A stretch of DNA of 64,000 bases. Source: Hericium rajendrae (lineage: Eukaryota; Basidiomycota; Agaricomycetes; Russulales; Hericiaceae). The notes under the pieces were generated by a model. It was not told the origin of the DNA. It did not search any database and worked only from the letters and a program-made list of their open reading frames with translations. The translations under genes and the position numbers were made by a program. The stretch is from assembly GCA_033439255.1 (NCBI GenBank), contig CM065881.1:2852001-2916000 (forward strand), given 5' to 3'. Below, piece after piece: positions 1-64,000 of the stretch (its first letter is position 1; the number at the start of each line of letters is the position of its first letter).

Positions 1-1399
1 CCACGGTAGCTCAACCGGCGCGTGGCCCTGCGCGTCCGCGTCAAGTGCCAAATACAACGGCGTCTTTTCTTGTTGCTATCTGCACCTGGCCTGACGAGCT
101 AAGCTTAGACTTGCTCGATATATCGTCGGCATCACCAAGTTATATGTCGAGACGTCGCTCTACTCTGCCGTATTGACATCATAAGGTCTCGACTTGATGA
201 CTGACGCTGCAGGTCCGAGTCGGACTCTCATGATATCCCATATGCTTGGACGGTAGTGCGTACAGGAGTGACAGCCCTTTCCACCTTTCTGATTTCTTGT
301 TGCCTGCTGCTGCCAGACTTAGCGCTGCAGAGTGCGGCGCCCTGCTGGCCTCATGATGTTCAGAGCGGCTCGCTCGTCCTGCATCTTCCAAGCTGGAGAT
401 TGCATCGGCATTCAGATACGTGCATAAAGAATTGGCCGTCCCTTTGTGCTCTGATAGCGCTAGACCTGCACGTTGCGGAAAGACAACGTTTCCTGCAGGC
501 TTGCAAGTAACACGTTGCAACCATCATTAATTTTCAAGTGACCGTGTGTCAGAATAACGCCAGCCAGGATGATTGCTACTTCGCGTTATCTCATAATCTT
601 CTCCCAGATCTTCGTCATTGAGGCCTGACGCCTGAGGCAAAATTCCCGTATATCGATGGTTCGACACGTTCAACATTATCGAGGTTTCTGCCCATGGTGC
701 AGAAGTCCGTCCACATGCAATCCCTGAATATGTACGAATTTCGCCTATGCGCTATCGACACAGGAATATGTTTATGCTCATTCATGTAAGTGCACAATCT
801 GAACGAACAGCAAAATCAGCTGCTCCATACTCCTGCTATCAGACGCTGAGAATAACATAAGTCGTCAAATAATACAAGCCTCTGATGTATGTAACCAGAT
901 GGAACCTGATGCTCAAACGAGGTCAAACCTTTCCATCTTCTGTTCGAGAAGCTTTTTTGAAGAGCGCTATTACTATGTTAGTGGATGATGAGAACATTTG
1001 ATGGGCCTTGCCTATAGCAGACGGCGGTGGAAGCTCTATCCATTTTTTTAATGGTTCGGATTTGCCTTACACTGCTAACCGTCAGGCCCCTAGCTCTAAG
1101 TGATATCAGGCGTAGCGCAGATGAAACGTGCATGTCCGCGCGCCTGATACGTACGAAGTGCTTGTGGTCTTCCGGCCATCGCATCGACCAGTCTGCGAAC
1201 CCAGCGGGAGATCAAAATTGATCATTTGGGAGCTCATATCTGCTTTCCCGGTATTTGGGACCGCCGGATTGATAAGTATAACATGTACGTTCCAGGTATT
1301 TAAGGAATGCGCATCGCAGCAGGCACCTCGTCTAACATCCTCACCTCCCCCCACTTTTCACTCAGGCTTCTGACCTGCGCAGTGTTCGAATCCTTGACT
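1..1399. other. No recognisable gene
   Basis: I see no conserved protein or RNA in this stretch. Open frames on both strands are short, overlap one another and lack splice-linked continuity or familiar motifs. The last 100 bases are presumably promoter and leader of the next gene. Confidence 0.5.
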
Positions 1400-2144
1400 A
1401 TGGCCGTCATCGACTCATTCAGAACAAACACTACTAGCGTCGCCGTGAGTTTTCACCTTTATCGGAACACCACGGCCGTGGTCCTGAAGTTATTCCGCCT
1501 CAGTACACATGGCCTATCGATGTTTCTGGCATCGAGCGCATCATGCTTTCTGCGCACGGTGACCTTCAAAGGCTCCTGAGGTAGGGGAACCGCTATGTTC
1601 TCCCGTTTGCAAATTGACACCTAAATTCAGCGCGTTCTTCGCGCGCACGATCACCATCAACCCCATCTATGCGCACAACTCCCCGCGCACCCAACTGGCA
1701 TCTGCAGAGCACCCCGTCACGCAGCGCCGCGAGGTCCACCTCCAGTGCTCGCGCAAGACGGTCTGCGTCGCCACCAGCACGGTCACGATCACCAGCCCGC
1801 TGTGCGAGCGTCTCTTCCTTGACGAGAAGTTCGCCATCGGACAGATGTTCCGGCGTATGGGAAAGGTGCCCGAGTTCGCGCTGCTCGCGTGCGGCTCTGA
1901 GGAACTCGAGGACGGCAAGCGCAAGCTCTGGCGGCGGTACACGCTGTCCATGGAGGGGTTCGAGACTGATATCACCGAAGTCTTCCCTGACCGCGACATG
2001 TTCGTCCTCTGTGAAGCTTGGCTGGACGGGAGTGACGCGGAGAAGGAGAAGGCGGGCGTGGAGGAATGTCCCGCCGACGAGGCGAAGCAGCGGTATGCAC
2101 AGGGGCAGGCCTCTGATGCAACTCCCCTGCCTGCCTCGGCATGA
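1400..2144 (+). CDS. UbiC/UTRA-like fold protein, unknown role
   Basis: Proposed exons are 1400-1444, 1504-1580 and 1631-2144, giving 211 aa. The introns of 59 and 50 bp have GTGAGT...CAG and GTAGGG...CAG ends, and the phases agree. The second and third exons join to read WPIDVSGIERIMLSAHGD and then RTITINPIY. The middle carries ERLFLDEKFAIGQMFR, resembling the chorismate-lyase (UbiC) and UTRA ligand-binding fold, where an aromatic-acid ligand sits in a small beta sheet. No DNA-binding domain is present, so a regulator of the bacterial GntR kind is unlikely. I recall uncharacterised fungal proteins of this type but cannot assign a reaction. The first exon is the least certain part: reading on through the first intron also looks partly coding. 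The C-terminal 25 residues are acidic and low complexity. Confidence 0.6.
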
Positions 2145-2401
2145 AGACTCTTGGTTTGATGTTTCTTCCCTTTTCTGTGCTGTCTGTATGCCGTCGGGCT
2201 GTTGTACGATTCTCGCTGTTTTTTTCGCTGTGCGATGTACATTAGGTGCCACGTGATCCGCATTAACTTCCACATGACTACATCGCGTCGCGTTGTACTG
2301 TATGCTCATGCTCTTACCCTCCTCCATGCCCATACCACTGTTTGTAGTGTATACTATCCTCTGCATATAGATTTCTCGCTTTTCTCAACGTCGATACGAA
2401 T

Positions 2402-3780
2402 ATGCCTATCCATTCTCGGCAGACATCTATTCAGCAGTTGGCTTCTCCTCGAGCCCGTAGATCTCTGGCTCACAGTACGGTGAGTAACGATTGTCACACC
2501 TTAATTGAGTCTTCATTGAGACAAGCCGTCGTACAGAATAAATTTCCCGTAGAGCTCACGGATGCCATTGTCGAGATACTTCTTGAAACCGAAGGCCGCA
2601 AGTTCTCAGCCATCGCCCAGTTCAGCCTCGCCTCGCGCCAGTTTAGACAAATCGCATATCGGTCATACTTTTCTTACATTAAATTGAACTTCACAAGAGA
2701 AATCGGGAAGATTCGCCGCTTTCCTGCATGGTTCTGCCATATTCGGTTCGTTTCATGCGCATATACAGCGCATATACTCACCACTCATGCTCACTTCGGT
2801 GCCAGGACCCTGTCTATAACATCCAATATCCTGCAAATGAACTCCCTGTCGATGGATCGCTTTCCGCTTACCACATTGCATATTTCATTCTTGCCAGAAA
2901 GCCTCCTTAACCTTCATACTCGCGTGGTCAAAGACCTTCAACAACTGCCGGCGACGATAACCACGCTAAAGCTCACCTCGCTCCCGCAAATCAGCAAAGC
3001 ACTCCTTGAGAAGATCGCGGATCGTTGCCCAAACATCCAGGTGCTGGAGTTGAGCGTCGCAGAAAGGGTTGATGATGCTTGCTGCTGGGGCTGCCTCGAG
3101 GAATCTGCCGGCTGTGTCGTGCATTCTCCCGTTGGCAGTATGGTTGACACTATCGAAGAACTGGCGGTGAGTAGCCATGAAAGTGAAGAGCACTGGTTAT
3201 GAGAGCTGAAAGACGTGCATATATGCAGATATATTACAGCACGCCCCTCAAGCCCTTGAAGCGTCTCCGCCATTTGTCGCTCGGCGTCTTCGTCTCACAC
3301 GAGACCGTTCTCTACGACCACGTCGATGGGCATCCACCCGAAGTCAAAGAGCCAAGTAGTCCTCTCAGCTCCCCATCTGTCGACGTGTTTTCTGCCCCAC
3401 AGAGTCCGATGGTCCAAGACATGTTGCGAAGAGAGAACCTCGTCATGGGGATGTCCACGCCGCTCTCCATGGCCCCCTATTTATCTAGGCACAACGCAGT
3501 CCATGAGTGCGCCGGCATGCCATCGACCTGTGTCGACTGCCTCCAGAAGCACAGCCTGCGAGGTCGCGACGACGAGCTCACGTTGAGCATCAGGATGGCG
3601 CAGATGCTGAAGGACCTGGAAACAGTCCGATGGAGTTCTTGGTTCAGCTGCCCGGACGGCGGTGAGCCAGACAATAGCGAGGAAGCAGAATCCCTGTACG
3701 ATGGAGGGAAGCCGAGGTGGACGAAACTCTGGATTCTTCGGAAGGACGGGAGAATCAGAGTCCGGAGGCGCCCGTGGTAA
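2402..3780 (+). CDS. F-box-like protein with leucine-rich region
   Basis: Proposed exons are 2402-2479, 2537-3166 and 3229-3780, giving 419 aa. The first intron (57 bp, GTGAGT...ACAG) is a multiple of three and could be read through, but its splice signals are strong. Residues about 27-75 form a degenerate F-box (NKFPVELTDAIVEILLE, then ASRQFRQIAYRSYF), which in this family binds Skp1 in SCF ubiquitin ligases. A leucine-rich stretch follows, then a Cys-rich segment (CCWGCLEESAGC followed by HSP) typical of mushroom F-box-like proteins. The C-terminal third is hydrophilic and rich in Ser and Pro. The substrate is unknown. F-box families of this kind are greatly expanded in mushrooms, and a second, more canonical member lies at 18847-20090. 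Confidence 0.75.
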
Positions 3781-3807
3781 GGAGACTGAAGGAATGCGCG
3801 AGGACAT

Positions 3808-3849
3808 CCGCAAAAATCAGCTTTATTCCGCAAAAATCAGCTTTATTCC
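3808..3849 (+). repeat. 20-bp tandem duplication
   Basis: Two adjacent perfect copies of a 20-base unit (ccgcaaaaatcagctttatt) lie just after the F-box stop codon. They look like a recent slippage or repair duplication in the 3' untranslated region. Confidence 0.9.
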
Positions 3850-4547
3850 TAATGTCGCAAGATGTGTTCATTTTTCTTCATTCTCACTCGGATCTGCAAT
3901 TGTCACTGCTCAACGTCATGAATCGCACTTCAATCATTATTGTAACTCAGCTTTAGAATACCCCAGGGACCTTGTTGTGTTCAGCTTATATACCTAGCGT
4001 GCTGCTATATCATAGAGTAAGATCAGCTTGACATGATGGCCAGTTCTTCGAAAAGCATTAGAGTGTCAGAGGAACAATAGTATCCATGTGCATAATAACA
4101 GTCTCCGGTATAAGGATTAGACGCGTTTGTAACGCTTGCCTGCAAATTCGAGACATCTTATCACTGTCTGAAGAGAAGGTGATCAAGAGGTGTTGCATGC
4201 GAAAGACTAACAAACTTATTGTCCTTTCATTTAGCAGGCCGTATATCCGTTGTTGCTAAGGCAATGCTATTGAGCAAGCAGTCCACCCGGTTAAACCACC
4301 TGCGCGGGGCGGATGGGTGGCACCGAAGTCCACAATATGCGAGACAATGGGCGGCGTGGCCTGCTCGCTTTTGCTTAGCGCCATTAGATATAAGGACGCA
4401 GTCCGCTTTGAACTCGCTCACCTACTTTCACCGGTATTCTCCCTCATCTAACGACATTAGCCTTTTGCACCACTGTTCTTTGTGATCCTCGTGTCCTCTT
4501 CATCAACTCTCCTACACTCCATATTAGGAACATCAGCGATCGACATC
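3850..4547. other. Intergenic, promoter of the next gene
   Basis: AT-rich spacer with no conserved coding signal. The last 150 bases contain pyrimidine-rich runs before the ATG at 4548 and probably include the start site of the proline-rich gene. Confidence 0.4.
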
Positions 4548-5480
4548 ATGGAGGCTACCAACCGACCCACCAAGTCTCAGAGCGAGAAGACCGCCGAATT
4601 TGCACGGCTGTTCTACTTCTTCGAGAAGCTCAGCCAGCCTCGCCCCCGCCTTGACGTTCCCTCCTCGTCCGATGTCACCATCGAATCATGGGTTCCCAAG
4701 GACATGGAGCCCCTCCTCAAGAACCTCCAAACCGTCCTTGCGAAGGATGCGCCGGTTGAGGACGAACTCGAGATGGACGAGCCATCCACACCTACCCCCG
4801 CCGCACCGTCCCCTTCCCCATCCATCCCCGTCCCTCCGTCTACACCTCGCCCCCGTCGTAACACTCTCGCGACACCTACCATTCCGAAGCGCTATCCCTT
4901 TACGTTCAAGATGATGCTGCACAAGCTCTATGATCTCGAAGACTGGGCTGCGAAGATCCGCGAAGTCGTATCGACCAGCCAAGAGCAGTTCCGCTCCCTC
5001 GAGGAGCGCGGGCGCGCGTCCGATGGCCCCACCACTCCTCGCTCCCCACCCGCGACATTCTCCAAATCATTTTCGCCCCTCGCGTCTCCAGCCGGCAAAT
5101 CCGACTGCCTCCCCTCTGCGTCGCCCACCAAGGACAAGTTCAAGGACATAGCAAACCTTGGTCTGGGGATGCCCTCTCGTCCTGAGCACCCCCAAGGGCG
5201 CGCCGTGAAGAGGCGCATTGTCGACCGCCGCCGCTCGGTCGGCACTCAAGATGCTCGGGAGAACGGCTGGGTTTACGATGCCGCAGCCTCATCGTTTGAT
5301 ATGGACTCGGAGATGGAGAGGAGGCAGGTCTCGCGGGACATGGACGAGAGGAGGAGGAAGCGGGTTATCTCCTCGGTCGGGTTCGAGGAGACGGAGAAAG
5401 AGACTGTCGCCGCGGGAGCTGCCCGTGTGCACTTCGTGGAGAGGAGGCCGATGAAGCGTCTTAACGGTAACATGGCCTGA
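4548..5480 (+). CDS. Proline/serine-rich protein of unknown function
   Basis: Single exon of 310 aa. The ATG at 4548 (MEATNRPTKSQ) is preferred over the in-frame codon at 4482 because the 22 upstream residues are hydrophobic and unlike the rest. Residues 1-65 are predicted helical (ARLFYFFEKLSQ, PLLKNLQTVL). Residues 80-105 are a Pro/Thr/Ser-rich linker. Residues 110-150 form a compact segment with YPFTFKMMLHKLYDLEDWA. Residues 160-310 are low complexity, with basic clusters (VKRRIVDRRRS; ERRRKRV) that could act as nuclear localisation signals. GC content and codon use match the housekeeping genes, so it is very likely real. I do not recognise the family and give no function. Confidence 0.65.
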   Translation: MEATNRPTKSQSEKTAEFARLFYFFEKLSQPRPRLDVPSSSDVTIESWVPKDMEPLLKNLQTVLAKDAPVEDELEMDEPSTPTPAAPSPSPSIPVPPSTPRPRRNTLATPTIPKRYPFTFKMMLHKLYDLEDWAAKIREVVSTSQEQFRSLEERGRASDGPTTPRSPPATFSKSFSPLASPAGKSDCLPSASPTKDKFKDIANLGLGMPSRPEHPQGRAVKRRIVDRRRSVGTQDARENGWVYDAAASSFDMDSEMERRQVSRDMDERRRKRVISSVGFEETEKETVAAGAARVHFVERRPMKRLNGNMA

Positions 5481-7800
5481 AGGGGAGTTTCACTGTACTG
5501 CCTTTGCCTGTAGATAAAGCCGGTATGTCTTTGTTGTTTGCCATCGACGCACGAGCCTTGTACTCACCTACCCTTGTTCTTTCAGACGCCTCCACTATTT
5601 AGCATATAGGACATCCATCTTGTCCACCGGCCGCGCTCACTATGCGTCGCACGCCCGGCCGGATGTTGTTGTAGTTCGATGGATTCATGGACATCACTGT
5701 ACCTTCAACTCACACCGCCAGACATCGCCGCCGTCTTTCCGTGGTCTTATCCCATGACGCAAATGAGCTGGGAGCTGGAACCACTACTTAGTTAGAACTG
5801 CGTTGTCAAAATTGTGATACACACTACTTACCTACGCACCTATCTACGCTGATCGCAAGCCTGACGCGGATGTGCTCGCGACATCACCGTGGCAAATCAA
5901 AGAAATGCTTTATAGCTTGCTGATTCATGTGATACCGTTGGCGATGTCTTTTCAGTTCATCATGTACAGAAAATGGAGTAGATTGAGAGTTGAGATATTG
6001 GAAGTCATGCATGCGAAGACTGCCGTACGCCTGACACGATCACCTTCTGTGCCGGGCCCGGTTCTATTCGGCCGACGATGCCGAGCATCTTGGCTCGTCG
6101 TTGAATATGTATGTTTTCATAGCATCGCACTCAACGAACTCAAACCCAGTTCAAATTATGCAGATAGGACGTAGAGGTAGCGCGACAAAGAATGGCATAA
6201 CGACGACAAGACATAAAATATTTTACGAACACGCGCGCTCGCCGCGAAGTCTCCTAGCAACTTGAAGAGACCGTCTAACGCGTGAGTTCCTTGCTTGTGA
6301 CTCATATTCTATTTCCAGGACAGTTCTCATGTAGGATGGTTTGCTCAAACGAAACCGAGTTAACTAGAGTACTCTCAGTGCTGGGACACGCGGTCACCTG
6401 ACCTTCCTGACACAAAAAGGCGCGCAAGCGGCGCGCGACGAAGAGAGGCCATTCGGCGAACCGACTTTAGGTTCATCATCGCTGCACGCATTGAAACATG
6501 GCGAGCGTTCCGTTGGTGTATTGCTGTAGCGCTTTGACTGCGGTCAGCTGAGACAAGGAACGAGAAAGAGCGGAGCAATCGGATGCAGATGCGTGTCGAC
6601 GTCTTTTGCGCGCGCCTAAAGTTCCTGGATTCCGCCGCATATCGTACATCTCGACGTGTGGCGTACACAGATATCGATTCAGTTTTGAGCTCGATGGCAT
6701 GATAGGCGCTGAGGTTTGTCCGGAAAACAGCACCGTGGTGAGATAGCGATTCCAGCACGCCAGAGCGTTCCCATGAAGCGGGCGGTACCAATGTTCGTGG
6801 TCTCAGGAAAACGGGGCGCTGGCCATAGATGTATTCGTGGCATCTGGATACGACAGAGCGTCTCCTTCAGGCTCATCTTCCTATGGAGTCATGGACACAG
6901 GTTCCGGGGCTTCAAGATCGAAGACGCTGAGAATATTGAAGCCCCTCGACACAGGCACTGTCGTGATGTTGCAAATGCACGAGAATCTAGAAGCGAAAAC
7001 GGAGGAACGACGAAGATGACCTGCTATTCTGACTGTGGCTGCTCATTAACGAGCTTGGATTGTACCATGAGATCTGTCTCAATGAAAAAAAAAACGGCGG
7101 AAGAGCTGTAAATGATGGGCTCGGCGATGAAACGCGGTAGGTCCGGGCCCAAACGCTCGCGCGGTGTCAAGTCATCGAGATCTATCGTAATTCTCGAACC
7201 GGCGTCTTGCATCGATATGTGCGGGGATCTGCTGGCGTTCAGGACATACGCGGGTACCAAGGCGAATACCAGGGATATGGTTCTGTGAGATGGTTCTCAT
7301 GCTGCTCACAGAGGAAGAAACAGTTCATAGACCCTGCAGCGCTGGTAAAAAGGTATGTTGCCGTACCCAAGCTCCAGGCGCTCGTCAGTCAACAGGGCGG
7401 CATACCAATTAGGTCCGGCAACAAGATGCGAATGAAACCGCCGAAGAGCGACTAGCTTGAATGTTGGTGATGGCTGCGGGGCCGTAACGAGACACGAGGA
7501 CAGCCCTTCACGCAGAACCAACGCATCAAACACAGCTCAATACTCGTAATGTGAGCAGACAGACGCGCTCACCGTCTCTGAATTCAATATTCTGTCCACA
7601 ATAGCGCCAGGGAGACTCTTGGGCGAAGAGGGAACATGTCTAGTATGTCTTTCGATGCGATATTACATAAAAGGACAAAACACGAGTACTCGCTGACGGA
7701 GGTGAAAATGTCCCAAGCCGGACGACGGATACATTTCCGATACACTGAGTCTGAAAGGTGCGAATAAGCGATCTAATGCAGGGAAATTTGAAGAAAGGAC
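5481..7800. other. Gene-poor stretch
   Basis: No conserved domain or consistent exon chain was found on either strand. Open frames of 60-138 codons exist but overlap antisense partners of equal quality. Base composition is less GC-rich than the flanking genes. The first few hundred bases are presumably the 3' end of the preceding transcript. Confidence 0.45.
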
Positions 7801-7807
7801 GTGGGTT

Positions 7808-8340
7808 CTAGTTACTTATGCTTGTGAGACTGAACACGAGATGCCGGAGATTTACAGGCTTGTCAAAGGCCATGCTCCGTACAGGACCAAGACTGCCAGT
7901 AAGAGGGGAATGGGGTCGGAAAGAGGCCCATATATCGATGTCCAAGGGAGCGGATTTACCAGGCGCACCATCCATGTCCAACACCGAGGTCACCACCGTG
8001 CCATATACTTTCATCACGTGATCGTTCAGCGCAACGTTGAATCCGCGAGGCAAATACACTGCATCGAAAACGAAACGATGCACAAGATTTTGGGAGTGCA
8101 GATACTTCTTTGGCATTGTTGCCATAGCATTGCCTAGCTGCTGTCATTGCGCACAGCCTGGAATTGAATGTTCCGGGGTAATCAGCGTAGGATCATCCGC
8201 AAAAGCGGTAATTATGGGGTAGAAGGTTCGGGCGCACCTGCAGGAGTTCCTGCATCCGTACAAACGATGGAGCGGCGACAACATGCGACACATGTGTTTC
8301 GTGATGGAGACCGGAACTACGCTTCTCCGAGTGAATGAAA
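7808..8340 (-). CDS. Possible two-exon gene, unknown
   Basis: On the minus strand an open stretch at about 8340-8237 (reading HVVAAPSFVRMQELLQ) can splice with phase 0 to 8136-7808. The second part has coding character: MATMPKKYLHSQ, then VFDAVYLPRGF, then VLDMDGAPGKSAPLDIDIW, ending in a stop at 7808. The donor would be GTGCGC and the acceptor GACAG. The start is not visible, so there may be further exons upstream or the locus may be decayed. I do not recognise the family. The evidence is amino-acid composition plus one plausible splice. Confidence 0.3.
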
Positions 8341-9553
8341 TTTCACCGCGCCGCCGTTGAAAGAGATCCATATGCTCCGACTGTTGGGAGGTGGCATGCT
8401 TCAGAATTGGTAGATAAGTTCCCATATCCATTTACCGATGACCAAAAGACAAAGATGTTTGGGCGTACGTCTGTGTCCCAGTCAAAATTGTGCCCTATAG
8501 AGGATAATAGTGAAATGAGCGGGCCTGCTCGATTGAAAATTTGTGAGTTGCACATCATAACTCACGCTGCACCACTTCCTTGTGGTCATATTTCTTAGTA
8601 TCGATTCGCACAGCGTTATATTGCGCTCACCAGGCAAGGTCGCATACGGAGCCGTAGGTGCGATCTTATGCGACCCTGCTCTGGCCATGCAGGCATACGG
8701 CTTGTAAAGCGGCGTTCCTTGACAATCACCGAGAGGACGTGACGTGATTGATCTTCTGCTAGCATATACGTTCACAGCCCGATCGACACGTCAGCGGGGG
8801 TTTGAACAGTGCTGTTGCATTAGAACATCGTGGCTCCGTATCGAGTCTCGACTCGCGGACGCGACATTGAGCCACGGGCATGGCAATCTTCACCGCGAGA
8901 CCAAAGCGCGAATTTGCCTATCCCTACCGCCAAATTGCGGACTATGCCATGGAGTTGTAAGCAATGGTCGTCCGACAGTTCAGTTCCGTTTAGGCTTGAG
9001 ATTAGAGTAGTATTCAGAAGTTTCGAAGCATGGACACGGACCTGCTGGATTGGATTTTCGGGTTGATCATTTAGTCTGCCGCTGATTATCATGCTTTAGC
9101 ATTTTCAGCGCGCCCACCGAGTACCGGGAATTGGAGGGAAGGCAAGAGTACTGGTAGATGAGTCGCCCGAATCACGGAGACGGGACAGACGTCCGCCGCT
9201 GTCCAGGTATGGATACTCGCCATTTTTTGCGGCTGTCCGCCAGCAGCATGAAACGATGTGCCCGGTACCGTGCACAGCGACGGCCCAGAGCTTGAGACTG
9301 ATTTCGTTAAACGATCGGAGACGTGTCGTCGGGGAACTGCAAGCGTCGTTAGAGCGCCGCTCGAAAAGCAGGTATTTCTGTAGACTGTGGAAAATAGCGC
9401 GTGGGTCACACGTGTAACTCTGTGTAACGCATAACGCGACGCGTCTGCTCCTTCAGGTTTACTCTGCCACATTCTCGTTCCAAACTTCCACGGGCTGTCC
9501 TTGTGGTCGTTTCTCAGATCGACTTTGACTCCCAGTCTGGACCAGACCACAAT
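8341..9553. other. Spacer upstream of NUP85
   Basis: Minus-strand open frames at 8482-8775, 8820-9092 and 9089-9550 could be upstream exons of the preceding candidate gene, but no splice chain could be justified. The last 200 bases are presumably the promoter of the nucleoporin gene. Confidence 0.35.
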
Positions 9554-12256
9554 ATGAACTCACGGGATGCCGTGCATCTAGTGCCGGCTTTGTTTGAGAA
9601 AGATGGCGAAGAAGAGTTCATCCAGTCCGGTCGGACGCTGTCGCTTGCATGTTCTCCTCGAGATAGCTCAATGGCGGTGTTTGCAACAACTGCAGTACGT
9701 CCAATGGCATGGCATTGTCCTCTCTATCGACCTGCTTTTACAGGTCGACCCTCGAGCGCTCGAGGAATTGCCCATCATGTATCCCAAGGAACAAGATATC
9801 TACACCGCGAGCATTGAACGAGCGCCGTCTTCAGAACGACGCTTGGTATGTATTCTTTGATATGGACTTCTCCAGCTAATTGATTTGTGAAGCTTATCAC
9901 AGATACTTCCGTGACCTTTGCCGCGCTCCAAAATATATACAAGCAGGCTCCCCAACGGGATAATGCGCTGTACGTTTTCGAATGTGATTCAAGGCTTCTG
10001 ATGCTGACTGCAATAGAAAGACTGAGAGATGAAGATAGACGAAGAGAAATAAATAGATTGGCGACGGACTATGTTTCGTTCACCCGAAATTGCTGGGTGT
10101 TGACATCTGTAAGTGTTCTCGCGATTTCAACGCAGTGCAGCTGTTTAATTGGTCAAGCAGACCCGTGCGAGGGCTGAACCATTACAATTCGAACCAGATC
10201 ATTACAGGACCTTATATACTTGCCTGTCCCTGTTCGTTGTCCTCTACCTGGTGGAGGATGACTCGAGGGACGCGCCAGTGGGCGAAGAACTCATGGAATG
10301 GTTAAATATCCATTTCATAGAACCCTCATCCGAGGAAGGAGACAGCTTGAGCTCTCAGGAGCGCCCTTGGGAAGACGAGACATTCTGGCCGTATCTCATT
10401 CGGTATTTGCAGATTTTTTCTTTCTCTCTAATTATTGCTAACGATGGGACGCTCAGGACTGTCTTACGCGGGCTTATCAAAGCCTCGGTTTTCTTCTTGG
10501 ATGTCTTATCTCGTCACCCGTCGGAAGACCTGCGAGACTTGGCCCAACGACTCAGTCCACTTTTGGCGTCTCGTCCCCGCTTGACCCAGTTTTCAGCTGA
10601 AAGAGAATTTGTCATTGCTCACCGTCGGTGGAAAGACAAGGTCAAATCGTTACGTCTGGAACTTGACCGAGTGGAGGAAGATATACGACATGACGGTTTC
10701 GAGAACTGGTGGGAGCAGCTCAGCGATATTGTGGGCATACTTGAAGGTCGCTCAGAAGTCATTGAGCGCATCTGCCTCGATATGGGTGCAGATTGGAAGG
10801 AGATAGTCGCTGCGTGGGCGGTCTTTGTCGACAACAGGCTGCGGAGACAGAATCTTCCGTGAGCAGCATCCTTCCTGACTGGAGAACGTTGCTGATCCAT
10901 GACATAGTGACGTGGTTGGGCAAATATTGGAGGATGTGCCTTTCGATCCAACCAACCTAGAGGACGCGATACATGCTGCCCTCCTCTCAGGACAGCCTGA
11001 AGATGCACTTCTCCATGCCGCCCGACTCGATGTCTGGTTGGCGGCACATCTGGCAGACCTCATGGAGGCCATTGACCTCATAGATAGAAAGCCCGACGTC
11101 GAGTAAGCGGATCACCATCACTACTTGAAGCCACGGTGTTGATCGGGATTTCAGCTCAGAACTTTCACTACGGCAACAATATATCCTTTCATATGCGGAA
11201 TACCTTCGTTCGGATCCTGCTCTATGGAGGATTACCGTGGACTACATGTGCGCATGCGGTCCAATAGGAATGGAGCGAGCAGATCAAGTCCTGCTCCGCG
11301 TTCCCAGCCTTTCTCAGTTGAACGGCAAAGCACCCGCATCAATAAGTGCAGAAGATGCGAAAGCACGATCAGATCACGTTGCTGGGGTCTTGAAGGAGGT
11401 CATCCAGATTTGCTCCGAGCATGAAAGGGAGAATGTTGGACGAATGGTTTGCAGCGTTCGTCTGATCGCTTTTGGGTTTCGTGACGCGCCTTCTGACGGA
11501 CCTTCAGATCGCAGCGCAGACTTTCCTTCGACGACGGGAGTACGGATTGGCGATCTCCTACATGGCTTCAGCTGAAGACTGGACGGGACTTGGGCGAGTC
11601 GTCGATTCCATCCTAAGAGAATATATCCTTCGAGGTCAGCAAGGGTTGTGGAATGCTAGTATCTTTCTTACCAATTCGTATCCAGGGCCCGAAGTTTTCG
11701 TTCGCTCAGTCGCAGCCGTCGCGCCTTCATTGCAGTCATTAAGGTCAAATCCAAGCGCTAATGGTATTTTTGTTCATCGGCTGGCCTTTGCTGTTCGATA
11801 CGCCGAGTTTCATCAGCGACGGTCGAACGGGGACCTACGAAATGCCGCATTGGACCTTCTAGCCATGTTTCAGGAAGAGGTGACGCCCAAGTCGTGGTGG
11901 GGTGTTTTGATTTGTGATGCTATTGAATTGCTGGAGAGCGGTGAGCGATATCATTCGGAAATGCACTGGCGACCACATCAATTGATTCTAGCTGACAAGG
12001 AGATGGGACGATGCTGTTTGCGTCTTCCGGATCGGTCGAGCTGCTCAAGCGCTTGGAAGAAATTGAAGTCAGAGCCGCACAAGGCTCAAGTGACGATTAC
12101 TTGTCGGTCTTGGTCAAGACCCTCAAAAATGGTTCTGTCAAGGAGGCCATGCAGCGCCTGAAAACAGCCAGACTCCGTTTGGTCAAATACTACGCCCAGT
12201 GCTCTATGTTCGATAGTGCAGGGCATGGTATGTCTGGATTATATATTGATGTGTGA
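9554..12256 (+). CDS. NUP85: Nucleoporin Nup85 (Y-complex scaffold)
   Basis: Ten exons: 9554-9694, 9744-9845, 9893-10108, 10161-10402, 10457-10858, 10908-11102, 11155-11446, 11508-11634, 11686-11940 and 12000-12256, summing to 742 aa with all phases consistent. The product matches fungal Nup85, an all-helical ACE1 scaffold protein of the Nup84/Nup107-160 Y-shaped complex in the nuclear pore coat. Recognisable blocks are the helix ending FWPYLIRTVLRGLIKASVFF, the crown region LSYAEYLRSDPALWRITVDYM, the motif DQVLLRVPSL before KEVIQICSEHERENVGR, and the tail VHRLAFAVRYAEFHQRR then KSWWGVLICDAIELLE. The introns at 10403-10456 and 11635-11685 are multiples of three; removing them restores the family pattern. 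The join at 11941-11999 is the least certain. The length suits the family. Confidence 0.9.
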
Positions 12257-12361
12257 CTTCTGTATATTGTATCTACTGAAATGCATTTTCCTGCGTTTCT
12301 TGTATCTTCTATCTCCGCGCGCGTTGGCTTGAACAGCCAACAATTCCCTTTTACGTTCTTT

Positions 12362-12559
12362 TCATAGGCCCGCATGCCCAGGACCCGTCGACACCAACTC
12401 GCCGCTGCCCTGGCTGTGTCCGACTCCGTTCATCAGCGATATCCATTTGGAATCTGAAATCTTTCCAGATGACGCATCGGGGGCCTCATCCTCATAACTG
12501 CCATGATCTATGTCTAGATCGCTCGCCACAAAGGCGCCCACAGGATCTCGGGCGCTCAT
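12362..12559 (-). CDS. Possible 3' exon of an unknown gene
   Basis: A minus-strand frame reads VASDLDIDHGSYEDEAPDAS and ends GPGHAGL before a stop at 12362. It is acidic and coding-like and converges tail to tail with NUP85. Upstream exons could lie at 12600-13100, but I could not fix a splice, and there is a stop shortly upstream in frame. It may be a C-terminal exon, a relic or chance. Confidence 0.25.
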   Translation of the reverse strand: MSARDPVGAFVASDLDIDHGSYEDEAPDASSGKISDSKWISLMNGVGHSQGSGELVSTGPGHAGL

Positions 12560-13203
12560 GCTTGCAAGCGTTCCGAATGTGGGTGAAGGAATATCCTTGT
12601 GTATTCACTCGTTGATGTTCTTTGGTCACAGGAAAGGGTCAATCGAGATATCGGAAAACATGTTGACCACCCGCGTTGTACGTCCCGAATCCGTCTGCCG
12701 TTTCTGAAACTCGTCCCCCCGGGCGCTCACAGCCTTGCTGGCTACAGTGACTATTGCGATCTGCGTGGCTCATCGACCCTGACCGCGCGGTGTATTGCTT
12801 GCTTTGACGAAGGTCGAACTCTTGACGCGTCTACATGCGTCTCCGCTAGGTGAAGGGACGATTCGTTGACCGTGCAGTCCGATCGCTGTATCAGTAAGAT
12901 CGACATCGCATCCTTCGCTGTTGCTAATTCCCGTAGGCAACTGTGGGATATCTGCATACCCGTTCTCTGGTCAGGGGTGTTCATCGGCGCCAAGGTCCTG
13001 AGATGCTTTCGACCAGGCGTCGATGGGATCGTCGGTGCTTGTCCATCTGTATGACGAGGACGCCCGGTACTCGTCTCCACGAGCGTTTCCAACTAACGGC
13101 CGTGGAACGACGGACTTCATAGGGTTTGATGTCCTTCGCAATCTTGCATAGGAGCCGAACGAGGTGCAGAATGCTTTGCGGTATAAATGTTTCTGAAGTC
13201 GAT

Positions 13204-13593
13204 ATGGATTCACCATTCTCCTGGTCCCAGGCCTCCCAGCATCCCCACGTCCAGTTTTCTACCTGCAAAATGTGCTACCGCATGATCATCGTCACTCACT
13301 TCGCCGGCTGCGGACATATTGTACGCAGCAACGGGAACGAAGTAGGCCACTCCCGACCTCATCGCGACGCATAGCTGACTGCCTCACGCCCTCCACAGAT
13401 TGACTGCAAGTCGCCAGCGTGCCGCGTGAGCCATTAACAAGCGTGAACCCCATCAATGTCAGGGAGTCTGCAGGCAGCAGTGAGCATTTCGATGCACAAC
13501 TGCATCGCGGCATTTTCTGATGATTATTCGACATATAGGATTCAGCCCAGAGATGAACCGCGCGTTGTGCCTGGGAGATGCCCCAAATGCTAA
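13204..13593 (+). CDS. Small Cys/His-rich protein (C-x2-C ... CGH ... DC type)
   Basis: Proposed exons are 13204-13341, 13399-13425 and 13474-13593, giving 94 aa. The introns (57 and 48 bp) have clear GT...AG ends, and the first carries a good branch site (gctgac). The spliced protein has CKMCYRM, then AGCGHIV, then IDCKSPACR, a His/Cys pair (MHNC) and a final VPGRCPKC. Spaced C-x2-C pairs, a CGH motif and a DC...C motif match a group of short mushroom proteins that I remember as uncharacterised and probably zinc-binding. There is no signal peptide, so it is presumably intracellular. It is easily missed because each exon is short. An ATG at 13129 in the same frame is an alternative start; a TATAAAT lies just before 13204. 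Confidence 0.55.
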
Positions 13594-15728
13594 TTCATTC
13601 ACCTCTCGCATGCGCATGCACTCAAGAGACCTGTACTGCACCCCCGCACGACCGCTAATCTGCTAACGAGCACCTAATATTTTCTTGATATCTGCACTAA
13701 TTTACTTACATCATAGGCATGCGAGCTATTGGCGATCGGTAATTGCAATGGGAATGGGAGCTTTCATTTACACATATAACCAGTACTATTGTCTTGTCTC
13801 ACTTAACATACACAGTGTATAGGATCCACAATGCAATCTTGTTATCGATCACTCCGAGATATCCACTCAAAAAAGTGATGAGACTTGACAAGATTTTTAC
13901 GGGTAAGCCGTTCGGTGTTAGAAGCCTACGCAACTCCGTGCAGAACTCACAGCTATCAAAAACAATGCAAGTGACATTTACTCCCATCGAAAACAAGTTG
14001 CCAGGTCGCAGCATAGATACTGCATCGCCCGCTCGCCGAATCCAAAATCAACATGACGGTGATCTCGCGCAACAATCGACGCATATGATAGGCTGGTCCA
14101 CCTCGTCTACGTGCACTGACGCGACTGTTTTGACGAAAAGAACGACGATCCCAGCGCTGGGTGCCAATGGCTGTTCATTGCACCTCCCTTCAGGCCATGT
14201 TGTTCACTCTCAGGGGATGCTATGAAACGCCGAGAGGTTCGTAAAGGATATCCACAACTGAAAGAGACAAAGGAAATCGGAGGATGGGAGCTTGGGGTTT
14301 GTGGCCCCTCACTTCATTGGTTCGTTTGCGTTTCTTTCTTCATTCCTCATCGATTCTCCACATGATACGGCAACCGGGAACGAGGACAACGTTTTGGCAG
14401 AATCATTGCGATGCGGTAACCTGTCCTGGAACTCGTGAATGGACGTGAGAACCGGGCGCTATGAAATCGATCGCTGTGCTTTCCACGTTCCGAGGACCAG
14501 GGAGTCAGACAGATAGGCGCCTGTATCCATAGCCGCCGGCGCGAGCTCGTCGCCAACTTCTCGACTGTACTTGTCTATGGACGTGCGCGTCCTCGGTAAA
14601 TGACTTCCCTGCACATCGAGGAAGGAAGTTTCCTTCTCCAAGGCGCGAATCATGATCGGAGTCCTTAATGCGTGTTTCGCCGGCTTCTGTTCCATATCCA
14701 AGGCGACTGAGCACAGACGGTTGTGACGTAGACGGAATTCCACTTACCTCCGAAGTTTATGCCGTGAATATCGATGGAAATACTTGTGGCCCACATCAAG
14801 CTTCGGGCGCCGTCGAAAGGCGAGTAATGTGAGGCAAAAGAATGCCTCCTTTTCTATGTCTCCTACGAGGAGATATGTCCAGCCTTAATACCTAGCAAAT
14901 ACGATGGCAGTAGTTGGGTAGCGATTGAAATTTCTATAGTTCGATAAGACTCGACGATAGCATGACTCTTGGTACTGTGCTGACTGAGAGAAGGATCGAA
15001 TGTTTCGCACCATAGCATTGAAAGGCAGAATCTAGCGGAAGCGGAGAGATTGATGGTGGGCTACGGTAGGTTAACTGGGGAAAATCAAACGGAGATATGT
15101 TCGCCTAATCCACGTTAGCATTTCTGCATCGAGGGGCAAGGCAAAAAGGTCCATTCGGTCAAGTTTGTTGAGTAGTGATATTGAAACCGCCTTCAACGCT
15201 TGCTTTTCCACACGAAGACATTGGGGGAGATGATGAGTCGATCTTTCGTATCAGCAACGCTATGTGAGTTGGGAATGTATGTTAGATGCAGTGAGCATTG
15301 AAACTGGTAGGTCGCTTTACGATACATCATGATGGCTGGACACATACTTTCATATCCTCCTATGGTACAATGTTGAGTGCAGGTTGTACTAGATGTTCTG
15401 GACGATGTCGATAATGTACGAGTACCAGTTGAGGCCTGGGGGATTTTAAGATCATCAGTACTTTGAAATCAGCAATTCCCATCAGGCTTCAAATAACACT
15501 GTCGCTAGACAATTCAGTTGAATGCCTTACATCACAAAAACACAGAGATTATCATGATCATAGTAGCTGTCGCCGGATGGTGGGGGAGGAGAACGATGAT
15601 CAGTCGGTGGTGGCGTGGATTCCCACGGTTACTACCCCAGTCGGCTAATCGACCAAGGCGACGACGACGACGACGGCGGCTGCGACCTGCACAGTGGCTG
15701 CGACGCTGCTTTTACCTTAACCGTGACC
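13594..15728. other. No firm gene; 5' leader of the RhoGAP gene at the end
   Basis: Open frames at 13743-14225 (plus) and 14459-14743 (minus) lack recognisable motifs and splice continuity. Around 15659-15675 a short run of GAC/CGA triplets precedes the RhoGAP ATG. It is open in the same frame but contains no ATG, so it is treated as untranslated leader. Confidence 0.4.
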
Positions 15729-18430
15729 ATGGCCGAAGATGGCCCCCATGCGATTCACGACAATCCCGACGCCCGCGAGCTGAGCTCGCCGACGAATAGC
15801 CACGCTTCACATGCGTTCTATCCTGCGCAACCCTCCATATCCGCGTCCCAGATGCCACTGTCCTCAAGCCTTACCTCCCATGTCGACGCATCTTCTATGC
15901 CCCCATTCCCGTCTGGAACCTCGTCGTCTCCACCGCGGTCAAGTACAGATACCGAATCGGCCAGAGCATTACTTTCACGGTGGCGGGACAGTGTGACTGC
16001 TGGTGCGGACAAACGAGATGCCCCCTCGGTTGCCCCCAGCGAAACGGTCACAGTCGTCGAGCCTAGCTTCGATGAAAGCGTGCTCAGAGCCTTGTGCGAG
16101 CTGGACGTGAGTCTGGCCAAATTCATATCGTGTGATAGGGCTGATATGTTCCGTTGCAGTGCAGCGTTCCGCTGTTACTTGACAGAATCAAGCAGAGTAT
16201 GGTATCATGTCGAGTGAGTATTGTGATTAAGTAGATATGTCCGTAAGTGCTGATCTATTGTGCACTCTTAAGGAGGCATCTGTCTTCTTTAAGAAACGAG
16301 CGGTGTTAGAAGAAGAGTATGGGAGAGGGATGCAGAAACTTTCGAAGAACACTTCTGAGGTGTACTCGATGAATGACGGTAAAGCTGGGTAAGTCCTCAA
16401 CAATTTTGAATCGTATATCTTCCACCGAACAGATATCAGGACTTTCGTCAAAGCGTGGCAGTCGTCTATGAAGGTCCATGAAACCATGGCAGAGAACAGG
16501 ATCAAGTTTGCGTCGCGACTCAATGAGATGAGCGAAGAGCTCGCTAATCTGGCCAAGGAAGTCGACAAAAATCGGAAGCAGGTTCGCACGATTCTATCTA
16601 TCATACGTTGGCGATATATTGACCGCTGATCCTTCAGACGAAAGAACTGGCCACTCGCTACGAGCGCAGTCTTCAGGACTCAGAACTTACAACTGAGAAG
16701 TGCAAAGCACGGTTTGATACCAGTGCTGAGGAGTTGGAGCGCATATTGCTACAGAAAGAAGGCGAATCTTTCAAAGATACGGGTATGCAGGGTCGATCTC
16801 CGGGTGGCAAGAGGGTGATTGGCAAGGCTGTCGCGAAGGGCGGCCTGTTACTGAAGGGGAAAAATCCAGGAAATGTATGTCTAGGTCCAAATTATACCCT
16901 TTTTGCAATATATGTTGATAATTTATCAGATCCAACGCCAGGAAGATGACATTCGGGCTCGAGTATCTCAGGCCTCAGATGCTTATCGCAAAGCGGTGAC
17001 GGAAACCCAGAGTCTGAGACAAGAATATTTCAATTTCCAATTACCTCGAATATTACGGGTGAGTGCGAAGGTTACGCGTTATCGTTAACTTTGCTTACTC
17101 CGTGTCTACGTAGGCTTTGAAGGAATGTGCTGACGAAATCGACCTGGGAACACAATACCATATGACTCGTTATGCATTCCTTTTCGAGAGCATCGTCCTC
17201 AGCGACGGTTCGACACTGGCGCCTACTCCGATGGACGAAGGTAAAGCACACTTACTATTACGAAACAGCGAAACTCAAGTATTACATTCTCTTCAGGCCC
17301 CGGCCTTAAGGCTGTCATAGAATCAATCGACAATCGCTCCGATTTCAAGATGTACATGCAAAATTACGCATACGCTCACGGAGGTACGCAACGAGGACCA
17401 CGGCGGAATGGTCCTGAGCACGAGGGATTCGTACGTTTACTCTTCTGTCATCTGTGGATCTGAGCTTCACGCGTCTCTACTAGCTGCCGCCTCTACCACA
17501 GCATGTCGACCGCAGTCACCTTGGTGCATATACACCTGGCAGCAGCAACTCACAGTTGCCCGATAGAGGTCGACCCACTTTTGGTGTTGATCTCGCGGAA
17601 CAAATGGCACGCGATAACGCCGAGGTCCCGCCAATCATGGAGAAGTGCTGCGAGGCGATAGAGAAGTATGGTCTGTCTTCCGTTGGTATATATCGTATCA
17701 GCGGCACCATGAGTAAAATCAACAAGCTCAAGGAACGCCTGGATAAAGGTAATTATATGCTTTATTTTCATTTTGACTTCAATAGCAATCTTATAGCTAT
17801 GGTGTCTGTGCAGACTTGGATGCTGTCAACCTCGATGCAGACGAATGGTCTTCGGATATTAACAACGTTACAAGCGTGATGAAATTATGGCTTCGCGAAC
17901 TCCCCGAGCCGTTGTTGACAGCGCATTTGCATCAAGGGTTCCTTGAAGCAGCCAGTGCGTGCACATATCTGATCGCGAAGCAATAGCCGTTGATCATCTG
18001 AGCGCAGAGCTCGAGAACGATCGGCTTCGTCATATTCGGCTCCATGAACGTGTCAATGACCTTCCAGATGCGAACTACGCAACGCTCAAATATTTCCTCG
18101 GACATCTACATAAGTAAGTGCCATTGCTATCCCTGAGGCTAATTAATCCGACCCTTTTGTATTCAGGATCGTACAACATGAGGCAGAGAACTCAATGTCA
18201 ATCTCAAATATCTCCATAGTCTTCGGACCAACTCTTCTGGGCCAAGGCACGATGGCAAACGGCAGTAATGGTCAGAATGGTGGGATGGTCGATCCCACAC
18301 TGCAAAACAAGGTCAGTGCTTGGACGCTCTTTCAGATTGTCCGGATTGCTTACGAAGTTATATGCAGGCCATTGAAACCATCCTCGAACATTATACCGAC
18401 ATCTTTATCGACGAGTCGGAAGGATCATGA
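15729..18430 (+). CDS. F-BAR domain RhoGAP (Rgd1-like)
   Basis: Thirteen exons: 15729-16106, 16160-16213, 16273-16388, 16440-16581, 16638-16874, 16930-17058, 17114-17240, 17297-17430, 17484-17748, 17814-17954, 18008-18113, 18167-18311 and 18368-18430, giving 678 aa with every phase consistent. Residues 1-120 are a Ser/Pro-rich leader. Residues 120-430 form an FCH/F-BAR membrane-curving coiled coil (FFKKRAVLEEEYGRGMQKLS, then KFASRLNEMSEEL). Residues 475-675 form a RhoGAP domain. Its arginine finger is in VGIYRISG, and the Lys/Arg-rich helix reads MKLWLRELPEPLL. It should stimulate GTP hydrolysis on a Rho-family GTPase at the cell cortex, affecting actin and wall growth; yeast Rgd1 acts on Rho3 and Rho4. 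The preferred GTPase here is inferred only. Confidence 0.93.
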
Positions 18431-18846
18431 GTTACCCCCATTTCGCCCGGCTACCTACCTATGGTATATACCCTTTTCTTTGTATGCGTCACACTTGTGG
18501 ACTTCCCAGCGTTGTTTCGGATAACAGTTATTTACTATCCTTTCCTATCAATTATATTATTTCTGCATCAGCTTAGGATCATGGTGTATCTCATCGCTCT
18601 GTAGTAGTCGTGACATTTATTTACCCACGGACCTTGCAATCTATGTATATTGTGTAATTTGAGTCGCGCCGATATAGACCACCATTTCATGAAAGACAAG
18701 CAGGAAACAATTGAAATCCTATTGACCCAATATGAAAATGCTGTTCACATCAACAGCCATATAAGTACACCCTGTACGGAAATCAGATTCGTTAGACGCA
18801 CAGCTCAAAGCTATTTCTCACCGAGAAAGACTACGTGGGCCGTCTA

Positions 18847-20090
18847 CTACGAGCGACTGATGCATCCAGGCGCCTCTGATATCCATGTCCCGCCTCCTGC
18901 CAACGTCCATTCCGTCTTTGAAGGGAACGTAATTCGTCGAAGGGACGGACATGCCCTCATCCACGACAAGCACAGCTGCTCCTCCTCCGCAGCACTGCTC
19001 GACCCCGCACCATCCACCGCGTTCGTCGGCGACAGATCCAGCGCCCGCAGCTCCTGGAACTCTTCGAGGACCGTCGTCAACGCCGCCAGCAGCCTCTGCA
19101 AACATATCAGTCTCAGCGTCCACAGACGCTGCAAGGACGCCAGCGAAGACGTACGATTCCCGAGAGCGCGAAGTGCAGCGTGTGGCGCAGCGCGAGCTTC
19201 ACCCGGAGGCATTCGATGTGGTACAGGTGCCGCGAGATGTCGCGGAGCAGGATGGGTGTGACCGACATCGCCGACAGGTCAAGGTTCCGGATAGGCGTGC
19301 TCGTGCGCGCCATGAGCGTCAGGTCCTGCTCCGTGACGAACTCCCATCCGACGAGGCTGAGCCACTGCACCGGGCGCCCGGGCAGGATCGATGCTGCGGT
19401 GACGGGGTTGCCGCGGAAGGAATGCAGACGCGGGAGGTCGTGGGGGCGCAAGGCGACGCGGCCGTGGTAGTCCGCGAGCTTGAAATGAAGCAGCCCCGGA
19501 TGGTTGCGGAGAATGAGCTCGGGCGACTCACCCATCCCACTGAGGGAAAGATGCCGGAGGAAGGGCGCGGCGAACGCAGGGAAGTAGTTACGCGTCGACG
19601 GGAAGTGCTCGGATAGCCCAAAGTGGAGCTCGAGCGAGTCGAGGTGGAAGAAGGTGGGGATGAGCGACTGCATGATATTTTGTGCGATCATGAGAAGGAA
19701 CGCGGGGCTCTCCACGGACTCAGTCTGCCATCGGATGTGGAATCGGCGCACGACTTCTGCGAGGCGCGGGTTGTGCGAGAGCGTCTCGCAACACCGCAGG
19801 GTAGTGTTTGGGACTGCTGGAGAGTCTGACATGTTGGTAAAAGGGGTAGGTGATGTGCGAGGGATATTCTCGGTGATAACGACCGAAGAATAGAGGATCC
19901 GCTCTGCAATCGCTCTCCATCGCCGCGACACGAGAATAGCCCTGGTCAGTGCTGCAGGCGACAAATAGTCGAATATCTCAGCCAAAGTCTCGCTTGGGAG
20001 AAGTGGGACAGGATCCGGGGGTTGGTACGCGTGGCTCGTCGGGGGTGGCAGCGCCATGATCAAGAAGGGGAGGTGTTTCGCCGGCGGCAT
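18847..20090 (-). CDS. F-box protein
   Basis: Two exons, 20090-19155 and 19095-18847, joined across a 59-bp intron (GTACGT...GCAG), give 394 aa. The ATG at 20090 (MPPAKHLPF) is the first in frame; a second Met follows 11 residues later. Residues about 30-75 are a clear F-box (LPSETLAEIFDYLSP, then RAILVSRRWRAIAERILY), the Skp1-binding module of SCF ubiquitin ligases. A leucine-rich region of roughly 300 residues follows, with segments such as LHFKLADYHGRVALRPHDLP. The tail CPSLRRITFPSKTEW is the usual ending of mushroom F-box proteins. It converges with the RhoGAP gene, whose stop lies about 415 bp away. The target is unknown. Confidence 0.88.
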
Positions 20091-22021
20091 TGTGTTTGTG
20101 CTGGTAGGATGCAGAGACAAGCAAGATGCAAGCCCCAGTCCATGGGGAGGCGCTGAGCTTTTGGAGCGTGAGCATCAGTTCGGGTTGACTACGGCGGTTT
20201 GCAGACGGCTATATGACATTCAGAATCAACCCACAGCACGGAAAAATCGCGGCTTTACCGCTTCTCTGTTTCTCATCAGCCTAGAATCGGCGGCCAAGAT
20301 ACCCCAGATATGGCTCTGGCCCTTTGCTGTGCGAAACTACGCGCGCTTCATGTATCTTGCTGCGAATCTCAAGCAGGAGCCATCCCAGCCCGTCGGCGTA
20401 GGTATGAACGTGTCGCATCCTTCAGACCAAGATAGTACACCCCAAATGATCTATCGATCACGATCCACATCTCCTAACCACACGCCTTGCACACCTCAAA
20501 TCGTGCAAGTCATATGTCTGCTCGTTCTTCTCGTCATCATGCACTTCGTCGCGAGTCAGTGCCACCGTACGTCTGAACGCCGCCCATCAAGCAGATCCGA
20601 CAAGAACGAAGGACCAACCGCCGACTTCCGGATTCAGAAGCGGTATTGTGCTTCTCGAAGTCCCGTGTCTATTACGGGAGACAGTCCCACAACGCAATTA
20701 GAAATTGTCTAAGTAAAGACAAAGTCGGATGCGAAAGAATTTGAATGTTTGAACCATCTAACGAGATAAGTACCTAAGAGCCCTCGGTCGTAAACATGGC
20801 TGGTATTGCACCACTCGATAAGGAGAGTTCCCAGGGGGTGTAGCGCACGCGCTGATATATCCCGGCCGTGTGGTAACAGAGTCCGCGAATTGGCCGAGGT
20901 TGGCTGCTTTCATGGAGTTTGACTTTCCCTGTCTGGCCAAACATGGTCACCAGATTACCTGGAAAATCTGCGCGCGTGAAAAGACGGTTGAACGCTATCA
21001 AGATATACGAACATTGTGCAGGTTTAGCCGTAAATGAAGCGGCGATAGATCCATGTAAAGAAATTGCTGCACCGAAAGAAGTCAGCAAAATGGCTGAGGC
21101 GCTCTGGAAGACGGAGTGAATGTCTGTATCTTGATGCATTGATATCTATGGCTCTGTCCCGAGTTCTCAATTGTCGAATAGTGTCAATCATCCTGTCGGA
21201 TGTATAATCATACACGACCGGGACGATGTCTGATTTTTATCAAGACCTTAATGGTTGAGCCTCGTCGGAGGGCCTCTCGATGATGCAGAAAGATGCTCAG
21301 CAATGTGTGTGAGTATACATCATATTCGCAAGGCTAAGAATGCATCGAGGCGATAGCAGATCATTGCGAAGTCGAAGAGAGCATCAGAAGACGTAAAACA
21401 CCGACGCACAAGCCAAGCTCACCATACACCAGTACACCCACATGATGCAAGTTACATATGGCGGGAGGTCGAGGTTGAGGACGAGCGCGGTCGGGCGGAG
21501 CTTTCCGCCTCAGGCTTCAGTCAGGGACTTCACCGGAGCTTCTTCCTGACGAAGAGGCCCAGGCACCCCGGAGCCGGGACCGTAACTGTATCGCGACGTG
21601 CAGCGTCATTGTCCTCGTGCTCCGTTTCGCAGTCTTTAAGTTAGGTCAGAGTTTAATATTGAATGCGCGCATGCGATGGCGCGCGGTACGTAACGTGGGG
21701 GTTGTATAGCTTTGTGGGGGAGCCAATGGGTGTTTGAGTATTTCCGTTATCGAAACTGATGCGGGGGGCCGCGCGAGTTGAGGACGTCCGAAGTTCGAAA
21801 TCTGTAAGCATCCAGAGAATTGCAGAAGGAGATTCGTCATGGATCCACCAGTTGAGACCGGACGAACCATCGAAATTTGAGGTGTGACGTCGACTACACC
21901 GTCATACCCGATCTGGCCGAGCGCAACCGCTGTAAAACTGCTGTACAAGTCTGCAGAAAGGCCTACATGTCACGTCGCATTCAGCAAGGCAACGTATCTT
22001 TTCTGTCAAGACTGCGCGATA
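20091..22021. other. Intergenic with weak coding signals
   Basis: A plus-strand frame from 20056 or 20404 to 20712 includes one strong hydrophobic helix (VICLLVLLVIMHFVA), but its beginning overlaps the F-box start antisense and nothing else supports it. On the minus strand 21139-20774 and 21560-21385 contain hydrophobic runs (for example VTCIMWVYWCMVSL) that might be ends of a membrane-protein gene or relics. None could be built into a gene model. Confidence 0.35.
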
Positions 22022-22768
22022 TCATTCTGGTTTCAGTAACAAATCACATAAGGAACACTCACACTGATTTGGTCGACCAAGAGACGGCCGCTTATACCCA
22101 ACTGGATGCCCCGAAGTAAGCCCGCTCAAACAGATTTTACCTGCATGCAGCGTAGCCAACCACCAATCAAAACAAGACCAAAAGGCAAGATAAGAGTATA
22201 TATCCACGGACGCAAGAGCAACCAAGCAGGAAGGACTCCGAGGTTCTCCCGATGATCTGTGGATGTCCTTTGTCCCACATGCATAATTCAATGAACCGGT
22301 AACGCTGCGACTGTTAGCATCGTATGCGCGAGCGTGGGGATTTGTGGACAGCAGCAAGGCAATTTGAAGCGGAACATGGGGAACAGAGGTAACTTCAATC
22401 TTCCTGAGCGGCATTGAAAAGTCAGAACACGTACGTATAGCGCTGGGCAGGCGCTGGATGTCATAGATCCATTCTCGCAGGGGCGATAGGAAAGCTAAGG
22501 CGTGATCGCAAAGGATGTTTGGATGCCGCAAGGCGCGCTTTGTTGCGTGCGTGTAGGTGGAGATCAAGGTCCATGCGTCTTTGAGATATGAACACACAAC
22601 AATCTTAGCATGTACAGTTGCAGGATTCCGGTGATGCGCTATTGACATTGCGTACGATGCGAACCGTCTAAAAGCCTGGTGTACTACGGCTGTAAGTACT
22701 CTGGGACTGGATATTATCGAGAACGACACTCACTGGACGTCCATAGCATCCAAGCCCTCTCACGGCCC
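22022..22768 (-). CDS. Possible two-exon gene, unknown
   Basis: A minus-strand open frame runs from about 22671 to 22022. It can be joined through a GTGAGT...CCAG intron of about 58 bp to a tiny first exon carrying an ATG near 22752-22743, with a TATA-like sequence (gatatatacg) upstream. The product would be about 215 aa, beginning AFRRFASYAMSIAHH and including HALAFLSPLREWIYDIQRLP and a Cys-rich end (CECSLCDLL). No family is recognised. The length and promoter context favour a real gene, but base composition is only mildly supportive. Confidence 0.3.
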
Positions 22769-22936
22769 GCTTGTCGTATATATCTACTACACGTTATGTT
22801 CAAGATCCTGAGCCACCACTGGCAGCTAATCAAACAACTTTCGCGAGCACGCCACGTGAAAAGGAAAAAAAAGAATAGATAAAATTACAGTAGCATACAA
22901 GAGTACATCCAACAACCACAACCCTCCATCGAGCGA

Positions 22937-23368
<432 letters not shown>

Positions 23369-23699
23369 GTTTAAAGATTAGATAAGAGGGTGACGGTGGG
23401 AGATGAGTATGTGTGTGAGCGGGGGGGGGTGGCAGCAAGGGGATAATGGAGGTTGGGAGTCGAAGGCGCGGCGGGCTATATAGGGGCGGGCGGTGGCTGT
23501 GCCGCGTCGCGAATAAGGTTTTGTTGATTGACGCGTTTGTTGACTGCACGTGCTGACTCGACGCGTCGCGTCGGGCGCTTTATATAGCCCGCCCTTTTGG
23601 TTTGCCATCCCATCTGCTCTTGCCTCCTACCACCATCCCTACCAACCTCACTCAATAAAGTTTGCATCCTCACCTCCCTCTACATTTCGTTGATTACCA
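23369..23699. promoter_or_regulatory. Bidirectional histone H3/H4 promoter
   Basis: The gap between the two divergent histone ATGs. It contains a perfect 12-base inverted repeat, gcgggctatata at 23471-23482 and tatatagcccgc at 23581-23592, so that each gene has the same TATA element in its own orientation at about the same distance (105-120 bases) from its ATG. Between the arms are a CACGTG palindrome near 23549 and several ACGCG(T) runs. Those runs resemble the MluI-type cell-cycle box, which would suit S-phase expression; that link is inferred. Confidence 0.8.
23471..23592. repeat. 12-bp inverted repeat carrying paired TATA boxes
   Basis: The arms 23471-23482 and 23581-23592 are exact reverse complements separated by 98 bases. 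Each places TATATAGCCCGC in the direction of one histone gene. Confidence 0.9.
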
Positions 23700-24301
<602 letters not shown>

Positions 24302-25538
24302 GCTGGTGGCTTTTACATAGGAGCTGAGGGTTTTCACGCTGTTAGGCGTTGTACCTAGACTGTATTATTCTAATGTTTATCTATTCCGCCTCGTAACACA
24401 TTATGTGTCTATTTGTTATATGAAAGCTTTCAGGTTTCCACATCGCAAAATTGTTTTCAAGGACTGGATACTCAACTAAATTAGTCATTCAACCCCCAGG
24501 TAGGGTGCTCGTCGTGTGAATTATACAAGGTTTGACTGATGTCCGCACCTCGGTCGGCCGAACGCAAGTTCGTGCGCAGCGTCTGCGCGACGCGTGTGAT
24601 GCGTTGCCTACACTAGCTAGTAGCCACACGTGTCAACCTTCGCGCTACGAAAGCGCCGACCCGGCCCATGCTGTGTGCGCTCGGCCGCCGACCACGCAGT
24701 ACAGAAGAGACATTGGATTGCTAAAAGACACACCTCCTGTCCATCGGAGACTCCGTACTGGCATGTTTTGCTGTGTCCCATATAAGCTGTCCAAAGAATC
24801 AGTGCTCACACTCAGAACGAGCACGTTTGTTGCCTATTTCGCGACGATGCGATGATGGGATGACGTAGAAGGCGAGGTCAATTTCGGAAGATGCGGGGGT
24901 CGCTATGTCGCAGTCCAAGTATAATTTTTGTCGCGAAGTCCTGAGACTGCGGAGCGCTTTTCCAGGCCAAAAATAGCGCGGCGCCCCGACGAGCATTGGC
25001 AAATACACCGCCTCGACTCTGGGGTGTTCCGTGTGCCGCAACATCGCGCACGCGCTGAATCCAGTGAATAAGTGGTACAGAAAAGAGTTGGAGTCGAGGA
25101 TACCTGATATCTACAGCCGAGGCTTCGGTGGATGAGTGGTGACGGAAGCAGCGGCAACGGCGTCGTCCCTGGTGGCTGTGCGACGGAAGCATCCCAGATC
25201 TGCATCACGTGCACAAGAAGGAACGGGCGCCTGGCCAGATTCAAAACTTCAGGCGTTTGGATCTTGGCGAACGGGCTGAACTGCCCTGAGTGTAGAAAGC
25301 GCCTTGTCATCCAAGATGTCACAGAACAAGCGTTCCGCTTACGCTCTCCCATCTTCTCAGCATTTCTCCTCGCTGTGCGAGTTCCGCAGTCCGTACACCA
25401 CCACTCCTTTTAGGCTTCCGTCCATCACGCTCGTTCCAGCCAGATTTGATCTCAAGTCCTTGCCGTTATATACTCTCATCGATCTTCACGTTCAAATTAT
25501 CCCCGACATCTGCAGCCTGATCGCGGGCTGTCCTGCAG
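24302..25538. other. Intergenic between H3 and the aspartic protease
   Basis: The first 150 bases are AT-rich and probably hold the H3 polyadenylation site. The rest holds only short overlapping open frames. No conserved signal was seen. Confidence 0.4.
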
Positions 25539-27329
25539 ATGCTCCTTCTCAAAACCCTTCCGTTCGCTCTGGTCTTGCTTATAGGTGCTAATGATGTGCT
25601 CGCCGCTCCCCGCGCTGACACTCAGTCGCGCGGGTTACATATGCCCCTGCTCCGCCGCGCCGTGGTAACGCGCAGCGACGACGAATGGGGCGTATGGCTG
25701 AAGCAGCAGAGGGAAATCCTTGAGACCAAGTACGGTGGCGGCCAGAGTCGCAGGAAACGTGCTTCTGGCTTGAATTTGTATGTCTCTCATATCAATGTGA
25801 CCTTCGTTTCGTTTCGCTAAACCGCAACGATCCTGCAGGATAGTCAACCAGAATGCAGACTCAAGGTTTGTGTTATTTCTCCTCACTCCGCCTGCGCCGG
25901 CGTATTGAAGTGCCTTGCAGTTACTTCGGGTCTCTCGCCGTCGGCACTCCGGCCCAGGCGTACAACGTCATCCTCGACACCGGTTCATCCGATCTCTGGC
26001 TCGCAAGCTCCGCGTGTATCTCAGGGTGCAATAACATCCCCACTTACAACGCGGAAAGCTCCTCTTCCTTTCAGAACCTATCCACGCCGTTCTCCATTAC
26101 TTATGGTAGTGGAAAGGCGAGTGGCGTGCTCGCCACGGATGTGGTGCAAATGGCCGGTTTCCAGGTTGATAACCAGGTCTTCGGTACGTCTTCCCCCTCT
26201 CCGCTTGTCAGTCGAATGTTCAATTGGCCTTTCGCGCTTCGTTTCAGGCGTGTGTGACGTCGTCTCCTCGGGCTTGCTCAATGCTCCCTTGTCCGGCTTG
26301 ATTGGCCTAGGGTTCGAGAGTCTCTCCTCCTCCGGCGCAACGCCGTTCTGGCAACAGCTATATACGAAGAATGTGTGGGACCAGCCTGTCATGGGTTTCA
26401 TGCTCACACGCTACCAGAACATATCCAATGCTGCGCAGCTGGAGTCTGGAGGCACCTTCACGATGGGTGCGCTCCTTCGCCCATTCTCCTGGGACCGTCA
26501 CATTTAACTCTGTTACACCAGGCAACGTCAATAACACGCTTTATACTGGGGATGTAGACTTCGTAAATATCCCCTCCGGCCAGATCGGCTTCTGGACCAT
26601 CCCGATAACCTCTCTGAGTGTCAACTCGAATGCGGTTTCGATCCCTTCCGGCTCCCAGTCCTACGCGGCCGTCGACACCGGCACGACGCTCATCGGCGGC
26701 CCGCCCTCGCAGATCGCCGCCATTTTCGCGCAGATTCCGAACTCGAATCCCGGCACGGGGAACTTCGAAGGCTACTACACCTACCGTAAGATTTTGCGCT
26801 TCGTCCGTAAAATGGGCCGGGGCTGATTTGCATTGGTGCAGCTTGCGATACGGAGGTCGAAGTAGCTATGTCGTTCGGCGGGCAGAACTGGACCATCAGC
26901 CCCGCCGACTTCCGGCTCACGCGTCTGAACGGCGGCTCGACCTGCGTCGGCGCCTTCTTCACCTTCAGTAGCTCGAGCTCCGCGCCGCCCTGGATCATCG
27001 GCGACACCTTCCTCGTAAGTTATGTCCCTCCCGTGCCTTCCCATGCCCTCCCCTCCCCTCTTGATCCGATGTTGAAAATATCGCAGAAAAACGTGTACTC
27101 CGTCTTCCGCGCGAGCCCGGCGTCCGTCGGCTTTGCGCAGCTCTCCGACTTCGCGCTATCGCTCAACGGCGCGGATAATCCCGTGCCTTCGCCTACGATC
27201 GGCGCCGTGGCCGCGAGCGTCACCGGCTCCGGGCGCACGCACTCTGGTGCTGCCGTGGGCGCCTCCGCGCACGGCAAAGCGGTCCTATTTGCGCTCGCGG
27301 GCGCGGCCGTCGGCGCGTGGATGCTGTGA
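25539..27329 (+). CDS. Secreted aspartic protease (pepsin family A1)
   Basis: Seven exons: 25539-25777, 25839-25865, 25921-26183, 26248-26466, 26522-26785, 26842-27014 and 27087-27329, giving 475 aa. A signal peptide is clear (MLLLKTLPFALVLLIGANDV, then Leu-Ala). A propeptide of about 70 residues ends in a dibasic run (RRKRAS), a likely processing site. The mature enzyme shows the first active site ILDTGSSDLW, the flap region FSITYGSG, the second active site AAVDTGTTLIGGP, and the late core motif PPWIIGDTFL. The C-terminus is a Ser/Gly/Ala-rich spacer ending in a hydrophobic tail (VLFALAGAAVGAWML), which could be a GPI-anchor signal or a membrane anchor, so the protease may stay on the cell surface (inferred). 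It should cleave peptide bonds at acid pH, in nutrition or wall turnover. Confidence 0.93.
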
Positions 27330-28014
27330 ATTTATGATCTATATGATGTTTTCTGTGGTATAGCAAAGGGGAATCATGACAGGTTCTATGGAAGGATCAA
27401 GGACTCGATTTGTTGAATACATAGTTTTCTTTAGCATACTTTCTATTAATTGCAAGTAGTGCTGCTCGTTTTGCTTTCATCCAATCTATGTAATTTTATC
27501 CAGTCACACAATTTAGATGTCTAGTCGACATCTAGACAGAACGATGATCTTCTGTCCGAGGTCAGCTACGGAGACTAGTCGACATCGCATCTCATCTTCT
27601 CGTTCCTTGGATTTCCTCGTCGCACTCGACACCGTCACATGATCAAAATATCTAGCGCCAAACTGGTGGGCGCTTAATGGTTGTTTCTTCCAAGCTGCTG
27701 CCACAGTTCGCCAGGTTATTACCAACTGTTTACTAGCCGCAGGGAAGTGATCCTATTCCATCAGTCTCTCGACAAGCTTATCGGAAGCGAGAACGTGATT
27801 CTGGCCCGAACACACGACTGTCTCGTTCTTAGAACATTGGTTCGATTCTTGCCAGATACTAGTGGCACGAGGCCGCCACGCCGCCACGGGCCCACGCACC
27901 CACACTATTATAAGAGGCAAGCAAAAAGGGAACCTTATGCACTTCATACCACAAGCCGCATGTTGATTGATGTTCCCATCCGCATTTCTGCGTTCATCCC
28001 GGCGGCCTGCCACC
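27330..28014. other. Intergenic; contains a small hairpin
   Basis: No gene seen. At about 27514-27534 a perfect 8-base stem (tagatgtc/gacatcta) encloses a 5-base loop. It lies about 185 bases after the protease stop and may be incidental. The last 50 bases are probably leader of the next gene and contain an upstream in-frame ATG (27970) that would extend the protein by 15 residues. Confidence 0.4.
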
Positions 28015-29673
28015 ATGTTGCCGGTGTGCACGCTTTTCCTTCCCAGACTCACATTGCGCCATGTCAGTGGCCCGTATCGCCAGCTGAGCAGGTCTGGTTC
28101 TGTCTTCCAGAATGTGTGCAGCGTAGCGCCACATTCATTCCGCCAGCAGCTCGCATTGTCGAGGCCCGCAACACCGTTTGCTGAGCGTATCCGCTGGAAA
28201 GTCACCGTTGGGCGCCACATTTGGGTAGGGTTCATCTTTTATCGCGTATGCATCTTTGGCTACTGACATGTTTCTCTGGTGATTCTGTAGTTTGCAGCGG
28301 CGGTATCGTTCTCTGTGTTCGCTGCCGCTGCGTATTACGCAAACATGCAGACTGAGTTTTGGCTGCGCAACCTACAAGACCATCCACAATTCAAAAATGC
28401 CCTCCGTCCTCGATCTGTCGATCTGTCCTATGTATCCTTTCGGTGGCTGCACCACGTCAGTTCTATGCACTAAACAGATATCGGTAGTCACTGATGGCAC
28501 GTCTCTCGAAGCGTTTACAACTGTGGTTCGACAATACGAGCACCCGGCTCGTGAAGCAGAGCTATACGCTTTTGTATCGCTACCACCTAGTGAAGTCCAT
28601 TCAGATATTCTTGAACCACCACTTGAAGGGGAGATTGCGGCCCTGGACCTCGACCATCTTCGGCACGAGCCTTCTCGTGCTCGTCATCGCGAGGCGTTGG
28701 CCTGGGGCTCGCCGCTTCTTTGTGCACGACCCGCTCTCAGGGAGACGGTACACGCTTTTTACCAGCATATTCAGGTTGGAGGATTTCTTGCCCTGATGAA
28801 TAGATAGGCCATCCTGACATGACTATGTGTCACAGCTTCAAGTCATTCATGGGCTTGCTTTTGGCCTGGTGGACGGTGGACAATTTCGGTGTGTTCTTTA
28901 CTACATCTTTCGTGTGGTTCTTTCTCATTTTCACTGAGGTAGCTGGCACTTTCGTCCACGAGTCGCGGATAAAGGACGGCCGTCCGGGCTCTTTCCCCGA
29001 AGTAAATGCAGCCTACCACTTCTTGGCTTTCTACATTTCAGGTACACCAGCTCCTCCAGGCGCCGCAATATCCATCACGCTCGCAAATGTGACGCTTATT
29101 AGCTTGCTTTCCCAGCTGGCCTGTTCTCCGGCCTTATCTCCCACATCGTGGCCGCGAGGATTCTATATCCTGCCGTGATATCCCGATTCCCCCTCGTGAA
29201 ATATATCCCGAGAATGTTTAGACGATACCCTGCAGCAAGTGGCGGGAAGCCCACCGGTATACCCATCTCCGGAGGTGGCGCTGGCGCCGTCTATGCCTGT
29301 GTCACATGGGAGGCATGCACTTTTCCCGACGGCGTGTTAACCTTTCAGGAAGGCTACCCTAATGTGTGGTACCTGTCATCGACGGCCGCCGTCACAATGC
29401 TGATCGCATGGAACCTGCTTGGCTTGAAGAGGGGTTGGAGGTACGTCCTAACCTTCCGTGCTGGGTGGCTTTCATTGACTTCTGGACGTCCTGCGAAGGC
29501 GCTTTAACCACGTGGCGAACCTTGCGGGAGCTGCATTCGGCGCAATCTATGCGTCGTATGGATTGCGGTTTTGGGACCGGATGCGGGCCGTCTATGGACC
29601 AGGACCGAGAACCAAGGCCTCATCGTCGCTCTCACCAAGTTCTTTATTTCGAGAAGTGAAGAAGAACGACTAG
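28015..29673 (+). CDS. Rhomboid-family pseudoprotease (catalytic residues lost)
   Basis: Seven exons: 28015-28224, 28291-28431, 28488-28774, 28836-28888, 28943-29041, 29116-29440 and 29499-29673, giving 429 aa in one clean frame. The ATG at 28015 has an ideal context (gccaccATG). The N-terminus is basic and hydroxyl-rich (RLTLRHVSGPYRQLSRS), like a mitochondrial presequence. The order of membrane segments and the sequence HDPLSGRRYTLFTSIF match the intact rhomboid at 35094-36669, as do intron positions and phases. All four functional positions differ from that paralogue: the oxyanion His and Asn in FHMLIN are Gly and Ala (FMGLLLA), the catalytic Ser in GASGAIYA is Ala (GGAGAVYA), and the catalytic His in HWAHLGG is Asn (HVANLAG). 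It should keep the fold but not cleave proteins, as in iRhoms and derlins. It may regulate the active paralogue or its substrates (inferred). Confidence 0.85.
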
Positions 29674-29963
29674 TAGCGTCTAGAAGGAAGTCATGTTTAG
29701 CAATGCTCTCGGTTATTTTCATGCTTGCATCGCAGCTCCGTCTAACATCACGTTTCTGTGTCTTGTAGTGCTACGCCCATCTATTTCCATTCAACTCGCT
29801 GTAGCTATTTATACTAGATAGGATATTAGGATATTGATATACGACAAATACACAATGGTGTCTAATAGATGCTCGACTTGTATGCCCCCGTTAATTGAGA
29901 TAAATAAGATAGATGCCACGCCGCCGGAAATAACGAGTGTCGTTCTATTGCTCCATCGGCCCA

Positions 29964-31242
29964 TCAACGGTATCTCGCGCGAGGAAAATCCGCAACCGCG
30001 GGTCTAGTGTCGCTCCATCGGCACCACATCATGTTCTCGACGTCGACATCGCGCAGCGTGAGCGGAAGCGCCTCGCTCACGCTGCACTGCGCGCCATGCC
30101 GAAGCCCTGCGAGACGCGGCGCGGCCTTCGACCCGCTGCCCGCATCCTGCGACGCCGCCGTGCCTGCGTAGACGCCCTGCAGGATGATGAGGCAGAAGCA
30201 GATGCCCTATGCATGCATGCTGAGCTGCCGCCGATCCCTGAATGAGGCGACGCACCATGACTGGGGGGAGCATATCAAACGGGATCATGTACGCGGGCGA
30301 GCGCGCGAGGAAGGCGCAGAGGAAGGCGAGGACCGTGCTTGTGTAGAGCGCGCCGCTCTCGATCAGGCCGAGGAGGACGGGCTGGATGTACGGCGCGGTG
30401 CGGGCCATGCGGTAAATCCGCCAGACGATCGCGGCTGCGCGGATGCAATGGGCGGGTGTTTGGGGCGTGCAGAAGGGGAGACGCACCGGTGCAGTATATG
30501 CTGATGGATACGGTCAGCACGGCGTAGGCGACGACCGGCCAGCGTTTTGTCGGCACGTACAGGCTCGCCGCCGTCCTCAGGTGGGAGAAGGAGATAAAAA
30601 TCGGGATCTGCATGGCTAACAGATTGCGTTACAACTCGCGTCGGTATATTTATGAAGTAGCGAGTACTTGCCGAAGCATCCCAGCAGAAGGACTATCGGG
30701 ATGACGATAGAGATAGGTCGCTGATCGTAGACAACATAGCAGCGCCATAGCTGCTCAGAGCACGCAGAGTCGGACCTGTGCTCGGAGGATATTGCGAAAA
30801 ATGTACCAGGATAAGGTCGCCAAGAATGGTCTGTAACGCGTATAGCACGCCCTTCGCTATATCAAGCGACGTCGCTGCGTCATTGTAGTACGAGGCGGGA
30901 CCTGTGGAGTCATCCGTATACGCACGGAAAGCGCACATAAAACCGATAATGAGGTGCTGTGCAACAGGCGACAGCATCAGCGTTGGGCCGGGTGCCGTAG
31001 GGATTCACTGACACATGTAGCGATCACGAGCATGATGCTAGCGACAAGCTGCAAAAAGGCATTTCGGCGCCAGTCCTTATTGCAGCGTATGAGGACGATG
31101 AATGTGTTGATGCAAAGCGTAAAGAATACACCTGGAAATGCCATAAGTAAGGTCAACGTTACAAAGCCTGCACAAACTCACCGAAGAAGAATGTCTCAAG
31201 AAAGAGTGCGAAGAACTCGGCCTTCTCGAACCCAAAACCCAT
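29964..31242 (-). CDS. Seven-helix membrane protein of a mushroom-expanded family
   Basis: Seven exons: 31242-31182, 31131-31013, 30956-30807, 30750-30672, 30615-30487, 30434-30256 and 30176-29964, giving 309 aa. Typical family blocks are visible: the first helix FFALFLETFFFGVFFTLC; LYALQTILGDLILLWRCYVV, where the family has a conserved GD and Trp-Arg; and TAAIVWRIYRMA followed by GLIESGALYTSTVL. I know this family as hypothetical proteins of agaricomycetes with several transmembrane helices; no function is established. The fourth intron (30671-30616) starts GCAAGT, so it appears to be a GC-AG intron. No GT donor nearby keeps the frame. The hydrophilic C-terminal exon (70 residues) is less certain. 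Confidence 0.8.
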
Positions 31243-32052
31243 CGTCAGAAGGACAGACGGCGTTGAAGGATCGAGTTGAGCAATGTATCGCGGTTCGAAA
31301 GCTCACTATAAGTACTCCAAAATCGGGACTTAAGTAGTCATGCTGAGCTGCTGACAGCATATGCCGGCGGCAGGTAGATGCACAGTAGCGAAGCCAGAAC
31401 GAGGTTTCGTGTGGGTTGGAGACATGGCCACGACGCACGAAGGCAATGTACGTGGACGCCATCTGATATAGCTTGACATGTAATTATTGGTATGCGGGAG
31501 CAGTGATGAGTAGCTATGCTCTTCGAGTTCGGGCGGTCAATGCACTGCATATACTGTATGTTCTTGTCAGCTGATTGGGGCTAGTAAACAATTGCTCTAG
31601 TCGTGCCTGCAATGAATATTTTGCGTTAATACGTGCCTGCTGGATTACATTTCTCGAGAATTCAAAAGCACACGGTCAATACACGAGATGAAGACGGTAG
31701 GAGCATCCGGATGAGGCAAACGAGGATCCGATAGTCTTCCACGACGCAAGTCAGACACGTAGCATCAGCATCAGACAGCTGCACAACTGGCCATCAGAAT
31801 ACTACTGCCAGGATAGACATCATACCACGTACAGTATCCATCTAAGGACCGAAGATCCCAGTCGGCGCCGGAAGTGTGTGAGCCCACAAAGCTCATTCGT
31901 CCTGACAAAGTGGGGCTAGTCGACATCAGGATATTGCATCACGACCTGAGACATTAGCGCGACAACTGACCATCAAAACGTCTATACCCATCAAGTCTTC
32001 CCAGCTTTATCAAGCCTCGGAACCACGTCAGCGCCAAACCAGCGCCAGAACC
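31243..32052. other. Intergenic
   Basis: Between the start of the membrane-protein gene and the end of the methyltransferase gene. Short frames only. Several tracts of AT-rich sequence; no conserved signal seen. Confidence 0.4.
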
Positions 32053-33195
32053 CTACAGCGCCCCCGCCCGCCTCCGTCCCATCCAAACCGCATATCGTGG
32101 CCCCAGCGGCCCATGCCCGCGCTCGCCACGCAGACTCCATACCGCCCACCCCTCGTCCCGCCGGCCGAGCCACCCCTCCACGAACTCGCGCACGACGTCC
32201 TCCGCGCGCAGCTCCGCGACGACGAGCACGGTGGTCTTGTCCGGCGCCGTCAGCGCCGCGAGCGTGTTGAGGAGCGGCGGGACGAGCGTGGGGTGGTAGA
32301 TGCAGTCGACGACGAGCAGCACGTCCGGCGCGTCCGCGAGCACCGCGTCGGGCAGCTGGCGCTGCGCGGGCAGCGTCCAGTCCAGCGCGGTGGCGGTGAT
32401 CGCCGTACTGCTGGGCGGCGGCGGGCGGATGTGCGATATGTTCTTGTGCAGGAGCGGGACGAGCGCGGGGATATCGGTCGCGGTGTAGCGGCGGACGTGG
32501 GGGCCGAGAACGACGCTGAGGAGACCGGTGCCTGCGCTGTAAAGGGAGACGTTGGGATGTGATGATGGGCAGGAAAGAAAGGACAAGCGTACCCCAGTTC
32601 GAGAATGTGCGCTTTGGAGAGATGCTCCGGACTAAAGAGGGTCTGCGGAGTCGGGAAGCGGAGCTCCTGCAGGAATAACTGGGCAAAGTCGATGCTGGGG
32701 AAAGAACAGTAATTTCAGACATTGCAGTGGTGAAACAGCCGGAACATAACTGTGTACCTTGCCTTCCACAGAACGCTTCCGGTGTCGCCGCTTCGGCTTC
32801 TCAGTGCGGTTCCGTCCTGGGCGAGCTCGAACTCGTGCACCTCCGGCTCAGCTTTCTTCATCTTGTTCCTGCTCTTACGCTTGCCCTTCCCAAAGACGGT
32901 TTCAGGTAACTGTTGGGCTGGTGGGACAGTTGTAATTTGAATGGTCAGGGCATCCTTCTTATTGTCTAAGAAGCCCAAGCCGCGAAATGGACCGTCACTG
33001 TCGCCATCAGCTGGCTTGAGAGTGGCAAGCTCGGTATAAAGCAGGAAAACCTTGAATGACGAAAAGCAAGCCGAACAGAGCTTCGGTTCGGATATAATTT
33101 TGTAGGGAGAGATCTCGTACCTCTTCGTCGGCATCGGTAACAATGCCCGCATATGACGGCAATGGCATGAGATCATAACTGATAGTGTCGGCCAT
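32053..33195 (-). CDS. Class I SAM-dependent protein methyltransferase (METTL21/RKM5-like)
   Basis: Four exons, 33195-33121, 33050-32758, 32694-32593 and 32536-32053, give 317 aa with consistent phases. The first third has a basic insert (GKGKRKSRNKMKKAEPE). The catalytic part shows GSVLWKASIDFAQLFLQ, then the SAM-binding motif I ILELGAGTGLLSVVLG, the acidic TATDIPALVPLLHKNI, and DVLLVVDCIYHPTLVPPLL, where the family has a conserved DC-x-Y. These are hallmarks of the METTL21 group, which methylates lysines on ribosomal proteins, elongation factors and chaperones. I cannot assign the substrate. Codons become strikingly GC-rich in the last exon. A decayed copy of part of exon 2 lies at about 34720-34890. 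Confidence 0.85.
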
Positions 33196-33641
33196 GTTGT
33201 GCAGATATTGTCGTTAGAACTATATAGATGTGCGCTTGAAAGTCGAAGCAATGAGAAAGACCTGCGGATTCCCTGGAAGAAAAACAATACGATGCTAATT
33301 CTGGTGTTAAAGCTGCATAGTGGCCCTGATATGATCCCAATAGATCCCTGAAGATTGGATACCTGTCTCCCGAGAGTAGAGAAGGAACGAGTCGAGTAGC
33401 ATGTAATGTGAGTCCGAATGAAGAGGCGGAGACTCGGAAGGGTAGTGACACTTAGTGAGGCAAACCCAAACCCTAATGGACCTCTGCACGTGCAGGCCCA
33501 CGTAAATACGCATGACCGGCGCGTCCTGCCTTCGTCCCCTCCTGCGTCGCGTCTCCAAGCAAAAAGCTGACTATATGCGCCTGTATCCTTCCCTAACATC
33601 ATTTCTACGCGTGTTATAGGCTATATCCCCTATCAGAAATC

Positions 33642-34680
33642 ATGGCCGATCGTCAATATCAATATTGTCCCTGCAAGGTTTGTTCTAGCTGCGAGCCTCC
33701 CCAAGCCCAGATAACGCGCACGATATACAATCACTTGAAGAGAGATGAGAGGGCCGAGGAAAAGAGAAAACTTGAGGAGAAGAGAGAGAAGGAGCAGAAG
33801 AGAAAGGCTCAAGAGAAGAAGTCTGAGCAGAAGAAAGCCTCTGCTAAGGCACAGTTGGCTAGCTTGTCGACGCAAGGACCTTCACCACCGACAGGGCCTC
33901 CTCCGTCGCTTTCCCATCCTCTGAGTCTGGAGGAGAAGAACTCCAATGGTTCCAATATATCCGAGTTAAGAACTCGAATGAAGCGCCGACGCGAAGGTAA
34001 GCAAGCATATTTAATGGATGTTTCGCCTAGAGATATTTAAGCAGGAAATGGTAGCCGAGGAAGAGCAGATCCGGCGCATCGAGAGACGCGCAGCGTATAG
34101 TCACATCTTGAAAGTTTGCCAAGATGCCATCGACCAGCTTGACGCCGCCAGCCCAGGGATTGAGTCTGACAAAGTGAGGACGTGACTCTCACCTCCAGAG
34201 CCGAATTTCCCAGCGAAGCGCCGTCGCGAAGGTATAGATAATCAACTGGCATCATGGTCAACAAGGCTGACGAGGAGGAAAATAGATCAAGTCGGCCGTG
34301 AGGAGCGAGTCCGCCTGCCGCTCCGCCACGAACGTCGTTCCCCTCCTGCACAAGAAGATCTGCAGCATTCACTTGCCATCTACAAGAGCCTCCGGATCCT
34401 CAATTATGGCGACGGAATACACATTGCGGGCCCATCGCTAGCTGAACGGAGCCGTGCTCGTCGCCAGGAGAGAGACGAGAGGCGTCATCGAGAGCAGGCC
34501 GAGAACGAAGCTCGAGAGGTCGGTTCTTCCGCTTCCCGTTTTGAAAGTGGGGAGCCCGGTGACGAGTCGGGTCAAGACGAAGGTATGCTTATCACAGATC
34601 TGCACTGCACGAAGTGTGGCGAAGCATCTCCGTCAGAGGAAGAGGAAGAGCTAGAGCTGAAAGAATCAGGCATGGAATAG
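33642..34680 (+). CDS. Transposon-type coiled-coil protein, Plavaka-like N-terminus, probably incomplete
   Basis: The first exon from 33642 starts MADRQYQYCPCKVCSSC and continues ITRTIYNHLKRDE, the Cys/His start typical of proteins from Plavaka-type DNA transposons. It then becomes a highly charged coiled coil. Coding character continues to 34680: MVAEEEQIRRIERRAAYSHI, CQDAIDQLDAASPGIESDK, and a long frame ending CTKCGEASPSEEEEE. To join these, introns of only 34 bp (33997-34030) and about 27 bp (after 34174) would be needed, shorter than any other here, so small deletions are an alternative. The phrase KRRREG occurs at the end of the first block and again in the third, suggesting an internal repeat. 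No transposase catalytic core is present. It is likely a fragment of a plain DNA transposon or a domesticated remnant. Confidence 0.45.
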
Positions 34681-34719
34681 TAGAAGGCCACAGAATACTC
34701 ACTTTATGTTCTCCAGAAT

Positions 34720-34890
34720 GCTCCTAATGTTTCCGCGTCAACTTCTTGTTCGATGTCCAGAAGTCGATACCGTTTCTTCCCCCAGCTCGAACTCACGCAC
34801 TTCCGGCTCGTGTTTCTTCGCTTCGCTTTACGTCCCCTTGCCTCAAGGAGCTGTAATTAACTTGTAGACATTTCGATAATGAGAGCCTGT
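34720..34890 (-). pseudogene. Decayed fragment of methyltransferase exon 2
   Basis: On the minus strand 34818-34784 reads KKHEPEVREFELG, against KKAEPEVHEFELA in the neighbouring methyltransferase, with most bases identical. Weaker similarity extends on both sides (ALIIEMST against ALTIQITT). In-frame stops and gaps flank it, and no other exon of the gene is present, so it is a duplicated and decayed piece of a host gene. Confidence 0.6.
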
Positions 34891-35093
34891 GGAGAAGAAC
34901 TGGTACTTGATTTCATGAGCATTATGGCTCTGGTGCAAGTCGCAAAGTACTGTGACGCGCTTGGAAGACTGAATATAAACCCTTACCCTAGGCTAGTGTC
35001 ACGGCCGGCTTGCGAACGCAATCGAATCCGTCACAGCGCTCAGCGCGTCCACCCGCTCCGAGTGCTCCTGCTCGCCACCGCCGTCTTCGAGCC

Positions 35094-36669
35094 ATGATTT
35101 GGCTTGCTCGTCTCCGGGCATGTCAGCCCCGGATCTCCCCCACCTCCCGCTCCTTCTCCTTTTCTTCCCGCCTCTGGCTCCCCCGCTCTACCCAAACTCT
35201 CAAGACTGCGCACCACAGCAGGACTATCCCGTCCTTTCGCGACCATCTAGCCCGCACAAACACGGTCCGGTCCTTTAGAGAGTCGCTAGCCTACCCTCCA
35301 ATCGGCAGACACATCCTCGTACGCGCCCCCATTTCGTCGCCTCGCAGTCCTGATTTTTGTACAGTTCGTCCTCGGCTCCTCGTGTCTCCTCTTCGGTGTC
35401 GCGGCGCACGACACAAATGTCGTTACCGCGTTCTGGGAGAAATACTTCCCCAAGATGTCGCCCGTGCTCCGATTTCATACGCCCACGACGCTAGACATCC
35501 TCCGGGCGCGCCAAGCCGTCCTCGCAGCCGTGTGTCCCTCCTTGCCCTTACATTCTCCATTTTCTCCCGCCTCACCTCCACTCTAGCGGCTCTCACAAAG
35601 CCTCAAATCCCTCGCCGACTCTCTCTCGTCCGCCCCCGCGCTTCTCAAGAGCGTCGTCCTGCACGCCAGCACCGCGCTCGCGGAGGCATACCTCAACGCG
35701 ACCGAGGGCCGCCGCGTCGGCTGGGGCATCTGCGTCGTGAACGTCTCCATCTGGCTCCTATGGCAAGTCCCGCGCCTGCGGCCCTTCATGCAGGCGCACT
35801 TCACGCACAACCCGCTCAGCGGGAAGGCGTACACGCTGTTCACGAGCATGTTCAGGTGCGTCCGCCGTGTCCGATGTCCACAAGCGTAGTCCAGACCGGG
35901 AACGGGTTTGCAGTCATGCGTCATTCTTCCATATGCTGATCAACAGCTTGGCGCTCACGAGCTTCGGTATGCATTTTTATGCCTGCCTCGTCTGAGCGAT
36001 TTGACACCCGCCGCGCAGCGTCCGCCACGACCACATGGATGCGGCAAGAACAGGCACGCTCGCACTCCGGCCTCCTCGAAGCCACCACGACCTACCACTT
36101 CCTCGCCATGTTCATCTCCGGTCCGCCCCCTCTCCTTCCCCCACTCCCTACCACTAACACCCCCCGCAGCCGGTCTCTTCTCCTCCCTCGTCTCGCACGT
36201 CGTCAGCGCGCGCCTGCGCTACCCGCGCCTGCTCGCGGCCCTCGCGGCGCCGACGCTCGCGCACCTGACCGCGGCGGTAAAGACGACGCCGATCCTGCCC
36301 TCGCTCGGCGCGAGCGGCGCGATCTACGCGACCGTGCTTGTGAGCGCGTTCGCGTTCCCGAGCGCGCAGCTCAGCCTTGTGTTCCCGCCGACGCCGGCGT
36401 TCCCGATCACGTACGGCGTCGGCGCGATGGTGCTGCTCGACTGTGTCGGCGTGCTGCGCGGGTGGCGGTGCGTGTCTTTCTTTCCTGCGGTGTTTGTGCG
36501 TGGTGCTGATTGGTTGAGTTTGGGCAGGCTGTTTGATCACTGGGCGCATTTGGGCGGCGCGCTGTTCGGAGTCGTGTATTACTGCGTGGGGCCGACGGTG
36601 TGGAACCGGCTGCGCGCGAGCCTGTTGCCGCTGGCGGGGAAGCCGAAGGAGAAGGACAAGGAGGCGTAG
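35094..36669 (+). CDS. Rhomboid intramembrane serine protease, probably mitochondrial
   Basis: Seven exons: 35094-35318, 35365-35529, 35587-35855, 35914-35966, 36019-36120, 36170-36467 and 36528-36669, giving 417 aa. The N-terminus (MIWLARLRACQPRISPTSRS) is basic, Ser/Arg-rich and free of acids, like a mitochondrial presequence. The membrane core has the oxyanion His and Asn in SFFHMLINS, the catalytic Ser in LGASGAIYA and the catalytic His in DHWAHLGGALFG, so the Ser-His dyad is intact. The best-known fungal relative is Pcp1/Rbd1 of the inner mitochondrial membrane, which processes dynamin-like Mgm1 and cytochrome c peroxidase; whether this gene is that orthologue is inferred. The length is somewhat above the yeast protein. 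Intron positions match the inactive paralogue at 28015-29673. Confidence 0.88.
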
Positions 36670-36824
36670 GGTGTCCATGGCTGGGTGAGTCCGGCTGCTT
36701 TTGGATTACGGGCGTGTCGTTGATACGGTATTGCGGCGCAGAGGCCGGCGCGATATCTGTTGGACTGGGACACCATCACTCTGTATCTAGTAATTGCAAC
36801 GCCCTGCTCGCATTCAGATGGATG

Positions 36825-37437
36825 TGCGAAGTGAGCAGTCATGCGTTTTTCGGTGCGTACTTCGCGCGGGGTCGGCAGTCCACAGCACCCTCGACCAGAT
36901 CGTCCGCGTCCACTTGCGGCTGGTCACTGATTTCCCGCGAAGAAAACCCGTACGGCGCAGCGGCCCCGGGCATCATGGAAGTGCATCTACGCGCGACACC
37001 TTGAGATCGCTCACCGTACATGCATCAGGCGGAAAGCGCTCCAAGACCGCTGGGTAGAAGCACGCGGGCTACAATGCGCGCCGCTGACCTCTTAACCAAT
37101 CAGTGAACACAGACGACTTATCTAGCCCGGCCAGCTACCGATGCGAGCACCACGCGTTTTTCGGCGCGTACTCCGCCCGGGGCGGGGCAATCCACAGCAC
37201 GCAGTTCATCCCGCGTGCGGCTTCTTAGTTATGTCCGGCGAAACAAAGCCCGTACGGCGGAGCGGTCCCGGACATAATGGAAGCGCATCTACGCACAGGC
37301 CGCCCGCTGTACATACCAGGCGGATGCGCTCTAAGGCCGCTGGGTGGAAGCACACAGGCTACAGTGCGCGCCGCTGACCTCTTAACCAATCAGTGAGCAC
37401 ATACAATCTATATATTCCCGCCAGCTGTACGACCCGC
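36825..37437 (+). repeat. Diverged tandem repeat, two units of about 300-317 bp
   Basis: Unit 1 (36825-37141) and unit 2 (37142-37437) share long stretches, including gcgtttttcggygcgtac near the start, cccgtacggcg in the middle and ctcttaaccaatcagtga near the end. They differ by perhaps a fifth of positions, so the duplication is not recent. No open frame is conserved between the units. Each contains a CCAAT-type sequence. Confidence 0.8.
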
Positions 37438-37549
37438 CAATAACCCGCCTGCTATACGTCCGGTCCGCCGTACGACTCGCCCGCTATACAGCCCGCGGCC
37501 ACACGTCCCCGAGACATCCGCCACAAATCCCGCGCATCACCCCCGCACC

Positions 37550-37920
37550 TCACTTCCACACCAGCGGCGCCGCGCGCGCCTCCGCCTCCCGCACCGCATC
37601 CGTCGCGGCGCGCAGCAGCGCATGCGCGTCTTCGTATGCGTCGTCGGCCGCGCGCAGCGCACGCTGCGCCGCATCGAGCTGCAGCTCGGCGTGCAGCTTG
37701 CGGTCGAGGCACGCGACGAGCGCCGCACGGAGGCGCTGCAGGAAGTGCGCGTCGACGGCATGCACGGCCAGCGTGGTGGTGGTAGTGGTGCCCTGCGCGG
37801 GTCAGATGGCGCGCGGCGGGGGGTGGCGGGCGGGCTTACCGTGGTCGAGCTTTTGGGCTCTACGGAGACGGGTGTGCGCGGTTGGCCGTTCGCGGGTGGG
37901 GCGGGGTGCTGTCCTTGCAT
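37550..37920 (-). CDS. Small helical/coiled-coil protein, unknown
   Basis: Exons 37920-37840 and 37792-37550, joined across a 47-bp intron (GTAAGC...GCAG), give 107 aa. The first 27 residues are Pro/Ser-rich. After a Thr run, residues 35-107 are a single long amphipathic helix rich in Ala, Leu and charged residues (HFLQRLRAALVACLDRKLHA, then AYEDAHALLRAATDAVREAE). Small subunits of vesicle or organelle adaptor complexes (for example BLOC-1) look like this, but that is only a resemblance in shape. A TATA element sits at a normal distance upstream. Confidence 0.6.
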
Positions 37921-37973
37921 CTGGCGGGATCAGTGGTGTGTTGTGCAATGGGGTTGGGATCCTAGGGCGCCGC

Positions 37974-37985
37974 GGCTTTTATAGG
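37974..37985 (-). promoter_or_regulatory. TATA box of the small coiled-coil gene
   Basis: On the minus strand CCTATAAAAG lies about 55-65 bases before the ATG at 37920. Confidence 0.55.
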
Positions 37986-39689
37986 CCTCGGCGTGTGTGC
38001 GGGATGCACCGTCGAGTTCGAGCGGGAGACTGCCGCGTCGGACGAACGATGCCGCGCAGCAGCAACGCGCGCGACGGCGCTTCTGGAAGGCAGGGCCTGT
38101 CGTGTCCTCGATGGCGTCTTGGAACAGTTGTGCAATGAAAGAAGCCACGGCGGTTCTAGCGGCGGTTTCAATTGATCGGCGTCCGTAATTTCAACTGGGC
38201 CCGCCGCGCCGCCAGGTTCCTGTGCTCGTGTCGACTAAAGGCGTCGGCCTGAGAAGGACTTCGCACGTACAGCTGTCGTGACGTTCCCATGCGGTAATAT
38301 GGAGATCTGGAGGTTTCGCAGCCTCGCGCGTCGGTCCCCACGCTTTGCTTGTTGGTCCATCCACAGTCGAATGCGAAACCTGGATTCGACGTCACGGTTT
38401 TCGAATTTTGCTCAGCAGATCGACGTAGAGGACTTACAGCGACCCTTTTTCATCCTGACAATCCCGTTCCATCTCACAGAGCCGATTCATCTCGAAAGAC
38501 GCCCTGCGCACTTTAACTCCAGATTGCCTACGTGCACTGCGATCTTCGGTTCCCATATGCCGATACACTCTCATTATCCGGAATGCTTGCCATACAACGG
38601 GTTACGGAACCACGCATCAGTCCCTTGAGGCCCGCCCTGAGGATCGGAAGCACCGAATCTCAGCGGGCTGGGAGTCTTGTCACGATTGACAGGACGTCAG
38701 GCGCCACAATCAGGACTGACGGCAGGCTTTGCGACACGCCCTTTGGCCGCCATTTATCGGCACCGTGTGTCGACCGTGAGGTGAGCATGCCGAATACATG
38801 ACGAGAGAATGATGACGACAGAGAATGGATAACCGCAGAGGACGGCGCGTCGGCAGCACGGGGCGCCATGCTTCAGAGCGTAGAATATCCCACCGAACTA
38901 GGAACTTGGTAGGTGGGATAAGACCATACCTATCTTCTAGATCTCAAACGCGCCTGAGCATGTCGTATTCAGTGTATGTCGCGTCCTAATAAGCTGGGCC
39001 GCATCGGGGATGCGTTACTGTGATTACGAACGGTCATGATCACCGCGGAGGCTCCCGACCAACTCCCGACCGCGCATGTCCGGACAGCAGCCGCGTGTCA
39101 TGTCGCGGCAGGCACAAAGGGAGCGCACCAGCGTCGCCTGCCACTGCCAGGAAAAGCAGTCTTGAACACCGACGCTGGCGCGAACTCCGGACAGCAGCCG
39201 CGTGTCATGTTGCGGCGACCAGAAAACGAGCGCACGGCGTCGCCTGCCACTGCCAGGAAAAGCAGTCACGAACACCGACGCAGGCGCGAACTCCCCGCCC
39301 GTTCCCGCAGATTGGCAGCTTTGCCCGCTCCGCCGCGAACCGATCGCTGCACCGCAAAGCATGAGTATCTCGGAAAGGACAATGTATCGCACCTCCGACG
39401 ACATAAGCTGTGACGACGCACGCGCGGCTTCAAAAATTCGGTACTCGCGCCTGCTGAAGTAGTGTCAAAATTGTAGAATACACACTATGATAAGGAAAAT
39501 GCAAAGCGAGCGTTCCTGTAACGAAGAAAGGGATAAGTTATGGAAAGAACGTGTGACGGTAAACGGCAGCACTGCCGAAAGTCTGCGGGGAAAGAAGGCC
39601 CGGCGGAGACGTGCGGAGCAAATGTCCTGCTGCGTGGTATATTGAAATGTCGAATGATAGCCAGCAACCATGGTGCGGGACACAGGCAT
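37986..39689. other. Intergenic with short tandem repeat
   Basis: Holds the 107-bp tandem repeat described separately. The frame at 38278-38628 (plus) has no recognisable motif and is not called. Confidence 0.4.
39080..39291 (+). repeat. 107-bp tandem duplication
   Basis: The sequence starting ccggacagcagccgcgtgtc at 39080 restarts at 39187. The two copies share most bases, including a long perfect run around cgtcgcctgccactgccagg. Differences are a handful of substitutions and a few missing bases. Confidence 0.85.
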
Positions 39690-41526
39690 CTACTCGATGA
39701 TGCTCAGCTCTCTATGCCGCGAACGTGCGAACTCGTCCTTGTATGTGTTCCAAATCCTGCGTGCCGTCCAGGGTCAGACAATATACTAGCCACCGACAGG
39801 GTCTGAGGGACGCTCACCTCATTAACTCGTCGATATATGCTTGCTGGATCTCTGTAATCTGCTCTAGTGTTGGCTTGTCTGTCTGCGTAACATGGATCGG
39901 ACGTCCGACTGTGGCAGCGATTGAGCACGGACAAAACGCGGAAATGAGGGGGATGCTGCTCGATACTCACTGACTGACACTATACGTCGGCGGTAAGGCA
40001 TCAGACCGAAATTATCTGCGGGAATGGAAGCAACGTTGATTCTAAACCCGAGGACAGCGAAGTCATGATGCGAAACGCACAATTGAGCAGCCCACGGCCG
40101 TGGAAAAGGGGGAGCGTGAAGCCGAAGACGTTCTGGAACTTTTTCTGGAGACTGTGTACAGTTGTCCCCTTTTCGTTCGGCATTTGTTGATAGATCTGGT
40201 GCCTGAGGTAAGCGCAGTCACTACATAGGGTCGGAAGATACTGACGTCGTTCTCTCCAAACGAAAATACGGGCACGAGGTCCGCCCTGTGTGCGAATTAG
40301 TCTGGCGAGGCTAAATCTATTCGGAACAAGAAACATACCCCTGTTGGATAGCGATCTTGATGAAACCGAGTCTACACCAGTCGCGAAGGATGATTTTTTA
40401 GATATACATGCATGCGATCTGCAGCAAGACAAGATGCGCACCGCTTTCGTAGAGTGAGGTCAGCGGTGCCGGGGCGGGCGCTCAAGCTCTCTGCCGCTCC
40501 GCCGACGACAATTGTGATCGCTTGTCCGGGGCCGCCTTTCAAAATGTTTGTGCACGAGCGTCTGCTCACTGAGCAGACACCTAGGAGCAGGAGGATCTCG
40601 CGGTATATCGGCATGTTGAAGTTAGAGCTGAGCGTGAGCAGGTGGGGCTTTATTCCGGGGAAAGCCTCAGAGAACCCCGTTGCTTCAGTTGCGAATGTCG
40701 CCATTGCTCCCCTTTAAGTGAATGTGAGACGGGAGCATGTTATTGTTGAGGATTCCACATACATGCCGATGATACCATGTGGGTGGTATCCAAAGACATA
40801 CGGCCGATCTGCTGGGAGGTCGCATTCCTGCTTCAGAAGTCAGGAGATCAATGTCTCCATAGGAAAGATATACGCACTTTCTTAAAGCTAAACGAATAGG
40901 ATGAGTGTATGTGGGGTAGACTACGCATACAGTCACTCACGATGCGGGGTAATACTCTGCAAAGTACTTCCAAAACTTCATCGAGCGGAACCATGGACTT
41001 AACCGCCCTCCTTTCTCCGGTGCGCTGTCGATGTACATTGCCCATATCAAGTAGAAGAAAAGAATCGGCCAGAGTGGAGGAAAGGAACTGCACGCGAGAT
41101 GTCAGTCAACGGTGCACAGCCATGGTCGCAGAATTGAAATGGCATGGGAAGAACGTACCAGAGGAAGAGAAAGAAGCAGGCGGTATTTACGATCATGGTC
41201 GACCATAATGCAACTACGGCGGTCTGCAGCCGTCGCGCTCGAGGGATCTTGGATGGTACGAATCTGCCAGAAACGGAGCAGCCGGTCAGTATCTGTCATA
41301 TTTTTAGGTGACATATGGGCACATCTCGGTCTCAGATAAAGCAAAGGGACGATTGGGTGCATGGTTAGCTAAAATGAACATGATGAATGGAAACTCACTC
41401 GACATGTGCTTGGAGGGCCGCTACCGGGTTTAGAGGCGTCACGGAAAGCTTCGAGAATCGTTCCTTAATGGAAGACGAAGACGGAGTGCGCGAGGCTGCG
41501 GTCAGCGACTTGGGATGTATATCCAT
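39690..41526 (-). CDS. Diacylglycerol O-acyltransferase 2 (DGAT2 family)
   Basis: Twelve exons: 41526-41399, 41263-41159, 41087-40941, 40887-40878, 40827-40763, 40711-40442, 40371-40339, 40285-40246, 40195-40081, 40015-39971, 39908-39818 and 39756-39690, giving 371 aa. The enzyme joins diacylglycerol and acyl-CoA to make triacylglycerol at the ER and lipid droplet. It has an N-terminal hydrophobic hairpin (LWSTMIVNTACFFLFLCS, then ILFFYLIWAMYID), the catalytic block YVFGYHPHGIIGMGAMATFA, then ITIVVGGAAESLSARPGTAD, FSFGENDIYQQMP and LPLFHGRGLLNYNFG, and the conserved end RELSIIE. The fourth exon is only 10 bases long; the surrounding phases require it. The intron after exon 1 is unusually long (135 bp). 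It diverges from the tubulin cofactor gene, with 384 bp between the ATGs. Confidence 0.93.
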
Positions 41527-41910
41527 GTCGAAGACAGCTGGAGTGGGTTGTGTACAAGGTCGGGGGACGTGCTTGGGTCGATTTGGGCTCGCGTCCGTCA
41601 GGCGTCGGCGGACGCGATAAACACACTTGCACAATTCACCGGCTCGCACTCGGCCCGGCCGGCCTCCGCGCACTCTCGACTCTTCATTTCAGGCTTCAGC
41701 GCTTCAGCGACAACCAACACCTGCGGCGCACAATATATCATCTACCTGTTGAGCATCTTCGCTATCCCTGTTCATCATCGATACTGGAGATCGGATTACT
41801 TGCCAGCGCGCGAGGCTTGAAATCCGGCCAGTACAAAAGAACATATCCTCTTTCAGGTTTCACCAACGAGCTTCTTATTTCCCGATTCCACAATAGCAAG
41901 CACCGCGATA
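41527..41910. promoter_or_regulatory. Divergent promoter between DGAT2 and tubulin cofactor B
   Basis: 384 bp separate the two ATGs, so both promoters lie here. No element was identified with confidence. Confidence 0.4.
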
Positions 41911-42839
41911 ATGTCTAGCATCGTTACTGTCTTCGTCACATCTCCCGATACCCGCTCAGAACGTCGCTTCGATCTCCATATCACAGTCGGGCAGCTCAAG
42001 GTGGTCCTGATCCTCTGAACCAACGCGTGCTTTCTGACTGCAGGCTTATAGAACAAGCTTGAACTAATCACTGGAATACCGGTGGACAACCAGAGAATAT
42101 CCATATATAATGCGGAAGGCGATGCTCAACCTGTAGGCGTCTTAAACGAGGATCAACAACCTCTAAAATTCTTTGGTCTACGGGACTGGCAATTCCTGAA
42201 GGTCAGATGAAGGTCATTCTCGATCGCATCTGTGCATCTTCTGATGTAATGGCGCAGGTCGAAGATACTAACCCATCAATCACCTTCACTGGCCAGCTGA
42301 CGGACGTCTCAGCGGTCGAGAAATTCGAGCTCAGTGATGAACTATATGCGAAAAGGACAGGTCGGTTTTCATCCGTCCAGCAAACATCCTCCGGTTGATA
42401 CTGACAGAAAAGTGTAGATTCCGTGCTTGCATACAAGCAACGAAATAAAGTCGGCCGATTTGCTCCCAAAGACGAATCTCAGACGACCGTTCAAGACGTC
42501 GACATCCCGGTCGGCGCCCGATGCCAAGTGGAGTCTACCGAAGAGGGCTTCCACAAACGTGGAATAGTACGTTTCGTGGGCCCTACAAAGTTCACAAGTT
42601 CTGGGGGAGTCTGGATTGGCGTCGAATACGACGAGCCCATTGGGAAGAATGACGGGTCGTAAGTGGCTCTTTAGATAATGTTGCCTCGACAGGCTTGCTC
42701 ACTATGGCATGCTTCCAGAGTACAAGGTGAAAGGTACTTCACTTGTCTGCCCAAGCATGGCGTGTTTGTGCGACCAGACAAGGTCGAAGTTGGTGACTTC
42801 CCAGTGGAGGAGATCAACTTTGATGATGAAGAAATGTGA
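41911..42839 (+). CDS. Tubulin-folding cofactor B
   Basis: Five exons, 41911-42000, 42052-42201, 42258-42360, 42418-42658 and 42719-42839, give 234 aa. Residues 1-85 are the ubiquitin-like domain (SSIVTVFVTSPDTRSERRFD). A linker with a coiled segment follows (KFELSDELYAKRTGDSVLAY). Residues about 155-225 form a CAP-Gly domain: KRGIVRFVGPTKFTSSGGVW, then IGVEYDEPIGKNDGSVQGER, then YFTCLPKHGVFVRPDKV. The protein ends FDDEEM, an acidic tail that mimics the tubulin C-terminus, usual for the family. It works with cofactors A, C, D and E in alpha-tubulin folding and microtubule turnover; the fission yeast relative is Alp11. Confidence 0.93.
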
Positions 42840-43087
42840 CGATACCCTATGCGTTCTTACACGTTGCTCTGCTTATATATACGCACTTCGGCCACGTAGC
42901 TGTGTGATTTCATGAATACAAATGCTGACAATTCTGGAGATGCTACGCTTTATGTTTGCGGGACGTGGTGTCCACAAAAGGCTTTGGAAGTCTCTGGAAC
43001 GTCTGTGACTTGGTTTCCCACGGGGTGACGTTACGCGGACCGGAGTTGTAACGCCTCTCAAGGCCGCGCGTCGTCCTTCGTCTCGAC

Positions 43088-43094
43088 TATAAAG
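43088..43094 (+). promoter_or_regulatory. TATA box of CDC48
   Basis: TATAAAG lies 62-68 bases before the CDC48 ATG. Confidence 0.55.
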
Positions 43095-43155
43095 CTCGTT
43101 CGCGGTCTTGCAGAACTCAACCTTTTTCTCTCACCCATCACACGCAAACGAAGCC

Positions 43156-45989
<2,834 letters not shown>

Positions 45990-46416
45990 TGATGTTCTCT
46001 TTTTTTCTTTCATCTCTGTAACTTCGCAATCAAAGAACGTCGTGAGGCTGCCAATAATAGATCTTATATTTGAAGCGATGGGGCGTTTGTACGCTGGGTG
46101 CTATGTACTGTAGTTGTCGATCCGGTTTGTCTGGTAACTTGTAATGTCCGCGCCAGCAGAAGGACAGCAAATAAAGCAGCAGTTTTTTGCGATCGGCCCG
46201 AGTGATCCTGTACGTTGAAGTAGGCCGTGGTTCAGTCTGTCGCTGTTGCCATATTCAAGCGGGCGAAGACGCTATAGAACAAACTTATGGTATATTCGCG
46301 AGCAGATGGACAGGCACCGATACTTAGAACGGAGTCTACGATACAACACTACGACAGAAACCCAACATGACAACAAAAGCCGCCCAAGAAACGTCCGTGC
46401 AGAAGCGACAGCACGC

Positions 46417-47577
46417 TCAGAAGCCCTTGGTGTGCTCCTCGCACCAATCCCAGACCTTGCCCGCGAGCTTCTCATTCTGCGCATTCGCGCTCGGCCACGT
46501 GCGGCGCGCCCACGCGACCAGGTACTATACGAACGCCATCTTAGCATACATACACGCGCAGCATGCAAGCGGGCACACGCACCTCGCCGTTCATGGTGGC
46601 GGCCTCCTCGGAGGTGCCGGCGTAGAGCTGCGTGATGACGCCGAACTTGAGCGGGTAGAGGATGAACGTCTTCATGATCAGCTTGAGCACGAACGGCGTG
46701 TGGCGCTGCAGCTCCGTGCGGATCGCGCCCGGGTGCACGACGATGCTCACGATGCCCGCGTCGGCGTACCGCCGCGCGAGCTCGTTCGAGAACAGTATGT
46801 TGCCCTGCCCTCCCATCAGCACCTCACCCCACACTCACAGCAGCAGAGAGGGAAAGGGACGCACGAGCTTGGACTGGCCGTAGCGCTTCATGTCGCCGAG
46901 GGCCTCCTGGACCTTGTGCGCCTTCTCGTCGGTGCCGAGCGACTCCCAGACGATGCCCTCGGGCGGCGCCCACGAGCCCTCGGCGTTGCTCGAGTTGTGC
47001 ACGACGCGGACTTTGCCCTTGGGGGCCGTCTTGGCGGTGACGGTGAGCACGGGGAGCAGCAGCTTCGTGAAGAACCACGGGCCGAGGAGGTTCACGCCCC
47101 ACTCGCCGTCGTAGCCCTGCTTCGTGCGCTGGTCGACGGGCGAGAACATCGTGCCGCCGTTGTTGAAGAGGATGTGCAGCTGCTGCTCCTGCGCCATGTA
47201 TGTTTCGGCGGCCTTGCGCACGGAGGCGAGGTCCGCGAGGTCGAGCTGCAGGAAGTGGACGTTGCTCTTGCCGGTGCTCTTCTTGATCTCGTCCATGGCG
47301 GCTTTGGCCTTCGCCTCGGAGCGCGCGCCCATGTACACCTTTGCGTTTTTGGACAGCAGGAGCTATCGGGCCCGGACTGTGAGCCTTGCAGGCCGCGGGT
47401 AAAGTCACTGTGAGGGAGACCCACCCTGCATGTCTCCTTGCCGAGGCCTGCGTTTCCGCCGGTGACGATGGTCACGGTGCCGGTGAGGTCGGGCATATCC
47501 CTCTCAGGCCACCAGTGCGGCTTTGGGGGGTAGAGGCCGCTGAGGCGGCCGATTTTCGCCTTCGGGGGAGGGGTCAT
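46417..47577 (-). CDS. Short-chain dehydrogenase/reductase
   Basis: Four exons, 47577-47425, 47362-46865, 46804-46583 and 46524-46417, give 326 aa. The start MTPPPKAKIGRLSGLYPP is preferred because it is the first Met in frame. Motifs seen are the cofactor site TIVTGGNAGLGKET, LQLDLADLASV, the FNNGG that stands for NNAG, the serine region VVHNSSNAEG, and the catalytic YGQSKLGNILFSNELARRY. This places it among classical SDR enzymes of the fungal retinol-dehydrogenase/WW-oxidoreductase-like group, which use NAD(P)H to reduce or oxidise alcohols or carbonyls; the substrate is unknown. The late segment LKLIMKTFILYPLKFGVIT is hydrophobic and could touch a membrane. The gene is very GC-rich and converges with CDC48. 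Confidence 0.92.
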
Positions 47578-49900
47578 GATTATTTTGGAGGAAGTTGGGG
47601 ATGACGGGCAGCGGGGGAGAGTTGAAGACCTGGGGAAGTTGAGCGCGGGACATGGTGTTCTCGGGCTGTTTATATGGAAGGTAGCGCTGCACGGTGAGGC
47701 GGATGGCTTGCGTGGACAGGATGCCGGTGGATGGATAAGGCCTGTCAACGTCAATCCAAATGGTCGTCTCAATCCTCTTCGGAGCCGTGCGAAAGTGCAT
47801 CTCTCGGCCGGCCAGCCTTCGTCTTCTTCGCCTTCTCGCCTTGTTTGCTACGTTCTTAGTTGCTTCTTAGCGTCTCCTACACACCAGCACCGGCTTTTTG
47901 ACGGTGAGTTGAGTGCAAAGCTAATCAGTAGCTTGTGAGTAGCCATTGAATACTGGTTTCCCGACTGCCTCGGGTTACACAGATGCATTAGCACTCGGTC
48001 CCATTCACGGTCATTTCCCATTAGTACGCCTGCACACTTGCACCTTCCCATGCTCCCACGATAGGCAGCCCTCTTCCATTCTCGTCGCCCCTCGCCGCGC
48101 GTCCTGCTCCTCGCTGACAGCGCTCAAATTATGGAACATGCCTCCGCCAGGGCTAGCCCATTGCCACACCTGTCACCGGGGCTGCAAGCAGGCCATTGCT
48201 TGCCGTCATCGCCCTCGTGCCTGTGCGTGGCTTCCTTCGATGACATCGTGGGTGCAATAAATAGACAACGTTGCGTTAGGTTGCGTTCTTCTGCACAAAG
48301 CGGGCAGGAAGGTTGATAAGCGGGGCACCGACAATCCTATAAATGCGTGGGCGAAGATCTTGATGTCCTGAAGGTGCCCAAAAGCAATCCAGAAGAGACC
48401 TATTAGCTTCACAAGACTCCGCTCGAGTCCCATATAGTAAGTACCTCCAAGTATTGTGCGCTCGCTAGCCCTGTCGGCTTGCGGTATGGTCGATATCACG
48501 CTATCATGCAACGAGTCTCCGTCAAGTATGAAAGTCAATGGACCTGTAACGCATTCTAGCCACCATCTGGCCTTTCACGCCTTGTACATCTACGCCGGTC
48601 TACGCTCCAGCCTAATCCGGCTTCAGCGCGCCGCACACACGCTTGTACGTACCTCTCTTCTCGGAGGGATGGCCGTGCGGTGAATGATTTGACAAGCTCC
48701 TCAAAGGTTAGGTGGTGTAGTCGTTTGCACCATCCTATTGCCTCGATCGCTGGCTATGTCGCCTCATTCTCGCGATCGGACTTTCGTTGATCTGCGCCCC
48801 GTACGTCCATTCTCCATCAAATTCCTTCAACCCACCAGTCGACAAACAACCCTCACGAATTCTGCATGCCCTCTCTCCCTTCTCCTTCGCTCTTCCAGCT
48901 CAACGACTCGGATCCTACTCACGAGTGCCCTTAGGACGGCCCATTCCAACCCATCCAATCACACTGGAAACACGCGCCTTCCATGCACATCTTTGGCGCC
49001 GACCATGGCAAAATCCGAGCGCCGACTAAGCTTGCATCACAGATGGTTGCTGCCTTCTGCGGATCCCAGTCTTTCTAATCGCAGATGCCAGCGGCAGTGC
49101 ATCCTGTAGAGTGGCCGAGGAGCTTCGTGATACGTTCGTGGCGATATAGCACGCTGACTTTCCTGCCTGAAGTTATGATAGCGATCCCAACACATAGCTT
49201 TCTAATATTCAAGGGCAAGAATGACGGTATGGGCCACGAGCCGCGTTTCCTTCTGGCGTCGAAGGCATCCATGCGGACCCACACGCCCCGCACGCCGCAG
49301 GCTTCTGAGACAAAGGCGTTAGAAAGGGTTGAACATGACCCGGGTGGCATCACAATTCTTCGCCGCCTGCATCTTCGACCAGCGCATGTAGCCCTGCGAT
49401 GTTCCTTCATGACGATTGCAGTTTGAAGCCGGGCTCTCTCTATGTTGTTTACTCGCTACCTATGAAGGCAGATTCACCTCGCGTTCAACTCTGCAAGCAG
49501 GTTAGAATGCCCCTATATTCCTGATGTGCTCCTTTGTCTGCTTACTGCCTTTACTATCGCCCAGCGCGGCAGTACAGATCCCGTCTCCTTCGCCTGTGTA
49601 TTTTTACGCCAGGTCGGCACTATGCCCAGCGAGCAGCAGTTAGAGTCCACGTGCGTGTTCTGCCCGCCACATGTGATCCTGTCGCTCACTCGCAACCGGG
49701 TGTCTCGCTACTACTTAGTATGGCGCTCACGGTGAAGCTCGGGCTCGAAGTCCACGCCACCACGTGTATGTTTCCGAAGTATCATGATAGAGAGGGAGGT
49801 TGCTGGCAGGTGGTTGCGTTTCCCCAGGAAGCGGAGGCCAATGTGCCGCGTATCTGTGGATTGGCGTGATCTTCGCGTCGGCGATCGTTCTGCTCATGTC
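47578..49900. other. Gene-poor stretch with one coding-like fragment
   Basis: No complete gene found. On the minus strand 48432-48310 reads GLERSLVKLIGLFWIAFGHL then FAHAFIGLSVPR, which has coding character, but I cannot extend or identify it. The plus-strand frame 48738-49109 is Ser-rich leader-like sequence. The rest holds nothing I recognise. Confidence 0.35.
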
Positions 49901-49914
49901 GCCTTTGAGTGAAG

Positions 49915-49981
49915 TAGATGGGGCGGTTGAGGACTATAAAGGCCCGTACGATGGCGCTGTGATGGGGATGGAGGAGTGCTG
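49915..49981 (+). pseudogene. Lipase C-terminal relic
   Basis: Reads VEDYKGPYDGAVMGMEEC and stop, against SDHDGPYDGVTLGSC and FDHDGPYDGVTMGC at the ends of the two lipases nearby on the other strand. The His expected in the catalytic triad is Tyr here. No other lipase exon was found upstream, so it looks like a detached, inverted and decayed copy of the last exon. Confidence 0.4.
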
Positions 49982-50411
49982 AGCATTGCTCACGCACGGA
50001 CGAGCTGGGTCGATAGCCTCTGTACATGCTTGACATCAAGCCGTCGCTCGGGCTGTGGACGACGAGCTTGACACAAGCTGCCGATGCACATGTACGAGCC
50101 GTTATGCGTTGTTCCTGGTGTCCTTGCGGAATTTTGATTGTGGGGTAATTCTTGCAGGTGAAGGACAGCACCGCATCAGCGACAGAATCACTCGACTCGG
50201 TCACCCTGCGTTTGCAGTCCGCTCGCGTTGGCGCGACCGCTGATCGCAATCTTCTGAGTCGCTGCCCACAAACAACTTACTGAATTCCCGCCCTGAAGTC
50301 CACCATAAGTAGTAAACCTGTAACTAGATGTCCTCCAACGAGATACAACCTAGCTCGGTCAGCCCCTCCTCTAAACGCATGGGGTCTTGATATGAGATTA
50401 AGATACGACCC

Positions 50412-51707
50412 TTAGCACGACCCCAGCGTCACCCCATCATACGGCCCGTCGTGGTCCGACTCGTCCGAGTCGAAAATATTAGGCACGTCGCCGACGATGC
50501 ACAAGTCCGACGTATTATCCTGGCCTGCGCGCAAGCATAAGCGCGCCGCCCGGACAAAACAAGACAACAACGAAAGCGTACCGGGGCATGCGTCCCACGC
50601 GCCCGAATCCTGGATGTGCACCTCGCCCGCCGGGTGCACGTACCCGAGGAAGCGGCCGGGCACGATCGGGACCGGATCCTCCTCGTTGTTGATGTGCGTG
50701 AGGTGCAGATGCGCGTCGACGTAGTCCGCGAAGGCCTGGTTTCCGACCTGCAGAGCGCACAGTCAGCGGTCGTGCGAGATAGGAGGGGTGGCGGGCGTAC
50801 GTACGCGAGGCATGCCGTAGGTGACGGTAGTCACGGTTGTGCCCGATGGGAGGTGCAGAGGCAAGTAGACGGAGTCGAGCAGCGCAAGGGCCGCACCTGC
50901 GGGATTAGATCGTCAGAGAACGCGCTATGGGTGCTGAGTACGCTGACTGACCGAGCGAGTGTCCCACCACGGTTACGGAGTTGGTGTTGTGCTGCGAGAG
51001 GCCGGTCTCAACTGCAGACAGAACATCGGCGGAAGACCTGATCAACGACAGGAGTTTCAGCTCCTCTACTACACGCACACGGTCGAACAGACCGACCTCT
51101 CTTGCGAATCTGCGAAGCCATCGTGCACCTCGACGTCGGAGCTGACGCCGGGGAACAAAGTCGAATCCAGCGGACGGAGGATGAAGTCGCCGTCTTCCAG
51201 GAGTGCAAGTCTGTGAGACAGGTCAGTTTTGCATGTGCGCTCCGTTTTAGGGGATCGGTCACGCACATGTTGCTAGTATTCGTCCCTTGGTGGGCGACGA
51301 TGACTGTATCCAAGGCTGGATCGAATCCAACGTACCCTATAGTGTGCTTTGATCAGCATCATATACGACAGTGTACTTCAAACAACGTACAGAACTGCTC
51401 GTTGCCTCCATTCCCTCCTGACGCGATAGGTTGGAAATCAGCATTCGCCTGGCATTTCGCTAGCACATAACGCGTCAGAGTTCCTACAGCGCCAGGAATA
51501 TGTGTGTAACGGACCACCGCACGTCCACGTCAAGGTCAAGGAGGGGTTGCAGTATGCAGCGCCCGCAAAGTACGTGTACGGCTTGTAGCTCGAGACCTGC
51601 GACGCGCTCAGCGTGGTGATCGACTGGCGCTTGGACACCGCCGCGCCGGATGCTGATCCAGCAAGACCAGACGCAATTGCGAGTGCCGTCAGCGCGCGGA
51701 AGAACAT
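50412..51707 (-). CDS. Secreted class 3 lipase, copy 1
   Basis: Eight exons: 51707-51515, 51459-51391, 51336-51267, 51210-51097, 51037-50952, 50896-50805, 50747-50582 and 50524-50412, giving 300 aa. A signal peptide (MFFRALTALAIASGLAGSAS, then Gly-Ala-Ala) precedes a KR processing site. The mature enzyme has TVIVAHQGTN, the nucleophile elbow VTVVGHSLGAALALLDSV, the acid in NNEEDPVPIVPG and a C-terminal DHDGPYDG holding the likely catalytic His. The family (Rhizomucor/Thermomyces lipase type) hydrolyses triacylglycerol or related esters outside the cell. The product is 70-75 percent like copy 2 by eye, with the first seven exon lengths identical. A TATA element (ACTTATAAG, 51775-51785) lies upstream. 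Confidence 0.93.
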
Positions 51708-51774
51708 GACGGAAATGAAACCGGCGTCGGAGAGGACAGGGGGATCCGATGCATGAACGTGAACAATGTGGACT

Positions 51775-51785
51775 TCTTATAAGTA
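51775..51785 (-). promoter_or_regulatory. TATA box of lipase copy 1
   Basis: On the minus strand ACTTATAAG lies about 70 bases before the ATG at 51707. Confidence 0.5.
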
Positions 51786-52846
51786 CATGGTCCTTGACCG
51801 GAAATAAGTCACGAATGGTACGGCACTTCCGGGCGCCGAGCTTGGCTGAAGCTGTTGAAGGTGTTTTCCATGCATGTCGCCTGCCCATGTGGAGATCAGA
51901 ACCACGGGATGCACATCCGTACAGCCAAGTCGTTGAGTATCGGCAGCCGCGGAAGCATTATCAGGTTGAGTGACACACTCAGTGATGACTTACCCATGTC
52001 AACACGCACGTTGGGAGCAACAGAGCGACTTGGGACATGGCAGTGAACGTTGGTCGGATGATTGTCGAAGCACAAAGACTGAGACACCTCCAGAGTCTTC
52101 GGTGACAGGTGCCGAAAGCACCGTTTTCGACGCTTTGGCGCTATCAACATAAGCACATGAACGCGAAGCCTCCGGATGGGAACATAGTCTCGCCGACCGC
52201 ATGCAGACTTAACTGTCGGAGACGCCTGACATAGCCACATAGCAAGACTCCGTGACGCCGCGCCAACGTTCGAGGATGCAACACAAGGTCAGTCCGATAC
52301 ACGGAGAAGATTGTCAACGACTTTCTTGGATGCACATGGGTTGATGTCACATACGGTACCTAAATGCCAAGATGAAGAGGTCTATGTTGTGATCAAGATG
52401 TGCTGATGATGAGAGTCAGCTCTCTTTCTGGATGCACCTAAAATCCGACACGGACTCACCTATCATACGTCTCCTTGGAATACCAGGAGTCGCTATTACT
52501 TAGACTACGAAAAGAAGATTTTCCAGTTTTGTCGAATCGAATGCATGGGGCGATTGCACAACCTAGGGCCGGGCACGGTCTATACATAACTGTGGCCCTT
52601 TCGTGTGTGAAGGTAGACGTGTTTGACCTCGACTTCCTTTCCGGATCAAAACTCTTAACGCCTTGAACCTGAATGAGCATCTAATGAGTACAAGGGAAGG
52701 CATGGCACGTTCGTTGGATTGCACATGATCAGCCCCATAAGATATATCAGGCCCAAGAACAACCACAAGACCGGCCAACAAGAAAGGGGTATACGGATCT
52801 ATGCTGTGACAGAAATGAACATAAGGGACGTATAGTTGGGCCGCTT
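51786..52846. other. Spacer between the two lipase genes
   Basis: About 1.1 kb without a recognisable gene. It should contain the copy 1 promoter and the copy 2 terminator. Confidence 0.5.
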
Positions 52847-54133
52847 TCAGCAGCCCATCGTAACACCGTCATAGGGACCATCATGGTCGAAGAGGCTGCC
52901 ATCAAACACTTCGGGAACATCACCAACGATGCATAGCGTGGAGGGATTGTCCTGGCCTGTGAAGCGTCTCAGACCGGCAAGTATCGAGCTGGCAGCATTA
53001 AGTCACGCACCTGGGCAAGCCTCCCATGAACCGGAATCCTGGATGTAGATCTCACCAGCGGGATGAACGTAGCCGAGAAATTCTCCAGGTACAATGGGGA
53101 TCGGATCTTCCTCATTGTTGATGTGCGTGAGATGCACATTGGCATCGACATAATCTGCGAAGGCTTGATTACCAACCTGGAGGCCCAAATTTAGCCGCTT
53201 GCCTGAGAAACAAGGGAAAAGCAACGTGCGCGGGGCAGGCCGTAGCCAACAGTCGTGAATGTCGTATCCGACGGAAGATGCAAAGGCAGGTATACGGAAT
53301 CGAGTAGGGCCAGGGCGGCGCCTGCATACAGAACTTCGGAATCTGTATTTGATTCGCGAGCTTGCTCTCATACCTAACGAATGTCCGACGATCGTGACAG
53401 ACTTTGAACCGTGGGCGTTGAGCGCGGTTTGAACGGCAGAGAGAACATCAGCCGCGGACCTATGGCCAATATGAACTCAGTTCACAAATCAGATGGCAGA
53501 GAAAAAGGAGACCTACCTTGACTGGGACCCAGCGAAACCGTCGTGAACCTCGATCGCCGAATCAATTGCAGGAAAGAGCGTCGAGTCCAGATTGACAAGC
53601 TCAAATTTAGCATCGACCAAATCGGACAGACTAGATGAAGATAGCAGGATACACATCAGACGCCAGCTGAGAGTTCAATCCAAATTGCGTACAAGTCTGA
53701 TGGGTGTGTCCCCTGGTGGGCTACGATGACGGTCGCTTGCGCGGGATCCCATCCAACGTACCCTACCGTTCATTAGTGTGAGGCACGACAGCCAAATACA
53801 GGGCACTTACAGAACTGTGTGCTTTCGCCATCGCCTCCAGAAGCGACGGGTTGGAAACCAGAGTTAGCATCGCAGTTAGCTGCCGCAGTCAAATTGGATC
53901 ATGAAAATTAAGATTTCAAAGCAGAACATGGCTAACTTACCGCCGCAATTCCAGGCGAGGGTCGCGCTCGGTTGGCAATACGCAGCACTGGCGAAAAATG
54001 TGAAAGGCCTGTAGGACCCGATCTGCGACGTCGAAATGGCGGACTGTCGCTTGGAGATCGCAGCGCCGAATGTCGACGCAGGGAGGAGCGCACACAGCGC
54101 GAAGAGGATCGTGGCAAAGCGGTAAGGCGCCAT
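52847..54133 (-). CDS. Secreted class 3 lipase, copy 2
   Basis: Eight exons: 54133-53941, 53879-53811, 53762-53693, 53630-53517, 53459-53374, 53321-53230, 53176-53011 and 52956-52847, giving 299 aa. A signal peptide (MAPYRFATILFALCALLPAS) and KR site match copy 1, as do the nucleophile TIVGHSLGAALALLDSV, the acid in NNEEDPIPIVPG and the final DHDGPYDG. The sixth intron starts GCACGT where copy 1 has GTACGT, so it is probably a GC-AG intron created by one base change; the frame requires the same exon end. The two copies lie head to tail 1.1 kb apart. The sequence gap suggests an old tandem duplication with selection on both. A TATA element (CTTATAAAC, 54228-54236) lies upstream. Confidence 0.92.
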
Positions 54134-54227
54134 TAATGCGAAATCTCAACGTCGTCTAGGCCGGGAGTATCGCAAGCGCAAGCGCAGGCGGTGGGAACCT
54201 AGGGCAAGTCACTGACGCGCGCAGCTG

Positions 54228-54236
54228 GTTTATAAG
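54228..54236 (-). promoter_or_regulatory. TATA box of lipase copy 2
   Basis: On the minus strand CTTATAAAC lies about 95 bases before the ATG at 54133. Confidence 0.5.
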
Positions 54237-55016
54237 AGTCCTGCATACCAACGCAACAGCGATCCATCTGCTGTGCTTCTGCGATGCGTGGGACGCCGCG
54301 TTGGATGATCGAGAATGATTTCAAAGGAATGCCCGAAGTCGCTAAGAGTACAACGACGCGCCATCGCTCCCTATGCACGCGCACTTCGCAAGTCCTTCGA
54401 GCTTGATGTCCGCGAAGATAAAGCACAAATGCCATATGGCTAGATGTGCTCCATGTGCCTAGAAGAACTAGCTCCCCATGAACAACGATGCTGCAGATAT
54501 TTATAGATCTGAAACTAGTATCAGAAGGCATCTGACGATCGTAAGCTCTGTGTCTGATGAATTCCTGATCAAGGACATACAAGGATGTACCGCCTCTGCC
54601 ATACAGACTGACTATAGCATATGGTATAGTTTTCACATGCACCCTCCGCGTCAGGCTTTAAGTGGACGACTCGGACACAGCAGTCTTCAAATACCTCAGA
54701 GTCAACTCTCTTCGGATTTGGGACGACGCAATTCAAGAGCCAAAAGAAGATGGTGGTAGTTTTGGTCGAAGCTGAGGCTATGTGACGTTTGGCCTTTGTG
54801 ACAGTGACGAGCCTCAACTGGCGCTGTTCCCCGAGACGTCCGAGCTGAAGCTGAAGTTCGATTCCACACTGCCATACAGCTTGTACTGAAATTTGCGATA
54901 CTTGTGGAACTGGAAGTACTATCCTCGACCGCGGCTGTCCGATGGGCGGTACTACTTATATATATCACTAACATCAATAAGTGCTTTCACCTAGGCCTTC
55001 CCCACGTCAGCCTACC
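54237..55016. other. Intergenic between lipase 2 and the TOR fragment
   Basis: No conserved coding signal. It should contain divergent promoters for the lipase and, if transcribed, the TOR fragment. Confidence 0.4.
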
Positions 55017-55913
55017 ATGACTGACGTCCTGTCCAACGTATTCGCGGGGCTCAAAGATCAGTGCGAAAAGACGCGTTTACAGTCTGCTGTCGAGCTCCGG
55101 GTTTATGTACGTATCTGGGCCATAATTCTAGGGACGAACTGACTGACATCTTACCGGTCGTGGCTCTAGGTCTCGACGAGCTTTGTAGCAATGTCGTCGG
55201 ACGCCGCAGCAAGTGTCTGGGAAGGAGAATCGGGAATCAACAGACGGCTTTTTGACCTCGTACACAGCCCAAGTAATATTGAGAACTTGGGTGGTATATT
55301 GGCCATTAGTGCGTGCCATGCGGTGGTGCCATGAGCGCTAGTGCTGGCGTATCTGACACGGCCATGGCTAGAACATCTTCTTGACGTAGAGACAGTACAA
55401 TCCAAGCGCAATCTCTTCCGATTCTACAATCATTCCAAGGCTCTGCTCCCGAACAATGATATCAACGTCATGATCGCTGCATCCAGGACCTTCGGACAGG
55501 TGGTAAAGATGGGCGGTGCAGCATTTGGAGAACGTTTCATGGACTACGAAGTACCGGCAGCCGTTGGTCTACTCCAAAGTACGCTCCAAATCGACCCTAT
55601 CGTTGGAAGATACGCCGGAGTCTTGATTCTGAAGGAGCTTGCGCGGAACGCGCCCACACAAATTCACCCGCATCTCGACCTAGTATATAACAATATCCTG
55701 GATCCTCTTCGGGATCCGTGCATCATCGTCAGGGAAGGTGCTGCGGAGCTGCTCGCTGCATGCCTGAAATTTACCACAGAGGGGCGACAGGCTCCGAGTC
55801 ATTATCTATACAAGGCTCTGTGGAATTCATACAGGTGCCAGCCAAAAGCGATTGACGGTTCACTCTTCACTTATCGTGAGCTATTACTCCACGCAGGCAC
55901 GGTGGCACAGTGA
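55017..55913 (+). pseudogene. Detached N-terminal fragment of TOR kinase
   Basis: Exons 55017-55106, 55170-55308 and 55372-55913 give a clean 256-residue frame. It matches the extreme N-terminal HEAT repeats of fungal TOR (target of rapamycin): LSNVFAGLKDQCEKTRLQSA; INRRLFDLVHSPSNIENLGG; HLLDVETVQSKRNLFRFYN; ILKELARNAPTQIHPHLD; and the final GSLFTYRELLLHAG. A full TOR is about 2300-2400 residues. Here homology stops after HAG, and four unrelated residues precede a stop at 55913. The next 1.5 kb shows no further HEAT, FAT or kinase sequence. It is either a partial duplicate that lost the rest or a short protein with a HEAT domain. The frame and splice sites are intact, so it may be young or still translated. 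A full TOR gene presumably exists elsewhere. Confidence 0.75.
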
Positions 55914-56051
55914 ATATTCCCTTCACGACTTCCCCGAGTCAGTCAGTCAGCTTCGACATTATGCCACAACTCTTCAGGCATCCCCTGGTCTCGTCGCTGG
56001 AGCATCAATTCTTATTGACGTTACCGTGTCGTACATCATATTTCCAAGTGG

Positions 56052-56267
56052 TTAGATATAGGATGCGACAGGCATAAATGTGAATAACAGAATATCCGAA
56101 GCATACCACACTCCATTTTGTCCTGCATAAAGCAAGCTAAATGTGATCCAATGCTCAGAGCCTCCGTAAAAGACCATTGCGTACCACTCCCGAATATCAT
56201 CATGATTTGTTACAGATCCGTTCAACTCGGCGGCGGCGTAATCGACAGTGGAGATGCTGCAGCCCAT
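56052..56267 (-). CDS. Possible small protein, unknown
   Basis: A 71-codon minus-strand frame starts MGCSISTVDYAAAELNGS and contains WYAMVFYGGSEHWITFSLLY before a hydrophobic end (DILLFTFMPVASYI). Aromatic content and the lack of rare codons suggest coding. The start lies inside the octamer repeat, and an upstream exon is possible. The family is not recognised. Confidence 0.3.
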   Translation of the reverse strand: MGCSISTVDYAAAELNGSVTNHDDIREWYAMVFYGGSEHWITFSLLYAGQNGVWYASDILLFTFMPVASYI

Positions 56268-56289
56268 CAGCCCATCAGCCCATCAGCCC
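56260..56289 (+). repeat. Octamer tandem repeat
   Basis: The unit cagcccat is repeated three times plus a partial copy. Confidence 0.9.
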
Positions 56290-57434
56290 GCCGTTGAAGC
56301 TGCCCACTCTCGTGCGTGACGCCTGTGAGGGCCACGGGGAAGGGGGTGCAGAGAGGCGCGAGGCGGTAGCGTAGAGAGGCGCGAGGATGTCCGACGGCAA
56401 GCATGAATTTCAAAAGGATCCGCGGAGGCTTCGATTCTGCAAGTAGATCAGCATGGCCCATCACAATGAAGCATTCAGAAAGGCTCAGGGAAATGAAATT
56501 TTAGATCATGATGTACATTGTACATTCATTGTCTAATTAAAATAAAGGCATCATAGCAAGGACGGAAGCGCCGTCCTCTGCGTAAAGAAAAGACCACTCA
56601 CGTAGCGAATTAGTTGGGTCTATCCATGTTATGCCAGTACTCGTGATTGGGTATAGGTTGCTCTTGAAGTTGAGGTTGAGGTATGATCGCTTTACCGTAT
56701 GAGCGTAAGGTCAATCCGAGTCAAATCTGAGCGCAGATAGTCTGATGCTCCCTGGCGGTGACACTGTTCGGTGACGAACAGCATTAGAAACAGCGGCGCC
56801 GTCCAAGGTAGATGGACGAAGGCAAGAAACAGCTCCTTGACGTTGAAGGAAACATGATCATCTCAAGGTATGGAATGCGTGCGGTAATCTGTAGAATAGA
56901 GATATCGGTTAGCAAACAATGTCTATGAAGATTTTAAGATAGAGAAGATTCAGAAAAGGCGATGATAGCGTCTTATGCAACCACGAAGGTTGCTCTGACT
57001 GACGTGCAAATGTCGAAAGCATTCGTCCTAAAGTTGTTGAGAAGAGCTTGCACTTACCAGCGGTGTCCAGGCTAGCAAAACTGAGAGCGAGGAGGTGAAC
57101 CCTCGAGGCCTAGGGTCCACAAGACAAATGATTTCACACCGAACGAAAGATAAAAGCGCATCGTATGACCTGAAACAAGGAATAAAGCGAAGGCTGGGTC
57201 GACATGGTGGTTGAGTTTGAGTGGACAGGTGATGTCAACCGATTAAAAGGCGATGGGAATTTTCAGACGGGCAGTAAGAGTCTGTGCGGCCGGATTAGGA
57301 GACGCGTCTCGCGCGACGCGTTATTTGTGTCTGTTGGCATGCTCCCCGCATTCACAGCCATTACATGCTGCTCGTCTCTTCGACAGCGATTATATCTTCC
57401 TTATCTTAAACTGACAATTCTGCAGCTACCGCAG

Positions 57435-59265
57435 ATGGCTGGAATCAAACCTGTCAATCGCATAGGTAACACTCTACTTTTTTGAACGGCCGGCGCATGC
57501 GTTTATGGTATTGCGCGCAGCGTCTTCATCGACCTCTACCAGGAAGCGCGGCGTCGAGAGCAACTCATCAGACGAAGCGCCAGCAAAAATACAGAAGGGC
57601 GCGTCATACCTGGTTTGATATGGTACTTCGAGCACTAAAGCCGACTTGCAGTCTTCCCAATATTCGCAAAGCCATCCGAACACGCTGCCGACGGCGCGTT
57701 CCAGTGGATCAAGCCTGCACTGGGGCCGAAGCGCACCTGCATGCATGGTGTGCACCTGACACCTAAGGCCTCGAATTCAGTTGCGGTCTTCGACTTGGAT
57801 GGGACAGTTATCAAGTCACAGTTTGCCGGTCGGAAGAAAGTCAAGGGTGGTGGTCCCCATGAATGGCACTGGTGGCGGGACGTCGTACCGAAGAAATTGA
57901 AAGAGGCTCATGAATCTGGGTATGTCATGAGCTGCCTTGTCAATTCCTTGGCTGAAAGCACAGACGCTAGAATGTCCGTCGTGCTTATTTCCAATCAAGC
58001 CATCAAACAGCTGGACGATTGGAAGATGAAGATACCTCGCATCGCCAAAGCCGTACGCAGTAGCCTTATGTCCTCCACATCTACATATTGTCTCATAATC
58101 AATCATTCAGCTTCCGGACGTGCCTTTCCGCATCTTCGCTGCTACTGCGAAAGATGGCTACCGCAAGCCCATGCCTGGCATGTGGTATGAGCTTGAGAAG
58201 ATCTTCCGCGCCGAAGGTGTCGAAATAGGTATGCCTTGCATGAATGCGCCGACAAAGTATTTACAATATCACATAGACAAAAGCACCTCGTTTTATGTCG
58301 GCGACGCTGCAGGACGTGCTGATGATTTTGCCTCGACGGATCGGAAGTTCGCTCAAAACGTCGGAATCCAATTCTACACCCCCGAGGTCTGTCTGTTTTC
58401 TTTGCTACTCGTATCAAGCCTCTCATCGCCTCTGCAGGAGTATTTCCTTAAATTACCTAAAGCACCATACAAACTACCCGGCTTCAATGTGTCGTCACTG
58501 AAACCGAGTATGCGCTGTCCTCCATTCTCTACCCTCTTCTAACTTTGTTATGATTTCCAGGCGCCAAACCATCGGAAACAGACATCGTCCCCCCATCTTC
58601 CAAGCCAGAAGTTGTCCTCTTCGTGGGCATGCCCTGCCTCGGCAAATCATCCGCCTACCGGAAATACTTCAGCCCAGAAGGCTACGTCCACATCAGCCAA
58701 GACGCACTGGGAAGCCGAGCGAAGTGTGTGAAAGCGACCGAGGAGGCATTGAAGAGCGGAAAGAGCTGTGTGATCGGTGAGCTCTGCAGAATGATGTCCG
58801 ACGCGATCTCCCTAATGCGATAGCTGCAGATAACACGAATCGCGATCGATCGACGCGGAAATATTACATTGACCTTGCTAAGAAACTGAGGACGCCTGTG
58901 AGGTACGTCGGGTAGAAGACATGTGGAGTGGCACTCAGTGAATTTTACAGATGTCTTTTATTCGAAGGATCCCAGGAGCTTGCATGGCACAATAACCTTT
59001 ACCGCGCATACAACCTGCCTCCATCAGTGGCCGAACGAGAGGCAGGTCCCTCCTACTCTCTGACCATAACCCCAGTCTTACAGCCTTCTGACAGCCGAAG
59101 CGCGACCTCGTCCCATACATGGCCTTCTCAAGCTTCTCATCAAACTACGAAGAGCCGAAGCTGGACGAGGGCTTTTCAGCCATAGTGAAAATGCCGTGGG
59201 TATTTGAAGGCGACGAAGAAGAGCGGAGGCACTGGAACATGTGGTTACAAATAGAAGGCAAATAG
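57435..59265 (+). CDS. Polynucleotide 3'-phosphatase/5'-kinase (PNKP-like)
   Basis: Exons: 57435-57465, 57521-57612, 57652-57919, 57971-58052, 58111-58228, 58277-58386, 58438-58507, 58561-58776, 58830-58902, 58951-59041 and 59095-59265, about 440 aa. The HAD phosphatase core is AVFDLDGTVIKS, VVLISNQ, then YVGDAAGR. The kinase has the P-loop FVGMPCLGKSSAYRKYF and CVIDNTNRDRSTRKYY. It removes 3'-phosphate and adds 5'-phosphate at broken DNA ends before ligation. Unlike the human enzyme there is no FHA domain, only a short Ser-rich leader with RKRGVE, as in fungi. The join between exons 2 and 3 is one base out of phase with any canonical splice, so an indel is suspected near 57612-57652. The last intron begins GCAGGT (GC-AG). 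It converges with the PSO2-like gene, 115 bp apart. Confidence 0.9.
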
Positions 59266-59380
59266 ATCATGTATGATTATATCCAGAGATACCCGTGCGG
59301 AAGCGATGCGTACAACTAGTCTACAGCATGAATTAATCGTGACAGATCCAACATATAATATCCTCCAGCCCAAGCAAGCC

Positions 59381-62226
59381 CTACCAGTAATCCAGCGTCC
59401 GATACGGCACGACCCCAGGCCCGCGCTTCTTCCTCTCCGCCTCCCACCGCGCGACCCACGCCGCGATCTTGGCGCGGCTGCCTTCGCTGTCGACGTTCAC
59501 CGTCGCGACGATGCGCGCCCAGTCAAGCGAGAGCGCGAAGCACGTGAGCTCGAAGAACGAGCTGTGCTCCGAGTACGGCACGCCGTACAGCTGGTGCGCG
59601 GGCGTGCTGTTGCGCATCGTGCGCAGGTGCGCGTGCGTGAACTCGCGGTGCGGCGTGCGCGCGACGATGTTCGCGACCGAGGGCGCGGTGGTGCCGACGG
59701 GCGGGGTATACCTGTCGAGACGCGTGAGCGAGGTGAATGGACCGGAAGGGCAAAAGGCACTGACGTCCAGCCGGTCGGACGGAATGCGAGAACCTTGCTC
59801 CAGTGTCCTTGCCATCGCTGGATGTACTCCTTGATCGTGTCCGAATTGATTATGCTGAGAGGGACGACATGCACGCCGGCCGCGAAGGGATCCTTGATCA
59901 GCATGGCGTGCAGCTCTGGGTCATCTTGACAGCGGAGAATGGCCGCTTTGCGCGAGTCGCAATATACTTTGGTCTGGAGCGCTCTAGCGATGGCTGTAGG
60001 GGTATATGAGTACAGCAGACAAGACATCCAAGTGTGGAGAACGGACCTTTGACGACGCGCTCCTTTCCAATAGAGTATGTCCTGTGTGGCGGGCCTCAAT
60101 CTCAAAGGCGCGAAGAAGATCCTACTGCGATATATACGCACCCGACTACGACAAGAGTCCTGTCGATCTTCTGGACTCCACAGTCTTCTATCTTGGGCAC
60201 AACGGTGAAAAAGCTGCTCACGCCTTTGGGCGTCCCATTCTGGCCAGAGACTATCCGCTTTGCAAGATCAGCACAAGCCGAGATCACCTGGGCCTGCGAC
60301 GGGAAACAATACTACGACAATCGACCCGTAAGCTCATAGCCACCGAAAATGCGCGGATAGTATACCTTCGGGTTTAGATACGTTGTATCCAGATATATGC
60401 AGTCAATGCGTTTGCCTTTGACAGCGGGATGCAGCACATGGTGCGGCGACGCTCGAAAGTCCCCACAGTGCAGATAGCGGAAGAGCCGCTTCGACCCGAC
60501 GAAGTGCGACTTGTATGCGCTATCGCCCGCGTCGACGGTCTGCAGCCCCTCGAACAGAAATAAGGACGACCCCGGACCTGCAAGATCGTGAATAAGCAAG
60601 GGCGTAATGTAGGTGGATAGAAACTGACAGTGATTTGCTTCGATGAGGGTCACTTGGACGCCGCCCGTGTTGGGAATCGTCGTAGGCACGTCCATGGGCA
60701 GCGGATATACCCATGTGCGGTCGACACGAAGCATGTGGATGATCAGGTTTGCGGTGCCCTCTGATTGGATTTTCGCGTCAGTGTGAGGCGTAAGGTGTCA
60801 GTATAAGCAAAGATGAATCTCGAGTCAGTATAAAGTATAAGCACAGCAGAGCGCGGACTGACCTGAGCAGTATATTGGACCATTCTTCCAATTGGAAGAC
60901 AAGTTCGTGTAATGGTCCGAATGCGCGTGTCTAGCCATAAAACACCGTGAATCAACCACGCACAATCCACTACAGCAGAGCCCTCACGTTAAGAAATATG
61001 CAGTAACGCCAGGAATCGCGCCATAGCGAAACGCATCGACCGCGATCGGCATGCCGGTCATGACCTTATAGAACGGCGCCTTCCTGCGCCCGCCATTGTT
61101 CTTCGTCGGCCGGAAGCTGCGGTCTTCCGCGATGGTGGCTTCTTTCCAGGCCTCATTTTCCTTGTGAGAGGACATGAGGACCGAGAATGCGTTTGCATCG
61201 CCTTTGGTGATAGGTATAGAAGTCGTCGCGTCGGGAGGTTGTGGAGAACCTTCGTCCTTGACGGGGAACGACGCGAGCCCGTCGGCGCAATTGTTGATGT
61301 GCTCCTGGATTTCCTACAGCAAAGAATGAGGAATTGCGTACTGCAGTTTTGGCCGACCGACGTACGAAAACGAAGAGGCCCGTGAGCGCCTTATCGCACA
61401 GAGGACATGCCTCGAGCCGCTGGCTGGCGTTGCTGTCCCCGGTGAGATCTATGTCAATGGAGTCTTCGACTTCATCTTCATCCGCGCGGGAGGTATCTGT
61501 CCCGCCTTCGGCAGGCGCGAGCTCGTCGTCGCCCATGCCCCATTCGTTGTCAATTTCCAAGATGTCATCCTGGCTGTCCGGAGGGCCAGCGGGGCTCCCC
61601 GTCTTCGATCCAGATGCTGCACAACCCGGCACAGGAGTATTGGACGATGTCGTGGATCCAGAAGTCGGTTGTAGCGTTGACGAGCTGCCACCCTCAGAAG
61701 ACGTAGACGACTTGGAAGGCCCAAATTTCGACTCGAGAAGCAGAAACGGCTTTCCAAACGTTTCGCCCCCGCCGGGCTCCCGCTTCACCGCATTGATCTC
61801 TCGAAGCGCAGCAGCCAGGTTCAAGTTCTGTTCGTTCTGTTCATTCCAGTACTTCGACGCGCCCGGCCGCGGTATTCGATCCGGCTCGCGTTTGGTCTTC
61901 TTGTTGGCCGGCGCACACTTCGCGCGCGGCACGTCGTTCACCTCTACGATCTCAACATCGCTCGACGAGCCGGCCCTGCGCTTGCGCGTCGGCGGGGGGT
62001 CGTCGTCGTCCGACGAGTCTATGACGATAATGTCCGCGTCCGGAGGCGGTGCGGCGCGCTGCTTGCCCTTCGCGTTGGCAGCGGGCTTGGTCGCTTTCCG
62101 CTGCGCTAGCGACGTACTGATGCTTGGCTTGCGTTTCTTGTCTGATTGCGGGCCTTGGGACAAAAACGCGTCTAGTGTTCCAGCTCTGGTGCCGGCGGGT
62201 CGAGACTTGGAGAAACTTGGGGCCAT
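59381..62226 (-). CDS. SNM1/PSO2-type DNA cross-link repair nuclease
   Basis: Nine exons: 62226-61366, 61313-60988, 60930-60863, 60760-60629, 60577-60366, 60311-60142, 60081-60047, 59993-59765 and 59711-59381, giving 787 aa. Residues 1-280 are disordered, with acidic runs, basic nuclear signals (TRKRRAG) and near residue 17 a DAFLSQ patch. A UBZ4-type zinc finger follows (CPLCDKALTGL, then HINNC), which binds ubiquitin at damage sites. The metallo-beta-lactamase/beta-CASP fold shows TAYFLTHAHSDHY, LIEANHC, FRYLHCGDFRASP and YLDTTYLNPK; the DRMBL end includes VVVGTYSIGKERV and VPYSEHSSFFEL. The family is a 5' exonuclease that resolves interstrand cross-links (yeast Pso2/Snm1, human DCLRE1A). 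All metal ligands seen are intact. It is longer than yeast Pso2 because of the leader. Confidence 0.95.
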
Positions 62227-62778
62227 GCTAGACCAGCTGACGGGTTAGCCTTGCAAAGACCTCAAGCAAAGCTGTATAAGGGCATAGATTGTAGATATGA
62301 AGACCGCGGAGAGCGAAGGAGGGTCCTGGCCAGAGAAAGTCAGGAGAGAGTAAGACGCGTCGGCAGGCCGGCCGAAACTACCCACTCGTCGGCCCTCCGA
62401 CGGGCCCAGCGCTATCAGGTGGGCCCGATCCGGCCGGTCGGTGTTCCGTCTGCCTGCAACGACTCGACCTCGACCTGACTCGTTGCCGTCTTGTCGTCAT
62501 ATTCAAGCCCTTCGTACGGAAATCCAGTGCTGCCAAATGGTAAATCGTACCCATTTTATTCCACAAAGAAGCAGATCTCAAGGCCAAGGCTGTTCGCCTC
62601 ATTTTGCGGGCGCAAATCCGATCTTGAAGGTGGGTTTACAGATAAATTAGAATTTTATGTTTACCCCACGAATTTGATCATATTGCTATCGTTTTCGCGA
62701 TACGCAGATAGCTTAAATACCGCGTCGTTGCCTCGAGGATAAAACTCGACCCGCACCGACGATCACAAACTAACCACC
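62227..62778. promoter_or_regulatory. Divergent promoter between PSO2-like gene and aminotransferase
   Basis: A 552-bp gap between divergent ATGs. It is GC-rich near the nuclease and AT-rich near the aminotransferase. No specific element identified. Confidence 0.4.
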
Positions 62779-64000
62779 ATGGCTCCCGCAACTGAGACCA
62801 CCGCGCCCGCAACGGTGAAGCCTACCGCGATCCTGCATAGGACGCCCTGGCGCCCGCCCGTCGCCGTGTCGGCGCAGGGCAGCTACATCACGCTCGAAGA
62901 CGGCCGCACGGTCATCGACTCCGTCGGCGGCGCGGCCGTCGCGTGCCTTGGCAACGGCCATCCTGTGGTGCAGCAGGCGATCAAGGACCAAGTGGACAAG
63001 GTCGCATGTGAGCAGCAGGTCGCTGGTTCGCGTGGCTTGGGCTGATCGGCGCGATATGCAGATGTGTATAATATGCAGCTATCGAACGAGCCTGCGGAGG
63101 AGCTCGCGAAGCTGTTGGTCGACCAGAGCAATGGCGCTTTCGATCTTGTGGGCTTTATGTCTGGAGGTGAGAACATGTTTGTACCTTTAAAGCGCGCTCG
63201 GATCATGACGCTGTGTTATTCTAGGTTCTGAGGCTATGGAGGGCGTCATTAAGCTCTCGCGCCAGGTAAACATTAACGAGTTTGATTCAGTTCCATTATC
63301 ATTAACCCATGGGAACAGTATTGGTATGAACAAGGCCAGCCACAGCGCAACAATCTCATCTCGCGGAACCTGTCTTTCCACGGAAATACTACCGGCACTC
63401 TGTCCCTCTCGGGCCATCCAGCCCGGCGTCTCCCCTATGAGGCCATCTTGAACAACGAGCGGTTCCACCATGTCTCTCCTGCGTACGCCAAGCGCTTCCA
63501 GAAGCCCAACGAGACTGAGGAGCAGTATGTCGAGCGCCTCCGACAAGAGCTCGAGGACAAGTTCCTTGAGCTTGGACCAGATACTGTCATTGGCTGTAAG
63601 TGGGAGCCTTCTCCTGCCCGCAGCATCGTCTGATCTATTGTAGTCGTTGCGGAGACTGTCGTTGGCGCGACGACGGGTGTTGTGGCCGCACCGAAAGGGT
63701 ACTTCAAAGCCATGAAATCTGTTTGCAGGAAGTACGGTGCTCTGTTCATCCTGGATGAGGTCATGAGCGGCATGGGACGTGAGTATCGTCAATCCCATTC
63801 CAGTATGCTTGATGCTTAATATGAGGGTTCAGGGATGGGAACAATCCACGCTTGGGAAAGTTTCGGTGACGGCGAGGCGCCGGATATCCAGGCTGTGGCA
63901 AAGGGCCTTGGTGGCGGGTTAGTAGGCATCTCCGCGAATAGACGTGCCTATCTCATCGTCACTCCAGATACGCTTCCATTGGCGCTGTTCTTATCTCTAA
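62779..64000 (+). CDS. Class III PLP-dependent aminotransferase (partial, runs off window)
   Basis: Exons 62779-63007, 63062-63166, 63225-63265, 63319-63595, 63644-63778, 63833-63917 and 63968 to the window end give the first 301 residues. The family signature is clear: SYITLEDGRTVIDSVGGAAV; GFMSGGSEAMEGVIKLSRQY, the phosphate-binding part; SRNLSFHGNTTGTLSLSGHP; FILDEVMSGMGRMGTIHAWE, with the PLP-ring Asp; and AVAKGLGGGYASIGAVLIS, with the PLP lysine. Such enzymes move an amino group from omega-amino acids, diamines or similar donors to an alpha-keto acid. Related fungal proteins are usually annotated as acetylornithine- or 4-aminobutyrate-type, but the substrate cannot be read here. The start MAPATETTAPATVKPT is not a strong mitochondrial signal. 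About 150 residues should follow beyond the window. Confidence 0.93.

Follow-up and report, generated by a model that had tools for sequence, protein, structure and literature searches.

An intact rhomboid gene of Hericium rajendrae that has lost its active site and was constrained for most of its history

Does a rhomboid gene from which the active site has disappeared encode a protein that is kept for something other than cutting, or is it a duplicate that is decaying into a pseudogene? Here, we address this question for gene A, which lies in a 64,000-nt stretch of the Hericium rajendrae genome (the window; coordinates are positions in it unless a contig is named), and for its relatives in the 46.8 Mb on 19 contigs that we searched. 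We find that A is a rhomboid without an active site whose sequence was constrained through most of its past, as supported by alignment, an intact gene and a codon model. The gene keeps most of the conserved framework while its active site is lost, and A is probably a non-cutting helper, perhaps in mitochondria. The features on which the argument draws are the following:

27908 to 27914, plus strand: TTATAAG, a candidate TATA-like element about 107 nt 5' of the start codon of A
28015 to 29673, plus strand: gene A, rhomboid pseudoprotease, seven exons, 429 amino acids (gene model and a PF01694 match below the cut-off)
28015 to 28224, plus strand: exon 1 of A, basic N-terminus with the first acidic residue at 57, presequence-like
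28291 to 28431, plus strand: exon 2 of A, first hydrophobic segment, putatively the extra N-terminal transmembrane segment of the 1+6 type
28488 to 28774, plus strand: exon 3 of A, linker, first core helix and L1-like loop HDPLSGRRYTLFTSIF
28836 to 28888, plus strand: exon 4 of A, oxyanion helix, with F214, G219 and A223 in the H145, H150 and N154 columns
28943 to 29041, plus strand: exon 5 of A (gene model)
29116 to 29440, plus strand: exon 6 of A, nucleophile helix, with GGAG for GxSG and A319 in the Ser column
29499 to 29673, plus strand: exon 7 of A, HVANLAG, with N379 in the catalytic His column; stop codon TAG
35094 to 36669, plus strand: gene B, active-looking paralogue, seven exons, 417 amino acids, H221, H226, N230, S320 and H378 kept
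Contig C4, 2496516 to 2498226 (L026, 2516 to 4226): gene C, active-looking third family member, 456 amino acids

In the gene model of A, the frame is neither interrupted by a stop nor shifted, and every splice site is intact. All seven exons are open and all introns are GT..AG, which bears out an earlier sequence-only reading of this locus in which the frame was described as intact over seven exons and 429 codons. Translation starts at 28015 in the context GCCACCATG; another ATG, at 27970, lies in frame 5' of this start in a poor context and would add 15 residues if used. Introns in A and B are about 45 to 75 nt long. Intron 4 of A (28889 to 28942) has 54 nt, is in frame and free of stops, and its retention would add the hydrophobic stretch VFFTTSFVWFFLIFTEV after the oxyanion helix; because the same intron has 52 nt in B and 56 nt in C, this may be chance. 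For exon 5, an acceptor 4 nt upstream of the modelled one was rejected since it breaks the frame, while the modelled acceptor restores both the frame and the phase found in B.

Several lines of evidence show that the active-site residues are replaced in A. First, the core sequences of A, B and C, of the Pcp1-like protein from the same genome and of Escherichia coli GlpG were aligned with MAFFT in three modes, and each alignment has 16 columns that do not vary among the four proteins other than A. At GlpG H145, H150, N154, S201 and H254, which we take to be the catalytic and active-site residues, A has F214, G219, A223, A319 and N379. The sequence-only reading had named the last four of these losses and proposed an alignment with GlpG, in which they do fall on H150, N154, S201 and H254; the loss in the H145 column comes in addition, as do paralogue C and the Pcp1-like gene. 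The codons concerned are GGC (28852 to 28854), GCC (28864 to 28866), GCT (29280 to 29282) and AAC (29518 to 29520) for G219, A223, A319 and N379 of A, and CAT, AAC, AGC and CAT for H226, N230, S320 and H378 of B. Thus, the Ser-His dyad with GxSG and the oxyanion His and Asn by which an active rhomboid protease (S54) is recognised are absent from A. Second, the losses are concentrated in the active site. Among the other invariant columns, only W125 (L182, or a gap in one MAFFT mode) and D243 (N375) are changed, and F135, T140, S185, G199, G202, Y205, P219, G257 and G261 are kept. A therefore keeps none of the five active-site columns versus nine of the eleven others (hypergeometric p 0.005, with the H145 column having joined the active-site set after the alignment was viewed); with only the four positions named earlier, the counts are 0/4 versus 9/12 and p is about 0.02. 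Because the set of columns is small, we regard this test as suggestive rather than crushing. For the other proteins, the columns invariant in the remaining three serve as controls, of which B keeps 16 of 18, C 16 of 19 and the Pcp1-like protein 16 of 25. A also keeps 27 or 28 of the 43 columns common to B, C and the Pcp1-like protein (15 or 16 changed), and differs little from B in its L1-like loop HDPLSGRRYTLFTSIF and in the stretch YHFLAFYISAGLFSGLISH. Third, a splice error does not account for the losses. A scan of all forward frames of the A locus, introns included and read through stops, found no H...N, GxSG or AH[LIV][GA]G, and the same scan, which misses a motif split over a splice junction, found all three at the B locus; a corrected splice model that gives back Ser and His, looked for in this way, did not turn up. 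Judging from these residues, A can presumably no longer cleave.

A, B and C belong to one gene family. The intron phases 0,0,2,1,1,2 are common to all three genes, and five of the six introns lie in the same alignment column; it is from these shared columns, with the second intron matching by phase only in a gappy stretch, that we conclude on a single family. The earlier statement that intron positions and phases match between A and B thus holds for six phases and five positions, but not for the second position. Identity is 36% between A and B and 31% between A and C in the three-way alignment (34% between A and B in the pairwise one), and 40% between B and C. C, with the motifs YHFWLN, GASG and HYAHLGG, is on the contig of A and B, with its end about 382 kb ahead of A and about 389 kb ahead of B. 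When the genome was searched with A, the 13 exon-level matches fell on A (seven), B (three) and C (three), and searches with B and with C gave the same three genes; these searches score best candidates only, and remoter copies could escape them. A matches the rhomboid family PF01694 with an E-value of 1.9e-4 and 22.1 bits, just below the cut-off of 22.6, an exon of B matches it above the cut-off in the genome scan, and all three aligned family members match it; A is also a homologue of B by sequence and intron phases. The genome further encodes a separate Pcp1-like protein of 322 amino acids on contig C6, a rhomboid on contig C1 that was seen as exon fragments with HAGIIHILLNM, VGASG and AAHLGG, and a DER1 match on contig C3. 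Compared to the Pcp1-like protein, A, B and C have a longer linker preceding the core and additional residues ahead of the nucleophile helix, with more of the latter in C than in A or B. Since the genome still contains an active-looking relative of A within the family as well as the separate Pcp1-like gene, the chemistry does not depend on A.

The most serious alternative, which we nevertheless consider unlikely, is that A is a duplicate under relaxed constraint that is becoming a pseudogene and lost its catalytic residues first, with the frame still unbroken. A codon model on a star tree of A, B and C, fitted to 322 block codons and to 186 core codons, speaks against it. The free omega on the A branch is 0.039 or 0.138 for the blocks and 0.11 for the core, and omega_A = 1 is rejected with 2dlnL of 13.3 and 12.4 for the blocks and 9.4 and 9.2 for the core; because synonymous sites are saturated and some fitted B or C branch lengths are at their bound, the value of omega is rough, and what counts is that 1 is rejected. 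A single omega fits as well as a separate one for A, with lnL of −3586.38 versus −3586.29 for the blocks and −1990.68 under both models for the core. Neutral evolution over the whole branch of A is thus rejected, which is a statement about the average constraint on that branch. Moreover, the four catalytic codons have undergone at least six base changes, as counted from the genetic code, and yet the reading frame is open throughout, the splice sites are sound and the start context is intact. In neutral simulations from the B coding sequence, 61 of 300 copies were stop-free at 0.2 substitutions per codon, which a duplicate released only recently would resemble, and 4, 1 and 0 of 300 were stop-free at 0.5, 1.0 and 1.5. 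By these counts, A did not evolve freely over most of its past, but a recent release is possible. A recent relaxation is possible because A is the fastest-evolving copy: in a five-sequence tree, in which the grouping of A with B has a support of only 53%, the branch of A is the longest in the family (1.42, versus 0.79 for C and 0.36 for B). Of the 93 core positions at which B and C agree, A keeps 54. Its GC3 of 0.65 is below the 0.85 of B, but it exceeds the 0.48 in the introns of A and the 0.47 and 0.44 in its flanks, which counts in favour of a kept gene. The long branch, the 39 changed positions and the lower GC3 all fit relaxed constraint as well. For the same reasons, the argument of the sequence-only reading that a gene in decay would not be hit at precisely these four positions was too strong, since these 39 positions changed too and the branch is the longest. 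What fares better is its reading of A as a kept gene without an active site, for which the alignment, the unbroken gene and the codon model all speak.

An N-terminus that is basic and free of acidic residues is typical of mitochondrial presequences, and Pcp1/PARL rhomboids have a 1+6 layout. Acidic residues first appear at position 57 of A, 50 of B, 49 of C and 82 of the Pcp1-like protein, after 6, 9, 7 and 11 basic residues, respectively, and a hydrophobic segment of A lies at about 69 to 87, ahead of the core. The hydrophobic moment is weak evidence for a presequence: shuffled sequences reached the amphipathic moment in 33 of 1,000 cases for A, 764 for B, 190 for C and 320 for the Pcp1-like protein. 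Pcp1/Rbd1 of yeast and PARL are mitochondrial rhomboid proteases (MEROPS S54), to which A is likened through the Pcp1-like protein of its own genome. A and this Pcp1-like protein share the rhomboid core, the basic, acid-free N-terminus and the context G..[YW]TL.TS of the L1 loop and oxyanion helix; unlike Pcp1/PARL, A lacks the Ser, the His and both oxyanion residues. A mitochondrial location of A is plausible, the acid-free basic N-terminus and the likeness to PARL/Pcp1-type rhomboids being the two points on which it rests.

A functional pseudoprotease outside mitochondria, similar to derlins or Dsc2 in the ER or Golgi, appears improbable. Such a location would agree with that of the known fungal rhomboid pseudoproteases, which work at the ER and Golgi (PMC11513148). 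However, the part of A that precedes its first hydrophobic segment is basic and acid-free, like that of the Pcp1-like protein, and in a Pfam search at E-values up to 1 A matches only PF01694 and not DER1 (PF04511), by which derlins are recognised, whereas a DER1 match of this genome sits on contig C3. That A is still an enzyme with a rearranged active site is very improbable, because S315 and H376 do lie near the lost nucleophile and histidine columns in sequence but the nucleophile, the general base and both oxyanion residues are replaced, and we know of no rhomboid with a rearranged active site of that sort.

Other searches did not add to this picture. AlphaFold, given a two-row alignment each, returned models without confidence (pLDDT 34.5 for A and 37.3 for B). 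A sequence search of the PDB with an A/B/C profile gave one match, an antibody with an E-value of 0.36, and with the Pcp1-like protein three, the best with an E-value of 0.96 and none a rhomboid. In prokaryote and viral, i.e., non-fungal, collections, 59, 74, 109 and 51 pattern matches were found, none of which was confirmed by tblastn. Pfam scans of 27 distinct open stretches in the window, picked by size or place, revealed no functional link. These scans recognised a Nup85 gene, an aspartyl protease gene, an AAA ATPase stretch at 44709 to 45989 with AAA, AAA_lid_3 and Vps4_C matches, and a match to DRMBL, a DNA repair metallo-beta-lactamase domain, at 59500 to 60267 on the minus strand. An imperfect direct repeat with a period of about 300 nt lies 3' of B at 36940 to 37426 (53 nt at 87% and 101 nt at 85%).

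Altogether, we consider it likely, though well short of certain, that A is a duplication-born, PARL/Pcp1-like rhomboid pseudoprotease, probably mitochondrial, that holds helices without cutting them. We suggest that A arose by duplication within the family, three members of which (A, B and C) came to light, and that its probable destination after import is the mitochondrial inner membrane. There, it would most likely hold transmembrane helices, uncut, in the substrate site of the rhomboid fold, and would thereby compete with, or serve as an adaptor to, the active-looking B and C or the Pcp1-like protease. The small side chains introduced by the His to Gly, Asn to Ala and Ser to Ala replacements could allow helices 2, 4 and 6 to pack more closely. 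A role of A in binding or routing substrates is proposed by analogy with other pseudo-rhomboids.

Rhomboid pseudoproteases are already known and include iRhoms, derlins, Dsc2, TimRhom and an inactive PARL-type plastid rhomboid. iRhoms are pseudoproteases related to active rhomboids; they function in the animal secretory pathway and carry a large extra domain, whereas A, likened to them by description, has no Pfam family beyond PF01694. The sequence-only reading had named iRhoms and derlins as precedents; both are indeed pseudo-rhomboids, iRhoms being named in PMC7065720, but the list is wider, as PMC5187411 (TimRhom) and PMC7065720 (the Arabidopsis plastid rhomboid) indicate. By the description given in the former, TimRhom I and II of Trypanosoma brucei are mitochondrial, lack the Ser-His dyad, function as subunits of the inner-membrane import translocase and are not more closely related to PARL than they are to bacterial rhomboids; by contrast, the two other members found in the family of A keep their active site (PMC5187411). 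At1g74130 of Arabidopsis is, as described in the latter, an inactive PARL-type plastid rhomboid and resembles A in being PARL-type, inactive and, as is plausible for A, organellar, but it is a plant protein of the plastid (PMC7065720). Dsc2 of the yeast Golgi, as described in PMC11513148, recognises short transmembrane segments, and thinning of the membrane by its L1 loop is required for substrate degradation. Dsc2 and derlins resemble A, by that description, as fungal rhomboid pseudoproteases but belong to the Golgi and ER (PMC11513148), and derlins differ from A by their DER1 match. In the openly licensed PMC literature, searched by titles and the openings of abstracts, no fungal mitochondrial pseudo-rhomboid was found among the matches listed. 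Tentatively, A may be the first fungal mitochondrial inner-membrane pseudo-rhomboid of PARL descent, one that would gate the substrates of active family partners in a pairing like that of iRhoms and rhomboids.

Proteins of this kind could escape surveys of proteases. In a census of fungal serine proteases, which groups rhomboids as Pcp1/Rbd1, Rbd2 and ROM-1, likely inactive homologues were dismissed and proteins with two of three catalytic residues replaced were excluded (PMC5567314); because of this exclusion, genes like A would have been dropped. Pseudo-rhomboids handle substrates without cleavage. A PARL/Pcp1-like pseudoenzyme that occurs together with active-looking relatives in one genome would allow enzyme and pseudoenzyme to be compared directly, possibly in mitochondria.
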